64,000 bases of DNA from assembly GCF_000025005.1 (NCBI RefSeq), contig NC_013526.1:1-64000 (forward strand). Direction: 5' to 3'. The position numbers and the translations under genes are program-made. A model generated the notes under the pieces. It was not told the origin of the DNA and did no database searches. It worked only from the letters and a program-made list of their open reading frames with translations. Below, piece after piece: positions 1 through 64,000 of this stretch (the first letter of the stretch is position 1; each line of letters begins with the position of its first letter). This DNA is from Thermobaculum terrenum ATCC BAA-798. Lineage in GTDB: Bacteria > Chloroflexota > Chloroflexia > Thermobaculales > Thermobaculaceae.

Positions 1-84
1 CTACACTTTGGACTTGATTAAGATTCTATGTTCTGCTATATTGCATGCAGACGCCCCCTCCCATAGCCGAAAGGAGTCAAGGCA

Positions 85-294
85 ATGGGAGACAAGCTGA
101 TGGATGTGGCGGCCACCTTCGGGATGGCCTCCATGCTGCATGGCCTGCTGGATATACGCCTGGGGTGCGACGACTACGGTATGGTGCTCTCCGTGGCGAT
201 CATCCTGATCGTCCGCTACCTCGCCGGCAGCGGCCTGTGGCGCAAGATCAACAGAGCAAGGGAGGACCTGGAGCGTGAAGATGATCGCAAGTAG
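85..294 (+). CDS. Small membrane protein of a phage-like module
   Basis: Encodes 69 aa. AAGGAG lies 8 bases before the ATG. One hydrophobic segment (about residues 33-48, around VLSVAIILIVRYLAG) is followed by a charged, acidic and basic tail, so a single-pass inner-membrane topology is likely. It overlaps the next ORF by about 14 bp and leads into the tail-like gene at 532, so the three are probably co-transcribed. Position and size would fit a holin-like or small structural phage protein, but no diagnostic motif is visible and the function is not assigned. Confidence 0.6.
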   Translation: MGDKLMDVAATFGMASMLHGLLDIRLGCDDYGMVLSVAIILIVRYLAGSGLWRKINRAREDLEREDDRK

Positions 295-535
295 CCCGGA
301 AGTCGTGCCCCTGCCGGTCCAGCGCACGGGCAGGGAGATCCTCCGCGACCTGCTGGAGATACTCCCCCGTGCCGTGGAGGAGGTGCTCGCCGAGGAGATC
401 AAGCCCCAGCAGGCGCAGGCAGCGGCCACCCTCGCAAGGGCCATCCTGGCGCTGGTGGAGCAGGCAGAGCTGGAGGAGCGCGTGAGCGCCATCGAGGCCC
501 GTCTGCAGACCCTCCCACGGGAGGGCCGCCGATGA
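281..535 (+). CDS. Small helical protein of a phage-like module
   Basis: Encodes 84 aa from the ATG at 281, chosen because GGAG sits 7 bases upstream; an in-frame GTG at 275 is an alternative. The predicted chain is almost entirely amphipathic helix, rich in Glu, Ala, Leu and Arg (for example the stretch around LVEQAELEERVSAIEARLQ), so a coiled-coil or small oligomeric role is plausible. It overlaps the preceding gene and its stop overlaps the start of the tail-like gene by ATGA, a translational-coupling arrangement typical of phage operons. No family recognised. Confidence 0.55.
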   Translation: MIASSPEVVPLPVQRTGREILRDLLEILPRAVEEVLAEEIKPQQAQAAATLARAILALVEQAELEERVSAIEARLQTLPREGRR

Positions 536-2517
536 GGACGCTGACTCCCACCCTGCTGGAAGCCCAGAGATCCCCCGCACCCATACCGGTGATCGGCCAG
601 CTGGTGGTCTCTACCCGCCGCTGGGGACTTCTCCTGCCGGGCACCTCGCAGCTCTACTCGGAGGCGGCCTCTGGCCAGCGGTTCGCCGCCTGCGTCGCGC
701 CCGATGGCTCCGTCGTGCGCGCCAGGGTCACCCCATCCGGCGAGCTGTACGTCAACCGCGTGGCCTCTCCCCAGAGCGCTCCTCCCTCGGCCTGGGCATC
801 CTGGAACCTGCTGGCGACGGGAGTCTCCCCCAGCGTGACGCCCGCGCTCGGCAGCACAGGCACTGCCCAGGTGATGCTCGCCTACGTCCGCAGCGGGCAG
901 CAGGTGCTCGCCACCCGCGTCAGCACCGACAACGCCCAGTCCTGGAGCAGCGAGATCACCGTCTACACCGAGAGCGGCACCGACGTCATCCACGCCCTTG
1001 CCGTCGGCACCAAGTACCCGCTCACCGGCACCAACGAGCGCATCTACGCCTGGGTCTACGGCCCACCCACGGCCGGCCCCAGCGACAAAGCCGTCAGGGT
1101 CCGCCGGCGCGCGGCCTCCGGTAGCTGGGGCACGGTCGTCACCTGGACGGGCGACCTCTTCCAGGCGGCCAGCGGCCTGGCGATCGCCATCGGCGCCGAC
1201 GCCTCCACCTGGCAGCTGGTCACCACCGGCCGGCGCGAGGGCGCCTCCGCCGTATGGGCCTGCAGCTACAACGACTCCACCGGCGCTTGGACCCCTCCCC
1301 AGCTGCTGGATCGCGCCGAGGACGCTGACCACTACGCGTTCTCCCAGCCTTCGATCGTCCGCCTGGAAGCCACTCGCATCTTCTGGTACGCCACCCGTCC
1401 CGAGGCCACAGGCCGCACGCACTACTGCACGCTCCTGCCCACGGGCAGCACCCTCCCCGCCTCCACGCAGGTGCAGGAGCCTGCGATCGCCACCGCCGAC
1501 TACCTCCTCGGCGAGAGGTCGGCCTGGCGCCTGGCCCGCACCGAGCAGTCCATCGACCTCGCCCAGGACGTGCTGACCTACACCTACCGGGAGCCCCACG
1601 AGCTGGTCGTCACCCTGCAGTTCGGCGACAGGTGGCCACGCGGCAACGCCCCCGCCACCCTGCCGGAGATCCTCCGGGTGGGCAGCTGCGTCCGCCTCTC
1701 CCGGGGACTACAGACCTCCGAGGGAGTCGAGCTCGTGCCCCTGCCGGAGATGATGATCGCCTCCCTCGACCGCCACTGGGAGGACGGTGCCCCCCTGCGG
1801 GCGACCATCCGCTGCATCTCCGCCTGGGAGCACCTGGCCACCACGGTCCCCCAGCGGCCACGCACCTGGCCCAGGGGCAGCCGCACCACGGCCCAGCTCC
1901 TGGCCGAGATCTGCGCCCTGGGAGGCATCGAGCTGGAGGGCATGAACGCCAGCGAGCTGCAAGCCCAGCCCCCGATGACCATCCCCGCCGGCACATCCCT
2001 CCAGCAGGCGATAACAGACGCTCTCCGTCGAGTGCCCCACAGGATGCGGCCCGAGGGCGAAGGACTCCAGCTGGCGGATCCCCGCGCAGGGGTCGTCGCC
2101 ACCTATGGTGCGGGCGAGCACCCGCTATGGGAGTACCGCGACCAGCAGCTGCAGGCTCCCAACTACGTGCAGGTCTACGGACTGCCGGAGACTCCCGCCT
2201 ACCGCGGGCAGGTGTACTACGGGGAGGCGCTGGGCGACATCGAGCTCGGCGCACGCATCCGCAAGGTGGTGGATCCACTTGCCGGCTCCTCCCAGGAAGC
2301 CGCCACGGTAGCCGCCGCCCATCTCCTGGCGCTCACCCGCAGCGCACAGGCAGGCAGGCTCAAAGCGCCCCCACACCTCGGCCTGCAGATATGGGACCGC
2401 ATCCGGATCATCCCACAGGAGGGAGCAGAGCCGATCGAGCGGGTGGTCACGGGCATCGAGGAGCGGTACGACGCCGGCACCTGGCAGCAGGTAGTCCACC
2501 TCGGCGAGGAGCGGTAG
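532..2517 (+). CDS. Phage tail / baseplate-hub-like protein with Asp-box (BNR) element
   Basis: Encodes 661 aa. The N-terminal half looks like a beta-propeller or sialidase-type exposed domain: it has an Asp-box-like motif STDNAQSWSS near residues 131-140 and many short beta-strand repeats. The C-terminal third (about residues 440-661) contains IPAGTSLQQAITDALRRV, then a beta-rich stretch ending WDRIRI...VTGIEERYDAGTWQQVVHLG, which resembles the hub/LysM-adjacent part of phage tail proteins. The start overlaps the previous stop by ATGA. It is the last gene of the module. Family assignment rests on general appearance only; a phage or gene-transfer-agent-like particle component is the best guess. 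Confidence 0.55.
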   Translation: MRTLTPTLLEAQRSPAPIPVIGQLVVSTRRWGLLLPGTSQLYSEAASGQRFAACVAPDGSVVRARVTPSGELYVNRVASPQSAPPSAWASWNLLATGVSPSVTPALGSTGTAQVMLAYVRSGQQVLATRVSTDNAQSWSSEITVYTESGTDVIHALAVGTKYPLTGTNERIYAWVYGPPTAGPSDKAVRVRRRAASGSWGTVVTWTGDLFQAASGLAIAIGADASTWQLVTTGRREGASAVWACSYNDSTGAWTPPQLLDRAEDADHYAFSQPSIVRLEATRIFWYATRPEATGRTHYCTLLPTGSTLPASTQVQEPAIATADYLLGERSAWRLARTEQSIDLAQDVLTYTYREPHELVVTLQFGDRWPRGNAPATLPEILRVGSCVRLSRGLQTSEGVELVPLPEMMIASLDRHWEDGAPLRATIRCISAWEHLATTVPQRPRTWPRGSRTTAQLLAEICALGGIELEGMNASELQAQPPMTIPAGTSLQQAITDALRRVPHRMRPEGEGLQLADPRAGVVATYGAGEHPLWEYRDQQLQAPNYVQVYGLPETPAYRGQVYYGEALGDIELGARIRKVVDPLAGSSQEAATVAAAHLLALTRSAQAGRLKAPPHLGLQIWDRIRIIPQEGAEPIERVVTGIEERYDAGTWQQVVHLGEER

Positions 2518-2763
2518 GGCGCCGATGCAGAAAAACCTTCACAGAGGCAGCCCTTCGTTTATCACCGCAGGCAGCATATGCAGCGGGGATACACAGAGAA
2601 GCCTTCACCTCCTTCTCCTAGCGAGAAGGGTAGATCCATCTTACCCCCAGCCCCCCTTTCCTCCACCGAGGAGAAGGGGGCACACCCCTCACACTCCTAT
2701 GCTTCCCGAAGGCGGATGATGATCCCGACCCCTACCGGGGGTGATGTGAGGAGCGTCCCTGCT
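2518..2763. other. Intergenic spacer with low-complexity inverted repeats
   Basis: No gene seen. The stretch holds C-rich/G-rich inverted segments (CCCCCCTTTCCTCC against GGAGAAGGGGG around 2650-2680, and ACCCC TACC GGGGGT around 2729-2743). The second could act as a transcription stop for the phage-like module or for the opposing dehydrogenase genes, since transcription converges here. No T-tract is present, so this remains a weak terminator candidate. Confidence 0.4.
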
Positions 2764-3882
2764 CTAGAACGACGTGGTCAGGTCGAGGACTTTGCCCTGG
2801 CGCGCGGACTCCAGGCACTTGATCATGATCTCCAGCGCGTGCCTGGCATGCTCGGCGCTAAGCACGGGCTTCTTGCCCTCCCACACGCAGTCCACCAGGT
2901 GGTCCACCAGGATGGCCCTGCCCAGCCTGTTCTGTCGCTCGCCCTCCATCTGCAGTCCCCAGGACTCGGGCACGATCCAGCCTCCCAGCCCGGGCACGGC
3001 ATCGGTACGGAATACTTCCACCGGCGGGGCTCCCTCCCGGATGGCGCGGTGGTCGGCGATCTGGATCGTCCCCTGGCGACCGAAGATCTCCAGTTTGGGC
3101 GACTTGGCGGCGTTGACGTTGAAGGTGGCGTCGACGAAGGCGAAGGTGGACTGCCCAAAGTCCAGCATGATGAGGGTGTTGTCATCGGCTGTGACCTCGA
3201 TCTGCTTGCCGGCGAACGGCCCCCCGCGCACTATCCGGTACGGCTCGGTGATGCCCGAGAAGGCAAACACCCTGGTGGCGGGACCGAGTATGCCCGTGAT
3301 CTCGTGGATGCCGTACACTCCCATGTCGAAGAGTGGGCCGGACCCTTTCTGGTAGAACCAGCTGGGGTCTCCCGGCCACCAGCTGGAGCCGGGGCCGCCA
3401 TGCGAGGAGCGTACCCGGGCGAACGCCACCTTGCCGATGGTGCCCTCCTGCACCAGCCTGCGCACCTCCCTGTAGTGGGGATAGAGCATGTCGGGCGGCG
3501 AGCACACGACGGTGACGCCCCTGGAGGCAGCTATCTCGATGATCGCGTCGGCGTCCTCCATGGTGGTCGCGATCGGCTTCTCGGTCGCCAGGTGCTTGCC
3601 CGCCTCCACGATCTTGCGCGAGGTCTCGCCGTGGACAGGTATCGGCGTGAGGTTCACCACGGCATCCAGGTCGACCTTCTCCAGCATCTCGTCGAGGCTT
3701 GCGAACACATGCGGGATGCCGAAGCGCTTGCTGGCCTCCTCGGCCTTCTCCACCACTGGGTCGGCCACGGCCACGGGCTCGACCTTCTCAGGGATGTACT
3801 TCAGGTTGGGGATGACCCCGTGATCGAAGGTGGCGATCATGCCAGCGCCAAGTATGCCCAACTTCAAAGGCTTGCGTTCCAT
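2764..3882 (-). CDS. Gfo/Idh/MocA-family NAD(P)-dependent oxidoreductase
   Basis: Encodes 372 aa from the ATG at 3882, preceded by GGAGG with 5-base spacing; a GTG at 3894 is a poorer start. The N-terminal Rossmann fold begins KLGILGAGMIATFDHG, followed by the family EKP motif (LATEKPIATTMEDADAI) that carries the dinucleotide-site lysine, and the C-terminal alpha/beta domain ends HALEIMIKCLESARQG. Such enzymes oxidise or reduce sugars and cyclitols, often at C3. The C-terminus (LDLTTSF) closely resembles that of the dehydrogenase at 58748 (LDLDTSF), so the two are close paralogues. It lies 36 bp downstream of a second family member and is probably co-transcribed. Substrate unknown. Confidence 0.93.
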   Translation of the reverse strand: MERKPLKLGILGAGMIATFDHGVIPNLKYIPEKVEPVAVADPVVEKAEEASKRFGIPHVFASLDEMLEKVDLDAVVNLTPIPVHGETSRKIVEAGKHLATEKPIATTMEDADAIIEIAASRGVTVVCSPPDMLYPHYREVRRLVQEGTIGKVAFARVRSSHGGPGSSWWPGDPSWFYQKGSGPLFDMGVYGIHEITGILGPATRVFAFSGITEPYRIVRGGPFAGKQIEVTADDNTLIMLDFGQSTFAFVDATFNVNAAKSPKLEIFGRQGTIQIADHRAIREGAPPVEVFRTDAVPGLGGWIVPESWGLQMEGERQNRLGRAILVDHLVDCVWEGKKPVLSAEHARHALEIMIKCLESARQGKVLDLTTSF

Positions 3883-3918
3883 GTGTGCCTCCACAGATTA
3901 TATGTTTTTGAGTTGGGG

Positions 3919-4965
3919 TTAGACCCAGCCCTGCAGGTAGCTGACGGGGAGCGGCAGGCTGACGGCTGTGCCCTCCTGGGCGGAGATGATGCCGGCCTCG
4001 AGCACCTCCTGCGCCATGAGGCCCACCTCGGGGCTACACAGGCCCTCGATGGGCTTGCGCTGGCGGACGTGCGAGAGGAAGAACTCGGCGCTGTTGCGCA
4101 TCCCCTCCGGGGGCTCCGGCACCTCGATCTCCTGGCCGTCGTCGTGCTGAGCGTCGGCCAGCAGCAGCTGCCTGCCCCTCACCAGGATCGTGCCCTCGCT
4201 GCCGTAGAAGGTGGGCTCGTAGCTCGTGAGGTGCCCTATCTGGGTCCAGGAGGCGACGGCTGTGCTCATCGCCCTGGCATGCTGCATGATCAGCACGGCG
4301 TTGTCGTCTGCCGCGAGGTCGCGCTTGCGCAGGCGGGCCATCGTGGCCGTCACGCGGGAGGGCAGCCCCAGCAGGTAGCAGGTCATGGCCGCGCCGTAGC
4401 AGCAGTAGTCCATGTAGGCGCCAGCGCCGTTGCGCAGCGGGTCATACAGCCAGTCGCAGAAGTAGGTCGAGCAGCCGATCTCCCTGGGACCGGCGTGCGC
4501 CGAGCGGTAGTGCACCTGATACAGCTCGCCGATGCGCCCCTGGTGGATGAGGTTGAAGGCGTGCTGCACCGCGGGCGACCAGGCGATGGGCCAGTTGACC
4601 ATCAGGATGGTGCCCGCCTCCTGGGCGGCGCTCATCATGCGAGCGGCTCCTGAGAGGCTGGAGGCCATCGGCTTCTCGACCATCGCGTGCAGCCCCCTGT
4701 CGGCGGCCAGCTCCACCAGCTCCACGCTCTCCAGGTTGTCGGAGAAGACGTAGACAGCGTCGAGCTCCACGGCATCGAGCATGCGCTCGTAGTCGTCGAA
4801 CACCTGCGCCTGGGGATAGCGCTGGGAGAACCTCTCCCTCAGCTCCTCGTGCAGGTCGGCGGCAGCCACCAGCTCGCCCTCCTCGCAGCCCGCCAGCGCC
4901 TCGAGGTTGGACCACACATGGTCGTGCGTCAGGCCGAGCACCCCCACCCTAATCTTCTGTGCCAT
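3919..4965 (-). CDS. Gfo/Idh/MocA-family NAD(P)-dependent oxidoreductase
   Basis: Encodes 348 aa from the ATG at 4965, which has AAGGAGGA upstream at good spacing. The frame is open for 30 more codons upstream, but those lack a ribosome site. N-terminus RVGVLGLTHDHVWSNLEAL is a Rossmann nucleotide-binding start in which the usual G-x-G is altered; the EKP motif is AMVEKPMASSLSGAARM. The C-terminal domain contains GSEGTILVRG, the family's typical beta-strand closing motif. First gene of a two-gene minus-strand unit with 2764. Substrate cannot be told from the sequence; sugar or inositol derivatives are usual. Confidence 0.92.
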   Translation of the reverse strand: MAQKIRVGVLGLTHDHVWSNLEALAGCEEGELVAAADLHEELRERFSQRYPQAQVFDDYERMLDAVELDAVYVFSDNLESVELVELAADRGLHAMVEKPMASSLSGAARMMSAAQEAGTILMVNWPIAWSPAVQHAFNLIHQGRIGELYQVHYRSAHAGPREIGCSTYFCDWLYDPLRNGAGAYMDYCCYGAAMTCYLLGLPSRVTATMARLRKRDLAADDNAVLIMQHARAMSTAVASWTQIGHLTSYEPTFYGSEGTILVRGRQLLLADAQHDDGQEIEVPEPPEGMRNSAEFFLSHVRQRKPIEGLCSPEVGLMAQEVLEAGIISAQEGTAVSLPLPVSYLQGWV

Positions 4966-5097
4966 TGGCTCCTCCTTCTGGTAAAGTGTGCAGGTTGATC
5001 CCCTGGGTATGATAAAACGTTTGCCGATTTTTTGCCAGAAGGAATTGGCGGCCAAAAGGGAGTTGTTGGATGGCAGGCCAGCCGACCTGCCATCCGC

Positions 5098-6486
5098 CTA
5101 GATGAGTGGAGGAATGTCCAGCCCATACCGGAAGGTGTTCTCTGGGTCCATGGCAGCCTTCAGCCGTTTGAGCCGCTGGTAGGACTCGTTCGAGAAAGCG
5201 CTCGGCGTGCGCCGTCTGGCCTCCTCACCCTCGAGGAAGTTGATGTACACGTCGCCGGGGAGGCACGGGGCGATCTCGGCCCTCAGGCCCTCGGTGTGCT
5301 CCAGGAAGTGCTCATGCGCCTCTGGGGTAGGAATGATCCCCACCATCTCGAGGCTAAAGGGGTGGTGGCGATGGCTGAACGCCGCCTCGTCGGCCCCCAC
5401 CCTGCTGATCGCCCCGCCCGCATGCCTGATCTCCGCAAAGAGCAGCGTGGGCGGGCCACCCTGTGGCAGGGTGTAGCGGATTATCGCGTCGATCGCCTCA
5501 TGCGTGATCTCCCTCATCCAGGCGCCCGTGATGCCGACAGGTATCGGGTCCACTGGGTCCTGGCTGATCATGTCCGACTGGACGAAGGGCATGTCGTGGA
5601 AGAAATCCATGAGGGGGCGCCGCCACGCACGCCAGGAGTCTATCAGCTCCTCGCCGCGGCCCACGTCGCCACAGTAGCAGCCGCGCACCATCACGAACGA
5701 TTTGCCCTGCAGCTCGGGAGGCACTATCGGCAGCGGTGGGAAGTTCATGATGACGACCGCCGAGGTCAGCTCCTCGGGCACATCCTGGACCCATTCGGCC
5801 CAGCGAGCCATCACCTCGTGCGCCATCTCGGGCGGGTAGAGCAGGTTGCCTGCGTACACCGTGCTCACGGGGTACAGCTGGATCTCCATGGAAGTTACCA
5901 CCCCCAGGCCGGCCCCTCCCCCACCGCGCATGGCCCAGAAGAGCGCAGGGTTCGAGCCTGGGCTCAGCTGCATGATGCGGCCGGTGATGTCGACCATCTC
6001 GAACGAGAGGACCGAATCGCAGGCGAGCCCGTACTTGCGGGCCAGCCACCCCATGCCGCCGCCCAGCGTGAAGCCCACCGCTCCCACGTCGGAGGACGAC
6101 CCCAACAGCGGCGCGAGGCCGTGCTTCTGCGCCTCCTCCAGCACCGCCTTCCACTTGGTGCCGGCTCCCACCCAAGCCGTGTGGGTCTCAGGATCCACCC
6201 TCACGCCCCGCATCGCGGTGATGAGCAGCAGGGCATTATCGGCGGGCAGCTTCGTGCCGTGGCCCGTGGCCTGCACCGCCACCCCCAGGTTCTTCAGCTC
6301 CGCAAAGCGCACTGCTGCAGAAACCTCCTCCGGCGAGCGTGTCACCACGACCACCGCGGGATGCTGGTCCACCGACAGGTTCCAGGTCGCCCTTGCGGCA
6401 TCATACGCCGGCTCTCCAGGCAGGATGACCTCGCTCACCTGCGAGCGCAGCAGATCGATATCGTCGGTCAATGTTGCTTCTGACAT
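5098..6486 (-). CDS. FAD-linked oxidase, berberine-bridge-enzyme type
   Basis: Encodes 462 aa. The ATG at 6486 is preferred over a TTG at 6490-6492 because GGGGGA is about 10 bases upstream. A PCMH-type FAD domain occupies the first 200 residues (VVVTRSPEEVSAAVRFA, then QATGHGTKL, whose His is the likely covalent FAD ligand, and GFTLGGGMGWLARKYGL). The second covalent Cys of bicovalent members is not evident: the site reads LLGSSSDVGAVGFTLGGG. The C-terminus has the BBE signature (YINFLEGEE ... RLKRLKAAMDPENTFRYG). Family members oxidise alcohols, sugars or alkaloids with oxygen or another acceptor; a carbohydrate oxidase would fit the neighbouring dehydrogenases. No signal peptide seen. Confidence 0.9.
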   Translation of the reverse strand: MSEATLTDDIDLLRSQVSEVILPGEPAYDAARATWNLSVDQHPAVVVVTRSPEEVSAAVRFAELKNLGVAVQATGHGTKLPADNALLLITAMRGVRVDPETHTAWVGAGTKWKAVLEEAQKHGLAPLLGSSSDVGAVGFTLGGGMGWLARKYGLACDSVLSFEMVDITGRIMQLSPGSNPALFWAMRGGGGAGLGVVTSMEIQLYPVSTVYAGNLLYPPEMAHEVMARWAEWVQDVPEELTSAVVIMNFPPLPIVPPELQGKSFVMVRGCYCGDVGRGEELIDSWRAWRRPLMDFFHDMPFVQSDMISQDPVDPIPVGITGAWMREITHEAIDAIIRYTLPQGGPPTLLFAEIRHAGGAISRVGADEAAFSHRHHPFSLEMVGIIPTPEAHEHFLEHTEGLRAEIAPCLPGDVYINFLEGEEARRRTPSAFSNESYQRLKRLKAAMDPENTFRYGLDIPPLI

Positions 6487-6898
6487 CCGCAATCTTCCCC
6501 CTTATATCCCCACCTCCGCCCTATCGAGGGCAGCAAGCCGGCGGGAGCACCGCCCAGCGCCGGGTGACGCCGGCGGGGCGCCAGGTGCACCCCGCATCGC
6601 TCCAACCTCATCCCACCGCATAGCTATCCCCTCGCAGCACAGGTGTAACTCGATAGTCGACAGTATGCAGGAGGTGAGCAGGGATCACCACACACCTCAC
6701 CCACACAATCGCCCACATTTCCGCCGCCCAGGCTCGAGAGCCAGCTCTCAACAAATTATTTGCACCATCTTGTTGATTTTTAAGCTCTGCATGATTATTA
6801 TTAACACATGCCATGGCAATTTTTGTGGCAGGTGGTGGTCGTGCTTGCCGGCAGCCAGGATCACCATCACCGAGAGCATATTACATGGAGGCAAGAAG
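6487..6898. other. Intergenic region, divergent promoter area
   Basis: About 410 bp between the FAD oxidase (leftward) and the SHOCT-like gene (rightward). The half nearest 6899 is AT-rich (around CAAATTATTTGCACC and TGATTATTATTAACAC at about 6750-6810), as expected for promoters. A short hairpin (GAGAGC CA GCTCTC) lies at about 6735-6748. No convincing gene, RNA or consensus promoter was found. Confidence 0.4.
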
Positions 6899-7411
6899 AT
6901 GAACGAGGAAAGAAGGCAGGTACTGAGGATGCTTGCCGAGGGCAGGATCAGCCCCGAACAGGCGGAGCAGCTGCTCGAGGCGCTCGAAGAGGGCGAGCGG
7001 GCGGCTCCCACACCGCGGCCCGAGCCTCCGGGCTTCCAGCAGGAGCGCATCGGTGGCATCGACCTCGACAAGCTGATCGAGATGAAGGCCGTGGGCATCA
7101 CGCCCGAGTACATCCAGGAGATACGGGCCCTGCTGGGCAACGTCTCGCTCGACAAGATCACCGAGATGCGGGCAGTGGGGGTCTCCCCGGACTTCGTGCG
7201 AGAGGTGACGGCGATCGTGGGGAAGCTCCCCGTCGACAAGCTGGTCGAGATGCGGGCTGTGGGCCTCACGCCCGACCTCCTGCGACAATGGAGACAGGGA
7301 GGGTTCGACCTCTCTGGAGAGCAGGGGGAGCAATCGTCCCCTGAGCCGACCTTCAACTGGGATTGGGGACGCCTGCGGCCCCCGCGCCGAGCGGAGGAGT
7401 CCGGTGAGTAA
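6899..7411 (+). CDS. SHOCT-like protein with three tandem 28-residue repeats
   Basis: Encodes 170 aa with GGAGG upstream of the ATG. Residues 1-30 (RRQVLRMLAEGRISPEQAEQ) are a SHOCT-like/YvlB-type N-terminal helix pair, a short oligomerisation element common in envelope-stress proteins. Three near-exact tandem repeats follow, each carrying DK(L/I)xEM(K/R)AVG(I/V/L)(T/S)P(E/D) and spaced 28 residues apart. The C-terminus is acidic and proline-rich. It lies 18 bp before a DUF2089 gene that also ends in a SHOCT-like tail, so the two form a likely regulatory pair. No enzymatic motif and no membrane segment. Confidence 0.8.
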   Translation: MNEERRQVLRMLAEGRISPEQAEQLLEALEEGERAAPTPRPEPPGFQQERIGGIDLDKLIEMKAVGITPEYIQEIRALLGNVSLDKITEMRAVGVSPDFVREVTAIVGKLPVDKLVEMRAVGLTPDLLRQWRQGGFDLSGEQGEQSSPEPTFNWDWGRLRPPRRAEESGE

Positions 7412-7429
7412 ACGTCTGGAGGTGGAGAA

Positions 7430-7813
7430 ATGTACCCTCTCATAACGCGCGACCCCGTCACCGGTGGCGAGCTGGTGGTGACCCGTCTGATGTCGCCCCA
7501 GAGCGGCATAGTCATCGAGGGGACCTTCACCCTGGGGTGGATCGGCAAGCTGACGCCCGAGCAGCTGGAGTTCGTGGGAGTGCTCCTGCGCCACAGGGGT
7601 AACGTCCAGCGTGCGGCCGCCGAGCTGGGCATCGCCTACAACACCGCACGCAACCGCTTGGAGGAGATAGCCTCCGCACTGGGAGGCCCGGTCGAGCCGG
7701 CGCCCCCGCGGGTCTCGCCCCCCGAGCGACGGGAGATCCTCAACCGGCTGGCCGCCGGCGAGATCGACTACGAAGAGGCGATGCGCCTGTTGGGCTACTC
7801 CAGAGGCGAATAG
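7430..7813 (+). CDS. DUF2089-family putative transcriptional regulator, zinc ribbon cysteines lost
   Basis: Encodes 127 aa, GGAGG upstream. The central part (LTPEQLEFVGVLLRHRGNVQ followed by RAAAELGIAYNTARNRLEEI) is the DUF2089 helix-turn-helix region. The N-terminus follows the DUF2089 zinc-ribbon pattern, but all four expected cysteines are replaced (RDPVTGGEL and LMSPQSGIVIEG where Cys-x-x-Cys pairs are usual), so it should not bind zinc there. The C-terminal 30 residues (ERREILNRLAAGEIDYEEAM) form a SHOCT-like helix pair matching the N-terminus of the preceding protein. Likely a DNA-binding regulator working with that partner; target unknown. Confidence 0.8.
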   Translation: MYPLITRDPVTGGELVVTRLMSPQSGIVIEGTFTLGWIGKLTPEQLEFVGVLLRHRGNVQRAAAELGIAYNTARNRLEEIASALGGPVEPAPPRVSPPERREILNRLAAGEIDYEEAMRLLGYSRGE

Positions 7814-7830
7814 GCGCACCTAAATGAAAC

Positions 7831-7870
7831 CAGAAGCCTCATCCACCTCGTATACTGGGCGAGGCTTCTG
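7831..7870. terminator. Inverted repeat between DUF2089 gene and small secreted protein
   Basis: A perfect 10-base inverted repeat (CAGAAGCCTC at 7831-7840, GAGGCTTCTG at 7861-7870) encloses a 20-base loop. It sits 17 bp after one stop and 19 bp before the next start. There is no T-run, so it may be a weak terminator or a 5' leader hairpin of the downstream gene. Confidence 0.4.
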
Positions 7871-7889
7871 TCCTTGATGGAGCAGCGCG

Positions 7890-8186
7890 ATGAAGATCAA
7901 GGCACTCCTGGCGACCCTCATGCTGATGGCCCTGCTGCCGCTTGCGAGCGCATCGGCCGCCAACCTCGAGAAGTTCACCTTCACGGGCGTGACCTTCCCC
8001 GACGGCACGATCGGCGACCTGCAGTCCTCCAGCAAGATCAACAACAAGGTGCAGTTCACCACCTGCAGCTACTACTCCGGAGGGGAATACCTCGGCTACT
8101 TCCAGAGCGCCGAGTTCGCCTCTTTCGATGCCGACGCGGTGCTGCAGTTCTGCCTGGGCAACTACGCCAACCGCGACGTACATTAG
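7890..8186 (+). CDS. Small exported protein, unknown function
   Basis: Encodes 98 aa with a clear signal peptide (MKIKALLATLMLMALLPLAS, cleavage predicted after ASA about residue 23). The mature part is about 75 residues, beta-strand-rich with Tyr, Phe and Ser, and has two cysteines (TTCSYYS and LQFCLG) that could form a disulfide. No lipobox. The start codon lies downstream of a hairpin at 7831-7870 and has a weak AGCAGCG-type ribosome site. It stands alone. No family recognised. Confidence 0.65.
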   Translation: MKIKALLATLMLMALLPLASASAANLEKFTFTGVTFPDGTIGDLQSSSKINNKVQFTTCSYYSGGEYLGYFQSAEFASFDADAVLQFCLGNYANRDVH

Positions 8187-8395
8187 CCGCAGCACCAGGC
8201 CAACCACCGGTCGCCTCCGCGGGGCGCATGCGGGCCGCTGCCCACCTGTAGTACTCCCGCACGCGCCCCACAACCCATAACGCCGCTGACACCGGCAAGC
8301 CCTCCAGCCCGGCCACCGATGGGACGGGCTCCGTACCCCTGGTATGTACGTGGCCACCAGAAGTTATAATTTTGTAATGAAGGGAGGCTATAGCG

Positions 8396-8827
8396 ATGCA
8401 GAAGTGGTACAAGCATGCGGGAGCGTGCCTGGTGCCGGCGGCACTGCTGGCGCTCGCCCACTGGCTGAGCTACGAGGGCGTATCTCCGCTGTGGGTCTGG
8501 GTAGTGATCGGCGTGCCGCTGGGTGCGCTGCTGGTGAACATGGTGCTCCGGGCGGGCGTGGACTGGCCCTCCGCGATAGCGACCTCCCTGCCACTGCTGC
8601 CGCTCTCGGTGATCCTGTCGTCCTGGATGTGGAGCGCCAGGGTCGCCAGGGCTGGCGGACCCGTCGAGGTCCTGCCCGGTGTGGCATGGGTGGGGGCGGA
8701 AGACGTCGTCCCAGCGGGCCTGGTGTTCGGTGGTGCCGCGGGTATCTACCTGAGGGTGGTATGCGCACTGATGGCATGGGCGGGCACGCACATCGCGCCA
8801 CGTCAGGCCGACAGTCCCAGACCGTAG
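8396..8827 (+). CDS. Integral membrane protein, unknown function
   Basis: Encodes 143 aa; GGGAGG lies about 9 bases upstream of the ATG. Four hydrophobic segments are visible (starting near residues 8, 27, 58 and 100), joined by short polar loops, giving a compact four-helix membrane protein. No conserved charged or catalytic motif was recognised. An AT-rich stretch just upstream (8358-8385) could hold its promoter. It converges with the nuclease gene at 8846, leaving only 18 bp between stops. Confidence 0.65.
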   Translation: MQKWYKHAGACLVPAALLALAHWLSYEGVSPLWVWVVIGVPLGALLVNMVLRAGVDWPSAIATSLPLLPLSVILSSWMWSARVARAGGPVEVLPGVAWVGAEDVVPAGLVFGGAAGIYLRVVCALMAWAGTHIAPRQADSPRP

Positions 8828-8845
8828 TCCAGCCCCAGCACGCCC

Positions 8846-10271
8846 TTATGACGGCAGCTCTGCCTCCAGCACTCGCAGCAGGGCGCGCAGGCTCCTTATG
8901 GCCGTGAGGTAGGTCATCTGCAGGGCGTAGTTCGCATCCCCCTTGTGCCTGAGGATGCCCAGCTGAGGCATCGACAGCAGCTGCATTGCCTGCGCTATCT
9001 CCTCGAGGGTGTACCTCCTGTCTTGCCCTCGAATCTTGAGATAGTACAGGATGCTATCCGGCGTGACCGGCGGGTGGATCTCCGTCCGATAGAACTCACC
9101 TATGAGCTTGATTATGTCCGGCAGCAGCCGCTGCAGGCGCGCCATCTCCTCAGCACGAGCCTGCAGGATCCGCAGCGGTGCGTCGGGATCGCCCGGGTGG
9201 GAGAACAGCTCCCGCAGGTCCTCCAGGGAGAAGGGGGGTACGGGCGTGCATGCGGACGATCTCTGCAAGGTCTCGAGCAGTTACAAGGGCCACCTGCTTT
9301 TCCCTCGCGTTCTCAAGTAGATCCCCACCCGCGAAGCCAGGGGCGACGATGAGGGTGTGCGCTGCTTGGTGCATCTCGCGGTGCTTGGAGAGGGCCATCC
9401 AGTCGATCGCCGCGTTGGCCACGCGCTCGTGCCGGCTCGACTTCGCGTCCACGATCGCTCTATAGGCATTCTTCCCCAGTGGGGCAAACACTAACACGTC
9501 GGTATCTCCGGATCCGCTCTTGTGCTCGACCTGAAATCCCAGGAAGCTGAAGGCATCGACCACAGCCTCCTCGAGGAGCCTGGAGCTCTCGCTATTGCGG
9601 GCATGGGAGAGGAGCCTGCCTGCAAGCTGCTCCACCTCGTCCGGCTCTGTCCCTGCCCCCGGGCCGGCCTCAGCAGGCGTGGGAGCACGTAGCTCCCCAA
9701 CGACCGCTTCTTCTGCTTCGTCGACGCCCACCAAAGAGGACTCCCTCGAGGCATCCTCCAGGCGGCCCGGCATGTTGAGCGCGGGGAGTTGCCCCGCGTC
9801 CAGCACACGGGACCTGTCGCGTGCAGCTTCCTTCAGGGCCTCCACTATGACCCTGGCATCTTCGGGCCTTATTTGTGCGGGAGAGGTACGGAAATACCCA
9901 GTCCATGCATGCGGGTTCGTAGAGCTACGAAAGTACGATAGCCGATCCCTGAGGCTCTTTATCGGCACGCCGTGGTCGGGATGGAGGGTCACGATCGGTT
10001 CAACCGGCAGGCGGCTGGGGAAGATCTGCGAGCTCCAGATAACCGCGTCGTCCTGGTAGGGTTCTCCGGTCACCCGCAGCAGGCCGACGTAGGAAGAGGC
10101 TCCTGTCAGGTAGCAGATGAGCATGTCTCCAGGACTGATCCTTCGTACAGTCGCCCACCTGTGCTGGGGAAATCCCGCCACTCTGAAGCCGTGCTGGGCG
10201 CACTCCAACCAGGTCTCCCGCGTGAACAGGCTCAGCCAATAGTTCGTAGCGCCCTCGTCTATCCTTATCAT
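8846..10271 (-). pseudogene. EVE-domain plus PD-(D/E)xK restriction endonuclease-like gene, frameshifted
   Basis: Read from the ATG at 10271. Residues 1-150 look like an EVE/PUA-like domain (NYWLSLFTRETWLECAQHGF, then GDMLICYLTGASSYVGLLRV), a fold that reads modified bases. After a low-complexity linker, residues 235-335 are an Mrr-like nuclease: LLEEAVVDAFSFLGFQVE, then GDTDVLVFAP and AIVDAKSSRH supply the D and (D/E)xK residues. The frame then runs into non-conserved sequence and stops at 9150. A second frame from about 9235 to 8846 (FSLEDLRELFSHPGDPDAP onward) continues the protein smoothly as a helical C-terminal domain. The junction is a run of six C on the coding strand (9233-9238); one base fewer would fuse the frames as MHARTPFSLEDL. 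It would be a type IV-like restriction factor against modified DNA, but as read is interrupted. Confidence 0.75.
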
Positions 10272-10306
10272 GGGGCACCCTCTACATCAAGCGAAAATTT
10301 GACCTC

Positions 10307-10319
10307 ATTGTAATACAAT
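10307..10319. promoter_or_regulatory. Palindrome upstream of the EVE-nuclease gene
   Basis: A perfect palindrome with arms ATTGTA and TACAAT around a single A lies 36 bp upstream of the nuclease start (10271), in an AT-rich stretch between that gene and the terminase-like gene. It may be an operator, or its TACAAT arm may be a -10 box for the leftward nuclease gene. Inference only. Confidence 0.4.
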
Positions 10320-10355
10320 AGTACGCAATAATACACCTCAGGTCGGGGTTGGGGG

Positions 10356-11960
10356 CTACTCGGCGCGGGAGTGGCCGCGGGCCACCCGGGGCCGCAGGTC
10401 CTCGGCATCGAGTCGGGCCACGAGCGCCGCGCTCATCAACAGGTCATCGTGGGCCGCCCCGCTCACTCCCCAGCGGATCTGCTGGCCGGTGCCCGGCAGG
10501 GGCTCGTACTCGCACTCCGCCACCTGGGTCCAGAAGAGCGCCTGCTCGCGGGAGCCGTCGTTGGCGTGGTCGAGGAACCTGCCGGCGGCGCAGATCGACA
10601 GGAAGTCCCACCCCAGCGCCGACTTGGAAGCGGCGGTGAACACGAAGGGGATCACGCACCTGGGCGGCAGGATGCGCCTCAGGGCCGATGCCAGCCCGGC
10701 GCCCAGCCCCGTGGCATCGACCACCAGTCTCCGGCATGCCCAGACGTCTCTCACCAGGTGCACCACCTGCGGCAGCAGCTCCGGCTGCCCGACGCCGGTC
10801 CACACGTAGCGCGTCATGACCCTGTAGACGGGCTGGAGATCCGCCCCCTCGGGATGGCACACTTCCACGATCGTCAGGGCGGTGGAGTCTCGGCGGGGAG
10901 ATGGCCCAGCGGCAAGGTCCTCACCCCCCACGTCCAGCAGCGCTGCGTAGGTCCTGCCGGGGGTGGGCAGCAGCTGGCGCGGGTGATCGCCGCGCATGCG
11001 CTCGGTAACGGCGGGCGGGAAGAAGCCGCCGTCGTCGGACAGCTCCTCCAGGCAGTACTCAGTGCGCACGAAGGGGTGGTGGCGCCCCAGCTGGGCGATG
11101 CGGGCCTGCACGCGCTCGCCGTAGGCCGGTACGTGGCGAGCCACCTCCTGCCAGGGCACCATGAACACCCTCCTTCGGCCAACCTCCAGCTCCAGCTGTC
11201 GGAGGTAGCGCATCTGGCGCGCAAGCAGCGTGCGGGAGGTCCACACGGTGCCCATGAAGATGGTGGTGGCGTTGGTGGAGGCCGCCATCGGGTCGAAGAC
11301 GGCGTCCCAGCGATCGGGCGAGATGTCCTGCGCCTCGTTGGCCACAAGCAGCAGGGAGGCGGTGTTGCCGCGGGCACTGGCCTCGGGCGAGGCCGACAGG
11401 AACGTGACCGATGCCTTCCCCACAGCCACCATGTTCTCCTCCACGCGCAGGAGCCCGCGCACCAAAGCTCCCGGCAGGCGATCGAGCAGGCGCCGGCGCG
11501 ATATCATCCCCTGCGGCTGCATCGTCGGCTGCACGACCACCACCTGGCCCCCGCGCCAGCGGTACTTCCAGAGGAGCATAGCCAGCAGCTGGGCCAGCAT
11601 CTCGTCCTTCCCCGCCTGCCGGGAGAACACCACCGCCAGCATGTCACCCCCACCGCGCTCGACCGCCCGCAGGATCTCCCTGGCGGCATCCACCTGGTAG
11701 GGCCGCAGCGCGTGCGCCGGCGACGTCGCCAGGCTCCAGGCCGCGGGATCGCGCTCGACCGCCCCCAGCACCCCCAGTGCGCTCTCGCCCTCCCTCCAGC
11801 CGAGGGCTCTCAGGACGCCCTCGCACCCGCAGGGCGCACAGGTGCACACCTCGCGCTCCCCTTCCCCGACGTACGCCACGTGGGCCCTGCCGCACAGCAG
11901 GCACGTCGCACCGTACAGCTCGCCCAGGCGCTCCTCTATGGCCCGTACTCGCGTCCTCAT
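10356..11960 (-). CDS. Phage terminase large subunit-like ATPase/nuclease with N-terminal zinc ribbon
   Basis: Encodes 534 aa from the ATG at 11960 (GGAAGGA 4 bases upstream; a TTG at 11978 is less likely). Six cysteines at about residues 20, 23, 39, 41, 44 and 46 suggest a zinc ribbon not typical of terminases. The motor follows: Walker A VFSRQAGKDE (113-120), Walker B with catalytic Glu LLLVANEAQ (203-211), coupling motif TTIFMGT (232). The RNase H-like nuclease has its three acidic positions: LLDVGGED (D343), RRLVVDATGLG (D415) and HDDLLMS (D505). Terminases package phage DNA into capsids. No portal, protease or capsid gene is next to it; the only other phage-like genes lie 8 kb away on the other strand. 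It is intact, so it may serve a domesticated particle or be a prophage remnant. Confidence 0.85.
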   Translation of the reverse strand: MRTRVRAIEERLGELYGATCLLCGRAHVAYVGEGEREVCTCAPCGCEGVLRALGWREGESALGVLGAVERDPAAWSLATSPAHALRPYQVDAAREILRAVERGGGDMLAVVFSRQAGKDEMLAQLLAMLLWKYRWRGGQVVVVQPTMQPQGMISRRRLLDRLPGALVRGLLRVEENMVAVGKASVTFLSASPEASARGNTASLLLVANEAQDISPDRWDAVFDPMAASTNATTIFMGTVWTSRTLLARQMRYLRQLELEVGRRRVFMVPWQEVARHVPAYGERVQARIAQLGRHHPFVRTEYCLEELSDDGGFFPPAVTERMRGDHPRQLLPTPGRTYAALLDVGGEDLAAGPSPRRDSTALTIVEVCHPEGADLQPVYRVMTRYVWTGVGQPELLPQVVHLVRDVWACRRLVVDATGLGAGLASALRRILPPRCVIPFVFTAASKSALGWDFLSICAAGRFLDHANDGSREQALFWTQVAECEYEPLPGTGQQIRWGVSGAAHDDLLMSAALVARLDAEDLRPRVARGHSRAE

Positions 11961-12064
11961 ACAATCCTTCCAAGGCAATATTTAGTACATTTATACTGCA
12001 AGTTGCGTGAGGGGTCAAATGCCCTGTTGAGATTTGGCAAATAGGGCTAGAGGGTTTGTCTCGG

Positions 12065-12189
12065 GGGGAGGATCCTCCCCAGACCCCTCCCTCTGTGGGT
12101 CTTCCACCACTGAGTGGTGAGGGGGGATTCATGGAGAGGAGGGGGACGGGAGTCGCCCCTCCTGGGTCCCCGGACGATCATGGATCGTC
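12065..12189. repeat. Cluster of strong hairpins
   Basis: Four inverted repeats occur within 125 bp: the 16-bp palindrome GGGGAGGATCCTCCCC (12065-12080); CACCACT and AGTGGTG around one base (12105-12119); GGAGGGGGAC against GTCGCCCCTCC (about 12138-12161); and GACGATC-ATG-GATCGTC (12173-12189), whose arms extend to 12 bp with one mismatch. The density suggests a structured RNA or protein-binding DNA; no T-tract marks a terminator. Confidence 0.6.
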
Positions 12190-12308
12190 TGGGGTGTTCC
12201 TGCCTCTCCATGACCTCACCACCCCCACAAAGCTGCACCATGGTGCCATCCAGGGAGGTTGTGGAGAACATATGAGTGCTCTGAGGTGTCCTGACATGTC
12301 CCAGGGAC

Positions 12309-12348
12309 CCCCTCTCCCCTGGCCCCTCTCCCACCACTGGAGAGGGGC
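12309..12348. repeat. C-rich/G-rich dispersed-type inverted repeat
   Basis: A stretch beginning CCCCCTCTCCCCTGG and ending CTGGAGAGGGG forms an imperfect inverted repeat. Similar CCCTCTCC/GGAGAGGG elements also occur at about 2640-2680, and this type is common as a dispersed intergenic repeat in high-GC bacteria. Function not evident. Confidence 0.4.
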
Positions 12349-12502
12349 ACGCTGGGTGGTGTCCAGGGAACTTGGATATGGGTTGGGTCATGGAGGGATT
12401 TAGAGAGGTGGTTTGGGGATGGAGTTGGAGAGGATGAGGGAGGGTGGCCGACTGAGGTAGTGGGAGGACAAGGGCCACCCCCCTGCTGGAGAGGGAACGG
12501 TT

Positions 12503-12526
12503 GGGGATGGGAGTGGGAGGGTGGGG
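12503..12526 (+). repeat. G-quadruplex-like motif
   Basis: Successive G runs GGGG, GGG, GGG, GGG and GGGG are separated by loops of 1-3 bases on the + strand, meeting the usual four-run pattern with very short loops. Whether it folds in the cell is unknown. Confidence 0.55.
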
Positions 12527-12650
12527 TGGTGGTAGGGATGCGAGTTGCTGCTCTCTGGAGGGGAGAGCCAGAGGAGCAAGGGGATCGCGGTGCAGAGTGG
12601 GGCCTGGAGGGGGTAGGGAGGTGGTTTGGAAGGGAGTAAGTGTTATGGTA

Positions 12651-12695
12651 AATTCCCGATTTCCCGATTACTTAAGAGTCGGGAATTCGGGAATT
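12651..12695. repeat. Nested palindrome, copy 1 of 5
   Basis: 45 bp. The left arm is AATTCCCGATTTCCCGATT and the right arm GTCGGGAATTCGGGAATT, around ACTTAAGA. Each arm holds two tandem TTCCCGA half-sites, so the element offers four half-sites in two inverted pairs. It is preceded by TTATGGTA, shared with copies 2 and 3, and by a GGGAGTAAGT stretch shared with copy 3. Confidence 0.85.
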
Positions 12696-13024
12696 ACTTC
12701 GGAGGGGTCCGTCGTGAGAGGGATGCATGATGGCCTGGAGCTGGGAGCTGGAGGTGAACCTGCACTGAGGAGTAATTAGAGACAGGTATATCAAGGCCTG
12801 CGTGCGGCCCGGGAGTGAGGTGTCGGGGCCAGAGGAGGCCGCCTGTCCCACGATGGACGGAAGCCTGGCAGGACCAGAGGTGCCCCTTGCCTCCACCCAC
12901 TCCCTGGGATTGCTCCGCAGGAAGTAACGCACGGGCGGATGCCTGAGCGCAGGGTCATGAGGACTTCCCTCAGGCGATGCTACCACCATGGTGTGGGGTA
13001 TCACTCATCTACAGCATTATGGTA

Positions 13025-13069
13025 AATTCCCGATTTCCCGATTGTTAAGAGACCGGGAAATCGGGAATA
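13025..13069. repeat. Nested palindrome, copy 2 of 5
   Basis: Same architecture as copy 1: left arm AATTCCCGATTTCCCGATT, centre GTTAAGAGA, right arm CCGGGAAATCGGGAATAA. It starts 374 bp after copy 1 and is preceded by TTATGGTA. Confidence 0.85.
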
Positions 13070-13334
13070 AGGGGCTGTGGGGCTTTGCCTGGCGATGGGT
13101 GCAGGGGGGCTATGAGGGTGATGAGGAGGAGACGCCTGATCGAGGCTACTGAGGACTGGGGAACTGACCTTGAGGGGCTGGACACTGGCAGCTTGAGGAC
13201 CTGCGAAGGAGGTGGAGGGTATGTGGTGCGTCGTCAATCCCCTGCCAGGCATGAGAGCGCCCTGCATATGGAGAGTCGGGGGAGGTGTGAGGTGGAGCGC
13301 TGGGCCAACACAGAGGGAAGTAAGTCTTATGGTA

Positions 13335-13379
13335 AATTCCCGAATTCCCGATTCTTAAGTAATCGGGAAATCGGGAATT
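13335..13379. repeat. Nested palindrome, copy 3 of 5
   Basis: Left arm AATTCCCGAATTCCCGATT, centre CTTAAGT, right arm AATCGGGAAATCGGGAATT. The most symmetric copy (one mismatch between arms). It starts 310 bp after copy 2 and is preceded by TTATGGTA, as are copies 1 and 2. Confidence 0.85.
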
Positions 13380-13620
13380 GGTGAAGAGGGGGTGCCTGCA
13401 GGGTGTGACGGTTGCCCCTCATCTCCTGGCCCCCGGAGGGGTCACTACACATAGGGCTGGCTGCTGCCGACAGAGCAGAGACTGCGCCTGAGTGGAGCCT
13501 GCCCTGAGGGTGGTGGATCCACCGACAGGTGACAAGCAGGACTGGATGGTGCCATCTCGCCAGGGGCTGCTCACCGCTTCCTGCCCGCTGGGCAAGCGGT
13601 AGAGGGAGAAGGCAGGGAGA

Positions 13621-13665
13621 AATTCCCGAATTCCCGGTTCTTAAGTAATCAGGAATTCGGGAAAA
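13621..13665. repeat. Nested palindrome, copy 4 of 5
   Basis: Left arm AATTCCCGAATTCCCGGTT, centre CTTAAGT, right arm AATCAGGAATTCGGGAAAAA. This is the most diverged copy (one base change inside the inner right half-site). It starts 286 bp after copy 3 and lacks the TTATGGTA lead-in. Confidence 0.8.
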
Positions 13666-13724
13666 AGTGGCGTGGGGGTGGAGAGATCTCTTGCGTCCCT
13701 GGGAGGGTGGTGCCTGGGGAGCAT

Positions 13725-13763
13725 GGGGTTGAGGGATGGGAGGGCTGGGGGATCAGTGGGGGT
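13725..13763 (+). repeat. G-quadruplex-like motif
   Basis: G runs of 3-5 (GGGG, GGG, GGG, GGG, GGGGG, GGGGG) occur within 39 bp on the + strand with loops of 1-7 bases, between palindrome copies 4 and 5. Meets the common four-run pattern more than once. Confidence 0.5.
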
Positions 13764-13842
13764 AGAAGGATTGCCTGCTGTGGGGAGGGATACTCCCCCT
13801 GGGGGTGCACCGGGTCCACAGGCAGTGCAGGGTGTCATGACT

Positions 13843-13887
13843 AATTCCCGAATTCCCGGTCTCTAAAGAATCGGGAAATCGGGAATT
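13843..13887. repeat. Nested palindrome, copy 5 of 5
   Basis: Left arm AATTCCCGAATTCCCGGT, centre CTCTAAAGA, right arm ATCGGGAAATCGGGAATT. It starts 222 bp after copy 4, so copy spacing shrinks steadily (374, 310, 286, 222 bp) toward cas3. Confidence 0.85.
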
Positions 13888-13950
13888 GGGGCTGGGGCTA
13901 TTGATGTGGGGTGCAGGGGGTTGTGGGAGGTGGGGCGTATTGCCAATTGC

Positions 13951-14052
13951 CTTGCACCTCAGAGCAGACACGAGGACTGCACGCGTAGGAGTCTTTGAGG
14001 TGCCATACCCTCTTATCCTCTTGCACCCCAGAGCAGATACGAGGCCTGCACG
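13951..14052 (+). repeat. Two ~33-bp degenerate direct repeats
   Basis: CTTGCACCTCAGAGCAGACA, continuing CGAGGACTGCACG (13951-13983), recurs as CTTGCACCCCAGAGCAGATA, continuing CGAGGCCTGCACG (14020-14052), with three differences and 69-bp spacing. Further imperfect repeats follow (GGTCGTGGGGGTG at about 14057 and 14118; GCCGCGTAGGTG at about 14152 and 14219). Together they form a degenerate repeat field before the cas promoter. Confidence 0.65.
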
Positions 14053-14360
14053 TGGGGTCGTGGGGGTGGTAGATGTGACCGGCATATGGGTAACGTGGCA
14101 GCGCCAGTAGCCTGGCTGGTCGTGGGGGTGATACATGAGGCCGGGAGGGTTGCCGCGTAGGTGCGGAGGGTGGGGGGAGCACCGAGCGGCCAGTGCCTCT
14201 GGTTGGCCGGCAAGGGTGGCCGCGTAGGTGGCTGTGGGGCATATAAGGTCCCGGAGGCGATGACCACTGGTTGCATGGTGCCTGCACCTGCGGGTGCGGG
14301 GTACGTAAGGGCTGGGGCTTGCTAGGGTGCCTCATTCTCAGGCGGGGAGCTCTAAGTCTA

Positions 14361-14389
14361 TTGACAGTCAGTGACATTGTGTGTATCAT
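14361..14389 (+). promoter_or_regulatory. Promoter of the cas operon
   Basis: Consensus -35 TTGACA (14361-14366), an ideal 17-base spacer and -10 TATCAT (14384-14389, one base from TATAAT), about 55 bp upstream of the cas3 start. The best sigma70-type promoter seen in the window. Confidence 0.75.
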
Positions 14390-14401
14390 AGTGTTCACTA
14401 T
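14388..14401. promoter_or_regulatory. Putative operator over the cas promoter
   Basis: Perfect inverted repeat ATAGTG-TT-CACTAT overlapping the last bases of the -10 box and the expected transcription start. A repressor bound here would block the cas promoter. The regulator is not identified. Confidence 0.5.
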
Positions 14402-14442
14402 ATCGCGGGGTGGTGAGCCCTTTGCGCTCTCGGTGGTGAGGG

Positions 14443-17277
14443 ATGAATGGCGGACCGGGTATGGATGGCACTAGCGAGGTTGATCTATCAGGGGCTGGGA
14501 GCCCGGTAGGGGCGGCTGGCTGGAGGGTTGATCCCTGGATTTTCTGGGCCAAGTGGGGTAGTGGGCCTGATCTGGGGTGGCATCCGCTGTTGTGTCATAT
14601 GCTGGATGTGGCGGCGGTGACCTTGCAGATGTGGCGCAGGGTGCTGCCGGCGGCCTGGAAGGCCAGGATCAGCGGCGTTCTTGGGGTAGGGCAGGAAGAT
14701 GCCGAGAGATGGCTGGCGTTCTTTGCGGGCGGCCATGACATAGGCAAGGCTTCGCCTGCGTTCCAGCTGCAGCTGCGGCCTGAGCAGGGCAGGGAGCTGG
14801 TGGCTCGTCGCCTGCGGGATGCTGGCCTGCCTCTGTTCAATGCGCGTGCGCCTCATGGCACGATCTCGGCCAATGTCCTGGAGACGGTGCTTGCAGATGT
14901 CTTCGGCTTGAGTGGCCGGTCTGCGCGGTGGGTGGCGTTTGCTGTGGGAGGTCACCATGGCTTCGTCCCCAGCTATGACGAGGTCAGGCGGGATCTTGAC
15001 CAGCAGGCCGTGGGCTGGGGGATGTGGGATGCGGCCCGGGAGGTGCTGCTGTGCAGGCTGGCTGATGCGCTCGGGCTGCCGGGATCCTCTCGCCCGACTG
15101 TCGAGTCCACGCCGGATGCCTTCATGCTGGCCGGGCTTGTCTCCGTGGCGGACTGGATAGGCTCGAATGAGGAGTACTTCCCCTATGCTGCCCAGAGCGC
15201 TCTGCAGGTGCCGCAGCTGGATGCTGAAGCCTACCTCGAGAGGGCGATGCGGCAGGCCGAGAGGGCGATGGCCAGCCTGGGATGGGTGGGCTGGAGGCCT
15301 GCTTCCGGGTCCATGCGGCTTACCGAGCTGTTCCCTTATATCAGGCAGCCGACCACGGTGCAGGCTGCCGCTGAGGAGCTGGCCGGGGAGGTAAAGTCCC
15401 CATCGATCACCATCATCGAGGCGCCCATGGGAGAGGGGAAGACGGAGGCGGCCATGCTGCTTGCGGATACGTTCAGCACCGCGCATGGCATGAGCGGCTG
15501 CTACTTTGCGCTGCCCACGATGGCCACCAGCAACCAGATGTTCGGCAGGGTGACGGATTACCTCAGGCACCGCTATCCGGAAGACGTGGTGGTGGTCAAC
15601 CTGGTGCATGGGCATTCGGATCTCTCGGCACTGCTGCAGGAGCTGAGGCAGAAGGGGGAGGAGATCTTCCAGCTGCAGGGGGTATATGATGAGGCTCTGG
15701 GCGATGAGCAGCTGGGCGCGGTGGTGGCAGGGCAATGGTTCACGCGCGGCAAGCGGGCTTTGCTGCCTCCATATGGGGTGGGCACGGTCGATCAGGCGCT
15801 GCTGGCGGTGCTGCAGGTGAAGCACGTCTTCGTGAGGCTGTTCGCGCTCTCGACGAAGACCGTGATCGTTGATGAGGTCCATGCTTACGACGTGTATATG
15901 ACCACCCTGCTGCACAGGCTACTGGAGTGGCTTGGGGCTCTGTCGGTCCCCGTGGTGGTGCTCTCGGCTACATTGCCCAGCGCGCGGCGTCGAGAGCTGG
16001 TGAAGGCCTATGCCAGGGGTGCAGGTTGGCAGGCTGAGAGGGATTTGCCACCGGCGGGGTACCCGCGCATAACCTATGCGGCCGCCGAGGATGTGAGGGG
16101 TATCCACTTTGCGCCCTCTGAGGCTTCTCGCAGGAAGGTGGCGCTGCGCTGGGTAAGCGCTCCTGAGCACGAGGCGCTGGGGCAGCTGCTGGCTGAGGCG
16201 CTCTCACAGGGGGGCTGCGCAGCGATCATCTGTAACACTGTCCCTCGAGCGCAGGCCCTGTACTCCGCACTCAGGGAGGTCTTCCCCGGCCTGGCCGAAG
16301 ATGGCATGCCGGAGCTGGACCTGCTGCACGCCCGCTATCCCTACGAGGAAAGGGAGGTGCGCGAGGCACGCACGCTCGGGAGGTTCTCACGCAATGGCCG
16401 CAGACCTCACCGCGCGATACTGGTGGCCACGCAGGTGATAGAGCAAAGCCTGGACCTGGACTTCGACCTCATGGTCACCGACCTGGCCCCGGTAGATCTC
16501 GTGCTCCAGCGCATGGGTAGGCTGCACCGCCACCCCGTTCATGACCCGCTCAGACCCGAGAGGTTGAGGTCGCCTGAGCTGTGGGTGGTATCGCCCCAGG
16601 TCATGGGGGATGTGCCGATATTCGACAGAGGCAGCGCCAGCGTCTATGACGAGCACACGCTGCTGCGCAGCTGGCTCGCCCTGCGCGATCGGGACACCCT
16701 GCAGCTGCCGGAGGATATCGAGGAGCTGGTGGAGCAGGTCTACAGTGATGGGCGGGTGCCGCAGGGTGCCTCCGAGGAGCTGCGAAGCCTCTGGGAGCGG
16801 ACCTTCAAGGCCCAGCAGAAGGTGCTCAGGGAAGATAGCCTGCAGGCCAAATACAGGTACATCAAGGGGCCTGGATACAACTCGATATGGGGGATAGTAA
16901 CAGCGAGCGTGGAGGAGGATGCCCCCGAGCTGCACCCTGCGCTGCAGGCTCTCACTCGTCTGGCGGAGCCCAGCGTGTCCGCCGTGTGCCTCGTGGCTGG
17001 GAGCGGTGGGCCCTGCCTGCCGGATGGTACGCCGGTGGATCTCGATACGCCGCCGGACGCTGCGATGGCCGAGAGGCTGCTGCGCCGCTCGGTGGCCATT
17101 ACAGATGCCAGAGTGCTGGATCCCCTGCTGGATGTGCCCGTGCCGAAAGGCTGGGAGCGCTCCTCGCTGCTCAGGGGGTACAGGCCCCTGGTCTTTGATG
17201 CCTCAGGAAGGGCCATGGTTGGCAGGTGGATCGTAAGGATTGATCCCGAGCTCGGGATTGTAGTGGAGAGCCCTTAG
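14443..17277 (+). CDS. cas3: CRISPR-associated nuclease/helicase Cas3 (type I-E)
   Basis: Encodes up to 944 aa; ATG codons at 14443 and 14461 are both possible starts. The N-terminal HD nuclease shows GWHPLLCHMLDVAAV, AGGHDIGKASPAFQ (the HD pair), APHGTIS and VGGHHGF. The SF2 helicase follows: Walker A APMGEGKTEAAM, DEVH box VIVDEVHAYDVYM, LSATLPS, and motif VI VLQRMGRLHRH preceded by VATQVIEQSLDLDFDLM. The enzyme is recruited by Cascade to R-loops and unwinds and degrades the non-target DNA strand. First gene of the cas operon; the next start is 31 bp downstream. Length is normal for the family, and all catalytic residues look intact. Confidence 0.97.
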   Translation: MNGGPGMDGTSEVDLSGAGSPVGAAGWRVDPWIFWAKWGSGPDLGWHPLLCHMLDVAAVTLQMWRRVLPAAWKARISGVLGVGQEDAERWLAFFAGGHDIGKASPAFQLQLRPEQGRELVARRLRDAGLPLFNARAPHGTISANVLETVLADVFGLSGRSARWVAFAVGGHHGFVPSYDEVRRDLDQQAVGWGMWDAAREVLLCRLADALGLPGSSRPTVESTPDAFMLAGLVSVADWIGSNEEYFPYAAQSALQVPQLDAEAYLERAMRQAERAMASLGWVGWRPASGSMRLTELFPYIRQPTTVQAAAEELAGEVKSPSITIIEAPMGEGKTEAAMLLADTFSTAHGMSGCYFALPTMATSNQMFGRVTDYLRHRYPEDVVVVNLVHGHSDLSALLQELRQKGEEIFQLQGVYDEALGDEQLGAVVAGQWFTRGKRALLPPYGVGTVDQALLAVLQVKHVFVRLFALSTKTVIVDEVHAYDVYMTTLLHRLLEWLGALSVPVVVLSATLPSARRRELVKAYARGAGWQAERDLPPAGYPRITYAAAEDVRGIHFAPSEASRRKVALRWVSAPEHEALGQLLAEALSQGGCAAIICNTVPRAQALYSALREVFPGLAEDGMPELDLLHARYPYEEREVREARTLGRFSRNGRRPHRAILVATQVIEQSLDLDFDLMVTDLAPVDLVLQRMGRLHRHPVHDPLRPERLRSPELWVVSPQVMGDVPIFDRGSASVYDEHTLLRSWLALRDRDTLQLPEDIEELVEQVYSDGRVPQGASEELRSLWERTFKAQQKVLREDSLQAKYRYIKGPGYNSIWGIVTASVEEDAPELHPALQALTRLAEPSVSAVCLVAGSGGPCLPDGTPVDLDTPPDAAMAERLLRRSVAITDARVLDPLLDVPVPKGWERSSLLRGYRPLVFDASGRAMVGRWIVRIDPELGIVVESP

Positions 17278-17308
17278 GGTGAACAACACACGCTGGAGGA
17301 TAGAGATC

Positions 17309-18910
17309 ATGCATAGTTTCAACCTGGTGGATGAGCCCTGGATACCAGTCAGGCCGATTGGGGCCAGCACCACCCAGCTCATGGGCTTGAGGGACGTGCT
17401 GCTGGGCGCGCACGCTATCAGGGAGCTTGTGGACCCCTCGCCCCTGGTAACCGTATCTCTGCACAGGCTGCTGCTAGCCATACTCCACCGCGTGTTCGGC
17501 CCCCGGGACGACGCCGAGTGGGCGGAGCTTTACGGGGGCGGCAGCTTTCCCCCGCAGCCGCTGGAGGACTACCTGCAGCGCTGGCATGACCGGTTCGACC
17601 TCTTCCATGAGAAGTATCCCTTCTACCAGAAGGGCAGCATACAGCGCCAGAGCGTAACGAAGCTGTGGCCGGTCACGCGCCTGGCGCCGGAGATCGCTTC
17701 CCCCGGCAACGCCACAACGCTCTTTGATCACACCCTGCCGGAGGGCGTGGCGTTCACCCCCGACAGGGCTGCCCGCTACCTGGTGTTGCTGCACCCGTTC
17801 ACGGTCGGCGGCCTGTTCGGGCTGCTGAAGGGGGAGAAGGACAAGGCGGCGGATGCAGGTCCACTGGCCAAGTGCGCGGTCGTGCTACTGAGGGGGCGCA
17901 CCCTGTTCGAGACGCTCATGCTCAACATGGTCAGGTACGACCCGGAGTTCGACGAGCCCTGCCCCTCCACCCCAGAGGATAGTCCCGCCTGGGAAAGGGA
18001 CGATGATACCCAGCCAGTCGATCGCCTGCCGAAGGGCTACCTCGACTACCTGACGTGGCAGAGCCGGCGCGTGAGGCTCTTCCCGGAGGTTCAGGACGGT
18101 AGAGTAGTGGTGCGTGAAGTGATCATCGTCAAGGGGTGTCAGTTACGGCCCACGGAGGAGATCGCCAACTACGAGACCATGGTAGCCTTCCGGAAGAACC
18201 CGCGCGCCGGCAAAGGAGAAAACCCCAGGCCTCCAGTGGGCTTCAGGGAAGACCGTGCCATGTGGCGCGACAGCCACGTGATCTTCCAGTCCACGGATAC
18301 GCACACCCAACCTCGCAGCCTCAGGTGGATAGCCGAGCTGATAGCCATGGGGCGGCTGCAGGAGGAGCACAGGCTGCCGCTGGAGATCTACGGCATAATC
18401 ACCGACCAGGCCAACATCAAGCTCTGGCGGCACGAGGTGCTGCCTGTGTCCACGCGCTACTTCAGCGACAGGAACCTCTACAGCCAGCTCCAGAGGGCAC
18501 TTGCGATGGCCGAGAGTGTGGGCCAGGAGCTGGACCGCACGCTGGAGCAGCTGGCGAGAGATCTCCTGCCCAACCCCAACAGAGACGAGATAAACAACCT
18601 GAGGAAGGCCATCAACGCCACCCCCACGTACTGGGCCTCGCTGGAGGTGCCCTTCCATCACTTCCTGCTGGAGCTCGAAGCCGACAGGCAGCTGGTCCAG
18701 GGACGCCCGATCTACGGCTACGGGTACGCCATGCGCAACTGGATGGATGCTATCAAGCAGGCGGGAAGGCTGGCCCTGGAGTTCGCCGTGTCCGGACTGG
18801 ACGGCAACGCCAGGAACCTGAGGGCCGCGGTCAACGCCAGGGGCAGGTTCAACGGGAGGCTCAACACGTTGCTGGCGCAGGAGGCTCCCGGCCTGGAGCT
18901 ACCTGCATAA
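17309..18910 (+). CDS. cas8e: Cascade large subunit Cas8e (Cse1/CasA)
   Basis: Encodes 533 aa from the ATG at 17309, which has GGAGG 9 bases upstream; a GTG at 17279 has no proper ribosome site. The typical Cse1 N-terminus (HSFNLVDEPWIPVRPIG, then GLRDVLLGAHAIRELVDPSP) is present, as are the LLHPFTVGGLFGL region and the long helical C-terminal domain (SLEVPFHHFLLELEADRQLV). It recognises the PAM and positions Cas3 in the type I-E surveillance complex. Expected length for the family is 500-550 aa. It lies between cas3 and cse2 with 30-bp gaps. Confidence 0.96.
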   Translation: MHSFNLVDEPWIPVRPIGASTTQLMGLRDVLLGAHAIRELVDPSPLVTVSLHRLLLAILHRVFGPRDDAEWAELYGGGSFPPQPLEDYLQRWHDRFDLFHEKYPFYQKGSIQRQSVTKLWPVTRLAPEIASPGNATTLFDHTLPEGVAFTPDRAARYLVLLHPFTVGGLFGLLKGEKDKAADAGPLAKCAVVLLRGRTLFETLMLNMVRYDPEFDEPCPSTPEDSPAWERDDDTQPVDRLPKGYLDYLTWQSRRVRLFPEVQDGRVVVREVIIVKGCQLRPTEEIANYETMVAFRKNPRAGKGENPRPPVGFREDRAMWRDSHVIFQSTDTHTQPRSLRWIAELIAMGRLQEEHRLPLEIYGIITDQANIKLWRHEVLPVSTRYFSDRNLYSQLQRALAMAESVGQELDRTLEQLARDLLPNPNRDEINNLRKAINATPTYWASLEVPFHHFLLELEADRQLVQGRPIYGYGYAMRNWMDAIKQAGRLALEFAVSGLDGNARNLRAAVNARGRFNGRLNTLLAQEAPGLELPA

Positions 18911-18940
18911 GTACAGGAACAAATTAAAAGGAGGTGAGGT

Positions 18941-19501
18941 ATGTCGCAGACCCTGACTACGGAAACCTGTGCCCGGATGCTCATCAGCGAGCTCCAGGGG
19001 CTTGTGGAGGCCGAGGACCGCGGCGCGCTCGCTGCCCTGAGAAGAGGGCTGGGCAAGCGCCCGGGCGAAGCCGCCGAGATGTTCCCCTATGTTGTGCCCT
19101 ATCTACCGGAGGACCTCTGGGCGCAGGACTGGTTCTTCGTGGTGGCCTCTCTCTTCGCCGTCCACCCACTCTCCTGGCAGGCGGACGGGAACGCGAGGGA
19201 CACCAACTTCGGCGCTTCCTTCCGCAGGCTGCGAGAGGCCAGGGGGCAGGAGGAAGGGGACAGCCTGGAGAACCGCTTCGTGGCCTTGCTCGACTCCAGA
19301 GGAGAGGACCTGCCCCACCACCTGCGTCGTGCGATCGGTCTCATGAGGGGCGAGGAGATCCCAGTGAATTGGTACAGGCTGCTGATCGACCTGACCTACT
19401 GGGACCACCCCGACCGGTTCGTGCAGCGGCAGTGGGCCGAGCAGTTCTGGCGTCGGCAGCCGGCCGAACAGTCCTCAGACCAACTTCCCACAACAACCTA
19501 A
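18941..19501 (+). CDS. cse2: Cascade small subunit Cse2 (CasB)
   Basis: Encodes 186 aa; AAAGGAGGTGA upstream of the ATG is one of the strongest ribosome sites in the operon. The all-helical sequence contains LRRGLGKRPGEAAEMFPYVV near the N-terminus and NFGASFRRLREARG plus ENRFVALLDSRGEDLPHHLR in the middle, matching Cse2, which lines the belly of Cascade as a dimer and stabilises the crRNA and non-target strand. Slightly longer than the Escherichia coli protein. Flanked by cas8e and cas7e as expected for subtype I-E. Confidence 0.93.
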   Translation: MSQTLTTETCARMLISELQGLVEAEDRGALAALRRGLGKRPGEAAEMFPYVVPYLPEDLWAQDWFFVVASLFAVHPLSWQADGNARDTNFGASFRRLREARGQEEGDSLENRFVALLDSRGEDLPHHLRRAIGLMRGEEIPVNWYRLLIDLTYWDHPDRFVQRQWAEQFWRRQPAEQSSDQLPTTT

Positions 19502-19531
19502 TCACAACAACCTAATAAGGAGGATTCACAC

Positions 19532-20680
19532 ATGCTGGTCGAACTGCACATGATCCAAAACTTCGCCCCATCCAACCTCAACCGCGACGATACAGGCTCT
19601 CCCAAGGACTGCGAGTTCGGGGGCGTGCGCCGTGCCCGCATATCCAGCCAGTGCATCAAGAGGGCCATACGCAGGGAGTTTAAGCAGAACGGCCTGCTTG
19701 ACAGCGAGAGGATCGCGGAGCGCACCCGGCTGGTCACCCAGGAGATCGCCGATCGACTGGCCAGGCTCGGGCGAGACCGCGAGCAGGCTACCAGGGTGGC
19801 CGGCTTCCTGCTGAGCGCTGCCAAGCTCAAGGTGGATAATAGCCAGCGGACCGAGTACCTGCTGTTCCTCGGCAGGGGGGAGATAGATGCTATAACGGCA
19901 CTGTGTAACGAGCGCTGGGATCAGCTCGCCCCCCTTGCGGACCAGTCACTGAGCGACCAGAGCAACGACAAGAAGAAGGCCGCACAGCAGGTGCCGGCGG
20001 ATATGAGCCGCGAGCTGCTTGCCAGGCTGGACGGTGGCAAGGCCGCCGACCTGGCGCTGTTCGGGCGCATGCTGGCGGACCTGCCGGACAAGAACATCGA
20101 TGCTGCCTCGCAGGTCGCCCACGCGATATCCACGCATCGCGTCAGCATAGAGTTCGATTTCTACACCGCTGTGGATGACCTCCAGCCCGAGAGCGAGACG
20201 GGCGCCGGGATGATGGGCACGGTCGAGTTCAACTCCGCATGCTTCTATCGCTACTCCAACGTGAGCATGGAGCAGCTGATCACCAACCTCCAGGGTGACA
20301 GGGAGCTGGCGCTCAAGACGCTGGAGGCCTTCATACACGCCTCCGTGCGGGCTATCCCCACCGGCAAGCAGAACAGCATGGCAGCCCACAACCCCCCTTC
20401 GATGGTCTTCGCGGTCGTCAGGGAAGGTGCTCCATGGTCCCTGGCCAACGCCTTCGCCAGGCCCGTAGCTCCGGGCAGAGAGGAGGACCTCGTAGGGCGC
20501 TCCATTCAGGCTCTGGACAGCTACTGGGGCAAGCTCGTCAGCGTGTACGGCGGCGATGACATCCGCAAGAAGGCGCTCATCACCCTGGAAGATGTGCCCC
20601 TCCAGCACCTCGGAGACGCCAGAGTGGAGACCGTGAAGGCCCTGGTAGAACAGGTGGTCGCAGCGGCAGGAGGTGCGTGA
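19532..20680 (+). CDS. cas7e: Cascade backbone subunit Cas7e (Cse4/CasC)
   Basis: Encodes 382 aa; AAGGAGGA precedes the ATG. The N-terminus LVELHMIQNFAPSNLNRDD followed by GGVRRARISSQCIKRAIRR is the family hallmark of the RNA-binding Cas7 backbone, and the central GTVEFNSACFYRYSNVS plus TGKQNSMAAHNPPSMV are also typical. Six copies form the helical crRNA filament of Cascade. Length is usual (about 360-390 aa). Its stop overlaps the cas5e start by one base (TGATG). Confidence 0.97.
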   Translation: MLVELHMIQNFAPSNLNRDDTGSPKDCEFGGVRRARISSQCIKRAIRREFKQNGLLDSERIAERTRLVTQEIADRLARLGRDREQATRVAGFLLSAAKLKVDNSQRTEYLLFLGRGEIDAITALCNERWDQLAPLADQSLSDQSNDKKKAAQQVPADMSRELLARLDGGKAADLALFGRMLADLPDKNIDAASQVAHAISTHRVSIEFDFYTAVDDLQPESETGAGMMGTVEFNSACFYRYSNVSMEQLITNLQGDRELALKTLEAFIHASVRAIPTGKQNSMAAHNPPSMVFAVVREGAPWSLANAFARPVAPGREEDLVGRSIQALDSYWGKLVSVYGGDDIRKKALITLEDVPLQHLGDARVETVKALVEQVVAAAGGA

Positions 20681-21372
20681 TGCCCACGCTTCTCATGAGA
20701 CTCTCAGGCCCGATGCAGTCCTGGGGCACGCAGAGCAGGTTCACCGTGAGGGATACCGGCCGGGAGCCCTCCAAGAGCGGGGTGATAGGGCTGATCTGCG
20801 CCGCCCTGGGACGTCCCCGCACGGCGCCCGTCGACGACCTGGTCAGGCTGCGCATGGGAGTGCGCGTGGACCGCGAGGGCATAGTGATGCGCGACTACCA
20901 TACAGCAGGCGGCGCACCCGCCGGCGAGCGGTACGGCGTGGCAACGGTCACCGGTGACCAACGGCCAGTGCAGTCCTCCCGCTACTACCTGGCGGACGCC
21001 AGCTTCCTGGTGGCGCTGGAGGGAGGGGAGGAGGACAGACCCCTCCTGGAGCAGATCGACGAGGCGCTGAGGGCCCCCCGCTGGCAGCTCTTCCTCGGGA
21101 GGAAGAGCTGTGTGCCCAGCGAGCCCATCCACCTGCCGAAGGAACCTCCGCTGGGGCCACCCATCCGGGAAGAAGACCTGCGCACCGCTCTGATCTCCTA
21201 CCCCTGGCCCGAGGGCGCCCATCGGCTGCGGTTCGTCTTCGAGGATCCGGAGGGCGAAGAGCTGCGCAACGACGTGCCCATATCCTTCGAGATAGGCAAC
21301 AGGCAGTACGCCGCGCGCTTCGTGCGCACCGAGATAATCATCAACCCTGCACTGCAGGACGCAAGGAGGTGA
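20680..21372 (+). CDS. cas5e: Cascade subunit Cas5e (CasD)
   Basis: Encodes 230 aa from the ATG at 20680 (AGGAGGT upstream). The N-terminus TLLMRLSGPMQSWGTQSRFT and the following TGREPSKSGVIGLICAALG are the Cas5e signature, and FLGRKSCVPSEPI in the second half is also typical. It caps the 5' handle of the crRNA next to Cas8e. Translationally coupled to cas7e. Family length and motifs are normal. Confidence 0.96.
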   Translation: MPTLLMRLSGPMQSWGTQSRFTVRDTGREPSKSGVIGLICAALGRPRTAPVDDLVRLRMGVRVDREGIVMRDYHTAGGAPAGERYGVATVTGDQRPVQSSRYYLADASFLVALEGGEEDRPLLEQIDEALRAPRWQLFLGRKSCVPSEPIHLPKEPPLGPPIREEDLRTALISYPWPEGAHRLRFVFEDPEGEELRNDVPISFEIGNRQYAARFVRTEIIINPALQDARR

Positions 21373-21377
21373 TCGCC

Positions 21378-22100
21378 GTGCTCTACCTTTCCAGGCTCAG
21401 GCTACAGCCACGCCATCGCGATGTCCAGAAGGACCTCAGCAACTGCCACGCGCTCCACTCCCGCATCCTGTCGGCCTTCCCCCTGCTGCCCACCCCATCC
21501 TCCCCCAGGGCGGAGATGGGCGTCCTGTACCGCCTGGAAGAGGCAGGACGCTTCCCCACGGTGATAGTGCAGTCCAGGCTGGAGCCCGACTGGAGTCGCC
21601 TGCCAGAGGGGTACCTGGCATTCCCCGCAGAGTGCAAGCGCGTGGACGATAAGTACAGCCGGATCAACCAGGGAGACCGCTTCATCTTCAGGCTCCGAGC
21701 TAACCCGACCAGGCGGATAGCCAGGGGCAACACCGAGCAGGCCGAGAGATGGAGGGGCAAGAGGGTGGAGCTCCAGCGCGAGGAGGACCAGATCGACTGG
21801 CTCATACGCAAGGGCGACCAGCACGGGTTCAAGCTCCTCAGCATCACCGTGCGCCAGCAAGCCGTGCCCAACCTGCGCGTGCTCCCCAACAACAAGACCC
21901 ATGGGTGGCGGCGAGATGCAGGCGGCAACCGCAGGCTGACCTTCGGGTCGGTGCAGTTCGAGGGCGTGCTGGAGGTCACCGACAGGGAAAGCTTCATGCA
22001 GGCGCTCGAGCAGGGCGTCGGCAGCGGCAAGGCCTTCGGCTTTGGCCTGCTGTCCATAGCCCCCGGCGCCCAGCCCCCTGACGAGGGGGATGCGCCATGA
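21378..22100 (+). CDS. cas6e: crRNA-processing endonuclease Cas6e (Cse3/CasE)
   Basis: Encodes 240 aa from a GTG at 21378. The GGAGGTGA at 21365-21372 makes that start far better than the GTG at 21369, and it gives the typical beginning MLYLSRLRL. The motif CHALHSRILSAFP aligns with the YQLHQGLWHLFP region of the E. coli enzyme, placing the catalytic His at about residue 27, with His24 at the usual Tyr position. GDRFIFRLRANPTRRI and the glycine-rich GSGKAFGFGLLSI near the end match the family. It cuts the repeat RNA at the base of its hairpin. The stop overlaps the cas1 start (ATGA). Confidence 0.95.
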   Translation: MLYLSRLRLQPRHRDVQKDLSNCHALHSRILSAFPLLPTPSSPRAEMGVLYRLEEAGRFPTVIVQSRLEPDWSRLPEGYLAFPAECKRVDDKYSRINQGDRFIFRLRANPTRRIARGNTEQAERWRGKRVELQREEDQIDWLIRKGDQHGFKLLSITVRQQAVPNLRVLPNNKTHGWRRDAGGNRRLTFGSVQFEGVLEVTDRESFMQALEQGVGSGKAFGFGLLSIAPGAQPPDEGDAP

Positions 22101-23071
22101 GGCTGAAGGACCTGCACATACTCCCCAGGGTCAGCGACAGCTGGTCCTACCTCTACGTAGAGCACTGCAGGATCGACCAGGACGCCAGGGCGATCTCCCT
22201 GCACGATGCCACAGGCAAGACGATGGTGCCCTGTGCCAGCCTCTCGCTGCTCATGCTCGGCCCCGGGACGTCGATCACGCACGCAGCCATCCAGACCCTA
22301 GCCGACAACGGGTGCCTGGTGGCCTGGGTCGGCGAGGAGGGTGTAAGATTCTACGCGCAAGGCATGGGCGAGACCCGCTCCGCAACCAACACCCTCAGGC
22401 AGGCGATGCTGTGGAGTGATCCAGAGCTGCACCTGCAGGTGGTCCGTCGGATGTACGAGATCCGCTTCCGCCACCCCATCAACCCCAACACCAGCCTCAA
22501 GCAGATACGCGGCATGGAGGGCGCAAGGGTGAGGGGCGCCTACCTCCAGCTAAGCAGAGAGACCGGGGTGGAGTGGAAGGGGAGGGACTACAGCAGCAAG
22601 TCATGGCATTCGAACGATGCCATCAACCGTGCCATATCCGCGGCCAACAGCTGCCTGTATGGCGTCTGCCACGCGGCGATCGTCTCCGCTGGCTACTCCA
22701 CCGCCCTGGGCTTCATCCATACGGGTAAGATGCTGTCCTTCGTCTACGACGTAGCAGACCTCTACAAGACGGAGATCTCCATGCCAGCAGCCTTCTACGC
22801 AGTGGCCGAGGGCGGCGCATCCCTCGAGAGCCGTGTGAGGCGCAAGTGCCGCGACATCCTTCGGGAGACTCGCCTGCTCGCCAGGATAGTCGAAGACATA
22901 GATACCGTACTAAACGTGGACAGTCCCATCCCCCACAAGTACCAGAATCCATACGACTCCGACCCAGGGGTGCCCGGGGGCTGGTGGGACCCCGAAGCGA
23001 GGGAGATACAGGGAGGCTACAACGCTGCCAGGACGCCTGGCCCGGAAGATCCCGGGGAGGCGGACACATGA
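22097..23071 (+). CDS. cas1: CRISPR adaptation integrase Cas1 (type I-E)
   Basis: Encodes 324 aa. The predicted metal-binding residues are E141 (RGMEGARVRGAY), H208 (LGFIHTGKMLSF), and D218 and D221 (VYDVADLYKTE), all present. With Cas2 it captures prespacers and inserts them at the leader end of the array. The subtype I-E N-terminus (LPRVSDSWSYLYVEHCRIDQ) is clear. The C-terminal 40 residues are Pro- and Gly-rich. Overlaps cas6e by ATGA and cas2 by ATGA. Confidence 0.97.
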   Translation: MRLKDLHILPRVSDSWSYLYVEHCRIDQDARAISLHDATGKTMVPCASLSLLMLGPGTSITHAAIQTLADNGCLVAWVGEEGVRFYAQGMGETRSATNTLRQAMLWSDPELHLQVVRRMYEIRFRHPINPNTSLKQIRGMEGARVRGAYLQLSRETGVEWKGRDYSSKSWHSNDAINRAISAANSCLYGVCHAAIVSAGYSTALGFIHTGKMLSFVYDVADLYKTEISMPAAFYAVAEGGASLESRVRRKCRDILRETRLLARIVEDIDTVLNVDSPIPHKYQNPYDSDPGVPGGWWDPEAREIQGGYNAARTPGPEDPGEADT

Positions 23072-23358
23072 CGGTAATAGTGGTGGAGAAGGTCCCCGCC
23101 AGCGTGAGGGGAGAGCTGACCCGCTGGCTGCTCGAACCCAGGACGGGCGTGTTCGTAGGCCGACCATCAGCGCTCGTACGGGACAAGCTATGGGAGCTCG
23201 TGTGCCAGCGCATCGTGGAGCGCACGGGACCCGAGGAGATGGGAGGGGCAGTCATGATCTACACCTCGGACAACGAGCAGGGGTTCGAGATGAGGATCTT
23301 CGGGGACACGAGCAGGGATCTGGTCGACTTCGAAGGGCTATGGCTGGTCAAGGTCTAA
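23068..23358 (+). CDS. cas2: CRISPR adaptation protein Cas2 (type I-E, CasY/Cas2e family)
   Basis: Encodes 96 aa from the ATG at 23068, overlapping the cas1 stop by ATGA. The sequence starts MTVIVVEKVPASVRGELTRW and includes ELRTGVFVG-type and LWELVC strands (actual text: PRTGVFVGRPSALVRD, then KLWELVC), the Cas2e ferredoxin-like fold. It bridges two Cas1 dimers during spacer integration. The open frame extends further upstream, but that part is antisense/alternate-frame cas1 and is not used. Confidence 0.96.
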   Translation: MTVIVVEKVPASVRGELTRWLLEPRTGVFVGRPSALVRDKLWELVCQRIVERTGPEEMGGAVMIYTSDNEQGFEMRIFGDTSRDLVDFEGLWLVKV

Positions 23359-23513
23359 GTGGCAGGGGGCGTATAGCGAGCTGCAGGGCTGTTCCGGAGC
23401 TTACCGGACAGCGCGCAGTCAGACGCGCTCCATCGGAGCCCGGAAGCATGCCCGCACGATACCAAACGGGGCATCTAAAATTAAACCCCAGGTAGAATGC
23501 GGAGTTAGCAAGT
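23359..23513 (+). promoter_or_regulatory. CRISPR leader
   Basis: 155 bp between cas2 and the first repeat. It begins with a hairpin (CTGTTCCGG and CCGGACAG, 23389-23411) and a second one (GCTCC-ATC-GGAGC, 23427-23439). The final 50 bp are A-rich (around CATCTAAAATTAAACCCC), as is usual for leaders. Leader position is inferred from the repeat orientation (repeats end in GAACCG) and adjacency to cas2. Confidence 0.7.
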
Positions 23514-24703
23514 ATCGTCCCCACACGCGTGGGGGTGAACCCTGCACCTGCACGGTGTTGCCCCCGGTGGGTACATCGTCCCCACACGCGTGGGGGTGAA
23601 CCGAGGAGATGCAGAGCTGGGGGCTCGAGTTCTCTATCGTCCCCACACGCGTGGGGGTGAACCGCAGCCGCCTCGGGGCTGTTTGGCCTTCTCGTCATCG
23701 TCCCCACACGCGTGGGGGTGAACCGTAACGTCGATCTCGAGAGATGAGCGAGACGAGATCGTCCCCACACGCGTGGGGGTGAACCGCTGGGCGCGGGCGC
23801 GAGCACCAGGGGTGCGGGATCGTCCCCACACGCGTGGGGGTGAACCGCTGGGCGCGGGCGCGAGCACCAGGGGTGCGGGATCGTCCCCACACGCGTGGGG
23901 GTGAACCGTTGGGGGACAAAAATGGTGAGTAGCACATAAGATCGTCCCCACACGCGTGGGGGTGAACCGGCAGCGCCACTGCCGCCAGCAACCCGGGCAT
24001 CATCGTCCCCACACGCGTGGGGGTGAACCGAACAACGACATGCCCGCGCCCCAGGAGCTCACATTGTCCCCACACGCGTGGGGGTGAACCGTTGTCCGCA
24101 GGGGGGTGGGAGCTCACTCCACCATTGTCCCCACACGTGTGGGGGTGAACCGGTGCGCGACCACGCCCACCGCTGCCAGGGGAGATCGTCCCCACACGCG
24201 TGGGGGTGAACCGGCGTAGTCCGCCACCGCCTTGAACCCGGGCACATCGTCCCCACACGCGTGGGGGTGAACCGTTGTGTGGGATCCTCTTTGGCCGACC
24301 GCTGCTATCGTCCCCACACGCGTGGGGGTGAACCGAACACGGAACTACGGGCGGAGCTCGAGCGCGCATCGTCCCCACACGCGTGGGGGTGAACCGCTAC
24401 AGATGACGCCTGCTTTGCGCTCCGGGGGCATCGTCCCCACACGCGTGGGGGTGAACCGTAGAGCGAGCCCGAGGTTGAGAGGCGCACCATATCGTCCCCA
24501 CACGCGTGGGGGTGAACCGGCCTCCGAGCTCCTCCGACGCTTCCTGGAGCTATCGTCCCCACACGCGTGGGGGTGAACCGCGCCGCCCGCAGCGCCTCTC
24601 CATCCACCACGACATCGTCCCCACACGCGTGGGGGTGAACCGCAACCGCTGCAACGCCTTCTGCCAGGGGGATAATCGTCCCCACACGCGTGGGGGTGAA
24701 CCG
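23514..24703 (+). CRISPR. Type I-E CRISPR array, 20 repeats and 19 spacers
   Basis: 29-base repeats start ATCGTCCCC, continue ACACGCGT and end GGGGGTGAACCG, forming the CCCCACACGCGTGGGG hairpin that Cas6e cuts. Repeat starts: 23514, 23575, 23636, 23697, 23758, 23819, 23880, 23941, 24002, 24063, 24124, 24185, 24246, 24307, 24368, 24430, 24491, 24552, 24614, 24675. Spacers are 32 bases, except two of 33 (after 24368 and 24552). Spacers 5 and 6 are identical. Repeat 1 ends in C, not G. Repeats 10 and 11 start ATTG, and repeat 11 also has ACACGTGT. There is no degenerate repeat at the distal end. By eye I found no spacer matching this window. Confidence 0.98.
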
Positions 24704-24722
24704 GAGCTCCGGACTGGAGCTC
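24704..24722 (+). terminator. Hairpin at the distal end of the CRISPR array
   Basis: Perfect inverted repeat GAGCTCC-GGACT-GGAGCTC immediately after the last repeat. It may end the pre-crRNA transcript or shield its 3' end; no T-run follows. The remaining bases to 24901 hold nothing I recognise. Confidence 0.4.
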
Positions 24723-24901
24723 TCAGTGGCATCAACTGGGCATGACCCTAGCGCCAGGAGGCGCGTCGGGAAGGTGTCCCGCCCCGGGGTGTGAGAGTGG
24801 TCATATTCCCGGCAGGCCGAGATTGCCTGGGTGTGCTCCGAGGTGCAGGGAGTGCGTAGGGGCACTTTACATAAGGCTATGATGTGGGGTTAGGGGGTGG
24901 G

Positions 24902-24923
24902 GCAGGGGCCCTGTGGCCCCTGC
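24902..24923 (-). terminator. Hairpin downstream of the GH29 gene
   Basis: Inverted repeat GCAGGGGCC-CTGT-GGCCCCTGC lies 24 bp past the stop of the minus-strand GH29 gene, so it can terminate that operon. It could also stop transcription coming out of the CRISPR array. No T-run. Confidence 0.5.
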
Positions 24924-24946
24924 GTGGTGTGCGTGCGCCCTTGGGG

Positions 24947-26242
24947 TTAGTCCTTCAGGAAGAGCTCGATCACCGGCACGGCGACCGGGGGCTTTTGTAC
25001 CGGCAGGTGCAGCGTCAGTGTGTCGGGGCCGATGCCTCCCATGGTGGTGTTCTGTGCCTGCTGCTCGGGGTCTATCACGCTCATGCGGATCTCGGAGGCG
25101 TCGTTGAGCAGCTGAGCGTACTCCACCCGGCCTGCCAGTCCCGGCAGGTGCAGGTGACCGAAGGGCCAGGCGAACACGTGCAGGTAGAGCCTGTTGCCGT
25201 TTTGGGTGTAGCGGCAGTCGGGCGGTGGGGTGAACTCGCTGGCGGTGCAGCCGTAGATGGCTCGGTTGTGCAGGCGCATCCACTCGCCTATGCCCCGCAG
25301 CGTCTCGATGGCCTCCGACTGGAACTCTCCCCTGGCGTTGGGACCGACGTTCAGCAGCATGTTGCCTCCCTTGGAGACGGAGTCCACGAGCATCCGCACC
25401 AGCATGTCGACCGGCTTGAAGTCCTTGTTGTCGCGGTCGTAGCCCCAGCTGCCGTTCAGCGTCTGGCAGGCCTCCCATACGACAGGTCGGCCGTTCACCT
25501 TCAGCCACTCTGCCGGCTGGTACTGCTCGGGCGTCTTGATATCGCCGCCTATCTCCAGGCGGTCGTTGACGATGATGCCGGGCTGGAGCTCCCGCACCAT
25601 CTGTATGAGCTTCTCGGATTGCCAGTCGTCCTTCCCCTTGCCCTTGGACCATCCCCAGTCCATGTGGGAGTAGGAGAAGTCGAACCACATGATGTCGATC
25701 TTGCCAAACTGGGTGAGCAACTCCCTGACCTGGCCGTGGAGGTACTCGACGTACTTGCGCATGTCGCGCTGCTTCTGGGATTCCCTGAAGGCTACGTCGT
25801 CGCGCCGTGGGTGCAGTCCATCTATGGGAAACTCCGGATGGTGCCAGTCGATCAGCGAGTGGTAGAAGCCCACCTTGAATCCCTCGGACCTGAAGGCCTC
25901 CACCATAGGACGCAGCACATCTCTGCCCCATGGCGTGTTCGTGGCCTTGTAGTCCGTGAGGGCGGAGTCCCACAGGCAGAAGCCGTCGTGGTGCTTGGTG
26001 GTGACCACGAAGTACTTCATGCCGGCGTTTTTGGCCTCCTGCGCCCACACCCTGGGGTCGTACAGGTCGGGGTAGAAGTGGTCGAAGTACTTCTGGTACT
26101 CCTCGTCGGTCATCCTCTCGCGGTGCTTGACCCACTCGTGGCGTGCCGCCAGCGAGTAGATGCCCCAGTGGATGAACAGGCCGAAGCGGTCGTGCACGAA
26201 CCAGCTGGTATCTCCCCCAGCGCCTTGCCAGTTGTCAGACAT
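24947..26242 (-). CDS. GH29 alpha-L-fucosidase-like glycoside hydrolase
   Basis: Encodes 431 aa; GGAGG upstream of the ATG at 26242. The TIM barrel opens with WFVHDRFGLFIHWGIYSLAA, the GH29 hallmark, then KYFVVTTKHHDGFCLWDS. The nucleophile region is KIDIMWFDFSYSH, with the Asp of WFD as the expected retaining nucleophile. The general acid/base is not conserved in this family and cannot be placed. A C-terminal beta-sandwich follows. No signal peptide, so probably cytoplasmic, acting on imported fucosides or related glycosides. It is the last gene of the 24.9-32.5 kb minus-strand carbohydrate operon. Confidence 0.92.
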   Translation of the reverse strand: MSDNWQGAGGDTSWFVHDRFGLFIHWGIYSLAARHEWVKHRERMTDEEYQKYFDHFYPDLYDPRVWAQEAKNAGMKYFVVTTKHHDGFCLWDSALTDYKATNTPWGRDVLRPMVEAFRSEGFKVGFYHSLIDWHHPEFPIDGLHPRRDDVAFRESQKQRDMRKYVEYLHGQVRELLTQFGKIDIMWFDFSYSHMDWGWSKGKGKDDWQSEKLIQMVRELQPGIIVNDRLEIGGDIKTPEQYQPAEWLKVNGRPVVWEACQTLNGSWGYDRDNKDFKPVDMLVRMLVDSVSKGGNMLLNVGPNARGEFQSEAIETLRGIGEWMRLHNRAIYGCTASEFTPPPDCRYTQNGNRLYLHVFAWPFGHLHLPGLAGRVEYAQLLNDASEIRMSVIDPEQQAQNTTMGGIGPDTLTLHLPVQKPPVAVPVIELFLKD

Positions 26243-26266
26243 CCTCCACCTCCAGTGATGTTTGTG

Positions 26267-26635
26267 TTATAGCAGTGGTAGTATCCAGAAGACCAGCCCC
26301 AGCAGCCCGAAGGCTATCAGGGGGATGATGATCCTCAGGTAGCGCCGGCGCAGCTGCCCCATCTCCGCCCCCTTGCGCAGATAGGGCTCGCCGACCATGA
26401 TGGTGACGAACAGCATGATAAGCAACAGGATGCCCGCGATCAGGTAGACGAAGGTGCCGGCGTAGCGGACGTCCACGTCCGTGACATCGAACAGCATGGC
26501 TATGATGTTGAGGACCGACTGGGGCCAGATGATCACCAGCACCACGAACCCTACCACTATGATGGACGCCAGCATGAGGTAGGCGAGCAGGTACCTGCTG
26601 AGTCTCTCCCTGCGGGACATGTCCTTTGGACGCAA
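26267..26635 (-). CDS. Small three-helix membrane protein
   Basis: Encodes 122 aa from a TTG at 26635, chosen because AAAGGAG lies 7 bases upstream; the ATG at 26620 or so is the alternative. Three hydrophobic helices are separated by short loops (starting about ASIIVVGFVVLVIIW, then TFVYLIAGILLLIMLF, then IIIPLIAFGLLGLVFW), with a positively charged GQLRRRYLR loop before the last. It lies inside the carbohydrate operon between the GH29 gene and a dehydrogenase. Too small for a transporter alone; function unknown. Confidence 0.65.
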   Translation of the reverse strand: MRPKDMSRRERLSRYLLAYLMLASIIVVGFVVLVIIWPQSVLNIIAMLFDVTDVDVRYAGTFVYLIAGILLLIMLFVTIMVGEPYLRKGAEMGQLRRRYLRIIIPLIAFGLLGLVFWILPLL

Positions 26636-26675
26636 GATGCTTCTCCTTTCTAGCAAGCTCTGTGCACGCCTCCTA

Positions 26676-27719
26676 TTATCGACCCTCGCCGGCTATCAGG
26701 TCCAGTGGGAAGCTGTGCTGCTCGCGCAGGGGCAGGTCGACCTTGTCCCTCCGCCAGGCCGACTCGTAGGCCGCCAGGTACAGCTCCGTCGAGAGCATCC
26801 CCTGCCTGCCGGAGACCAGTGGCTCGGGCCCTCCCTCGATCCAGCCGATGAGCGCGTCCAGCACCTTCCCGAAGGGCTCGTCCATCTCGTGGCCCGGCTT
26901 TGGGGAGTGCACGTTGGAGCGGGTCTCGATCGTCTCCACGCCGTTGCCGTCCAGCACCTGGAGCTGTCCCTCTCCCAGGATGTCTATCCAGCCCTCGGTG
27001 CCCAGCAGGCGCATCGTGAAGCCGCCGTTGAGCATCTCGCCGTCCTCCAGCAGCGCGCGGGTGCCGTCCTCGAAGCACACGTAGGCCAGGGCGCTCTCCG
27101 CCAGCAGGTGGCCGTAGGCCTTCTTCTCGCCGGTGCACCTGACCTGCCCCATCACCCAGCGCGCGGGCTGATCGTCGGCGAAGAACCGGAACATGTCCAG
27201 CCAGTGGGTGCCCCACTCTATGAGGTCGGCGCCCGGCAGGGAGGCCATGAACATCACCGGCTGACCTACCCTACCCGAGCGCAGCAGCTGCTTGGCCCGC
27301 TGGAAGACGTCGAGGTACCGTCGCTGGTGGTTGACGACCAGCCTGGTGCCGGCGCGCTCGCAGGCCTCGACCATCGCCCTGGCGTCGTCCATCGTGAGCG
27401 CAAAGGGCTTCTCGCACCACACGCCCTTCACGCCCGCCTCGGCGCAGGCCTCCACCATCTCGCGGTGGAACACTACGTAGGTGGAGATGCTCACGATGTC
27501 CAGGTGCGCCTCCAGCAGCATCTCTCTGTAGTCGGTGAAGCTGGAGGTCACCCCGAACTGCTCGGTGAACCTGTTGAGGTTCTCGATGGAGATGTCCGTT
27601 GCCGCCACGATCTGGCACCTGGGATCGTTGGAGTAGGCCATGGCGTGCGCGTAGCCTATGCTGTGCGCGCCGATGCCCTCCCCGCCCCTGCCAACACCTA
27701 TTATGCCTACCCTGTACAT
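26676..27719 (-). CDS. Gfo/Idh/MocA-family NAD(P)-dependent oxidoreductase
   Basis: Encodes 347 aa; GAGGAGG upstream of the ATG. N-terminal Rossmann motif RVGIIGVGRGGEGIGAHS; dinucleotide-site motif WCEKPFALTMDDARAMVEA with the EKP lysine; RLVVNHQRRYLDVF and LIEWGTHWLDMFRFF (the His of this segment is a usual catalytic or substrate-binding position). The C-terminal domain shows TEGWIDILGEGQL. It starts 10 bp after the ThuA-like gene ends. Presumably oxidises a sugar unit released or modified by its operon partners. Confidence 0.93.
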   Translation of the reverse strand: MYRVGIIGVGRGGEGIGAHSIGYAHAMAYSNDPRCQIVAATDISIENLNRFTEQFGVTSSFTDYREMLLEAHLDIVSISTYVVFHREMVEACAEAGVKGVWCEKPFALTMDDARAMVEACERAGTRLVVNHQRRYLDVFQRAKQLLRSGRVGQPVMFMASLPGADLIEWGTHWLDMFRFFADDQPARWVMGQVRCTGEKKAYGHLLAESALAYVCFEDGTRALLEDGEMLNGGFTMRLLGTEGWIDILGEGQLQVLDGNGVETIETRSNVHSPKPGHEMDEPFGKVLDALIGWIEGGPEPLVSGRQGMLSTELYLAAYESAWRRDKVDLPLREQHSFPLDLIAGEGR

Positions 27720-27729
27720 CCTTGCCTCC

Positions 27730-28431
27730 TCATGAGTTTTCTTGATCTAGTAGCCAGGATATCGCGTTGTGGACCACGCTCTGGAAGCTGGGGGTGGCGA
27801 AGGATCGCATGTCGTGCCCCAGCGCGATGTAGGCCGTGCGGGCTTCTCCGTAGCTGCCCGCCCAGGCCAGCGGCCAGCGCCTGCCATCGTACTCTGCCTC
27901 CAGCAGCACCGCCGACCTCCTGGGCTCCCGCAGGTTGTAGTACAGCTCGTCGGGGGTGACGAAGTTCCCTACGCCCGCCAAGATGGGGTGCTCGGGGTGG
28001 ACCACCTGCACCTCGAACTCAGCGTAGGGGGGATGTGTGGACTGCCCCCAAACGAAGCGGCCGTCGAAGATCTCTTCGAACTCCGGCCTGTCGTCAAAGC
28101 TGGCCAGGCCAGCATGCAGGCACAGGAGGGCTCGCCCCTCGGAGAGGAAGCGCTGGACCGCCGTCATGTGCTCGTCGGAGAAGGGTTCGTACCTTTCCGG
28201 CTTGCGGCTGGAATCCTCCCACAGGCTGGCGTCCAGCTCCATCATGCCGGACCACTCCAGGCCCATGATGATCAGTAGGTCGGCCCTGCTCAACGTCTCC
28301 CAGTCGAACACCGAGCGTTCCTCACTGTAGACCACCTCGTTGCCCCAGGGAGAGAGCTGCTGGATGAGCCAGCCCCCCTGCTCGCGATACGGGTGGTATG
28401 GCCCTCCACCCCAGATGTGTATCCTCGCCAT
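27730..28431 (-). CDS. ThuA-like (trehalose-utilisation, class I glutamine amidotransferase fold) protein
   Basis: Encodes 233 aa; AAAGGAG upstream. The sequence begins RIHIWGGGPYHPYREQGGW and includes ADLLIIMGLEWSG, then GRALLCLHAGLASFDDRPEF with the nucleophile-elbow position occupied by His/Ala rather than Cys, and ends with AYIALGHDMRSFATPSFQSV, all typical of ThuA. ThuA proteins act in the oxidative trehalose/sucrose pathway with the Gfo/Idh-type dehydrogenase ThuB, processing 3-keto-disaccharides. Its place between two dehydrogenases supports a 3-keto-sugar pathway here. Confidence 0.88.
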   Translation of the reverse strand: MARIHIWGGGPYHPYREQGGWLIQQLSPWGNEVVYSEERSVFDWETLSRADLLIIMGLEWSGMMELDASLWEDSSRKPERYEPFSDEHMTAVQRFLSEGRALLCLHAGLASFDDRPEFEEIFDGRFVWGQSTHPPYAEFEVQVVHPEHPILAGVGNFVTPDELYYNLREPRRSAVLLEAEYDGRRWPLAWAGSYGEARTAYIALGHDMRSFATPSFQSVVHNAISWLLDQENS

Positions 28432-28469
28432 ATGGTCTCCTTTCGTATCCCGTAGTTATTATCATGGTC

Positions 28470-29732
28470 TCAGCTCTTCGGCAGTAGGGACTCGTCGCCG
28501 GCCACAAACACCCAGTCCTCCCGGCTTGGGGGTGCGTACGCGCCATCTAGCCCCACCTCCGCTGGCAGGCAAGTGCCGTGCCGTGGGTCGAACCACTTGG
28601 CGGTGGCTGGCGTGTGCCTCAGCGAGATCCCCTCCCCGAGCGGGGTGTAAGCCAGCATCAGCCCACCATCGAGCGCCGCGGCGACCGCGATGTGCCCTTC
28701 AGGGCGCTCCGACTGGCGATCGAGGAGCTCCTGCGCGGGTCTGAGCTCCCACCACGGCAGGCTCCTCACCAATGAGCCTAGGTGCTCCATCTGCGCGCTG
28801 CCCGGCAGCGCCATCGCCTCCCGCCAGGTCGGTGCCACGCCCGAGTTGGGGTGCTCTATGGGCACTCGAGGCTCCGTCTCCCAGCTCCAGAGCCCGTGCG
28901 CGCCGTAGCCCACCCCCGCCGGCGGCAGCGAGAGGAGCGACCACCATACCGCCCTCCGCACGTTGTAGTCCGTGTGCGGGCGCCCCGACTGGTACGCCCT
29001 GATGCCCTCGTACGGGGGCTCCAGGTTGATGATCGGGTGCGGCGCGAGCTCGCGCCACCTGGTGGTGGGCGGTCCGGAGTAGATCCACCGGATGGTGCGC
29101 TCGTCGTCCCCGTGGCCGCTCTGGTAGCCCCACACGTGCAGCCAGGGCTCGTGCTCGAAGGCGTCGTAGGGCCAGGACATGCTGTTGGAGTGCATGGCGA
29201 CCAGCCCGTCGCGTCCCTCGAACACCTGCCGACCTATCCGCTGCCACCGCCGGGCCCTCTCGCCGGTGTAGTCGCCGTCGCCGGCGAGTATCCAGACGGT
29301 GTCCAGCTCCCACAGGCGGTCGACGATGTAGCTTGCCAGCTCCACGGCGTACCTCTCGGGGAGCTCCCCCGGTGTCCTGTCGGGTGGGCCGTAGTCCCAC
29401 AGGAGCACGCAGGCGGCGACCATGCCTTGGTCGTTGATCGCCCTCACCCGCCTCTCGATGCGGTCGAAGAAGCGGTGGTTGATCCTGATGGGGCCGCTGC
29501 CCTCGTAGGCCACCTCGCCCTCGGCGCTGGCCGGCGTTGCCCTCCACTGGGTGGTGACGCAGTGGATGACGGTGAAGCCCTTGCGCTGCCTGTCCGCGAG
29601 ATACTGCTCCCAGTCCTCCTCGCTTGAGAGCAGAGGGCCGCTCCAGGGGGTATCCGCGAGCCAGAAGAACGGGGCAGCGGCCTCGTCCAGCAGGTATCTG
29701 CCTCCGGGAGCCAGCCTCAGCCTACCCGCCAT
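28470..29732 (-). CDS. DUF4038/GH140-like (apiosidase-type) glycoside hydrolase
   Basis: Encodes 420 aa from the ATG at 29732, just after the stop of the upstream dehydrogenase, with GGAGAGG ahead; the frame is open further upstream but overlaps that gene. Typical features are YLLDEAAAPFFWLADTPWSG at the N-terminus (the DUF4038 sugar-binding start), then FFDRIERRVRAINDQGM, VWILAGDGDYTG, and PIINLEPPYEGI, whose Glu is a candidate catalytic acid. The C-terminal part is a beta-sandwich. No signal peptide. Relatives cleave apiosyl or other side-branch linkages of pectin and plant glycosides; exact substrate unknown. Confidence 0.85.
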   Translation of the reverse strand: MAGRLRLAPGGRYLLDEAAAPFFWLADTPWSGPLLSSEEDWEQYLADRQRKGFTVIHCVTTQWRATPASAEGEVAYEGSGPIRINHRFFDRIERRVRAINDQGMVAACVLLWDYGPPDRTPGELPERYAVELASYIVDRLWELDTVWILAGDGDYTGERARRWQRIGRQVFEGRDGLVAMHSNSMSWPYDAFEHEPWLHVWGYQSGHGDDERTIRWIYSGPPTTRWRELAPHPIINLEPPYEGIRAYQSGRPHTDYNVRRAVWWSLLSLPPAGVGYGAHGLWSWETEPRVPIEHPNSGVAPTWREAMALPGSAQMEHLGSLVRSLPWWELRPAQELLDRQSERPEGHIAVAAALDGGLMLAYTPLGEGISLRHTPATAKWFDPRHGTCLPAEVGLDGAYAPPSREDWVFVAGDESLLPKS

Positions 29733-29734
29733 GC

Positions 29735-30778
29735 CTACCTCTCCCCGGTCTCTGGCGGGAGCTGCACGGCGCAGCCCGTCCGCTGGGACTGGTAGATCGC
29801 CAGGATGATCTCCAGCGACTTGCGGGCGTCCTCGCCGCTCACCGGAGGAGTCTGCCCTGCCCGCAGGCAGCGGAATATCTCCCGGAACTGCACCGCGTGG
29901 GTGAGCCACCACTCCTCCCCCTCCTCGGGATGGCGCGTGCGCTCGAGGTCCTCGGCCGTCAGCAGCTCGCGATCCTCCCTGGGCTCCCAGAGGGTGATGG
30001 AGGAGCCGGTAAGGGTGGCCCCTCCCTCGGTGCCCACGATCTCTATCCTGGGCGGTCGACTGGTGTAGGCTGCGGTGGTGCCCTGGATGGTGCCCAGAGC
30101 CCCGCTGCGGAAGCGCACGGCCGCGCTGCCGACATCCTCGGTCTCGATCCTGTGCGCCAGGGTGGCCGTGAAGCCCTCCACGCTCTCCACGTCGCCCATC
30201 ATCCACTGCAGCAGGTCTATGTAGTGGATGCTCTGGTTCATCAGCGCCCCGCCGCCGTCGTACTTCCAGGTGCCTCGCCAGCCACCGCTCTCTTCGTAGT
30301 ACTGCTGGGACCTGTACCAGTGGAGGAAGGCGTTGCCGTACACCGGCTGGCCGAACAGCCCGGCATCGATGGCTTTCTTCAGCTTGAGGACGTCGCGATG
30401 GAAGCGGTTCTGGAATATGACCGAGAGCGTCACCCCCGCCTCCCTCGCGGCCCGGATCATCCTGTCGGCTCCCTCCAGAGTGATGGCCATGGGCTTCTCG
30501 GTCACCACGTGCTTGCCGGCCCGAGCGGCCATCACCGCCTGGTCGGGGTGCATGCCCGAAGGGGTCGCCAGCGTCACCAGGTCGATGTCCTGGCGGGCCA
30601 ACAGTTCCTCCATGCTGGGGTACCAGTCGATGCCGGCCTGCTCGGCAAGTTGCCTGCCCACCTCCTCCCGGGGCTCAGCCACGGCCAACAGCCTCACGCC
30701 CTCCAGGCGGCTCAGCACCGCAGCGTGCACCTTGCCTATGGTGCCTGCTCCGACTATTCCAACGCCGAAAGTCTCCAT
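29735..30778 (-). CDS. Gfo/Idh/MocA-family NAD(P)-dependent oxidoreductase
   Basis: Encodes 347 aa; GGAGAGGAGA upstream of the ATG. Rossmann start GVGIVGAGTIGKVHAAVLSR, EKP motif VVTEKPMAITLEGADRMI, and the catalytic-region motif GGALMNQSIHYIDLLQWMMG, whose GG-x(6)-H pattern is typical of sugar dehydrogenases of this family. The C-terminal EGGATLTGSSITLWE closes the beta-sheet domain. Part of the carbohydrate operon; 2-bp gap to the GH140-like gene and 15 bp from the TIM-barrel gene at 30794. Confidence 0.93.
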   Translation of the reverse strand: METFGVGIVGAGTIGKVHAAVLSRLEGVRLLAVAEPREEVGRQLAEQAGIDWYPSMEELLARQDIDLVTLATPSGMHPDQAVMAARAGKHVVTEKPMAITLEGADRMIRAAREAGVTLSVIFQNRFHRDVLKLKKAIDAGLFGQPVYGNAFLHWYRSQQYYEESGGWRGTWKYDGGGALMNQSIHYIDLLQWMMGDVESVEGFTATLAHRIETEDVGSAAVRFRSGALGTIQGTTAAYTSRPPRIEIVGTEGGATLTGSSITLWEPREDRELLTAEDLERTRHPEEGEEWWLTHAVQFREIFRCLRAGQTPPVSGEDARKSLEIILAIYQSQRTGCAVQLPPETGER

Positions 30779-30793
30779 CTTCTCCTCTCCTGT

Positions 30794-31636
30794 CTACTCC
30801 AGATTCACGCCCGCTCGGGATGCCACCTCCCGCAGGCCATCTATGCACCTCATCGTAGCCTCCCTCGGCCCCTCGGGTATCCGCATGTGCGTCTCGATCG
30901 ACAGGGGGCCATCGTAGCCGTCATCCGCCAGCGCCCGCAGCTGCCCCACGTAGTCGATGCTGCCCTGGCCGATGACGGTCCACCTGCCGGAGGAGTCCAG
31001 GTCCTTGACGTGCACGTGGATCACCCGGTCCCGGATGTGCCGGTAGCCGTCGGGGTAGGGCCTGGAGCCCGCAGCCGCCTCGTTGCCGGGGTCCCAGATC
31101 AGCCCCAGGTGGGGTGATGGCAGCCGCTCGAGGTACCAGCTGGCCTCCTCCCCCGTGGCGATGTTGCAGGCGTGCTCGTTCTCCAGCCCCAGCTTCAAGC
31201 CGGAGGGACGTGTGCGCTCCACGGCCTCCGCCAGCACCTCCAGTATCTCCTCTCGGGCGGAGGCCGGGTCCGGCAGCCTCCAGAAGGAGAACGCCCTCAC
31301 GATCGGTGCGCCGAGCATGTGGGCCACCTCGATCGATCGCTCCAGCACCTGCCATTGCTCGTCCCTGGCGGCGGGAGACGCGAAGTGGGTGGCGCCCTGC
31401 GGCGCGCCATCACCGTGCAGGTGGCACTTGAGGAAGGGCGAGGCTATGGCGCAGACCTGCACGCCCTCGGCATCCAGCCTGCTCCTGAGCTGACGGACGT
31501 AGGCATCATCGTGCTCGAGGATGCTCCTGCCGTCCACGGCGCGCAGCTCGATGGTGCGCAGCCCCTTCAGGCGGCAGACCTCCAGCACCTCGCCTATGTC
31601 CTGCGAGATCTCGTCGCTGATAACGCTAGTACGCAT
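30794..31636 (-). CDS. Sugar phosphate isomerase/epimerase-like TIM-barrel protein (AP2 endonuclease fold)
   Basis: Encodes 280 aa from the ATG at 31636, with AGGAGG 11 bases upstream. Begins SVISDEISQDIGEVLEVCRL, then IELRAVDGRSILEHDD; metal-ligand positions appear as LKLGLENEHACN (Glu), LGLIWDPGNEAA (Asp), VIHVHVKDLDSSGR (His) and LSIETHMRIPEG (Glu). This pattern fits a divalent-metal isomerase, or the lyases/hydratases that act on 3-keto-glycosides. It stands next to a Gfo/Idh dehydrogenase, as in known oxidative deglycosylation pairs. Exact reaction unknown. Confidence 0.88.
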   Translation of the reverse strand: MRTSVISDEISQDIGEVLEVCRLKGLRTIELRAVDGRSILEHDDAYVRQLRSRLDAEGVQVCAIASPFLKCHLHGDGAPQGATHFASPAARDEQWQVLERSIEVAHMLGAPIVRAFSFWRLPDPASAREEILEVLAEAVERTRPSGLKLGLENEHACNIATGEEASWYLERLPSPHLGLIWDPGNEAAAGSRPYPDGYRHIRDRVIHVHVKDLDSSGRWTVIGQGSIDYVGQLRALADDGYDGPLSIETHMRIPEGPREATMRCIDGLREVASRAGVNLE

Positions 31637-31680
31637 AGAGTGTATCACCTCCTGTCGCAACATCTTATAACAGTTGGCCC

Positions 31681-32529
31681 TCAGAGGTTAACACTTTTGC
31701 CCAGATTCGCTTCGATCTCCCGCAACCGCTTGATGCACTCCCCCGTGTACAGGTCCATCACCCCCTCGCGGTCCTGCCTGTCGGCCGCCAGGTAGGGGTT
31801 GGAGACCGGCGGCAGGAACTCCATGGTGAGCCAGCCGTCGTAGCCCACGTCGCGCAGCGCTCGCAGCACCTCCGCGAAGTCGATGTGCCCCCGCCCCACC
31901 GACTCCCTGTTGCTGTCGGCTATGTGCACGTGGCGGATGAGGTCTCCCGCCCGCCGGATCGACCCCGCGATGGAGGGCTCCTCGATGTTCATGTGGAACG
32001 TGTCGGCCATGACGGCGACGTTGGGCAGACCCACACGTCGCGCCAGCTCCACGGCCTGCTCGAGCTTGTTGATGAGGTAGGTCTCGAAGCGGTTGAGCGC
32101 CTCTATGACGAGCGTGACGCCCAGCCCCGCGGCGTGCTCTCCGGCCTCGCGCAGGCTCTCCATCGCCAGCTCGAGCTCCGTGCGCGCGTCGGCCACCGGG
32201 GCGGTCCTGCCCACAGGGGAGGGCACGACTATCACGGTGGGCGCCTCCACCGCGGCGGCCAGCTCGCAGCACGACTTGACGTAATGCACGGCCCATCGCC
32301 TCAGCTCCCCGTCCGGGTGCGAGAGGTCCCGCTTGGGGGGATAGAGCCCGCAGATCGAGGAAGCCACCAGCCCGCGGTCGGCCAGCAGCCGACGCACCCT
32401 GGCGGGCTCCAGCTCCCCAGGCTCACCCGCCAGCTCCACCCCCTGGTAGCCGTAGCGCGCGAGCCTGTCGAGGCTGTGCTCCAGGGGCTCCCTGCCGTAG
32501 ATCCATTGACTTACGCTGTACTTCGCCAT
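31681..32529 (-). CDS. D-psicose/tagatose 3-epimerase-like TIM-barrel protein
   Basis: Encodes 282 aa from the ATG at 32529 (GAGGAG 8 bases upstream). Key segments are VIEALNRFETYLINKLEQAV, VAVMADTFHMNIEEPS, LIRHVHIADSNRESVGRGHI and WLTMEFLPP, which place the four metal ligands (Glu, Asp, His, Glu) of the keto-sugar 3-epimerase family, and the NRFETYLIN and DTFHMNIEE motifs are especially characteristic. It would epimerise a ketose at C3 or act on a related keto-sugar. First gene of the carbohydrate operon, divergent from the MarR regulator at 32641. Confidence 0.9.
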   Translation of the reverse strand: MAKYSVSQWIYGREPLEHSLDRLARYGYQGVELAGEPGELEPARVRRLLADRGLVASSICGLYPPKRDLSHPDGELRRWAVHYVKSCCELAAAVEAPTVIVVPSPVGRTAPVADARTELELAMESLREAGEHAAGLGVTLVIEALNRFETYLINKLEQAVELARRVGLPNVAVMADTFHMNIEEPSIAGSIRRAGDLIRHVHIADSNRESVGRGHIDFAEVLRALRDVGYDGWLTMEFLPPVSNPYLAADRQDREGVMDLYTGECIKRLREIEANLGKSVNL

Positions 32530-32607
32530 CTCTACACTCCTCGCCTGTGTGCTAGATAAGATTATGGCCCAATTCGCCCATCGGGGCATAGCCCGGCATA
32601 TAGTTTG

Positions 32608-32663
32608 CACTTTAAACAGATTGCATTTACAATAGTTTGTATGACAAACGATATGGAAGCCTT
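32608..32663. promoter_or_regulatory. Putative MarR operators between the carbohydrate operon and the regulator
   Basis: GTTTGT and ACAAAC flank the ATG of the MarR gene as a perfect inverted repeat (32635-32649). A looser copy (GTTTGCAC ... TTTAAAC) lies about 30 bp upstream. The 110-bp gap is AT-rich and must hold both divergent promoters, so a MarR dimer bound here could control its own gene and possibly the sugar operon. Confidence 0.55.
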
Positions 32664-33135
32664 AGATCGATCGCGCGAGGGCCCGGATATCCTGCACAGC
32701 GCCGGGTTCCTGCTCTCCACCGCGGGCAGGCTCGCTCGCGAGAGATTCGAGCGGGCGATAGCTCCCCTGGGCCTGAGGGCCCGCCACTTCGGGGTGCTGC
32801 TCGCGCTGGCCACCCACGGCCCCGCCCCCCAGGGCGAGGTGGCCGACGAGGCGTGGATGGACAAGTCCACCATGGTGGCGGTGGTCGATGACCTCGAGCG
32901 CTGGGGGTTGGTGGAGCGCAGGCGCAGCGCCCAGGACCGCCGGATGTACGAGCTCGTCATAAACGAGCGGGGGCGGGAGAAGCTCGCCGAGGCGCTGGAG
33001 GTGGTCGCGCGCTCTGAGGACGAATGGCTGGGGCCGCTGAGCCCGGAGGAGAGGGAGCTCCTGCGCGGGCTGCTGGCGAGGCTGCTGTATGCCCCTGGCG
33101 GCCTGCTGCGGGGGCGGGAAGGAGGCGAGGAGTGA
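32641..33135 (+). CDS. MarR-family transcriptional regulator
   Basis: Encodes 164 aa from the ATG at 32641; a TTG at 32605 is open but less likely, and the ribosome site at 32641 is weak, so a leaderless or poorly translated message is possible. The winged helix is clear: LGLRARHFGVLLALATHGPA, then ADEAWMDKSTMVAVVDDLE (recognition helix) and GLVERRRSAQDRRMYELVI (the wing, with the DRR motif). Such proteins are ligand-responsive repressors. An inverted repeat covers its start codon, suggesting autoregulation. The stop overlaps the next gene's GTG start. Confidence 0.92.
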   Translation: MTNDMEALDRSREGPDILHSAGFLLSTAGRLARERFERAIAPLGLRARHFGVLLALATHGPAPQGEVADEAWMDKSTMVAVVDDLERWGLVERRRSAQDRRMYELVINERGREKLAEALEVVARSEDEWLGPLSPEERELLRGLLARLLYAPGGLLRGREGGEE

Positions 33136-33719
33136 GCTACGGGGTGGCGATTGCGGGCCTGCTGGCTATAGCTGCCCTGGCGGTCGCCAAGCGATGGCGG
33201 CGGACGGTGGTGCGCCGGCGCGTCGACAGGTGGGAGCTGCTGCCCACAGCCTGCGTCTGCGGGGCCACTGGCGTGGGGCTGATGCTCGCGTCGGCCCTCG
33301 CGGCGCAGGATGGCGACCTGGCCGCGTTGGTGGGCGCGGCCACGGGCACCGCCCTGAGCTTGCTGCTGGCGGCCTTCGCGCTGCGGGAGTCGTTGGTGGA
33401 GCTCTTGCCCGACGGGGTGTACTTCGTGCCTCCGAGGGGCATCGGGGTGGCTGTGTTCACCCTGCTGCTGGTGCAGCTGGTCCTGAAGGCCTGGCGGCTG
33501 TACGTCTTCTACCGCGATAGGTCATGGGAAGTGGGAGCCATGCCGGCGGGCGCGCACAGGGTGTCGCTCGGCGACGCCCTGCAGGCCATCAGGCCCAAGG
33601 GGGACCCCTTCACCATCGCGGTGTTCTCGCTCGTGGCTACCTACTTCGCCGTGTACTACGTGGGGATCCTCCGGCGTGCGCGCCAGCTGGGGGGTGCCCC
33701 CTGGCCCCCGCCGTCCTGA
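33132..33719 (+). CDS. Four-helix integral membrane protein
   Basis: Encodes 195 aa from a GTG at 33132 that overlaps the MarR stop (GTGA), with GGAGGCGAGG upstream, so the two are translationally coupled. Hydrophobic segments lie near residues 3-17, 36-55, 64-82 and 92-110, with another near the C-terminus (FTIAVFSLVATYFAVYYVGI). The general layout resembles small CcdC/DUF1453-type membrane proteins, but I cannot confirm the family. Coupling to MarR suggests an exporter-related or ligand-sensing role for the pair. Confidence 0.7.
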   Translation: MSYGVAIAGLLAIAALAVAKRWRRTVVRRRVDRWELLPTACVCGATGVGLMLASALAAQDGDLAALVGAATGTALSLLLAAFALRESLVELLPDGVYFVPPRGIGVAVFTLLLVQLVLKAWRLYVFYRDRSWEVGAMPAGAHRVSLGDALQAIRPKGDPFTIAVFSLVATYFAVYYVGILRRARQLGGAPWPPPS

Positions 33720-33754
33720 TTTGACGGACATCCGTTGCTGTGCTCCAATGTCTT

Positions 33755-34669
33755 ATGAGTCACCTGGATAGAAGGACCTTCCTGTGGGGACTGCTCGGGC
33801 TGGCCGGCGCCCAGCTGGGCTGTGGCGCCCCGGGGACGGCCACCCCGACCGTGGGCCCGCTGCCCTTCGACCGTCGGCGGGCCTGGGGCTACCTGCTTCG
33901 GCAGGTGGCCTTCGGGCCAAGGGTGCCGGGGACGGCCCCCCACAGCAGATGCCGCGACTTCCTCCTGCGCGAGCTGCGCGCGACGCTTGGAAGCGCCTCT
34001 CCCCAAGCCTTCAGCTTCCAGGGCGTCCAGATGTGTAACATCCTCTCGCAGTACCATGGGGGAGGGGAGGACCACGTTCTCCTCTGCGCCCACTGGGACA
34101 CCAGGCCCAGAGCCGACAACGAGCGCGATCCCGATCGCAGGCGGCTGCCCATCCCGGGGGCCAACGATGGTGCGAGTGGCGTGGCCGTCCTGCTGGAGAT
34201 CGCCCACGCGCTACAGGTCCTCAGGCCGCCCATCAGGGTGAGCTTTGCCCTCTTCGATGGCGAGGACTGGGGCCCCGATGAGGCGAGCATGTACCTTGGC
34301 TCCCGGCACTACGCCTCCACCCTCCCGCAGGGCAGGCCATCCTGGGGGGTGCTGCTCGACATGGTGGGCGACAGGGCCCTGCGCATCCCCCGCGAGGGAT
34401 TCTCGGAGGAGATGGCGCGCGCTGTCAACGACAGGGTGTGGGCGGCGGCCCGGCTGGCAGGGCACGGCGACGTGTTCGTGGAGGAGAGGGGCGCGAGCAT
34501 CCTGGACGACCACCTGCCTCTGCTGCGTCGGGGCATCCCGGTGGTGGACGTCATAGATTTCGACTACCCTCACTGGCACACCCTGCGGGACGACCCCTCA
34601 GCCTGCAGCCCCCACAGCCTGGAGGTCGTGGGGCGCACTGTCCTTGCGGCCCTCACCTTCGAGCTCTGA
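33755..34669 (+). CDS. M28-family glutaminyl-peptide cyclotransferase-like exported enzyme
   Basis: Encodes 304 aa from the ATG at 33755 (a TTG or CTG upstream is not needed). The N-terminus HLDRRTFLWGLLGLAGAQLG has twin arginines and a hydrophobic core, a Tat-type signal; the Cys after it gives only a poor lipobox. Zinc-site motifs follow: LLCAHWDTRPRAD, IPGANDGASGVAVLLE, LFDGEDWG and VVDVIDFDYPHWHTLRDD, the arrangement of bacterial glutaminyl cyclases of the M28 fold. It would convert N-terminal Gln of exported peptides to pyroglutamate, or act as an aminopeptidase. Stands alone. Confidence 0.88.
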   Translation: MSHLDRRTFLWGLLGLAGAQLGCGAPGTATPTVGPLPFDRRRAWGYLLRQVAFGPRVPGTAPHSRCRDFLLRELRATLGSASPQAFSFQGVQMCNILSQYHGGGEDHVLLCAHWDTRPRADNERDPDRRRLPIPGANDGASGVAVLLEIAHALQVLRPPIRVSFALFDGEDWGPDEASMYLGSRHYASTLPQGRPSWGVLLDMVGDRALRIPREGFSEEMARAVNDRVWAAARLAGHGDVFVEERGASILDDHLPLLRRGIPVVDVIDFDYPHWHTLRDDPSACSPHSLEVVGRTVLAALTFEL

Positions 34670-34829
34670 GTCACCCAGGTCGCCTCTCAAGCGGCCCGTA
34701 CAGAGCCCATACCTCCGTGGATTCTCAACCTCTCCTCGACCCCGCCTTCACCATAGTCCGCTACAGGTATAGTACATATAGGTATAGATACGCTACGCAT
34801 AGATGTAAATACACAAGCGGAGGTGGAGC

Positions 34830-35588
34830 ATGTCGATCGGCCGCAAACTGGTCAAGGTGATGAGGGACCCCTGGATCCTGCTGCGCAAGGCCACCAGCCC
34901 ACTGATCGAGCGCAGGAAGGCTGCAATGGACCTCGAGCAGGAGCGCGCCAGGTCGATTCGCTTCCTTAGCGAGCACTTCGGCGTGGATGCCGCCGCCCTG
35001 CACGATGAGTACTGGTCCTCAGCTTTCGCCTCCTGGTACCTCCGCTGGTACCAGGAGCTGGGGAGGCTGGTCCGGGACAAGGAGACCTCCTCGCACTTCG
35101 ACCTGGTCACGCTGTACATGCTCGTGAGGGCGCTCAGGCCGGAGGTGGTCGTCGAGACCGGCGTCAACTACGGGGCTTCGAGCGCGCATATCCTGGCGGC
35201 GATGCGCGAGAACGGTGGGGGGACGCTCTACAGCATCGATCTGCCCAAGCCCCGGCCACCGGGTGCCCCCTCACAGGACTTCCTGGTGCCGCCGGAGCTC
35301 TCCTCCAGCTGGCGGCTCATCCTGGGCGACAGCCGGGACGAGCTGCCTGGGCTGCTGCGCACCCTGGGGCAGATCGACCACTTCCACCACGACAGCCTGC
35401 ACACCGTGCAGCACATGTCGTGGGAGTATGCGACGGCCCTGGAGCACATAAGGTATGGAGGGGTGCTGTCGTCGCACGACGTGGTCGTGCCGCTGTCACT
35501 GCAGAACGTCTTTGAGACTTTCTGCCGGAAGCATGGGCTGCCCTATGGGGTGTTCCGCAACGTGGGCATCGCCCTGTGCCAATGGTAG
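34830..35588 (+). CDS. Class I SAM-dependent methyltransferase-like protein
   Basis: Encodes 252 aa; CGGAGGTGGA upstream of the ATG. The N-terminal 85 residues are helical. Then VVVETGVNYGASSAHILAAM forms the SAM-binding motif I (a variant of the usual GxGxG, as in cephalosporin-hydroxylase/Methyltransf_24 proteins), followed by GTLYSIDLPKP (acidic motif II) and DHFHHDSLHTVQHMSWEYAT, with a metal-binding-like His/Asp cluster. C-terminal GGVLSSHDVVVPLSLQNVF is typical. Substrate unknown; relatives modify antibiotics or sugar moieties. Preceded by AT-rich DNA with TATAG-type repeats (34768-34800). Confidence 0.82.
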   Translation: MSIGRKLVKVMRDPWILLRKATSPLIERRKAAMDLEQERARSIRFLSEHFGVDAAALHDEYWSSAFASWYLRWYQELGRLVRDKETSSHFDLVTLYMLVRALRPEVVVETGVNYGASSAHILAAMRENGGGTLYSIDLPKPRPPGAPSQDFLVPPELSSSWRLILGDSRDELPGLLRTLGQIDHFHHDSLHTVQHMSWEYATALEHIRYGGVLSSHDVVVPLSLQNVFETFCRKHGLPYGVFRNVGIALCQW

Positions 35589-35597
35589 ACACGGGAT

Positions 35598-36755
35598 TTA
35601 GCCGCCCTCGCGCGGGGGCATTCCCCGCTGGGTAACGAGCTCCTGCCCGGGATGGCCCTCGCTGTCGGGGATGTGCAGCCGCTCGTAGAGGTTGAGCCCC
35701 TGCAGCAGCACGAGGTGGTATATGGCGCTGGACACCGCCAGGAACTGGTTGAAGTAGAACAGCAGCAGGTCGAACACGGTCAGCGCCACCAGCAGCGTGA
35801 TGGTGCCCAGCCCGATCGCCCTCCGCGTCCTCCCGATCAGCAGGAGCGCCGCCGTGACCACCAGGCAAGCCCCTATGACGCCCTGGAGCAGCACCCTCAG
35901 CGCGAGCAGGCCGTAGGTCACCCCTGGCGTCAGCTCGATGCGTGAGTACCTGGCCAGCTTCACCCAGAGGCTGCCGTTGGCGTCCACGCTGGGCAGGAGG
36001 TAGATCCCCAGGTTGGTCAGCAGGTCCAGCAGCATCGCCGCCCCCACCACGCCGGAGACGACGATGAGCCCCAGCCACAGTCGCCTCTCGGTCAGCCAGG
36101 ACTCCGCCCTCCATATGAGCCTGTTGAGCCTTGCCCAGGGGCTAGTGTAGGGCATCACGACCACCAGCTCCTTGGAGTCGATGAACTCCAGCAGCGCGTC
36201 CGCCAGCCGCCCGAGGTTGTTGTTGCCGGCCTGCCTGCGGACGTCCCGCAGCAGCTTGCGCATCTGGCTCCTCTCGTGCGGGTCGAGGTCGTGGTCCAGC
36301 ACCTCCTCCATCATGTCGAGCGCGCGGTACAGCTCGGACCTGACGTCCCTGGGCTCCGGCCGCTTGATCCTCAGGTACAGCAGGGCCGTCAGCAGGAAGA
36401 AGGCGTAGATGATCGGGGCGGCCGGCGGGTAGAAGTAGTCGTTGTTCTGGGTGATGAACTTGCCGACCTCGTCGATGAACAGCCCCACCCCGATGCCCGA
36501 AAGCAGCGCCCCCAGGGAGTAGGCCCAGCGGTTGGCGAAGACCAGGGGGAGGATGGACGCCACGAACAGCAGCAGTCCTCCCCACAGCACGTGGGCGATG
36601 TGCAGCCCATTGCCGCCCAGCTGCGGGTAGCCCGTAAGCCACAGGAACAGCCGCGTGAGCAGCACGGAGCCCGCGAAGGCGACCAGCGTCACCATCAGGT
36701 ACCTCTCGGCGCCGGACCTCTTGACCGGTCGGTTGATTCTCCTGCTGTGGATCAT
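35598..36755 (-). CDS. Polytopic membrane protein, conserved but unknown
   Basis: Encodes 385 aa; GGGAGG upstream of the ATG. At least eight hydrophobic segments: four before residue 130 (beginning LMVTLVAFAGSVLLTRLFLW), a soluble helical insert of about 80 residues (RALDMMEEVLDHDLDPHERS) and four or more after residue 225. The conserved-looking FIDEVGKFITQNNDYFYPPA loop follows the third or fourth helix. No transporter or enzyme motif recognised. It converges with the methyltransferase gene (9-bp gap). Confidence 0.75.
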   Translation of the reverse strand: MIHSRRINRPVKRSGAERYLMVTLVAFAGSVLLTRLFLWLTGYPQLGGNGLHIAHVLWGGLLLFVASILPLVFANRWAYSLGALLSGIGVGLFIDEVGKFITQNNDYFYPPAAPIIYAFFLLTALLYLRIKRPEPRDVRSELYRALDMMEEVLDHDLDPHERSQMRKLLRDVRRQAGNNNLGRLADALLEFIDSKELVVVMPYTSPWARLNRLIWRAESWLTERRLWLGLIVVSGVVGAAMLLDLLTNLGIYLLPSVDANGSLWVKLARYSRIELTPGVTYGLLALRVLLQGVIGACLVVTAALLLIGRTRRAIGLGTITLLVALTVFDLLLFYFNQFLAVSSAIYHLVLLQGLNLYERLHIPDSEGHPGQELVTQRGMPPREGG

Positions 36756-36873
36756 CGCGTGCCTCCCAAGCGTGCTTATTACATGATACCCGGATCGTCG
36801 GCCCGGGGGCAGCTATGCCCTCTCGGCGCCTATGGGGTACACTGACACTTGTAATCCAATAGAGGAGGGCTTC

Positions 36874-37881
36874 ATGATAGGCATAGGCATACTTGGGGCA
36901 GCGCACATCCATACCCCCAACTTCGCGCAGCGGCTGCGCAACCGTGAGTCCGTCCGCGTGGTGGCCGTGTGGGACCACGATGGCGAGAGGGCTCAGAGGT
37001 ACGCCACGATGTTCGGCGCGCAGCTGGCCAGCACGCCCGAGCAGGTGCTGACCAACTCCCAGGTCGAGGCGGTCATCATCTGTGCCGAGACCAGCAGGCA
37101 CGCCGACCTCGTGCTGGAGACGACCGCCGCGCGCAAGCACCTGTTCGTGGAGAAGCCGCTGGCGGCACGGGCCGAGGAGGCCTTCGAGCTCGCGCGGGCG
37201 ATCGAGGCCGCGGGCGTCAAGTTCCAGACCGGCTACTTCATGCGGAGTCACCCCATCAACAGGTTCCTCAAGCAGGAGATCGCCCAGGGACGCTTCGGGC
37301 GCATCACCCGCGTGAGGGCCTCCAACGGCCACGCGGGCGCCCTGCTCGGCTGGTTCGACACGGAGTGGCGATGGATGGCCGACCTCAACGATGCGGGGGT
37401 GGGAGGCTTCGGCGACCTCGGGAGCCACGCGCTGGATCTGATGCTGTGGCTGCTCGAGGGGGATTTCGTCCGCTCCGCCACCGCCTGCATCGGCAACGCC
37501 ACCGGCAGGTACGGGGAGACCGACGAGTTCGGCGAGGGACTGCTGGATTTCAGCAGCGGGGCGGTGGGCACCGTGGCCGCCGGTTGGGTCGACCTGGACA
37601 ACCCCGCCCAGCTGATCGTGAGCGGCACGCGCGCCCACGCTGCGGTGGTCAACGGCGAGCTGTACTACAAGTGCGAGGAGATCGAGGGCGCCGACGGCCG
37701 CACCCCCTGGGCGGACCTGCCGGAGCCCCTGCCGCACGCCTTCGAGCTGTTCCTCGATGCCCTCGAGGGGCAGGACGTCCCCCTGGTCACCCCCATGGAG
37801 GCCGCCAGGGTGGTCTCCGTGATGGATGCGATGTACGAGGGCTCGGCACGCAAGTCCTGGGTCACGCCCCGGTGGGACTAG
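36874..37881 (+). CDS. Gfo/Idh/MocA-family NAD(P)-dependent oxidoreductase
   Basis: Encodes 335 aa from the ATG at 36874, where GAGGAGG sits at ideal spacing; an ATG 42 bases upstream is open but lacks one. Begins GIGILGAAHIHTPNFAQRLR, with EKP motif LFVEKPLAARAEEAFEL and GGFGDLGSHALDLMLWLLEG, whose His is the usual catalytic-region residue. Ends with a normal family C-terminus. Single-gene unit followed by a hairpin at 37898. Substrate unknown. Confidence 0.93.
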   Translation: MIGIGILGAAHIHTPNFAQRLRNRESVRVVAVWDHDGERAQRYATMFGAQLASTPEQVLTNSQVEAVIICAETSRHADLVLETTAARKHLFVEKPLAARAEEAFELARAIEAAGVKFQTGYFMRSHPINRFLKQEIAQGRFGRITRVRASNGHAGALLGWFDTEWRWMADLNDAGVGGFGDLGSHALDLMLWLLEGDFVRSATACIGNATGRYGETDEFGEGLLDFSSGAVGTVAAGWVDLDNPAQLIVSGTRAHAAVVNGELYYKCEEIEGADGRTPWADLPEPLPHAFELFLDALEGQDVPLVTPMEAARVVSVMDAMYEGSARKSWVTPRWD

Positions 37882-37897
37882 GGGATTTAAAGGGGTT

Positions 37898-37920
37898 GGG
37901 GGCCGGGATCACCGGCCCCC
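37898..37920 (+). terminator. Hairpin after the dehydrogenase at 36874
   Basis: Perfect inverted repeat GGGGGCCGG-GATCA-CCGGCCCCC starting 17 bp after the stop codon. Very stable, though not followed by a T-run. Likely terminator for the upstream dehydrogenase. Confidence 0.6.
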
Positions 37921-37975
37921 AGGTGCAGGAGGAGTAGTGTGGCAGGAAGGTAGTAGTCTAAGTTAGGTTGTCAGC

Positions 37976-38146
37976 CTACTGGCTGGGACCGACCCCTACG
38001 ATGGGGCCGAAGGCGAGCATCTCGCGCTTGAGCTCTGGCAGCTCTATGGTGCCCCACTCGGGGACCTCGCGCGCGGTGCAGCCTATATGCTCGCAAGCAT
38101 GATGCCTGCTTCTCACAATCTTCAGAATTCTTGCTATAATCTTCAT
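37976..38146 (-). CDS. Hypothetical 56-residue protein
   Basis: Small ORF read by hand on the minus strand: ATG at 38146, stop at 37976, with AAAGGAGGT 7 bases upstream, one of the best ribosome sites in the window. The product starts MKIIARILKIVRSRHHACEH, basic and amphipathic, then IGCTAREVPEWGTIELPE, acidic, and ends IVGVGPSQ. Two cysteines lie six residues apart. It follows the 276-residue protein gene at 38199 with only a hairpin between them, so co-expression is likely. Basic leader and acidic rest with Cys recall short peptide precursors, but nothing proves it. Confidence 0.6.
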   Translation of the reverse strand: MKIIARILKIVRSRHHACEHIGCTAREVPEWGTIELPELKREMLAFGPIVGVGPSQ

Positions 38147-38190
38147 AGTTGGTACCTCCTTTGAGATGCCAAGCGTTCTTCTCGTTCAGG

Positions 38191-38211
38191 GGCTGCCCCT
38201 ACCGGGCAGCC
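38191..38211. terminator. Hairpin between the 276-residue protein gene and the small ORF
   Basis: GGCTGCCC-CTACC-GGGCAGCC, followed on the + strand by TTCTCTTTT. On the + strand this is a good intrinsic-terminator shape, and would stop read-through from the dehydrogenase at 36874. On the minus strand it could lower expression of the 56-residue ORF relative to its upstream gene. Confidence 0.5.
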
Positions 38212-39029
38212 TTCTCTTTTGCCTCTTCTCGTTCTTCGGCCAGGGCCCTCAGCTTGCCCTTGGCGGTGCTCCAGATGGCCTCCCTGTCGAGCCCGGACAG
38301 GCGCAGCCTCTTGAAGTAGTCCACGGCCGCCCTCTCCAGGGAGACGTCCTTGAAGCCCTGTGCCTGCAGGCGCTGCCTGTGCTGCAGGATCTCCTGCCAG
38401 GCCTCCTGGGCCTCCTCTTCACTCAATTCCCAGCCAGTCAATCTAGCTATCAACTTCACGTAGTACTTCGGCTTCTCTTCCTTTGGCACTACCCTCAGCA
38501 CGTATCTCATTGCCCTGAGAGGGTGCCTTGCCGCCGCCAGCAGGACGTCGCCTACGCCGTAGCCCGACTCCAGCAGCGGCTCCAGCTCCGGCACAACCAC
38601 CGTGGTGGTCTTGGCCAGTGCCCCCGGCCCCTGCTCATGGGCGCCGGGCATTATTCTGCGTTGGCTCAGCTCCGGCTGGGAGAGGAACCAGCGCTTGCGG
38701 AACTCGGCGCCGTGGCGCTCGTCCCACTCGCGGGCCGCCTCCTCGAAGGTCAACTCCCTGCCGAGCTGCTGCTCTCTGGCGCGCTTGTAGCACTCGATCT
38801 CTTCCATCGCTGCCCTCGCCTCGGCCTCGGTCATGGCCCTGCCGAGCACCCTCTGCAGCCTGTGAGCCGTGGCCTTCGGGTGCAGCTCCGGGCGAGAAGC
38901 GTACGAGTACCTGTAGACATCCTCGAAGCCGACGCCGCTCTCCGTGCGCACGTCGAGGACGCCATACCCGATTCGCTTCTGCAGATCTGGATTGTTCACT
39001 ACTTCAACTACTGTTACGTCGTTTCTCAT
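38199..39029 (-). CDS. Hypothetical protein with an internal duplicated helical motif
   Basis: Encodes 276 aa; GGGAGGG upstream of the ATG at 39029. Highly charged, soluble, mostly helical, with no signal peptide or membrane segment. Two related blocks occur: TEAEARAAMEEIECYKRARE followed by LTFEEAAREW (about residues 66-105), and SEEEAQEAWQEILQHRQRLQ followed by VSLERAAVDYF (about residues 205-243). The N-terminal 60 residues are beta-strand-like (VTVVEVVNNPDLQKRIGYGV). No family recognised. A 56-residue ORF lies downstream, and a DeoR regulator is divergent. Confidence 0.65.
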   Translation of the reverse strand: MRNDVTVVEVVNNPDLQKRIGYGVLDVRTESGVGFEDVYRYSYASRPELHPKATAHRLQRVLGRAMTEAEARAAMEEIECYKRAREQQLGRELTFEEAAREWDERHGAEFRKRWFLSQPELSQRRIMPGAHEQGPGALAKTTTVVVPELEPLLESGYGVGDVLLAAARHPLRAMRYVLRVVPKEEKPKYYVKLIARLTGWELSEEEAQEAWQEILQHRQRLQAQGFKDVSLERAAVDYFKRLRLSGLDREAIWSTAKGKLRALAEEREEAKEKAAR

Positions 39030-39167
39030 CTCTCTGCCCTCCCTTAGGCCGCTTCGCTGCCCTCGGTTGCGGCGTCAGCCTCTACCCTTTCCCCGCTCGG
39101 CAAGTTGCCTATCTAACTCAGCAACTTTACCTATACTTATGTTAAAATTCTCTTGGTCTTGCACGGT

Positions 39168-39272
39168 TCATGCGTTTTTCTGCATGATTACCGTTTCCGA
39201 GATTAAGTATACAGCATGATTCCGCAAAATCAAGGGGATTCGTGCAAAAATCCGTAAATTCATGCAAAAATT
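39168..39272. promoter_or_regulatory. Putative DeoR operator repeats
   Basis: Several copies of a TTCATGCAAAAA-like element: TTCATGCGTTTTT (39168), GCATGATTCCGCAAAATC (about 39214), TTCGTGCAAAAATC (39239-39252) and TTCATGCAAAAATT (39259-39272). CATGC and GCATG at 39170-39185 also form an inverted pair. The AT-rich region lies just before the DeoR gene and opposite the gene at 38199. Binding by DeoR is inferred. Confidence 0.55.
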
Positions 39273-39298
39273 GGCAGTTTCGGGAAGAAGGGGTGTAG

Positions 39299-40057
39299 AT
39301 GCTCACTGAGGAGAGGAAGCGTTTTATTTTAGAGACTCTGGCCCGCGAAGGGAAGGTGCTGGCGCACGACCTCAGCAAGAAGCTCGGGGTCTCCGACGAC
39401 ACCATCCGCAGGGACCTGAGGGACCTGGCCCGCGAGGGGCTGCTGGTGAGGGTCCACGGGGGAGCCCTCCCGAGGTCACAGTCGATCACGGCGCCCTACT
39501 CGGCCCGCCAGCAACAGGAGCCGGTGGTGAAGGCGGCGATCGCCGAGGCGGCCGCCAAGCTGGTGGAGAACGGCCAGGTGATCATCCTGGACGGCGGGAC
39601 CACCACCCTGCAGGTGGCTCAGCACCTCCCCAAGGACCTGCACGCCACGGTGGTCACCAACAGCCCCCCCATCGCGGTGGCCCTGGGCGAGCACCCTTAC
39701 GTGGAGGTGGTGGTCCTGGGCGGCAGGCTGTACAAGCACGGCATGTCCACGGTGGGCGCGGCCACCTTGCAGGAGATCCAGATGATCAGGGCGGACCTGT
39801 GTATGCTGGGCGTCGGTGGGCTGCATCCGGAGCTGGGGCTGACGACGGACAACCTGGAGGAGGCCCACGTCAAGAGGGCCATGGTGGCCAGCGCCGCCGA
39901 GGTGGTGGCCCTGGCCTCCGCCGAGAAGATCATGGCCGCCCAGCCCTACATCGTGGCGCCTCTGGCCGACCTGACGCACGTGGTGACCGAGGCCTCCGTG
40001 CCCCGCGAGGAGCTAGCGCCTTTCGAGGCCGCTGGGCTGACGATCATCCTGGCTTAG
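39299..40057 (+). CDS. DeoR-family transcriptional regulator
   Basis: Encodes 252 aa; AGAAGGGG upstream of the ATG. Helix-turn-helix at residues 1-55 (MLTEERKRFILETLAREGKV, then SKKLGVSDDTIRRDLRDLA), and the DeoR hallmark LLVRVHGGALPR. The sensor domain resembles ribose-5-phosphate isomerase, with ILDGGTTTLQVAQHLPKD as the phosphosugar-binding loop. These proteins repress sugar-catabolic genes until a sugar phosphate binds. Its 3' end overlaps the convergent recQ by 45 bp. Upstream repeats at 39168-39272 suggest autoregulation. Confidence 0.94.
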   Translation: MLTEERKRFILETLAREGKVLAHDLSKKLGVSDDTIRRDLRDLAREGLLVRVHGGALPRSQSITAPYSARQQQEPVVKAAIAEAAAKLVENGQVIILDGGTTTLQVAQHLPKDLHATVVTNSPPIAVALGEHPYVEVVVLGGRLYKHGMSTVGAATLQEIQMIRADLCMLGVGGLHPELGLTTDNLEEAHVKRAMVASAAEVVALASAEKIMAAQPYIVAPLADLTHVVTEASVPREELAPFEAAGLTIILA

Positions 40058-41704
40058 GGGCGCCAGCAGGCCCTCCCGCACGATGTGCTCCAGGGAGAGC
40101 TCTCGGTACCCCTTGCTCGCGAACAGCACGGTGATCTTGTCGCCCTCTATCCTGTGGACCGTGCCGTCACCCAGGGAGGGGTGCCTCACCCTCTGGCCGA
40201 CCTCGAACGGGTGGTCCACGCGCGAGGCCCGCGGCCGCCTGCCCAGCAGGTCGTTGTCGCACATATTGCAGCGCTCGCCCCGCATCTGCTCCCCGAAGTA
40301 GTTGAGGATGAATTCTCTTCGACAGCCGGGCGACTCCATATAGGAGCGCATCATCTCCAGCCGGCTGCGCTCGTACTCCCTGCGGGCGTGCTCCTCCTCC
40401 AGCGACACCTGCTGGGGATCGAAGCGTTTCCGCGTGAGAAGTATCCGGTCTTCCTCCTGCCGGATGAAGCCGCTGCGCTCCAGCGCCATCAGCGCCCTCA
40501 CGATCAGGCTCCTTCCCAGGCCCGTCTCTTCCTGGATGTCCTCCAGCTCCCGCCGCCTGATCTTGCGCAGCGCTTGGTACACCTGCCTCACCTCATCCAG
40601 AGTCAGGTCGCTTGAGCCCGCCATGAACGCCGCCTTCTCAAGGTCCTCGTCCTTGTGCAGCAGGCAGCAGAACGCGAACTCGCCATCCCTGCCCGCCCGG
40701 CCGGCCTCCTGGTAGTAGGCCTCCAGGCTGGCGGGCGCGTCGCGGTGGATCACGAAGCGCACGTCGGGCTTGTCTATCCCCATCCCGAAGGCGTTGGTCG
40801 CGACCACCACCCTGAGCTTGCCCTCCATGAAATCCTGCTGCACACGCTCCCTCTCGCTCTTGCGGCGCCTGCCGTGGTAGTAGCCCGCGGGGATGCCCAT
40901 CTCCTTGAGCCACCCGGCCGTCTCCTCGGCGGCCCTGGTGGTGTTCGTGTAGATCAGCCCCGGGCCCTCCAGCGCCCTCCTGATGCGCGCGCTCACCTCC
41001 TCGGTGTAGGCTTCCACCTGGCCGGAGAGCAGCGCCTCCAGCACCTGCCGCTCGTCCTCGTGCTGCTCCAGCCGGTGCACCTGCAGGAACAGGTTGGGGC
41101 GGTCGAAGCCGTGGGCCACCACCAACGGATCGCGCATCCCCAGCGTCCGGGCGATGTCCTGCCTCACCCACGGGGTGGCGGTGGCCGTGAGCGCCAGCAC
41201 CGGCGGACGCCCCACCTCCTCGACCACCTCCCCCAGCTGCAGGTAGGAGGGGCGGAAGTCGTACCCCCACTCCGAGATGCAGTGGGCCTCGTCCACCACG
41301 AAGAGCGAGACCGGCCTGTCGTCCAGCTCCTCCCGGAGGTTGCCGCCCGTGGCCCCCTCTGGGGTGACGTACACCAGCTTGATCTCCCCGCGCTTGATGC
41401 CCTCCAGCGCCTCGCGGGTCTCGGGATAGAGGCTGCTGAAGCCCACGGCCTTCACGCCCACCTCCTCCATGGCCTCTAGCTGGTCGCTCATCAGCGCCAG
41501 CAGGGGGGTGACCACCAGCGTCACCCCCGGCAGCAGCTGCGATGCCAGCTGGTAGATCAGCGACTTGCCGGCGCCCGTGGGCAGGATGGCTATGACGTCC
41601 CTTCCGGACAACAGCGCTCTGAGAGCCTCTCGTTGGCCGTCCTTGAACTCCTGATGGCCGAACTTCTCCAGTAGATCCTCAAGTTGGGGGTGTTCTGCGG
41701 ACAT
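40013..41704 (-). CDS. recQ: RecQ-family ATP-dependent DNA helicase with a UvrD-type C-terminal domain
   Basis: Encodes 563 aa from the ATG at 41704 (GAGAGGA upstream; the frame is open further upstream without a ribosome site). Motifs: LPTGAGKSLIYQ (I), FVVDEAHCISEWGYDFRPSY (II with the RecQ aromatic loop), LALTATATP (III), VVVATNAFGMGIDKPDVRFV (V) and YYQEAGRAGRDG (VI). Then a zinc-binding segment (PGCRREFIL, RCNMCDND). The end (FEVGQRVRHPSLGDGTVHRI, continuing GDKITVLF) resembles the tudor-like C-terminal domain of UvrD/PcrA; no HRDC domain is seen. A 3'-5' helicase in recombination repair. It overlaps the DeoR gene tail to tail. Confidence 0.94.
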   Translation of the reverse strand: MSAEHPQLEDLLEKFGHQEFKDGQREALRALLSGRDVIAILPTGAGKSLIYQLASQLLPGVTLVVTPLLALMSDQLEAMEEVGVKAVGFSSLYPETREALEGIKRGEIKLVYVTPEGATGGNLREELDDRPVSLFVVDEAHCISEWGYDFRPSYLQLGEVVEEVGRPPVLALTATATPWVRQDIARTLGMRDPLVVAHGFDRPNLFLQVHRLEQHEDERQVLEALLSGQVEAYTEEVSARIRRALEGPGLIYTNTTRAAEETAGWLKEMGIPAGYYHGRRRKSERERVQQDFMEGKLRVVVATNAFGMGIDKPDVRFVIHRDAPASLEAYYQEAGRAGRDGEFAFCCLLHKDEDLEKAAFMAGSSDLTLDEVRQVYQALRKIRRRELEDIQEETGLGRSLIVRALMALERSGFIRQEEDRILLTRKRFDPQQVSLEEEHARREYERSRLEMMRSYMESPGCRREFILNYFGEQMRGERCNMCDNDLLGRRPRASRVDHPFEVGQRVRHPSLGDGTVHRIEGDKITVLFASKGYRELSLEHIVREGLLAPLSQDDRQPSGLERR

Positions 41705-41886
41705 GCTGTATCCTCTCTTGCTCGAGCTATCGCCGTGTATAGAGCAACAAGCGTGCCCGCGATCCTCCTCAGAGCGGTGGCAAGCCTCCAGATGCCGAGG
41801 TCGCCCGGATCCCACCCAGCCGGTTGGGGCTGCCCCTGCCACCTCTCCCACATCTCCCTCTCCATGAGGTACAGGTTCCCAAACAT
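41590..41886 (-). CDS. Hypothetical 98-residue protein overlapping the recQ start
   Basis: ATG at 41886 preceded by AAGGAGGGTGGGTG. The N-terminal 60 residues lie before the recQ start (MFGNLYLMEREMWERWQ, then a possible membrane helix RIAGTLVALYTAIARAR), and the last 38 residues run through recQ in another frame. The upstream part has no other explanation and a strong ribosome site. It may be a short co-translated leader protein of recQ; the overlapping tail lowers my confidence. Confidence 0.45.
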   Translation of the reverse strand: MFGNLYLMEREMWERWQGQPQPAGWDPGDLGIWRLATALRRIAGTLVALYTAIARAREDTACPQNTPNLRIYWRSSAIRSSRTANERLSERCCPEGTS

Positions 41887-42036
41887 CACCCACCCTCCTT
41901 GTTACTCTTAAAAGGTCTTTGATGGTTATTGTAGGGGCACCGGTGTCACCTGTCAAGCTATTTAGACGGTGATCAGGCTTGTAGTGTCACCGGCATAAGT
42001 GGTAAACTGGTTATGATAAGTTTTGGGAGAGGGCAG

Positions 42037-42597
42037 ATGCATGATCAAGGTGCCCCTGGCGATCTGGAGCTCGTCAGGGCTTTCGTCAACACGCTGGACA
42101 TGGAGGATGGTCGCGAGGAGCTGACGGATCCCCGGAGCCTGCGGGATTGGCTGGAGGCTCACGGCCTCCTGCATGGCGACGCGGAGCTGGGGGAGGACGA
42201 CCTGCGGGCGGCGCTCACCTTCCGCGAGTGCCTGCGAGACCTGCTGGCGGCCAACAACTGCCACCCCCTGCCCGCTGACACGGTCGGGAAGCTCAACCAG
42301 CTGGTGGGCGCCATCCGGGTGGCCTTCCGGTTCGACCCCGACGGCGGGCTGGACCTGGAGCCCTGCTCCTCGGGGGTGTACGAGGCTCTGGGGCACATGC
42401 TGGCGATCATCTACGCCGCGATGCTCGAGGGGACCTGGCAGCGGCTGAAGGTCTGCCGGGACGAGGGCTGCCAGTGGGCCTTCTATGACCACTCCAAGAA
42501 CAGGTCGGGTACGTGGTGCACGATGCAGGTGTGCGGCAGCCGCAACAAGGCCAGGAACTACCGGTCGCGTAAGCGGGCGCAGGCTACAGCCCGCTGA
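42037..42597 (+). CDS. CGNR zinc-finger (ABATE-domain) regulator-like protein
   Basis: Encodes 186 aa from the ATG at 42037, with GGGAGAGGG ahead; an ATG at 42013 is alternative. The N-terminal helical region (DLELVRAFVNTLDMEDGREE) is the stress-induced ABATE-like domain. The C-terminal CGNR zinc finger is complete: CRDEGCQWAFYDHSKNRSGT followed by WCTMQVCGSRNKARNYRSRK, giving four Cys ligands. These proteins are probable DNA-binding regulators. AT-poor region with GGTGTCACC-type inverted segments upstream (41940-41995) may be its operator. Confidence 0.88.
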   Translation: MHDQGAPGDLELVRAFVNTLDMEDGREELTDPRSLRDWLEAHGLLHGDAELGEDDLRAALTFRECLRDLLAANNCHPLPADTVGKLNQLVGAIRVAFRFDPDGGLDLEPCSSGVYEALGHMLAIIYAAMLEGTWQRLKVCRDEGCQWAFYDHSKNRSGTWCTMQVCGSRNKARNYRSRKRAQATAR

Positions 42598-42760
42598 GCC
42601 CGTCCTCCTCGGTCGGCAGCTCGATCGTTGTGCGGGCGTTCATCGGTTCCACCACCCCCCATGCGGGCAGCTCCTGCGACAGCCTTGCCAGCCCCATCAC
42701 CCAGGCGGAGAGCGCCAGGTGGCAGGCCAGCCGACCCAGTAGCATCGAGATCGCTCTCAT
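42584..42760 (-). CDS. Hypothetical 58-residue protein
   Basis: Short ORF read by hand on the minus strand: ATG at 42760, stop at 42584, with GGAAGGAAGG about 7-10 bases upstream. Product begins MRAISMLLGRLACHLALSAW, a plausible membrane or export helix, and ends ELPTEEDGLSGL, acidic. Its last 14 bp overlap the end of the CGNR gene on the other strand. No family recognised. Confidence 0.4.
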   Translation of the reverse strand: MRAISMLLGRLACHLALSAWVMGLARLSQELPAWGVVEPMNARTTIELPTEEDGLSGL

Positions 42761-42852
42761 GGTATGGCCTTCCTTCCACAGATCTTCGTGTGCCCATTGT
42801 AACCCATTTCCATTAAATAGTGGCAGCGCCCGCAGCGCCCTCGGATGAAGAG

Positions 42853-43746
42853 TTATTCATACTGGGGGGAGTAGCTGGCCAGCTCCTCGATGAACGTGAT
42901 GAGGGCCGTGTGGTCCTGCTGCGACCTTCCCCTGGCCTCGAGCGCCGCGAAGGCCTGGTCCACCAGGGCTGTGGCCGGCAGGGGCACACCCAGCTCCCGC
43001 CCCGTCTGCAGGGCTATCCCCAGGTCCTTATGGTGGAGCGCTACCTTGAAGCCCGGGTTGAAGGTATGGCCCAGGAAATTGTCCTTGCGCATCTCCAGCA
43101 CCCTGTTGCCGGCCATGCCTCCCATGAGCACCTGCACGATCTTGGCAGGGTCCACGCCCGCCTTCGCCCCCAGCACCAGGGCCTCGCTGACGGCCTCGAT
43201 CGTGAGCGCCACGACTATCTGGTTGCAGGCCTTCACGACCTGCCCCGAGCCGCTGGGGCCCAGGTAGGTGATCGTCTTGCCCAGCACCTGGAAGATAGGC
43301 AGAGCGCGCTGGAAGTCCTCCTCCCTGCCGCCGACCATTATGGAGAGCGTGCCCTGCTGGGCGCCCACATCCCCGCCGCTCACGGGCGCGTCCAGCATGC
43401 GTGCGCCTCTCTCCTCGACCCTGCTGGCTATCTCGCGCGTGGCGATGGGCGAGATGGTGCTCATGTCGATCAGCAGTGAGCCCTGCCTGATGCCCTCCAG
43501 CACCCCTTGCTCGCCCTCCACCACCTGGCGCACATCGGGGGTGTCCGGCAGCATGGTGATGATCACGTCGGACCGCTCGGCCACCTCGGCGGGCGAGCCC
43601 GCGCCCTCGGCGCCCTCGCGCTGCAGCTCCTCCACGGGCCCGCGGCTGCGGTTGTGCACCACCAGCTGGTAGCCCGCCTTCAGCAGGTTCCTGGCCATGG
43701 GCTTGCCCATGATGCCCAGCCCTATAAAGCCTATCCTCTCCATCAT
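42853..43746 (-). CDS. 3-hydroxyacid dehydrogenase, tartronate semialdehyde reductase type
   Basis: Encodes 297 aa (GGAGGGA upstream; starts at either of two adjacent ATGs). Rossmann motif IGFIGLGIMGKPMARNLLKA, substrate motif LDAPVSGGDVGAQQGTLSIM, catalytic-lysine helix GSGQVVKACNQIVVA with the usual K, and FNPGFKVALHHKDLGIAL. This is the 3-hydroxyisobutyrate/2-hydroxy-3-oxopropionate reductase family. It overlaps the hydroxypyruvate isomerase-like gene by 4 bp (ATGA), which strongly supports tartronate semialdehyde reductase in glyoxylate metabolism (GarR/GlxR role) over hydroxyisobutyrate catabolism. Confidence 0.9.
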   Translation of the reverse strand: MMERIGFIGLGIMGKPMARNLLKAGYQLVVHNRSRGPVEELQREGAEGAGSPAEVAERSDVIITMLPDTPDVRQVVEGEQGVLEGIRQGSLLIDMSTISPIATREIASRVEERGARMLDAPVSGGDVGAQQGTLSIMVGGREEDFQRALPIFQVLGKTITYLGPSGSGQVVKACNQIVVALTIEAVSEALVLGAKAGVDPAKIVQVLMGGMAGNRVLEMRKDNFLGHTFNPGFKVALHHKDLGIALQTGRELGVPLPATALVDQAFAALEARGRSQQDHTALITFIEELASYSPQYE

Positions 43747-44585
43747 CTTCCCTCCGCCAGAAGTATTTGCGACGGTCGCGCGTCGCCCGCCCGCGCCTCG
43801 CGCGGCAGCCAGCGCAGGCTCTCATCGGTGCCCACTCCCCGGGGGATGTACTCCAGCCCCACGTAGCCTGCGTAGCCCCTCTCCTCCAGCGCGCTCAGGA
43901 TCTGCTGGAAGTCCAGCGATCCGCTCCCGGGCTGGCCCCTGCCGGGCCAGTCGGCGATCTGCACGTGGGAGATCAGCTCGCGATGGGCGTCGAACAGCTC
44001 CAGCAGCTCTGCCTCCCTGGGGCGCTCGCCCAGCATCACCTGGGCGTGGTAGAGGTCGTACTGCAGCCTGACGTTGCCCCTGCCCACCGCGCGGATGAAC
44101 GCCACGGCCTCCTCTACCGTCGGCAGCAGGTAGGGGCCGTTCTCGTGGGTGTTCACCGGCTCGATCAGCACCTCTATGCCGTGGGGAGCTGCCTGGTCCG
44201 CCGCCCACGCGACGTTCTGGCGTGCCAGCTCCAGCTGCTCCTCCAGCGGCAGGGACTCGATCCGCAGCCCCACGAGCGCGTTCAGCCTCCTGCAGCCCAG
44301 AGCGCGCGCCAGCTCCAGCGCCACCGGCACGTGCTCGCGGAACCCCTGGTGCCGGGCAGGGTCGGAGAGCAGTCCCCTGTCGCCCGCGGGCATGTCGCCG
44401 GCGTCGAAGTTGAACAGCACCACCCACAGCCCAAGCTCCCGCACTCGCGCCGCAAGCTGCTGCAGGTCCTCTCCTCGGGGCCACCAGAACTCCACCGCTT
44501 CGAACCCTGCCGCCCTGGCCCTCTGCAGGCGCTCCATGAAGGGCGATTCCCGCCACAGGGTGGATATGTTTGCGCTGAACCTCAA
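43743..44585 (-). CDS. hyi: Hydroxypyruvate isomerase-like TIM-barrel protein
   Basis: Encodes 280 aa from a TTG at 44585 (GGAG 8 bases upstream). Begins RFSANISTLWRESPFMERLQ, the family's usual opening; metal ligands appear at VLIEPVNTHENGPYLL (Glu), LQYDLYHAQVMLGERP (Asp), ISHVQIADWPGRGQPGSGSL (His) and VGLEYIPRG (Glu). Hydroxypyruvate isomerase interconverts hydroxypyruvate and tartronate semialdehyde, which the downstream reductase then converts to glycerate. Gene symbol assigned with moderate certainty because the wider family also holds sugar epimerases. Confidence 0.87.
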   Translation of the reverse strand: MRFSANISTLWRESPFMERLQRARAAGFEAVEFWWPRGEDLQQLAARVRELGLWVVLFNFDAGDMPAGDRGLLSDPARHQGFREHVPVALELARALGCRRLNALVGLRIESLPLEEQLELARQNVAWAADQAAPHGIEVLIEPVNTHENGPYLLPTVEEAVAFIRAVGRGNVRLQYDLYHAQVMLGERPREAELLELFDAHRELISHVQIADWPGRGQPGSGSLDFQQILSALEERGYAGYVGLEYIPRGVGTDESLRWLPREARAGDARPSQILLAEGR

Positions 44586-44715
44586 CTCCTCATCTCCAGA
44601 TAGGGGTGTCTGGAAGCCAAGGTAACATCAATCGTCTTGGGCTGTCAACACTCCCTGTCCCGTCCTGGCTGCCCTGTGCTAAACTGAGGTCATTCCAGGG
44701 ATACGGGAGGTGCGC

Positions 44716-45771
44716 ATGGGCGAGAAGGTAGGCGTTGGGATCATAGGCACGGGCGGTATCTCCGGCGTGCACATTCGGGGGCTCACCACCCAGTGCAGCG
44801 ACATCGCGCGGATAGTGGCCGTGGCCGACATCAGCGAGGAGCGGGGCAGGCGGGCCGCCCAGCAGGCGGGTGGCGCCGACTACTACCAGGACTACCACGA
44901 CCTGCTGGCCAGGGACGACATCCAGTTCGTGGAGATCCTCACGCAGCCGGCCCTCCACAGGGAGATCGCCGTGGCTGCGGCCCAGGCGGGCAAGCACATC
45001 TGCATCATCAAGCCGTTCACGGTGATGCTGCGGGATGCCGACGAGATCATACAGGCCGCCAGGCAGGCGGGCGTGAAGCTGTTCGCCGGCCAGCCCACGC
45101 GCTACGACCCGGCCTCCAGGACCATCCACGAGGTGGTGCGCAGGGGGGATATCGGCGAGCCGACGCGCATGTACACCCGCAGCTTCCTCTACCTGGGGTG
45201 GCTCGAGAAGCCTCAGGGCTGGTACTACGACCTGCGCCAGAGCGGCGGCGTCACCGTCGAGACGCTGGTGCACCACATGGACCTCATGCACTGGATACTG
45301 GGCCCCGCCAGCAGGGCCTACGCCGAGGCGGGGTCGTTCTACACCCAGGACAAGCCCACCCCGCTGCCGGACGACCAGATAGCGGTGCTCTACAGGTTCC
45401 AGAGCGGCGCGATCGGCGTCCTGGAGGGCGCGGGCTCGCGGGCCCTCGGCGCCCCCTCCTGGGCGACGGAGGTCACGGGCACCGAGGGGGCTGTGTGGCT
45501 GGAGGAGGGGGGCAGGGTGACGGTGTCGCGCACCAGGCTGTCCTCAGGCAGCCTGGAGACCATCATCCCCGGCGAATCCGACACCACCGGCGGCGCGGGG
45601 CCCATGCTCAGGGACTACCTCCAGTGCGTGCTCGAGGACAGGGAGCCCCCAGTGACGGGCGAGGACGGCCGATACGCCGTCGAGATGGCCTGGGGCGCGA
45701 TAGCCTCCTACCGAAGCGGCCAGCCGGTCTCGCTGCCGTTCGACCCCGCCCACTACCCGGACTTCGACTGA
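44716..45771 (+). CDS. Gfo/Idh/MocA-family NAD(P)-dependent oxidoreductase
   Basis: Encodes 351 aa from the ATG at 44716 (GGGAGG 5 bases upstream). Begins GVGIIGTGGISGVHIRGLTT; the usual EKP motif reads CIIKPFTVMLRDADEII (Lys retained, Glu replaced by Ile). Then GQPTRYDPASRTIHEVV and GGVTVETLVHHMDLMHWILG, whose His is in the standard catalytic region. Divergent from the hydroxypyruvate isomerase-like gene and followed by an APH-type kinase gene 69 bp downstream. Substrate unknown. Confidence 0.92.
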   Translation: MGEKVGVGIIGTGGISGVHIRGLTTQCSDIARIVAVADISEERGRRAAQQAGGADYYQDYHDLLARDDIQFVEILTQPALHREIAVAAAQAGKHICIIKPFTVMLRDADEIIQAARQAGVKLFAGQPTRYDPASRTIHEVVRRGDIGEPTRMYTRSFLYLGWLEKPQGWYYDLRQSGGVTVETLVHHMDLMHWILGPASRAYAEAGSFYTQDKPTPLPDDQIAVLYRFQSGAIGVLEGAGSRALGAPSWATEVTGTEGAVWLEEGGRVTVSRTRLSSGSLETIIPGESDTTGGAGPMLRDYLQCVLEDREPPVTGEDGRYAVEMAWGAIASYRSGQPVSLPFDPAHYPDFD

Positions 45772-45840
45772 TGGCCGCGGGGCGTTCCCCCGGCGGCCTC
45801 GACCGGCCAGCCCGCTACCTGGCGGAGGGGGGCTAGCGCT

Positions 45841-46725
45841 GTGTCGGGGCAGGCGGGGGCTGGAGAGGGCATGGCCCAACTGCGGGAGGTGCTGCGCCGT
45901 CTCGGAGCCGGCGAGCTCCGCAGGGCGTCGCTCGTGCGCGGCGGCAGGCACACGCAGGTGCTCAGGCTGGAGTGCGAGGGCGGCACTTACGGCCTCAGAG
46001 TGTTCCCGCCCAGGCAGGAAGAGCTCGCCCGCAGGGAGTACCTCGTCATGCGCCACCTGCAGGGGACCAGGATACCCGCACCAGAGCCTCACGCGCTGCT
46101 TACGCTGGAGGGCAGAGCTGCCATACTGATGTCCTGGTGCCCGGGCAGACCGATGGCCACGGAGCTGATGAGGCGCCCCTGGAGGGCTTGTCACCTCGGG
46201 GCGAGCATGGGCAGGCTCCAGGCCGAGCTGCACGCGCTGGATGTGCCTCCCGAGCTCCGGAGCGCGCTGCCCTCCTGGCTGGAGGCGATCCCCTTGGACC
46301 CCGAGCTGCGGTGCCTGCTCGAGAGGGTGTCTCTGGGCCGGGAGTCCCTCCTGCACCTGGACGTGCACCCGTTCAACGTGATGACCGATGGCGGGCGCGT
46401 CACCGGCCTGCTCGACTGGGCCAACGCCCGCCTGGGGGATCCCAGGGCAGACTGGGCGCGCACGCTCTCCATCCTGCGGCTGGACGTGGGCTCGAGGCCG
46501 TGGATAGTGGTGGCGCTGGTGCGCCTGTTCGAGCTGGGGTGGAGGTGGGGTTACAGGTCCAGGCGCGGCCGCCTCGCGCACATGCCGGCCTTCCTCGCCT
46601 GGGCGGGCGAGTTGCTCCTGCGCGATCGAGGCCCCCGGCCCGACCGGCAGGACTCCCTCTCACCGGCGGAGGTGGCCAGGGTGCGCCGGTGGATCTCCAC
46701 CTGGAGGCGACGCGTGGGCCTCTAG
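45841..46725 (+). CDS. Aminoglycoside phosphotransferase-family kinase
   Basis: Encodes 294 aa from a GTG at 45841 (GGAGGGGGG ahead); the ATG at 45871 is a possible alternative. The protein-kinase-like fold shows GGRHTQVLRLECEGGTYGLR at the nucleotide loop, then the APH signature LLHLDVHPFNVMTDGG (catalytic Asp and Asn) and GLLDWANARLGDPRADWART (metal-binding DW...GDP). Members phosphorylate small molecules, including choline, homoserine, sugars and aminoglycosides; resistance should not be assumed. Just downstream of a dehydrogenase gene, so a sugar kinase is plausible. Confidence 0.86.
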   Translation: MSGQAGAGEGMAQLREVLRRLGAGELRRASLVRGGRHTQVLRLECEGGTYGLRVFPPRQEELARREYLVMRHLQGTRIPAPEPHALLTLEGRAAILMSWCPGRPMATELMRRPWRACHLGASMGRLQAELHALDVPPELRSALPSWLEAIPLDPELRCLLERVSLGRESLLHLDVHPFNVMTDGGRVTGLLDWANARLGDPRADWARTLSILRLDVGSRPWIVVALVRLFELGWRWGYRSRRGRLAHMPAFLAWAGELLLRDRGPRPDRQDSLSPAEVARVRRWISTWRRRVGL

Positions 46726-46756
46726 CCCGCTATTTGTTTGCAACGCATACTAAAAG

Positions 46757-46773
46757 TACTTAATATTTAAGTA
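46757..46773. promoter_or_regulatory. Palindrome upstream of the solute-binding protein gene
   Basis: TACTTAA-TAT-TTAAGTA, a perfect 17-bp inverted repeat in a markedly AT-rich 100-bp stretch, 75 bp upstream of the gene start at 46848. A likely operator for the sugar/peptide-binding protein gene; TATATT at 46799-46806 downstream could be its -10 box. Confidence 0.55.
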
Positions 46774-46847
46774 ATTATTGAGTGCTCTACAGTAAACGTA
46801 TATTATATTTCTGGAAGGCCCTCACAAAACATCTCTAGGAGGATCTC

Positions 46848-49055
46848 ATGACCAAGCTGGATCGCAGAAGGTTCCTCAGGCTATCGGCGCTCTCGGCGGG
46901 CTCGCTGCTGCTTGCGGCCTGCGGGGGCAGCCCGGCATCCACGCCGACGAGCTCCCCCTCAAGCTCCCCCTCAAGCTCGCCCTCGGCCTCGCCCGCGGGG
47001 TCTCCGACCGCGGCAGCCACAGTCTCCGCCAACGTGACGCCCCAGGCCGTTTCCACCCCCGTGCAGAACATAGGGCAGGCCACGCCCGAATCCTACACCG
47101 GCAAGTACAACGAGGCGCCGATGCTGGCCGAGCTGGTGAAGGCAGGCAAGCTGCCGCCCGTGGAGCAGAGGCTGCCCAAGCACCCCTACGTCGTGCCCCA
47201 CAAGTGGGTGCAGCAGGGCAAGTACGGTGGCAAGCTGATGATGGCCTGCACCGACCAGGGCGACTGGGCCACGGGCCACCTGATCCAGGAGTCCATGTAC
47301 GGACACTCGCCGCTGCGCTGGCTGCGCGATGGCCTGCAGATAGGCCCCGGGCTGGTGGAGGCCTGGGAGGCCAACGAGGACCAGACGGTGTGGACCTTCC
47401 ACCTGCGCGAGGGGCTGCGCTGGTCGGACGGCGAGCCCTACACCACCGCCGACATCCTCTTCTGGTGGGAGGATGAGGTGCTCAACCCGGAGCACCCCGA
47501 AGCGGTGCCGTTCGAGCTGGTATCGGCCACCGGCAACCCCGCCAAGCTGAAGGCCATAGACGACGTCACCCTGCAGATCACCTTCGATGCCCCGGCCCCG
47601 CTGCTGCCCGGGCTGATGGCCTGCTGGGTGAAGCGGGGCATCGGCCCCCGATGGATGGATCCCAAGCACTACCTCAAGCAGTTCCACCCCAAGTACAACC
47701 CCAAGGTGGGCAAGAACTGGGTGGACACCTTCAACGCCAAGGCGGACTTCGCCACCAACCCTGAGTGCCCCACCATGACCGGCTGGCGCCTCAAGGAGTA
47801 CAAGCGCGGTCAGTACACCATCTGGGAGCGCAACCCCTACTACTGGTGCATCGACCGCTGGGGCAACCAGCTGCCGTACATCGACACCATCCAGCACAAC
47901 AACGTGCAGGACGCCGAGGTGCTGAAGCTGAAGTTTACCCAGGGGGCCGTGGACTACGTGCACGGTGGCTTCGTCCCGATCAACGTCGACGACATAGCCA
48001 CCTTCAAGCAGGCGCAGCCGCGCAGCAAGCTGCAGATCGAGCTGTGGGACTCCGGATCGGGGACGGCCTCCGTGTTCTTCTTCAACTACGACTACATCGA
48101 CCCCGAGGTGCGGCAGCTGATACGCAACCCCAAGTTCCGCCAGGCGCTCTCCTACGCCTACAACCGCAGCAACGTGCAGAAGCTGGTGTACCTGCAGACC
48201 GGCGAGATCACGACCGGCACCACCAGCCCCAAGTCCATAGAGTTCGTGTTCAACGATCAGGGGAAGAAGGTGTACGAGCAGTGGCGGGACTCCTACGCCA
48301 CCTACGACCCCGAGAAAGCTAAGCAGATGCTCGATGAGCTGGGGGTGAAGGACGTCAACGGCGATGGCTGGCGCGAGCTGCCTAACGGCGGCAAGCTCCT
48401 CATCACCTTGGACTATCCTGCATCCGAGCCACAGAGCAGCGAGCACGTCCGCAAGAACGAGCTGCTGGCCAAGGACTGGCAGGCCATCGGCCTCAACGCC
48501 CGATCCAACCCGCAGCCGCCGACCGGCTACGATGATCGGTGGAACGCTGGCAAGATCCTCTCCAAGACGGCCTGGGAGGTGAGCGATGGGCCCAACTCCC
48601 TCGTCAACCCCACCTGGCTCATCCCGCTGGAGACCTCCCGCTGGGCGCCGCTCCACGGGCAGGGCTACATCCTGAAGTCGACCGATCCACAGAAGATACA
48701 GCAGCAGAAGAACCGCGACCCGTGGAAGAGGCAGCCACCTCACGTGCTGCCCGAGCCGGGCGATCCCATCGACCGGCTGTACAAGGCTTACGACAAGGCG
48801 CGCAGGGAGACCGACCCCATCAAGCAGCACAAGCTGGTGTGGGACATCGTCAAGATCCACGTCGAGGATGGCCCGTTCTTCATGGGCTGCGTGGCCAACT
48901 ACCCGAGGATCGTGCTCTACAAGGAGGGGCTGATGAACGTCCCCAAGAGGGAGGACCTGGCGCTACACGGCTTCGTGAACACCTGGATCCACCCCACCCC
49001 CGCCGTGTACGATCCCGAGGCCTACTACTGGGACAACCCCCAGGAACACATGTAA
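46848..49055 (+). CDS. Family 5 extracellular solute-binding lipoprotein (ABC transporter)
   Basis: Encodes 735 aa; AGGAGG upstream. The signal LDRRRFLRLSALSAGSLLLA has both a twin-Arg motif and a lipobox LLAAC (Cys25), so it is exported and lipid-anchored. A Ser/Pro/Thr-rich linker (residues 29-60) follows. The mature part has the SBP_bac_5 signatures WEANEDQTVWTFHLREGLRW and SDGEPYTTADILFWWEDEVL. Family members bind oligopeptides or oligosaccharides, and very long plant-saccharide-binding variants occur in thermophiles. No permease or ATPase gene lies nearby, so it must use components encoded elsewhere. Length is above the family average. Confidence 0.92.
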   Translation: MTKLDRRRFLRLSALSAGSLLLAACGGSPASTPTSSPSSSPSSSPSASPAGSPTAAATVSANVTPQAVSTPVQNIGQATPESYTGKYNEAPMLAELVKAGKLPPVEQRLPKHPYVVPHKWVQQGKYGGKLMMACTDQGDWATGHLIQESMYGHSPLRWLRDGLQIGPGLVEAWEANEDQTVWTFHLREGLRWSDGEPYTTADILFWWEDEVLNPEHPEAVPFELVSATGNPAKLKAIDDVTLQITFDAPAPLLPGLMACWVKRGIGPRWMDPKHYLKQFHPKYNPKVGKNWVDTFNAKADFATNPECPTMTGWRLKEYKRGQYTIWERNPYYWCIDRWGNQLPYIDTIQHNNVQDAEVLKLKFTQGAVDYVHGGFVPINVDDIATFKQAQPRSKLQIELWDSGSGTASVFFFNYDYIDPEVRQLIRNPKFRQALSYAYNRSNVQKLVYLQTGEITTGTTSPKSIEFVFNDQGKKVYEQWRDSYATYDPEKAKQMLDELGVKDVNGDGWRELPNGGKLLITLDYPASEPQSSEHVRKNELLAKDWQAIGLNARSNPQPPTGYDDRWNAGKILSKTAWEVSDGPNSLVNPTWLIPLETSRWAPLHGQGYILKSTDPQKIQQQKNRDPWKRQPPHVLPEPGDPIDRLYKAYDKARRETDPIKQHKLVWDIVKIHVEDGPFFMGCVANYPRIVLYKEGLMNVPKREDLALHGFVNTWIHPTPAVYDPEAYYWDNPQEHM

Positions 49056-49100
49056 CCTCCTGTGCCCGGTCCCAGCCCCGTAGATGCTCTAGGCTGGGAC

Positions 49101-49982
49101 CTACTCTTCCCGCCAGAACTGCTCGGCCAGCCCATCGATCTCCTCGCCGGTCAGCTCCCCGTCGGCAAAGAGCACCCTGTAGCGCAGCACCAGCCTGCCG
49201 GCGGGCGGGAGGCTGAGGGGCTCGTCGAACATGAACGCCGCCGAGGCGCACGCGTAGGGCTCCTGCCGCACGAACCACTGGGTGGGGAACCTGGGGTTGT
49301 CGGGGTAGTCGATGAAGGCTATCGTGGCGAGCTCTCCCCTCTCATCCCGGCCGGTGTAGGCCAGCCAGGGGGACCGACGCCCCATCATCTCTGGTCCCCC
49401 CGCCCCTGCCGCAGCTATCCGGCCACCGACGAAGGACGCGGGCCCTCGCCAGAACAGCCCCCCGTAGCCCGCCATGGGCCGGCCATCCGTGGTGGGCGAC
49501 CGGAAGACGAGCTCCCGTCCCGTCACGTTGCGCAGGTCGAACCGCAGGGTCAGCCCCCACAGCCTCTCTCCCGATATGTGGGGTACCAGCGTGCGGGATT
49601 CTTCCAGCAGCTGGCTGCCGTCGTGCCCGATCCAGCTGAGGGACTCCACAAGCCGTCGGGGATCCTCGGCGCTCCAGCCCAAGTGCTGCTCCACCCCCTG
49701 GTTCGGCAGGGGCACGTAGCCCTGGTCGCGCACGAAGGAGGGCCCTCCCCAGAAGTTGTGCCCCGAGAGGTTGGTGACGGTCATCGAGATCCCGACGTGC
49801 CAGGGGTGGTCGGGCGGCCGGTAGTCGGTGAGCAGCGCGCCCCCGAGCGTGGTCACGGGATGGAAGTACGGCCTGGGCGACTCGTACCTGGGGGTGTCCG
49901 GTCGGTAGACGTACCTGCACAGGGCCCTGCCCTCGTGCTCCAGCTCCAGGTACCCCTCCGCCTCGTGTAGGTGTATCTGCAT
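49101..49982 (-). CDS. DUF6807 (PmoA-like) protein
   Basis: Encodes 293 aa from the ATG at 49982 with AAGGAGG 8 bases upstream. Beta-rich throughout. It contains YVYRPDTPRYESPRPYFHPV, then DHPWHVGISMTVTNLSGHNF and GGLFWRGPAS, the His- and Gly-rich core seen in the DUF6807/PmoA family. Despite the PmoA label, these are not methane monooxygenases; they occur in carbohydrate loci beside Gfo/Idh dehydrogenases. Last of a three-gene minus-strand operon with the enolase-superfamily gene and a dehydrogenase. Confidence 0.86.
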   Translation of the reverse strand: MQIHLHEAEGYLELEHEGRALCRYVYRPDTPRYESPRPYFHPVTTLGGALLTDYRPPDHPWHVGISMTVTNLSGHNFWGGPSFVRDQGYVPLPNQGVEQHLGWSAEDPRRLVESLSWIGHDGSQLLEESRTLVPHISGERLWGLTLRFDLRNVTGRELVFRSPTTDGRPMAGYGGLFWRGPASFVGGRIAAAGAGGPEMMGRRSPWLAYTGRDERGELATIAFIDYPDNPRFPTQWFVRQEPYACASAAFMFDEPLSLPPAGRLVLRYRVLFADGELTGEEIDGLAEQFWREE

Positions 49983-49984
49983 CG

Positions 49985-51133
49985 CTATACCTCCTTGACC
50001 TCGAGCGAGCGTAGCGTGTCGATGTCGGGCTCTATACCCACCCCGGGCAGCTCGGGCAGCCACACCCTGCCGTCGTGCTCCACCTGCGCTTTGGTGGGAA
50101 AGAGCGCGCTGTCGTCGATGAATTGGCTGCCGTTGAGCGCGGCGGGACCCTGGCAGCCGAAGGCGGCGCCCAGCTGGCAGGCGGCCATCTTGGTGAGCAT
50201 GGAGTCGGTCAGCCCGCTGATGAGCAGCGGCAGGCCGAAGGCCTGTGCTATGTGCACCTGGGCGATGCTCGGCCACAGGCCACCGCTGCGGGTCACCTTC
50301 ACCACCAGGTAGTCCACCAGCCCCTCGGAGGCGTACAGCAGGAAGTCCGAGGGGCTCACCGAGGCCTCGTCCACCGCCAGCGGGAGGGGGCACCTCCCCC
50401 GGAACACCCGCATGAGGTGTGGCTTGTCGGCGGCAAAGGGCTGCTCCAGCACGTCCACGCCCGCCTCCGCCAGGCCCTCGGCGACCCGCGCGGCCCGCTC
50501 CACGGCCAGGCCCTGGTTGGCGTCGGCCCAGACAAAAGCCTCGGGGCCCGCCGCCTCCCTGATGGCCCTGGCGACCTGCACGTCGGTCTCTGGGTGCACA
50601 CCCACCTTGAAGTTGAAGTGTTCGAAGCCCTTCGCCCTGGCGGCGCTCACTTCCCGGGAAGCCGCCTCGGGTGACGCAGCCGTCACGGTGTAGCTGAGGG
50701 CCACCGAGGCCGGTCGGGGGCTGCCCCCCAGCAGCGCGCGCAGCGGCACCCCCAGAGCGCGCGCCAGCAGGTCGTGCACCGCCATGTCGAGGGCCGACCG
50801 TGCGATCGGCTGCCCCGTGCTCGGGCCTCGGCCTATTGCCGCGTGCATCCGCGCGTGCAGCCCCGCCAGGTCGCTGGCTGGCGTGCCCACGACCGCCGGG
50901 ATGAGGTGTCGCCTGAGCGTGGTCACCACCGTCTCCAGCGTCTCGTAGGACCACCCCGGCATGGGGCGGCACTCACCCCAGCCGTACCTGCCCTCCTCGT
51001 CCAGCACGCGCACGAACACCAGGCGTGCCCCCGCGCCCGCTTTCCCGGCCGAGCCAGAGGCGAAGACGAAGGTGCGGGTGATCGGCAGCTCCACGGGGTA
51101 CACCTCCACGCGGCTGATCGTGGGCACCCTCAT
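49985..51133 (-). CDS. Mandelate racemase/muconate lactonizing enzyme-family (enolase superfamily) protein
   Basis: Encodes 382 aa. N-terminal capping domain starts RVPTISRVEVYPVELPITRT. The barrel supplies GFEHFNFKVGVHPETD (Lys base on strand 2), then metal ligands AFVWADANQG (Asp), VLEQPFAADKPHLM (Glu), LAVDEASVSPSD (Asp/Glu) and the second Lys YLVVKVTRSGGLWPS. Two opposing lysines suit a racemase, epimerase or cycloisomerase; in this context a sugar-acid or dipeptide substrate is possible. Ends 3 bp before the next gene's start and overlaps the dehydrogenase start/stop by 4 bp. Confidence 0.9.
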   Translation of the reverse strand: MRVPTISRVEVYPVELPITRTFVFASGSAGKAGAGARLVFVRVLDEEGRYGWGECRPMPGWSYETLETVVTTLRRHLIPAVVGTPASDLAGLHARMHAAIGRGPSTGQPIARSALDMAVHDLLARALGVPLRALLGGSPRPASVALSYTVTAASPEAASREVSAARAKGFEHFNFKVGVHPETDVQVARAIREAAGPEAFVWADANQGLAVERAARVAEGLAEAGVDVLEQPFAADKPHLMRVFRGRCPLPLAVDEASVSPSDFLLYASEGLVDYLVVKVTRSGGLWPSIAQVHIAQAFGLPLLISGLTDSMLTKMAACQLGAAFGCQGPAALNGSQFIDDSALFPTKAQVEHDGRVWLPELPGVGIEPDIDTLRSLEVKEV

Positions 51134-52197
51134 CCGACCTTCCCAGCCAGGTGGTGGTAGAAGGGGTCGCCCTCGACTATGGCCCCTCGGGCCACAGGCT
51201 GCCGGGTCGCCGCGGACTTGTACAGCGCGCTCATGAACTCTATGATCCTCCTGGCCTCCCGCCCGCTGACGAGTGGTCGCTCCCCTCGCTCCATGCTGTC
51301 CAGCAGGGCAGCTATCTGGGCCTCATGGGAGGACGGTACATCCTGCTCGGCTGGGTAGTCCAGGGGATTGGGCGCGTCGCGCTCGGGAGCTGGGGTGAAG
51401 CTCCAATTGTCGCGGGAGTACCCGTAGAGGGCGCGCACCTCGAGCGTCGCCCCCTGCAGGTCCAGCCGTAGGTAGCTCTCCTGTCTTGGGGAGAGCACGC
51501 TGTTGGCGATGCTCCCCAGCGCGCCGCCTTCGAAGCGCACGATCGCCATCGAGACGTCGTCCACCTCTATCTGGCGGTCCAGCGTGTCCGCCACGGCGGT
51601 CACCTCCTGCCACTCCCCCATCAGCCACAGCAGCAGGTCCATCAGGTGGATGCCGTGGCCGACGGTGACGCCTCCCAGCTCCGTGGCCCACTTGCCGCGC
51701 CAGGGCACGGAGTAGTACCCCTGGTCGCGGTACCAGGTGGTGTTGCACACCGCCACCAGCGGCCTGCCCAGCTCGCAGGAGTTTATCGCCCGGCGCACCT
51801 GCTGGGCGGCGGTGCCGAACCGCCACTGGAACACCGTGCTGCAGTACTTACCGGAGCTCTCCTCGGCCGCCGATATGCGGTCGAAGTCCGCCAGCGACCC
51901 GCACAGCGGCTTCTCGCAGAGCACCCAGGCGCCGGCTTCCAGGCTGCGGACGACGAGCTCCGTGTGCGTCCAGGGAGGGGTGCAGATGTGCACTAGGTCT
52001 GGCGATTCAGCCTGCAGCATCTGCTCGATGCTGGGGTAGCGCCTCCTTATACCGAACTCGTTGCCAAAAGCTTCCAAGCGGGAGGGGTCGGTGTCCACTA
52101 GGGCAACCACCTCCACCCTGTCCCGCAGGCGGCCGAGCGCTCGCATGTGGGAGTGGGCTATGCCGCCGGTACCAACGATAGCTGCGCGCACTGTCAA
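51130..52197 (-). CDS. Gfo/Idh/MocA-family NAD(P)-dependent oxidoreductase
   Basis: Encodes about 355 aa. Start is uncertain: GAGGTG lies 6 bases before a TTG at 52197, with GTG codons at 52206 and 52191 as alternatives. Begins RAAIVGTGGIAHSHMRALGR; EKP motif WVLCEKPLCGSLADFDRI; catalytic region GGVTVGHGIHLMDLLLWLMG with the usual His. First gene of the operon with the enolase-superfamily and DUF6807 genes. AT-rich TATATATGATATATGG upstream (52235-52250) probably holds its promoter. Substrate unknown. Confidence 0.92.
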   Translation of the reverse strand: MTVRAAIVGTGGIAHSHMRALGRLRDRVEVVALVDTDPSRLEAFGNEFGIRRRYPSIEQMLQAESPDLVHICTPPWTHTELVVRSLEAGAWVLCEKPLCGSLADFDRISAAEESSGKYCSTVFQWRFGTAAQQVRRAINSCELGRPLVAVCNTTWYRDQGYYSVPWRGKWATELGGVTVGHGIHLMDLLLWLMGEWQEVTAVADTLDRQIEVDDVSMAIVRFEGGALGSIANSVLSPRQESYLRLDLQGATLEVRALYGYSRDNWSFTPAPERDAPNPLDYPAEQDVPSSHEAQIAALLDSMERGERPLVSGREARRIIEFMSALYKSAATRQPVARGAIVEGDPFYHHLAGKVG

Positions 52198-52435
52198 CGT
52201 GATCACCTCTCAGCAGAAATAGGCCACGTCAATTATATATGATATATGGAGTTGCGGGTAGCCCCTTCGCTCCCGATCTGGTGCCCACAGCAGCGACACC
52301 CTGTGGGCGGGGCCAGCGTCGAGCCTTGTGAGCACGCCTGCAGGATTTGTCGAGCATGCCTTGGCACCGTGGCTAGGCGCGCAGCACCGTCGGGCGATGG
52401 CTGGTCCCGTGGGGGTTGCGCTCATCCCTGCGGGG

Positions 52436-52969
52436 CTAGCCCTCGCAGCTGCCCCGGGGCGGGAACGGGGACTTCAGGGCCTCGCCCTCCCTCAGGAGGT
52501 CACGGAGCGGCTGGTCGTTTGGCCAGGCGAACTCCACGCCTGCGTGCTGGCCACTGCGCGCGTCGAGCACGAAGCCCACGTACCTGTACCTGAGCTGGCG
52601 CTGTAGCTCCCCGCTGAGCATGATCCCCAGCATGTTGCTGGCTCCGAAGTTGCCCTTGACCACCACCAACGCCCAGCGTCCATCCTGGCTCCTCAGGTCA
52701 CGGTCATGGCAGAGTCCCAGCCTGGCGATGTACTCCTCCGTTAGCTCCCGCACGAGCACCACCTGCATCCTGCCCCCCACGCGGTATTCCCTCGCGTAGC
52801 TCAGGGCCCGGCTCGCCAGCTGCTCCCTTAGCCTGCCGGTGATCTCCTTGGTCCCGTAGTCCACCGTAGGGTTGGCCGCCACCCTCATGTTGAGGGCGAC
52901 CGTCGCGATCACCGCAAACAGCAGGACGAGCACCAACCTTCCCAGGAGGCGCCTCCTTAGACCTATCAT
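52436..52969 (-). CDS. Membrane-anchored or secreted hypothetical protein
   Basis: Encodes 177 aa from the ATG at 52969 (GGAGGGG upstream; a longer frame begins 21 bases earlier). Residues 3-33 (LRRRLLGRLVLVLLFAVIAT) are a signal anchor. The rest is a soluble alpha/beta domain with YREYRVGGRMQVVLVRELT-type and WALVVVKGNFGASNML strands (actual text: RVGGRMQVVLVRELTEEYI), overall similar to TPM-like extracytoplasmic domains but not confidently so. Divergent from the YihY gene. Function unknown. Confidence 0.65.
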   Translation of the reverse strand: MIGLRRRLLGRLVLVLLFAVIATVALNMRVAANPTVDYGTKEITGRLREQLASRALSYAREYRVGGRMQVVLVRELTEEYIARLGLCHDRDLRSQDGRWALVVVKGNFGASNMLGIMLSGELQRQLRYRYVGFVLDARSGQHAGVEFAWPNDQPLRDLLREGEALKSPFPPRGSCEG

Positions 52970-53144
52970 CTTGCACCCCTCCGAGAGCATCTGTCAACAT
53001 AATGTTACACCCCATGCGCTCGATGTCAACACCTGTCGACAGGGAGCCCTGGGCCTGGGTGAGGCGGGGAGCGATCCTTGGCACGAGCTGTGCGCCAAGA
53101 GCTGGTAGCCCGCAAGAGGTGGGCAAGCGCCAGGAGGGAGAACG

Positions 53145-54236
53145 ATGAAGCTGCCGGGGATGGGGCTGATCAGGAGGGCGGAGAGGACGGGCAACGAGGT
53201 CGAGGTGCCGATGACGGAGCGCCTGGGTCTGGTGGACTTCGTCAAGCAGGTGCTGAAGGAGGCGCAGGAGGACCATCTGTCGGTGTTCGCCGGCCACCTG
53301 ACGTACAGCGGGCTGTTCGCGGTCTTCCCGTTCATGGTCTTCCTGCTGTCGCTGCTGGGCATCTTCAGGGCGGAGGAGCTGGTGAACGAGCTGCTCAGCC
53401 GCGCCTCGACGGCGATGCCCCGGGAGGCCGTGGACCTGATCGGCGGGCCCATCAGGCAGATAGCGCAGAGCAAGGCCACGGGAGCGTTCGGGCTCAGCGC
53501 GCTGGTGTCCATCCTGCTGGCCCTGTGGGGAGTCTCGGGAGCGTTCCGCTCGGTGATGGAGGCGATGAACGTGATGTACGAGGTCAAGGAGGGCAGGCCG
53601 TTCTGGAAGAGGTACCTGATCTCGATCCTGCTCTCGCTCGGGGCGGCGGTGCTGATCATCGCCGCGCTCGTGCTGGTGGTGTTCGGCGCCGACATAGCCA
53701 CCGCCATAGCCAGGGCCTCCGCCGGCCTGGGACCGGTGTTCAGGTGGACCTGGATAATCCTGCAGTGGCCCGTGCTGGTGGGCTTCGTCCTGCTGGCCTT
53801 CGCGCTGATCTACTACTTCGCGCCCGACGTCGAGCAGCAGTTCCGCTTCATCACGCCGGGCTCGCTGGTCGCGGTCGCGCTCTGGCTGGTGTTCTCGCTG
53901 CTCTTCTCGCTCTACGTCAACAACTTCGGCTCCTACAATAAGACGTACGGCGCGTTGGCGGGGGTGATCATCCTCATGCTCTACATGTACTACTCGGCGT
54001 ACATCCTGCTGCTGGGGACGGAGATCAACCAGGTCATCGAGGAGCATGCCCCCGGAGGCAAGCAGGAGGGCGAGAAGGCGCCGGGGGAGGCCGGGCACCC
54101 TGCTGCGGGGCCGCGCCCCGGCGAGCGGGAGGGGATGGTCGCGATGGGCGCCCGTCGTGGCCCCATCCTCTCCGGTGTGGCCGCCTACCTGGCGCTGCTG
54201 GTGATCGGCCTGGTGGTCACCAGGCTGCGACGCTAG
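53145..54236 (+). CDS. YihY/BrkB-family inner membrane protein
   Basis: Encodes 363 aa; CAGGAGGG upstream of the ATG. Six membrane helices. Family signatures: VFAGHLTYSGLFAVFPFMVF after a cytoplasmic helix, FGLSALVSILLALWGVSGAF, then AMNVMYEVKEGRPFWKRYLI, and the last part SYNKTYGALAGVIILMLYMY with YILLLGTEINQVIEE. The family was once called RNase BN, but is now regarded as a membrane transporter- or flippase-like group of unknown substrate. C-terminal 60 residues are a Gly-, Glu- and Arg-rich tail with one extra hydrophobic helix (VAAYLALLVIGLVVT). Stands alone. Confidence 0.93.
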   Translation: MKLPGMGLIRRAERTGNEVEVPMTERLGLVDFVKQVLKEAQEDHLSVFAGHLTYSGLFAVFPFMVFLLSLLGIFRAEELVNELLSRASTAMPREAVDLIGGPIRQIAQSKATGAFGLSALVSILLALWGVSGAFRSVMEAMNVMYEVKEGRPFWKRYLISILLSLGAAVLIIAALVLVVFGADIATAIARASAGLGPVFRWTWIILQWPVLVGFVLLAFALIYYFAPDVEQQFRFITPGSLVAVALWLVFSLLFSLYVNNFGSYNKTYGALAGVIILMLYMYYSAYILLLGTEINQVIEEHAPGGKQEGEKAPGEAGHPAAGPRPGEREGMVAMGARRGPILSGVAAYLALLVIGLVVTRLRR

Positions 54237-54281
54237 CGGGGATGCGCCCGCGGCCCACCTGCAGGCCATCACCTGGCTGTG

Positions 54282-54373
54282 TTTCTGCCTTTATCTTTAA
54301 TAGAAGCTGTCTAAAGTAATCACTAAGCCCGTAAATGAACTAGGTATTTCTGCCTTTATCTTTTAATAGAAGC
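54282..54373 (+). repeat. Direct repeat pair upstream of the MFS gene
   Basis: TTTCTGCCTTTATCTTTAAT followed by AGAAGC (54282-54307) recurs at 54347-54373 with one extra T. The 65-bp spacing is about six helical turns, suggesting paired binding sites or a small duplication. The stretch is AT-rich, unlike its surroundings, and lies 55 bp upstream of the MFS gene. Confidence 0.7.
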
Positions 54374-54427
54374 CCCACGCCTGTGGTGTGGCCGGCGCCG
54401 TGCCTCTGGGGCGCGCCTCTTGCTATC

Positions 54428-55624
54428 ATGGAGGTCGTGATAGGTGATCTGACCAAGAGAGAGGGGATAAGCAGGGGGCTCTTGCTGCTGCTGGCGGTGG
54501 CCTGCGGCGTCACGGTGGGCAACCTGTACTACAGCCAGCCATTGCTGCCGCAGATGGCCGGCGACCTCGGCGTATCGGACGCCCGCATGGGATCTGTGGT
54601 ATCGCTCTCACAGCTGGGGTACGCTCTTGGCCTGCTGCTGCTCGTGCCCTTGGGGGACAGGATGGACCGTCGCCGGCTGATATTCCTCACGGCCGCGGCT
54701 TCCGTGCCGGTGCTGTTGCTGTTTGCTATCGCGCCCTCGGCTTCGCTGCTGCTGCCGCTCTCGCTGCTGCTGGGCTTCGTGACGGTCACGCCGCAGATCA
54801 TCGTGCCCTACGCCGCGGGGCTAGCGGATGCCGAGGGCAGGGGCCGGGTCATCGGCACGGTGATGAGCGGCCTGTTCGTGGGGATAGTCGTGGCGCGCGT
54901 GGTGAGCGGCTTCTTGGGACAGCTGTTGGGGTGGCGCCTGGTGTACGTGCTCGCGGCGGTCGCCACGACGCTCTTGCTGCCCCTGTTGAGGGGCCTGCCG
55001 CGCAGCGTCTCCGGAGTGGGTTATTCCTATGGACGTCTACTGCGCTCCCTGTGGCATCTGCTGAGGGAGGAGTCTGTCCTGCGCCAGTCATGCTTTCTCG
55101 GGGCTACGACCTTTGCCTGCTACAGCATCCTGTGGGCGACGCTCGCCTTCTACTTGGAGGGGCCCTCCCACGGCTACGGCAGCGCCGTCACGGGCCTCTT
55201 CGGACTGACGGGGCTGGCGGGGGCGCTCACCTCGATGGTCGTGGGCAGGCTGGCCGATGCGCGAGGCCCCCTGCGGACTATCGCCGCCGGGCTGCTCCTG
55301 CTGCTCCTGGCCTACCTCTGCCTGCTGGGAGGTGCGCTGCTCCCGCTGCTGGCCCTGGGGGCCTGCCTGCTGGACGCCGGCACGCAGTCGGTGCACATCT
55401 CCAACCAGACGCGGGTGCTAGGGCTCTCTGCCGAGGCTCGCAACAGGCTGAACACGGCCTACATGGTGACGTACTTTGCCGGGGGCGCGCTGGGCTCCTA
55501 CCTGGGTGTGGCCGCGTGGAATGCCGCCGGCTGGTACGGCGTGTGCCTGGCCGGCCTGGGTGTAGTGCTCCTGGGAGGGCTAGGCTACGCGACGTTCGTC
55601 CTCCGCGGGAGCCCATATAGGTAG
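54428..55624 (+). CDS. Major facilitator superfamily (MFS) transporter
   Basis: Encodes 398 aa from an ATG at 54428; the frame extends 15 codons upstream and no ribosome site decides the start. Twelve hydrophobic segments. The N-terminal half has the family loop GDRMDRRRLIFLTAA between helices 2 and 3 (the DR[R/K]G-type motif A), preceded by SLSQLGYALGLLLLVPLG. The repeat of it in the second half is GRLADARGPLRTIAAG. NLYYSQPLLPQMAGDLG after helix 1 is typical of drug-efflux-type MFS proteins. Likely a proton-driven exporter; substrate unknown. The direct repeats at 54282 may regulate it. Confidence 0.88.
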   Translation: MEVVIGDLTKREGISRGLLLLLAVACGVTVGNLYYSQPLLPQMAGDLGVSDARMGSVVSLSQLGYALGLLLLVPLGDRMDRRRLIFLTAAASVPVLLLFAIAPSASLLLPLSLLLGFVTVTPQIIVPYAAGLADAEGRGRVIGTVMSGLFVGIVVARVVSGFLGQLLGWRLVYVLAAVATTLLLPLLRGLPRSVSGVGYSYGRLLRSLWHLLREESVLRQSCFLGATTFACYSILWATLAFYLEGPSHGYGSAVTGLFGLTGLAGALTSMVVGRLADARGPLRTIAAGLLLLLLAYLCLLGGALLPLLALGACLLDAGTQSVHISNQTRVLGLSAEARNRLNTAYMVTYFAGGALGSYLGVAAWNAAGWYGVCLAGLGVVLLGGLGYATFVLRGSPYR

Positions 55625-55816
55625 ATGCCCTCTAGATATTTGTAATTATTACGGAATCCGCTAGCTTATAAAGCCATATCGGATCGCAGAGCATAACTAT
55701 TAGGAAATTATTGTACCTAAATTTTTTATCTAACTATCTACTGACTAAATAATCATCTAGTTATACAATCGTATCACAATATAATATACAGATATAACTT
55801 TTGCAGGGGTGACGAT
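55625..55816. other. AT-rich intergenic patch
   Basis: About 190 bp with very high A+T and poly-A/T runs (for example AAATTTTTTATC at 55719 and TATAATATACAG at 55780). Probably contains the promoter of the metalloprotease gene. No gene or repeat seen; the composition differs sharply from both sides. Confidence 0.6.
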
Positions 55817-56358
55817 ATGATCAAAAAATCCTAAGCACCCAGTTATTGCCTGGTTATAAACCATCCCTCGTGTCTGTCACCCTTCTAGTTTGCCTACTTA
55901 CTCTACTTCCCAGCTTAGTTGTGCAAGCTGCCACAGTACATCAACAACCTTGGTGGGATGATGCTGTGGCAGGTGGCAAGATGATATACCTCAACTACAC
56001 CCGGTACGGGGGTGCTGTAAGCCATGCGGACAGCACTTGGTCCTCATTAGGGAAAGTAAATATATATCCAAAACCCTCGAATTCTAGCAATTGGAATCTA
56101 ACAATCAATGAATACAATCAAAATGATGGGCTATGTGGTAAGTATGCACTTGGCGAGATAAAGCTCAATGTGTATTACTTTGCCAACTACAATGATTGGA
56201 ACAGAAAATCCTGTGTGTCTCATGAGTTCGGTCATGCTCTAGGTATTGGCGATCATGATGAAGAGTATAACTGTATAGCTCTGTTGTATAAAGTTGTGGG
56301 GTGTTTTATTTCCCCTCAAAGCCACGATAAGAAAGACTATTATGATAGATGGCAGTAG
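55817..56358 (+). pseudogene. Secreted matrixin-like metalloprotease, frameshifted near its start
   Basis: An ATG at 55817 with a GGGGTGA upstream would begin MIKK, but a run of six A (55823-55828) puts a stop after five codons. Adding one A gives MIKKILSTQLLPGYKPSLVS followed by VTLLVCLLTLLPSLVVQAA, a normal signal peptide that continues into the open frame (TTG at 55846) to 56358. The protein contains SHEFGHALGIGDHDEEYNC: the zinc-site HExxHxxxxxH is present, so it resembles M10-type endopeptidases. Short for the family (about 180 aa). The gene and the 190 bp before it are strongly AT-rich, unlike the rest of the window, which suggests transfer. Confidence 0.75.
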
Positions 56359-56380
56359 CAATTTGCTAAGGAGGAGAGCT

Positions 56381-56970
56381 ATGGCTGATGACAGACTTCT
56401 CTCACGTCGGGGGTGGGCACTCGTGGTTGCGCTGCTGGTAGGCGCCTACATCGTGTGGATCAGCATCCCCGCTACGAGGCAGGTCGAGGGCAGCTGGGTC
56501 ACCGATTTCAGCGATCGCAGGAAGCTGGTAGGCTATGCCGATGCCGTGTTTGTGGGGCGGGTGATCGAGCGGACGGAGGAGGTAGCGGACCTCAGATGGC
56601 CGAGTACGCGCTTCCGCGTGGAGGTGCTCGAGGTGATCAAGTCCACCCGCAGGCTCGACCCATCCAAGCTGGACTCCGAGCCCTCGAGGCAGATATCGTT
56701 GCCCAGCAGCGTCATCGTCGACCAGTACGGTGGGTACACACGAGACCTGAGTGGCAAGCTGGTGAAGGTGGTCTTTGACGGCCAGGAGCTGCTCGAGCCC
56801 GGCAGGACTTACGTACTGGCGACCTCTATGATGCCGATCGCAGCTGGTACCACGTCCTGCCGATGGGCGCTGTGCCGGCGGACGATGCCGCGGCTCGCGA
56901 CCAGGCAGTGGATAGCTTCAGACGTGCTGCCGCCGAGCAGATACCGTATGAGGCCAGTGCTGCCAACTAG
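56381..56970 (+). pseudogene. Membrane-anchored hypothetical protein, frameshifted near its C-terminus
   Basis: ATG at 56381 with AAGGAGGAG. One N-terminal anchor helix (RRGWALVVALLVGAYIVWIS) then a beta-rich soluble domain (LVGYADAVFVGRVIERTEEV). The frame reads sensibly to GRTYVLATS near 56825, then changes to improbable Arg/Pro/Trp-rich sequence ending at 57007. The next frame continues the protein plausibly (YDADRSWYHVLPMGAVPADD, then AAARDQAVDSFRRAAAEQIP) and stops at 56970. One missing base around 56825 explains both. Gene follows the metalloprotease by 22 bp. Function unknown. Confidence 0.65.
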
Positions 56971-57011
56971 GCTCGTCAGCCTGTGGCCGCAGGACGCGCT
57001 CCGCTAAACCA

Positions 57012-58583
57012 CTAGGGATTGGAAAGGTAGCTGTACCTGCGGGGCTGGTACTGCAGGAAGCTCGTCCACGGGATGTACCTGTAGACCACCCTGTCCATGC
57101 CGGCGTAGGCGGTGGATTCCCACACGAACGCGCCGTTGCCGTCCACCGAGCTGACCAGCCGCACATGCGAGTACGGCTGGTTCATAATGTCGCCCGTCTC
57201 CAGCGACCACGGCCCGGGCAGCGCGTAGGAGATGTTCGGCAGGGAGGCTGTGTAGTACTTCTGGTCCGACCTGCCCCAGGCCCTCGTGACGAACCCCGAG
57301 CAGTCCACGCCGCGCGAGCAGCTCTCCGCGCCCACGTTCGTCTCGGCGATGTCCCCAGCCTGGTACCCTCTGTCCAGGTAGTAGTTGTAGGCGCTGACGG
57401 TATCCCACCCGCCCCAGTCATAGGCCACGCCCGTGTAGGTGCCGGGGGAGAGCAGGTAGCGTGGCGCGTCCCTGCCGCCACAGGTGCCGGCTATGTTCGT
57501 GCTCGTGTAGTACCTGGAGTTGTTGACGTAGTCCCAGGCCCTGCTGGCTATGGCGCTTCGAGACGTGTAGGCGCCAAGGGTCTTGGTGGGGCTGGAGGTG
57601 GTCACGGTGCCCTTGGGGAAGAGAGGTGAGAGGCTGGAGCTGAACGCCAGCTTGATCACCCTGGCGCTGTCCTCCCTGGTTACCAGGCCGTACACGCTGC
57701 CGTCGGGAGCGATCGCCAGCGGATGGGCCACGTTGACGTACTGCTGATTGATCGGGAAGCGCGCCACCCCCAGCAGCCTGCCATCGGCTCGATAGTGGCG
57801 TACGGTGTAGTCGAACCTGAAGAAGCCGCTGGAGTTAGGGGCAAGGTCCACCACGATGACGTAGAAGCTGCCGCCTGGCTGGGTGGAGGCCGGGTTGATC
57901 CCCAGCAGCCGTAGCCCACCCAGGTAGTTGTTTACCCAGACGTTGCGCACCACATCACCTACCTGGATGCTGCCGGCCCGTGGCCTGTTCCTCGTAGCAG
58001 GGGTGATGGTTATGGTCTCGCCGTTCAGAGTAGCTCCCCTCACCCAGGCGCGGGAGAGCGTGCCCTCTGGAGACAGCAGCCTGTACTTGACTATGCCTCG
58101 TGCCTCCAGGTAGAGCTCGCCATCCTGGCCTGCTATAAGCCCGGTGATGGACCTCTCCAGGGAGGCAGGTATCACGTACTTCTGGATGAGCTGGCCGCTA
58201 TAGCTGAGCTTGAGGACACGGATGTCAGGCGCACCTGCATCCAGCGCCACCAGCCCGTAGGGCATGGCCTTGAGATCGGTGATGCCCACGGCACCGTAGG
58301 GCTTGAGGTCGATGGTGCCCAGCACGCTGCCCTCTGCTGAGACGTGCGTGAGCTTGTTCACGTAGGAGTTGGAGATCCAGAAAGTGCCGTCTGGGGCGAC
58401 CGTGAGCGCCGTGGGCCCCCACTGCATCTCCTCCGGCTGATCGGCCGTGGCGTACATCACGGTGTTCCTGCCCTCTTGCAAGGAAAACTCTGTGAGGTTG
58501 GTACGGGTGGACTCCTCCGCAGCCGCGGGGCGGTAGGTGCTCAGCAGAGCGAGCACACACAGACAGCACGCTAGCCTTCTCAT
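57012..58583 (-). CDS. Secreted beta-propeller plus NlpC/P60-like protein
   Basis: Encodes 523 aa with a signal peptide (MRRLACCLCVLALLSTYRPA, cleavage near AAAEE). The N-terminal 300 residues hold NHL/Vgb-type propeller repeats with typical cores such as LTVAPDGTFWISNSYVNKLT and LAIAPDGSVYGLVTRED. After a Ser/Thr-rich linker, the C-terminal 180 residues show GVDCSGFVTRAWGRSDQ (catalytic Cys) and GDIMNQPYSHVRLVSS (catalytic His), the NlpC/P60 papain-like pair. It would cleave cell-wall peptides or other amide bonds at the surface. The pairing of a propeller with NlpC/P60 is uncommon. Confidence 0.85.
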   Translation of the reverse strand: MRRLACCLCVLALLSTYRPAAAEESTRTNLTEFSLQEGRNTVMYATADQPEEMQWGPTALTVAPDGTFWISNSYVNKLTHVSAEGSVLGTIDLKPYGAVGITDLKAMPYGLVALDAGAPDIRVLKLSYSGQLIQKYVIPASLERSITGLIAGQDGELYLEARGIVKYRLLSPEGTLSRAWVRGATLNGETITITPATRNRPRAGSIQVGDVVRNVWVNNYLGGLRLLGINPASTQPGGSFYVIVVDLAPNSSGFFRFDYTVRHYRADGRLLGVARFPINQQYVNVAHPLAIAPDGSVYGLVTREDSARVIKLAFSSSLSPLFPKGTVTTSSPTKTLGAYTSRSAIASRAWDYVNNSRYYTSTNIAGTCGGRDAPRYLLSPGTYTGVAYDWGGWDTVSAYNYYLDRGYQAGDIAETNVGAESCSRGVDCSGFVTRAWGRSDQKYYTASLPNISYALPGPWSLETGDIMNQPYSHVRLVSSVDGNGAFVWESTAYAGMDRVVYRYIPWTSFLQYQPRRYSYLSNP

Positions 58584-58652
58584 AGAACAAATTCCTTTCT
58601 TCGCATAAAGGCTACATATATAAGATATCTATTGCGCCGATTTTAATCCATA

Positions 58653-58664
58653 GCCCATTTGGGC
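58653..58664. promoter_or_regulatory. Short palindrome in the divergent region before the dehydrogenase at 58748
   Basis: GCCCA-TT-TGGGC, flanked by CCATA/CATAG, in the AT-rich gap between the secreted protein gene (leftward) and the dehydrogenase operon (rightward). Possible operator; the regulator is not known. Confidence 0.4.
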
Positions 58665-58747
58665 CATAGCTGCCTAGGAGCCATATCTCCCCACAGGTTT
58701 TCTGGTATCGTAGTACCTGGTAGACAAATTCTTACTGGGGGAGTGAC

Positions 58748-59842
58748 ATGACGAAGCTAGGGATCATTGGTTGTGGCGATGTGGCTTTCCGCTCGTACTT
58801 CCCGGTGTTGGAGCAGCTGGGGGACGCCCAGGTGGTGGCGTGCTTCGACACCGTAGCCGACAGGGCCAGGAGGGCGGCCGCTCGGTTCCCGGGGGCCGAG
58901 GCCTACACTGCGTACGAGGAGTTCCTGGCGCATCCGGGTCTGGATGCGGTGATCAACCTCACGCCCGCCCCTCTGCACGCCCAGGTCACGGAGGCTGCTC
59001 TGAGGGCCGGCAAGCACGTGCTCTCCGAGAAGCCTATAGCCAGCAAGGTGGAGGATGCGCAGGCGCTCATCGAGCTCGCCAGGGAGCAGGGCCTGCTCCT
59101 GCTTGCGGCGCCGGCGGTCATGGCTACCCCGCGCTTCAAGTGGGTCAAGCGCCTGCTGGCTTCCGGCCGGATAGGCAGCCCGACGCTGGCGGTCGCGCAG
59201 ATGGCCACGATGGGGCCCGCCAGCTGGCGAGAGTACACCGGCGACCCCACGGTCTTCTACTCGGCCACGGTGGGGCCGGTGGTGGATATCGGGGTGTACG
59301 CGCTGCACGCGGTCACCGGCCTGCTGGGCCCCGCCAGGCGGGTGCAGGCGATGGGGGGCATAGCCATCCCCGAGAGGAAGGTGCTTACGGGACCCCATGC
59401 CGGGAAGAAGATCCAGGTCGAGGCCAACGACCACGTGCTCATCCACCTGGACTTCGGCCACAGCCGATTCGCGCAGGTGTTGGCGAGCTTCGCCGTGCCC
59501 AACAGCAAGGCGCCGGCGATCGAGCTGCACTGCACCGGGGGCACGCTGAGTCTTGACATAACCAGGTGGTACGAGGGCTACGGCTCGATCGACGTGTACC
59601 TCGAGGACGGCTCCGAGCTGGGCGTGGAGGGCTGGATCAACGGGCTGTATCCTCCTCTCCCCGACGAGGGGCCCACTTTCAGCCTGATCGGGTACGGTCC
59701 GGCACACTTCGTGCGCTGCCTAGCTGGCAAGGAGGAGCCGATCCTCACCGCGGAGCACGCCACGCACGTGCTGGAGATCATGAACAAGATCGGCGACTCC
59801 ATCAGGCAGGGCAGAGCGCTGGATCTTGACACCAGCTTCTGA
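58748..59842 (+). CDS. Gfo/Idh/MocA-family NAD(P)-dependent oxidoreductase
   Basis: Encodes 364 aa; GGGGGAG upstream of the ATG. Begins KLGIIGCGDVAFRSYFPVLE; EKP motif VLSEKPIASKVEDAQALIEL; C-terminal domain includes GKKIQVEANDHVLIHLDFGH, almost parallel to GKQIEVTADDNTLIMLDFGQ in the dehydrogenase at 2764, and both end in LDLxTSF. So these two are close paralogues 56 kb apart. It heads a three-gene operon with a TIM-barrel gene and a GH1 beta-glucosidase, suggesting oxidation of a glucoside or its aglycone-linked glucose. Confidence 0.93.
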   Translation: MTKLGIIGCGDVAFRSYFPVLEQLGDAQVVACFDTVADRARRAAARFPGAEAYTAYEEFLAHPGLDAVINLTPAPLHAQVTEAALRAGKHVLSEKPIASKVEDAQALIELAREQGLLLLAAPAVMATPRFKWVKRLLASGRIGSPTLAVAQMATMGPASWREYTGDPTVFYSATVGPVVDIGVYALHAVTGLLGPARRVQAMGGIAIPERKVLTGPHAGKKIQVEANDHVLIHLDFGHSRFAQVLASFAVPNSKAPAIELHCTGGTLSLDITRWYEGYGSIDVYLEDGSELGVEGWINGLYPPLPDEGPTFSLIGYGPAHFVRCLAGKEEPILTAEHATHVLEIMNKIGDSIRQGRALDLDTSF

Positions 59843-59891
59843 TGGTTGGACAATGCTTTCACCTTGTAACACCACAACGTAGGAGGTACTT

Positions 59892-60662
59892 ATGGGGCCG
59901 GATAACGTGGCATTGGAGCTGTACACGCTGAGGGAGCAGACGCGGGAGGACTTCCCGGGTGCGCTCCGCGCCGTGGCGGAGGCGGGCTACAAGGCCGTGG
60001 AGTTCGCTGGCTACGGCAAGCATACCCCACAGGAACTCAGGTCGCTGCTCGACGACCTGGGGATAAAAGCGATCAGCGCGCACGTACCCTACCAGCGCTT
60101 CGAGCAGGAGTTTGATAAGGTCATTGAGGAGCTGCACACCCTCGGCTGCGAGTACGCCGTGGTGCCCTACACCTCCGAGGAGCTGCGCAACAGCCCGGAG
60201 GCCGTCAAGAGGCTGGCTGAGACTTTCAACCGCTGGGGGGAGCGCTGCGCTACGGAGGGGTTGAGGTTCGGCTACCACAACCACGCGTTCGAGTTCGAAC
60301 CATTGGGCGAGGAGACGATGTACGACCTGCTCGCGGCCCAGACGGACCCGGCGTTCGTCGACCTGCAGATAGACGTCTACTGGGTGATGTACGCTGGGCT
60401 GGACCCGATCGAGCTCATAAGGAGGCATTCCGGGCGGGTGCCCACCCTGCACGCCAAGGAGATGTCCAACAAGCCCGACAGGTCCGACACGACCGTGGGC
60501 GATGGCATCACTCCCTGGCCGCAGCTCATAGCCGCGGCCAACGCCTCCGGCACCCAGTGGCTGATAGTCGAGCAGGAGGACGATCCCGCCAACGCCTACC
60601 GCGACATCAAGCGCAGCCTGGAGAACCTGCGCAACCTCATATCGATGTCCCTGGGATCCTGA
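59892..60662 (+). CDS. Sugar phosphate isomerase/epimerase-like TIM-barrel protein
   Basis: Encodes 256 aa; GTAGGAGGT upstream. The AP2-endonuclease-type barrel begins ELYTLREQTREDFPGALRAV and VEFAGYGKHTPQELRSLL, with FGYHNHAFEFEPLGEETMYD (Glu and His ligands), VDLQIDVYWVMYAGLDPIEL (Asp), VPTLHAKEMSNKPDRSD (His) and WLIVEQEDDPANAYRD (Glu). The FGYHNHxFEF motif is characteristic of the group that includes sugar-keto lyases and inosose dehydratase-like enzymes. It is paired with a Gfo/Idh dehydrogenase and a beta-glucosidase. Confidence 0.9.
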   Translation: MGPDNVALELYTLREQTREDFPGALRAVAEAGYKAVEFAGYGKHTPQELRSLLDDLGIKAISAHVPYQRFEQEFDKVIEELHTLGCEYAVVPYTSEELRNSPEAVKRLAETFNRWGERCATEGLRFGYHNHAFEFEPLGEETMYDLLAAQTDPAFVDLQIDVYWVMYAGLDPIELIRRHSGRVPTLHAKEMSNKPDRSDTTVGDGITPWPQLIAAANASGTQWLIVEQEDDPANAYRDIKRSLENLRNLISMSLGS

Positions 60663-60674
60663 GGAGGTGTAGCT

Positions 60675-62051
60675 ATGTCGCAGCCAAGAACCGACCTCGC
60701 TCCAGGCAGGTTTCCTGCAGACTTCACATGGGGGACGGCCACCGCGGCCTACCAGATAGAGGGCGCGGTGCGCGAGGATGGCCGGGGGGTGTCCATCTGG
60801 GACCGCTTCAGCCACACCCCGGGCAAGACCCACAACGGCGACACCGGCGACGTGGCCTGCGACCACTACCACCGCTGGCAGGGCGATATCGAGCTGATGC
60901 GTCGCCTGCACGTCAACGCCTACAGGTTCTCGATCGCCTGGCCCCGCATCCTGCCCGAGGGGTGGGGCAGGGTCAACCCGCCGGGGCTGGACTTCTACGA
61001 TCGCCTGGTGGATGGCCTGCTGGCCGCAGGCATCACCCCATGGGTGACGCTGTACCACTGGGACCTGCCCCAGGCACTGGAGGATCGAGGTGGCTGGCCC
61101 AACCCCGATACCTCCAAGGCGTTCGCCGAGTACGCCGACGTGGTCACCCGGCGGCTGGGCGACAGGGTCAAGCACTGGATCACCCTCAACGAGCCCTGGG
61201 TGGTGGCCTTCCTGGGCTACTTCACCGGCGAGCACGCCCCCGGCCGGAAGGAGCCCGAGTCCTACCTGCCGGTGGTGCACAACCTGCTGCTGGCCCACGG
61301 CCTCGCCGTGCCGGTCATCAGGGAGAACTCCCGCGACTCCCAGGTGGGGATCACCCTGAACCTGACCCACGCCTATCCGGCCGGCGACAGCGCCGAGGAC
61401 GAGGCCGCGGCCAAGCGGCTGGATGGCTTCATGAACAGGTGGTTCCTCGACCCGCTGTTCACGGGGGGCTACCCCCGCGACATGATCGATGTCTTCGGGT
61501 CCTGGGTGCCCTCCTTCGACGAGTCGGACCTTGGGGTGATAGGGGCGCCCCTGGACTTCCTGGGGGTGAACTACTACAGCCCCTCGTTCGTGCAGCATTC
61601 GGAGGGCAACCCGCCGCTGCATGTCGAGCAGGTGCGGGTGGACGGAGAGTACACCGACATGGGCTGGCTGGTGTATCCCCAGGGGCTGTACGACCTGCTC
61701 ACCCGGCTGCACAGGGACTACTCCCCCGCGGCCATAGTGATCACTGAGAACGGTGCGGCCTATCCGGACGAGCCGCCGGTCGAGGGGCGGGTGCACGATC
61801 CCAAGCGCGTGGAGTACTACGCCTCGCATCTAGACGCCGCCCAGCGCGCCATCCGCGATGGAGTGCCCCTACGTGGGTACTTCGCCTGGTCCCTCATGGA
61901 CAACTTCGAGTGGGCCTTCGGCTACAGCAAGCGTTTCGGGCTGTACTACGTGGACTACGAGACGCTGGAGCGCACCATCAAGGACAGCGGCCTGTGGTAC
62001 AGCCGCGTGGTGGCCGAGGGCCAGCTCGTGCCCACCGAGAGCGTTGCCTGA
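60675..62051 (+). CDS. GH1 beta-glucosidase
   Basis: Encodes 458 aa; GGAGGTG upstream. GH1 N-terminal signature FTWGTATAAYQIEGA (residues 17-31), acid/base E173 in TLNEPWVVAFLGYF, and nucleophile E358 in IVITENGAAYPDE. The C-terminal aglycone-site region WSLMDNFEWAFGYSKRFGLY is complete. No signal peptide, so cytoplasmic; it hydrolyses beta-linked glucosides or cellobiose and probably works with the dehydrogenase and TIM-barrel protein upstream. The gene is followed by a hairpin terminator at 62057. Family length is normal (about 450 aa). Confidence 0.95.
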   Translation: MSQPRTDLAPGRFPADFTWGTATAAYQIEGAVREDGRGVSIWDRFSHTPGKTHNGDTGDVACDHYHRWQGDIELMRRLHVNAYRFSIAWPRILPEGWGRVNPPGLDFYDRLVDGLLAAGITPWVTLYHWDLPQALEDRGGWPNPDTSKAFAEYADVVTRRLGDRVKHWITLNEPWVVAFLGYFTGEHAPGRKEPESYLPVVHNLLLAHGLAVPVIRENSRDSQVGITLNLTHAYPAGDSAEDEAAAKRLDGFMNRWFLDPLFTGGYPRDMIDVFGSWVPSFDESDLGVIGAPLDFLGVNYYSPSFVQHSEGNPPLHVEQVRVDGEYTDMGWLVYPQGLYDLLTRLHRDYSPAAIVITENGAAYPDEPPVEGRVHDPKRVEYYASHLDAAQRAIRDGVPLRGYFAWSLMDNFEWAFGYSKRFGLYYVDYETLERTIKDSGLWYSRVVAEGQLVPTESVA

Positions 62052-62056
62052 TCTTC

Positions 62057-62082
62057 CCCGGGGGGCGGTCATCCCGCCCCCT
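62057..62082 (+). terminator. Terminator after the GH1 gene
   Basis: GGGGGGCGG-TCAT-CCGCCCCC hairpin, followed by TCAATTTTCTT. A GC-rich stem with a T-rich tail 6 bp beyond the stop; a normal intrinsic terminator. Confidence 0.7.
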
Positions 62083-62287
62083 CAATTTTCTTACCGTCCT
62101 CTTACCTCCCTGAGATCTTCCCTTGAAGTTCACCCCCTACACTCATAATCGAACGCTGGCGACGGCGTTGATGCCAACAGAGAAAGGGGGGATGCTCACC
62201 AAGGCACACATTACCTTACAGGACCCTAGAACCCGTACCCATGGCACAGATCAGAAGATCCTTGTGATGAAAGGAGGTGTACAGCGC

Positions 62288-62917
62288 TTGAGAAATATCC
62301 GTAAGCTGGGCTTCATGGCCTCTGTGGGGTTGCTGCTCCTGACGCTGGTCTTCTTCAGCGCGCAGGCAGTGAACGCCCAGAGCAGCTCCAGCACCAACAG
62401 CTACTATCAGCAGTTCGTCAACAAGGTGGCCCAGATCCTGGGCAAGAAGCCCCAGGAGGTGCAGTCTGCCATGACCCAGGCCAGCGAGGACGTGATCGAC
62501 CAGGCTGTCAAGGATGGCAAGATCACCCAGCAGCAGGCCCAGGAGATCAAGTCCCGCATACAGGAGACGGGGATGCCCTTCCCGTTCTTCGGGCGACACA
62601 TGCACGGGCCGTGCTTCCCGGCCGTCGCGGGCACGGTGTCTAAGATCAGCGGCAACACCGTGACCGTGAAGACGGACAGCGGCAGCAAGACCGTACAGGT
62701 CTCCGCGGACACCGTCTTCCGCAAGGATGGGCAGGAGGCCACGAAGAGCGACCTCAAGGTCGGCGAGTTCGTGCGGGTGATAGGCCGGGAGAACTCCCAG
62801 GGCGTCATCGAGGCACGGGCTGTGCTGATAGGGGAAGGCGAATTCGGCTGGCACCACAGGGGTTGGGATCGCGACGAGGTGGAGTCCACCAATGGGGCGA
62901 GCTCCAACTCCCAGTAG
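62288..62917 (+). CDS. Secreted DUF5666-like protein
   Basis: Encodes 209 aa from a TTG at 62288, because AAAGGAGGTGT sits 8 bases upstream, whereas the longer open frame from 62123 has no such site. The signal peptide (MRNIRKLGFMASVGLLLLTL, then VFFSAQAVNAQ) ends near residue 31. A helical part follows (FVNKVAQILGKKPQEVQSAM, then DVIDQAVKDGKITQQQAQEI), then a beta-rich DUF5666-like domain: AGTVSKISGNTVTVKTDSGS and DLKVGEFVRVIGRENSQGVI. The end is His/Asp/Ser-rich. Extracellular; function unknown, with metal or ligand binding possible. Confidence 0.78.
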   Translation: MRNIRKLGFMASVGLLLLTLVFFSAQAVNAQSSSSTNSYYQQFVNKVAQILGKKPQEVQSAMTQASEDVIDQAVKDGKITQQQAQEIKSRIQETGMPFPFFGRHMHGPCFPAVAGTVSKISGNTVTVKTDSGSKTVQVSADTVFRKDGQEATKSDLKVGEFVRVIGRENSQGVIEARAVLIGEGEFGWHHRGWDRDEVESTNGASSNSQ

Positions 62918-62938
62918 GGGCCACAAAAAGGCTATCAT

Positions 62939-62967
62939 ACATCCCGGGGGAAAAATCCCCCGGGATG
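62939..62967 (+). terminator. Strong intrinsic-type terminator
   Basis: CATCCCGGGGGA-AAAAT-CCCCCGGGATG stem with 11-base perfect arms, followed by CTTTGTG. Between the DUF5666-like gene and the membrane protein gene at 62985. Confidence 0.75.
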
Positions 62968-62984
62968 CTTTGTGAGGTTGACGT

Positions 62985-63440
62985 ATGGAGACAACTGTGA
63001 TCACCGAGCTACACGTGCCGAGGGGGATAAAGCTGCTGGCCGGGCTGATGATGAGCGCGGTCGCTGGCCTGCACCTGGCAGAGGCGCCAGCTCTCCTGCA
63101 GAGGGAGCTCTACCTGCCGCTGGTGCTGTTTCTCCTTGGGGCGTTGCTCGCGCTCCTGTCGGTGTTTGGCATCATGCAGGACAGGTGGGGGGCAGGCTGG
63201 GTGATGGGGGTGCTCACCTGCGCCGCTCTGATGTTGGTCTACCTGGTGGATAAGGGGGACTACCTGGGCACCTTCACGGCCTGGGTATCGTCCGATGGCA
63301 AGGCGCGGGGGGCGTTCTGGATCGAGCTGGCGTTCATCCTGCTCTGGTTGCTTGGCCCCAGCAGGGTGCAGAGCTGGTACAACTACGCGCTGATCGTGCC
63401 CTCGCCCCGGCGGGATCAGCTCTCGCTGCGCAATAAGTAG
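62985..63440 (+). CDS. Small integral membrane protein
   Basis: Encodes 151 aa; GAGG 7 bases upstream of the ATG. Four hydrophobic helices (beginning ILAGLMMSAVAGLHL-like, YLPLVLFLLGALLALLSVFG, GWVMGVLTCAALMLVYLV and FWIELAFILLWLLGP) with short loops. No functional motif recognised. It precedes the dioxygenase gene by 14 bp, which suggests co-transcription, so it may help anchor or supply that exported enzyme. Confidence 0.7.
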   Translation: METTVITELHVPRGIKLLAGLMMSAVAGLHLAEAPALLQRELYLPLVLFLLGALLALLSVFGIMQDRWGAGWVMGVLTCAALMLVYLVDKGDYLGTFTAWVSSDGKARGAFWIELAFILLWLLGPSRVQSWYNYALIVPSPRRDQLSLRNK

Positions 63441-63454
63441 GGAGGTGTGAGTCT

Positions 63455-64000
63455 TTGGATCTCGACGACAAGCCCGTCGGCAGGTTGCTCACCAGACGGG
63501 AGGTGCTGGTGAGCTTTGGGGCCCTGGGCCTGGCCTTCCTCACCGCCTGCTCCCTCCCGAGCGGCGCCGAGCGGAGCTCTCCCTCCGCGGCCTGCGTCGT
63601 GCGGCCCGAGCTCACTGAGGGGCCTTACTTCGTGGACGAGGACCTGCGCAGGTCGGACATCCGCACCGACCCCACCGATGGCACGAGGAAGGAGGGGCTG
63701 CGGCTCGACCTGAGCTTCCAGCTGATGCAGCTGGGTGCCGCATGCGAGCCCTTGCCGGACGCTCGCGTGGATGTGTGGCACTGCGATGCGCTGGGCGTGT
63801 ACTCGGACGTCTCTGATCCCAACTTCGACACCACCGGGAAGAAGTTCCTGCGGGGCTACCAGCTGACCGATGAGCGCGGTGTGGCCCGCTTCGTGACCAT
63901 ATACCCTGGCTGGTACAGTGGCAGGGCCGTGCACATCCATTTCAAGGTGCGCTACGGAGGGACAGGCAGTGGGGTCTACGACTTCACCTCCCAGCTCTTC
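63455..64000 (+). CDS. Exported intradiol ring-cleavage dioxygenase, truncated by window end
   Basis: Starts at a TTG at 63455, seven bases after GGAGGTG, and is still open at 64000 (182 codons seen). N-terminus LLTRREVLVSFGALGLAFLT is a Tat-type signal followed by a Cys lipobox-like AFLTAC. Family motifs: GPYFVDEDLRRSDIR, DVWHCDALGVYSDVSD (first iron Tyr), IYPGWYSGRAVHIHFKVRY (second Tyr and the two His). These are the Fe(III) ligands of catechol/protocatechuate 3,4-dioxygenases. It would open aromatic rings outside the cytoplasm, as in other Tat-exported members. The C-terminus lies beyond the window. Confidence 0.9.
   Translation, partial: MDLDDKPVGRLLTRREVLVSFGALGLAFLTACSLPSGAERSSPSAACVVRPELTEGPYFVDEDLRRSDIRTDPTDGTRKEGLRLDLSFQLMQLGAACEPLPDARVDVWHCDALGVYSDVSDPNFDTTGKKFLRGYQLTDERGVARFVTIYPGWYSGRAVHIHFKVRYGGTGSGVYDFTSQLF

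What the first reader, a model, noticed from the sequence alone, without database searches (positions are those of the whole stretch)
12651..13887. Five copies of a four-half-site nested palindrome with shrinking spacing, between a terminase-like gene and cas3
Each 45-bp element has arms containing two tandem TTCCCGA boxes and a CTTAAG-like centre; spacing between copies is 374, 310, 286 and 222 bp. Twenty potential half-sites in 1.2 kb of gene-free DNA is unusual. Copies 1-3 also share TTATGGTA upstream. Known possibilities are partition (parS-like) sites, replication iterons, REP/MITE-like elements or operators for a multi-site regulator; none has its usual partner gene here. Conservation of the arms with variable spacers argues for a protein-binding function.
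Basis: partly seen in the sequence, partly recalled or inferred. Interest (0 to 1): 0.75.

Follow-up and report, generated by a model that had tools for sequence, protein, structure and literature searches.

The report
CRISPR-linked mosaic arrays of 45-bp palindromes
The five palindromes are one piece of a 39-copy family in the heat-loving bacterium Thermobaculum terrenum. It marks the joints at which non-coding DNA blocks, and even whole CRISPR immune-memory arrays, have been copied and shuffled between four chromosomal sites.

Summary
Contig sizes identify the genome as Thermobaculum terrenum YNP1 (window = start of chromosome 2). The element (E) has constant length: TTCCCGAWTTCCCG-N13-CGGGAAWTCGGGAA, 45 bp with edges. 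The genome holds 39 copies, in only four clusters, all next to CRISPR loci; two copies lie in frame inside a primase-helicase gene. Arms are almost invariant (3 changes in 1014 positions) while copies of the same neighbouring DNA differ by about 3-9%. Blocks between E's are non-coding cassettes, nearly all head-to-tail, with fixed end types and G-rich in one direction. The same cassettes recur beside different neighbours, and homology often stops at E. One 1113-bp, 100% identical block shared by two clusters starts inside an E and ends 10 bp past another. Type I-E CRISPR arrays are themselves units: two share spacers yet have unrelated neighbours. Best reading: E is the recombination joint of a mosaic intergenic array, working like Neisseria NIME/dRS3 arrays but unrelated in sequence and carrying CRISPR arrays as modules. 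The responsible enzyme is unknown. parS, REP/RAYT, ncRNA and decayed-CRISPR readings were tested and not supported. An integron-like recombinase is not excluded. The 'shrinking spacing' is incidental.

The parts
12651..12695 (+). E copy 1, 45-bp palindrome; a-end (TTATGGTAAA) on its left, b-end on its right
13025..13069 (-). E copy 2; 13-bp centre inverted relative to the array polarity
13335..13379 (+). E copy 3
13621..13665 (+). E copy 4, one arm mismatch (CAGGAA); left flank is the TTTCTC-type end
13843..13887 (+). E copy 5
12045..12650 (+). 'L module' ending in an a-end; seven related copies border E arrays on both chromosomes; contains a REP-like hairpin (12308-12347) dispersed through the class
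12694..13026 (+). Cassette family A (b to a); 3 further copies: C2:1054222-1054548, C1:582423-582749(-), C1:1926116-1926442(-)
13068..13336 (+). Cassette family B; copies at C1:579328-579617 and C1:1918640-1918928; the last ~40 bp differ in this copy
13378..13622 (+). Cassette seen once; ends in the TTTCTC-type end rather than an a-end
13664..13844 (+). Cassette family C; inverted copy at C1:1923394-1923575
13886..14309 (+). b-end of the cas-side unit; inverted copy at C1:1922929-1923352
14361..14389 (+). Promoter-like site TTGACA-17-TATCAT upstream of cas3
14443..23071 (+). Type I-E cas operon: cas3, cse1, (18934-19515, no family hit, cse2 by position), cas7, cas5, cas6e, cas1
23517..24703 (+). 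Type I-E CRISPR array (19 repeats found), one of four with this repeat; all four lie in or next to E clusters

Best explanation
E (with its short a and b flanks) is the recombination joint of a mosaic intergenic array. Recombination between E's copies, deletes, inverts and re-orders the DNA blocks lying between them, among four loci on both chromosomes. The blocks are non-coding cassettes, 'L modules' and complete CRISPR leader-plus-array units, so the array also serves to move and duplicate CRISPR arrays. Shown: E-bounded modularity, breakpoints at E, fixed polarity, constrained arms, and linkage to CRISPR. Inferred: the arms are recognised by a protein or extrude as a cruciform, and this starts ectopic recombination between E's. 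I think general (RecA-type) recombination provoked at the palindrome more likely than a dedicated integrase, because no recombinase gene was found in the clusters.
For: (1) 39 E's in four clusters and none elsewhere in 3.1 Mb. (2) Cassettes recur with different neighbours, and homology between clusters commonly ends at E: all pairs of family A end within 3 bp of an E edge on both sides. (3) A 1113-bp 100% identical block, C1:581320-582432 versus its copy in C1:1923.6-1924.7 kb, begins at the core/right-arm boundary of one E and ends 10 bp beyond another. (4) CRISPR arrays C1:1901 and C1:1925 share four spacers, leader and trailer, are bounded by E's, and have unrelated neighbours on both sides. 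(5) a/a and b/b E junctions mark inversions; the one inverted lone CRISPR repeat lies beyond such a junction at C2 ~1054.8 kb. (6) Arm positions 3/1014 changed versus 3-9% substitutions between cassette copies. (7) E forms a 15-17-bp stem as single-stranded DNA, z about -5 to -6.
Against: Only one genome holds the family, so no exchange was seen between strains. No recombinase lies in the clusters. Some mosaic breakpoints lie inside cassettes (family B, L modules), so E is not the only joint. With E masked, only 28 of 150 homology ends lie at E in both copies (4.4% of bases lie that close); the rest are mostly inside the internally repetitive L modules. A 41-bp repeat is short for efficient general recombination. 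The fixed head-to-tail polarity of cassettes without detectable homology to one another is not explained by general recombination alone.
Confidence: 0.55

Rival explanations
1. Integron-like system: a-E-b is an attC-like site. An unlinked tyrosine recombinase excises and inserts cassettes head-to-tail, and CRISPR arrays are some of the cassettes.
For: Nearly all cassettes share the same two ends and polarity but no detectable mutual homology. E has two pairs of inverted boxes. Centre orientation follows array polarity in about 23 of 26 a/b junctions. Whole CRISPR units moved.
Against: No integron integrase: the five tyrosine recombinases are 50 kb or more from E clusters, and none reaches the integron-integrase cut-off (best 114 of 265 bits; the best two look like XerD and XerC). 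Cassettes carry no ORFs beyond chance. The integron boxes GTTRRRY/RYYYAAC were not searched for; the arms are TTCCCGA repeats.
Confidence: 0.2
2. Multi-site DNA-binding platform: E is the 41-45-bp operator or architectural site of a regulator (two dimers) acting on CRISPR-Cas loci; shuffling is a by-product of ordinary duplication.
For: Near-invariant arms, symmetric degenerate consensus fitted by 33 of 39 copies, every cluster next to CRISPR loci, array directly upstream of the cas3 promoter-like site.
Against: Two E's lie inside the coding sequence of a primase gene, others are kilobases from any cas gene; array size and spacing vary freely; block boundaries at E are not predicted.
Confidence: 0.13
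3. E itself is a tiny mobile palindrome (like Rickettsia palindromic elements or REPs) that inserted repeatedly.
For: Two stand-alone copies in frame in linkers of a primase-helicase; fixed length.
Against: No conserved GTAG/CGTC tag visible in the flanks, no Y1/RAYT gene, no obvious target duplication; insertion would not give shared a/b ends, uniform polarity, or clustering beside CRISPR loci.
Confidence: 0.08
4. Chromosome partition or replication-origin repeats (parS or iterons).
For: Chromosome 2 clusters lie within about 20 kb of coordinate 1, near a replication-initiator-like gene.
Against: Canonical parS is at C1:309104; chromosome 1 clusters are elsewhere (579-584 kb, 1899-1926 kb); two clusters per chromosome with shuffled contents.
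Confidence: 0.04

Closest known systems
Neisserial intergenic mosaic elements (NIME: dRS3 + RS repeats), PMC3898611
   Same: A short palindrome (dRS3: ATTCCC-N8-GGGAAT) separates families of longer non-coding repeats in intergenic arrays; proposed to promote recombination at neighbouring genes and to serve as a recombinase target.
   Different: dRS3 is 20 bp with about 700 copies and RS units are 30-160 bp. Here 45 bp with four boxes, 39 copies, cassettes 181-408 bp with fixed polarity, and CRISPR arrays as modules. Unrelated organism; the ATTCCC/GGGAAT end resemblance is probably coincidental.
Integron cassette arrays (attC)
   Same: Head-to-tail cassettes separated by imperfectly palindromic sites with two pairs of inverted boxes.
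   Different: No integron integrase, non-coding cassettes, several loci on two chromosomes, palindrome arms nearly invariant.
REP/BIME elements and RAYTs, PMC3733652
   Same: Small palindromic repeats, sometimes inside replication or repair genes.
   Different: No GTAG/CGTC tag visible, longer stem, no Y1 transposase in the genome.
Rickettsia palindromic elements (from memory)
   Same: Palindromic repeats found in frame in coding sequence.
   Different: Most copies here are intergenic joints between shuffled cassettes.

Membership tests
NIME (dRS3/RS) | 20-bp ATTCCC-N8-GGGAAT repeat | tested here: not met
   E is 41-45 bp with fixed N13 centre and doubled boxes
NIME (dRS3/RS) | intergenic arrays of palindromes separated by recurring repeat families | tested here: met
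   recurring cassette families between E's in four clusters
Integron / attC array | integron integrase gene | tested here: not met
   no TIGR02249/PRK15417 hit above cut-off among the five Phage_integrase proteins
Integron / attC array | head-to-tail cassettes separated by palindromic sites | tested here: met
   polarity table
Integron / attC array | R boxes GTTRRRY/RYYYAAC | not tested
   not searched for; the arms of E are TTCCCGA repeats
REP/RAYT | GTAG or CGTC tag at one end | not tested
   no scan run; the aligned flanks show no conserved tag by eye
REP/RAYT | Y1 transposase (PF01797) in the genome | tested here: not met
   0 matches; the search does find the family in 5 of 14 control genomes
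parS centromere | TGTTTCACGTGAAACA-like 16-mer | tested here: not met
   canonical parS found at C1:309104, not in E clusters
CRISPR array | short repeats with unique spacers of constant length | tested here: not met
   intervals of 181-408 bp that recur; no CRISPR-repeat relics beyond chance in most cassettes
Known structured RNA | Rfam match | tested here: not met
   no match to E = 1
Rickettsia palindromic element-like | in-frame insertion into genes | tested here: inconclusive
   two E's in frame in a 662-aa primase-helicase, at inter-domain linkers; homologs too diverged there to show an empty site

The most novel reading that the evidence does not exclude
A cassette-recombination system with non-coding cassettes: a dedicated, unlinked recombinase uses a-E-b as its site and mobilises whole CRISPR leader-arrays as cassettes, an integron-like way of reshuffling immune memory.
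Probability: 0.15. Interest if true: 0.88.

Novelty: new variant of a known kind. Interest (0 to 1): 0.56.

Why it matters
How CRISPR arrays multiply and move within a genome is mostly inferred from scattered duplicates. Here arrays sit as modules between nearly identical palindromic joints, with both recent (100% identical) and old exchanges preserved, so the process becomes testable at defined breakpoints. It also adds an intergenic mosaic array, of a type described in Neisseria, to a thermophile in Chloroflexota, with a highly constrained joint whose binding protein is unknown.

Tried and rejected
Decayed CRISPR: cassettes tested for relics of the I-E repeat, mostly no excess over shuffles. 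Spacers against the clusters: only 15-16-nt matches. Protein-coding cassettes: no ORF excess. Structured RNA: no Rfam hit at gathering threshold or E = 1. Common ancestry of cassette families: 78 pairs, mean z 0.46, no clear homology. E-driven promoter: one weak hit spanning E and a-end (13048-13019, minus strand) whose -10 is absent from the TTAGTCATAA variant. E elsewhere: none in 2.9 million viral contigs. A looser pattern over about 85,000 species genomes gave five unrelated palindromes with other core lengths and flanks. In 157 other genomes of the class there is one 2-mismatch copy (G046), and a weaker one turned up in G056; neither is in an array. No DNA relatives of the region in phage or plasmid records. 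Serine recombinases: two hits in short frames (153 and 128 aa), neither in a cluster.

Full report
What was checked. The five copies exist exactly as described and far exceed chance. The window is the start of the second contig (1,074,634 bp) of a genome whose other contig is 2,026,947 bp. These are the published sizes of chromosomes 2 and 1 of Thermobaculum terrenum YNP1 (PMC3035366). The neighbours are a terminase-like gene and a type I-E cas operon.

Anatomy of the element. A genome-wide pattern search gives 39 copies with up to 3 mismatches and none outside four clusters: C1:578.6-583.9 kb (11), C1:1898.7-1926.4 kb (18), C2:12.65-13.85 kb (5, the finding) and C2:1054-1072.5 kb (5). Every copy has the same length. 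The arm bases are almost invariant apart from the A/T-variable eighth position: 3 changes in 1014 positions. Copies of cassette families A-C differ by about 3-9% substitutions. The centre varies mainly by transitions and broadly fits the self-complementary consensus RTYNYTWARNRAY; 33 of 39 copies fit the full symmetric 41-mer. The opposed W positions do not covary (19 paired, 19 not; Fisher p = 0.71) and the centre is largely unpaired, so the pattern looks more like duplex recognition by a symmetric protein than maintenance of a hairpin. A single strand can nonetheless fold into a strong stem.

Anatomy of the arrays. Reading outwards from E there are two main flank types. One is a (TTWRYCATAA outward, i.e. 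TTATGRYWAA-E); the other is b (E-TWAGKGG...). A third, TTTCTC-type end closes L modules and a few units. Nearly every non-coding interval runs from a b-end to an a-end, and all 20 short units are G-rich in that direction (mean skew 0.31). The orientation of the E centre follows this polarity in roughly 23 of 26 a/b junctions (several near-symmetric centres make this count approximate). A few junctions are a/a or b/b and mark inversions. Cassette families recur: A four times, B three, C twice, and D-E-F twice as a block. Neighbours differ between copies. The clearest case is a 1113-bp stretch, 100% identical between C1:581320-582432 and its copy in the second cluster. It starts at the core/right-arm boundary of one E and stops 10 bp beyond another E, with unrelated sequence outside. 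Not every breakpoint is at E: family B and the L modules have internal switches, and with E masked only 28 of 150 homology ends lie at E in both copies.

CRISPR linkage. All four arrays with the I-E repeat lie in or next to E clusters; the one in the window is 9.7 kb from the nearest E, with the cas operon between. The other three begin, at the leader side, directly at an E b-end, and two of them end in an a-end plus E. The arrays at C1:1901 and C1:1925 share four spacers, leader and trailer, but have different neighbours on both sides, so a complete E-bounded CRISPR unit was duplicated and re-placed. The fourth cluster abuts a giant array of a different repeat (147 forward copies and one inverted, genome-wide), and the inverted copy lies just past an a/a E junction. 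The genome paper lists six CRISPRs; I located five arrays plus this single repeat, so one further array elsewhere cannot be excluded.

Explanation. The evidence fits a mosaic intergenic array in which E is the joint. Modularity, breakpoints, polarity, arm constraint and CRISPR linkage are shown. That a protein binds E, or that cruciform formation provokes recombination, is inferred. General recombination at a palindrome is my first choice because no recombinase gene was found in the clusters: the tyrosine recombinases are elsewhere and resemble XerC/XerD or phage integrases, serine recombinases are two hits in short frames, and there is no Y1 transposase. The fixed polarity of cassettes with no detectable mutual homology is the strongest hint of an integron-like process and is not explained by general recombination alone.

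Comparison with known systems. What it works like: the Neisseria dRS3/RS mosaic arrays (NIME; PMC3898611). It is not a member: length, box structure and unit sizes differ, and the shared ATTCCC/GGGAAT ends are probably coincidence. It is not parS, lacks the transposase of REP/RAYT systems (tags described in PMC3733652), and is not a CRISPR array or a known RNA.

Limits. One genome only; no close relative carries E arrays (157 other genomes of the class), so time order and strain variation could not be examined. The in-frame copies in the primase-helicase gene fall at domain linkers, but homologs are too diverged there to prove insertion.

Noticed in passing
L032:13250-15238 (C1:1898249-1900237); E at C1:1898668 and 1899267: A 662-aa DnaG-type zinc-ribbon/AAA primase-helicase ORF contains two complete E's in frame (read as NSRIPDPLTIGNSGI and RIPEFPVPKESGNR), both at domain linkers; paralogs lie near two phage-type integrases.
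   Followed up: partly
C2:1043771-1053570 (L091): Very large CRISPR array, repeat GTTTCAATCCCTTATAGGTAGGCTACGAAC (147 forward copies genome-wide), ending at an L module and E array; one lone inverted repeat at about C2:1054797.
   Followed up: partly
C1:1901278-1902318 and C1:1925155-1926074: Two CRISPR arrays share four consecutive spacers and trailer but differ on the leader side: a duplication of an E-bounded array followed by separate spacer acquisition.
   Followed up: yes
C1:1900265-1901070 and C1:1917711-1918505: About 820-bp direct repeats (E plus L module) bracket a 17-kb island with a CRISPR array, a type ISP restriction enzyme, phage portal and capsid genes and an ABC transporter.
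   Followed up: no
window 12308-12347: REP-like CCCTCTCCC...GGAGAGGG hairpin inside the L module is dispersed in many genomes of the class.
   Followed up: no
C1:579659-581292: 1634-bp non-coding unit with b-ends on both sides, on which cassettes from both directions converge; its first 270 bp recur at C1:1902393.
   Followed up: no
C1:309104-309119: Perfect canonical parS, suggesting the chromosome 1 origin lies near 309 kb, not at coordinate 1.
   Followed up: no
L039:1013-1070 (G046:C185) and G056:C10:52264: Single E-like palindromes (2 or more mismatches) in two genomes of another family of the class, not in arrays.
   Followed up: partly
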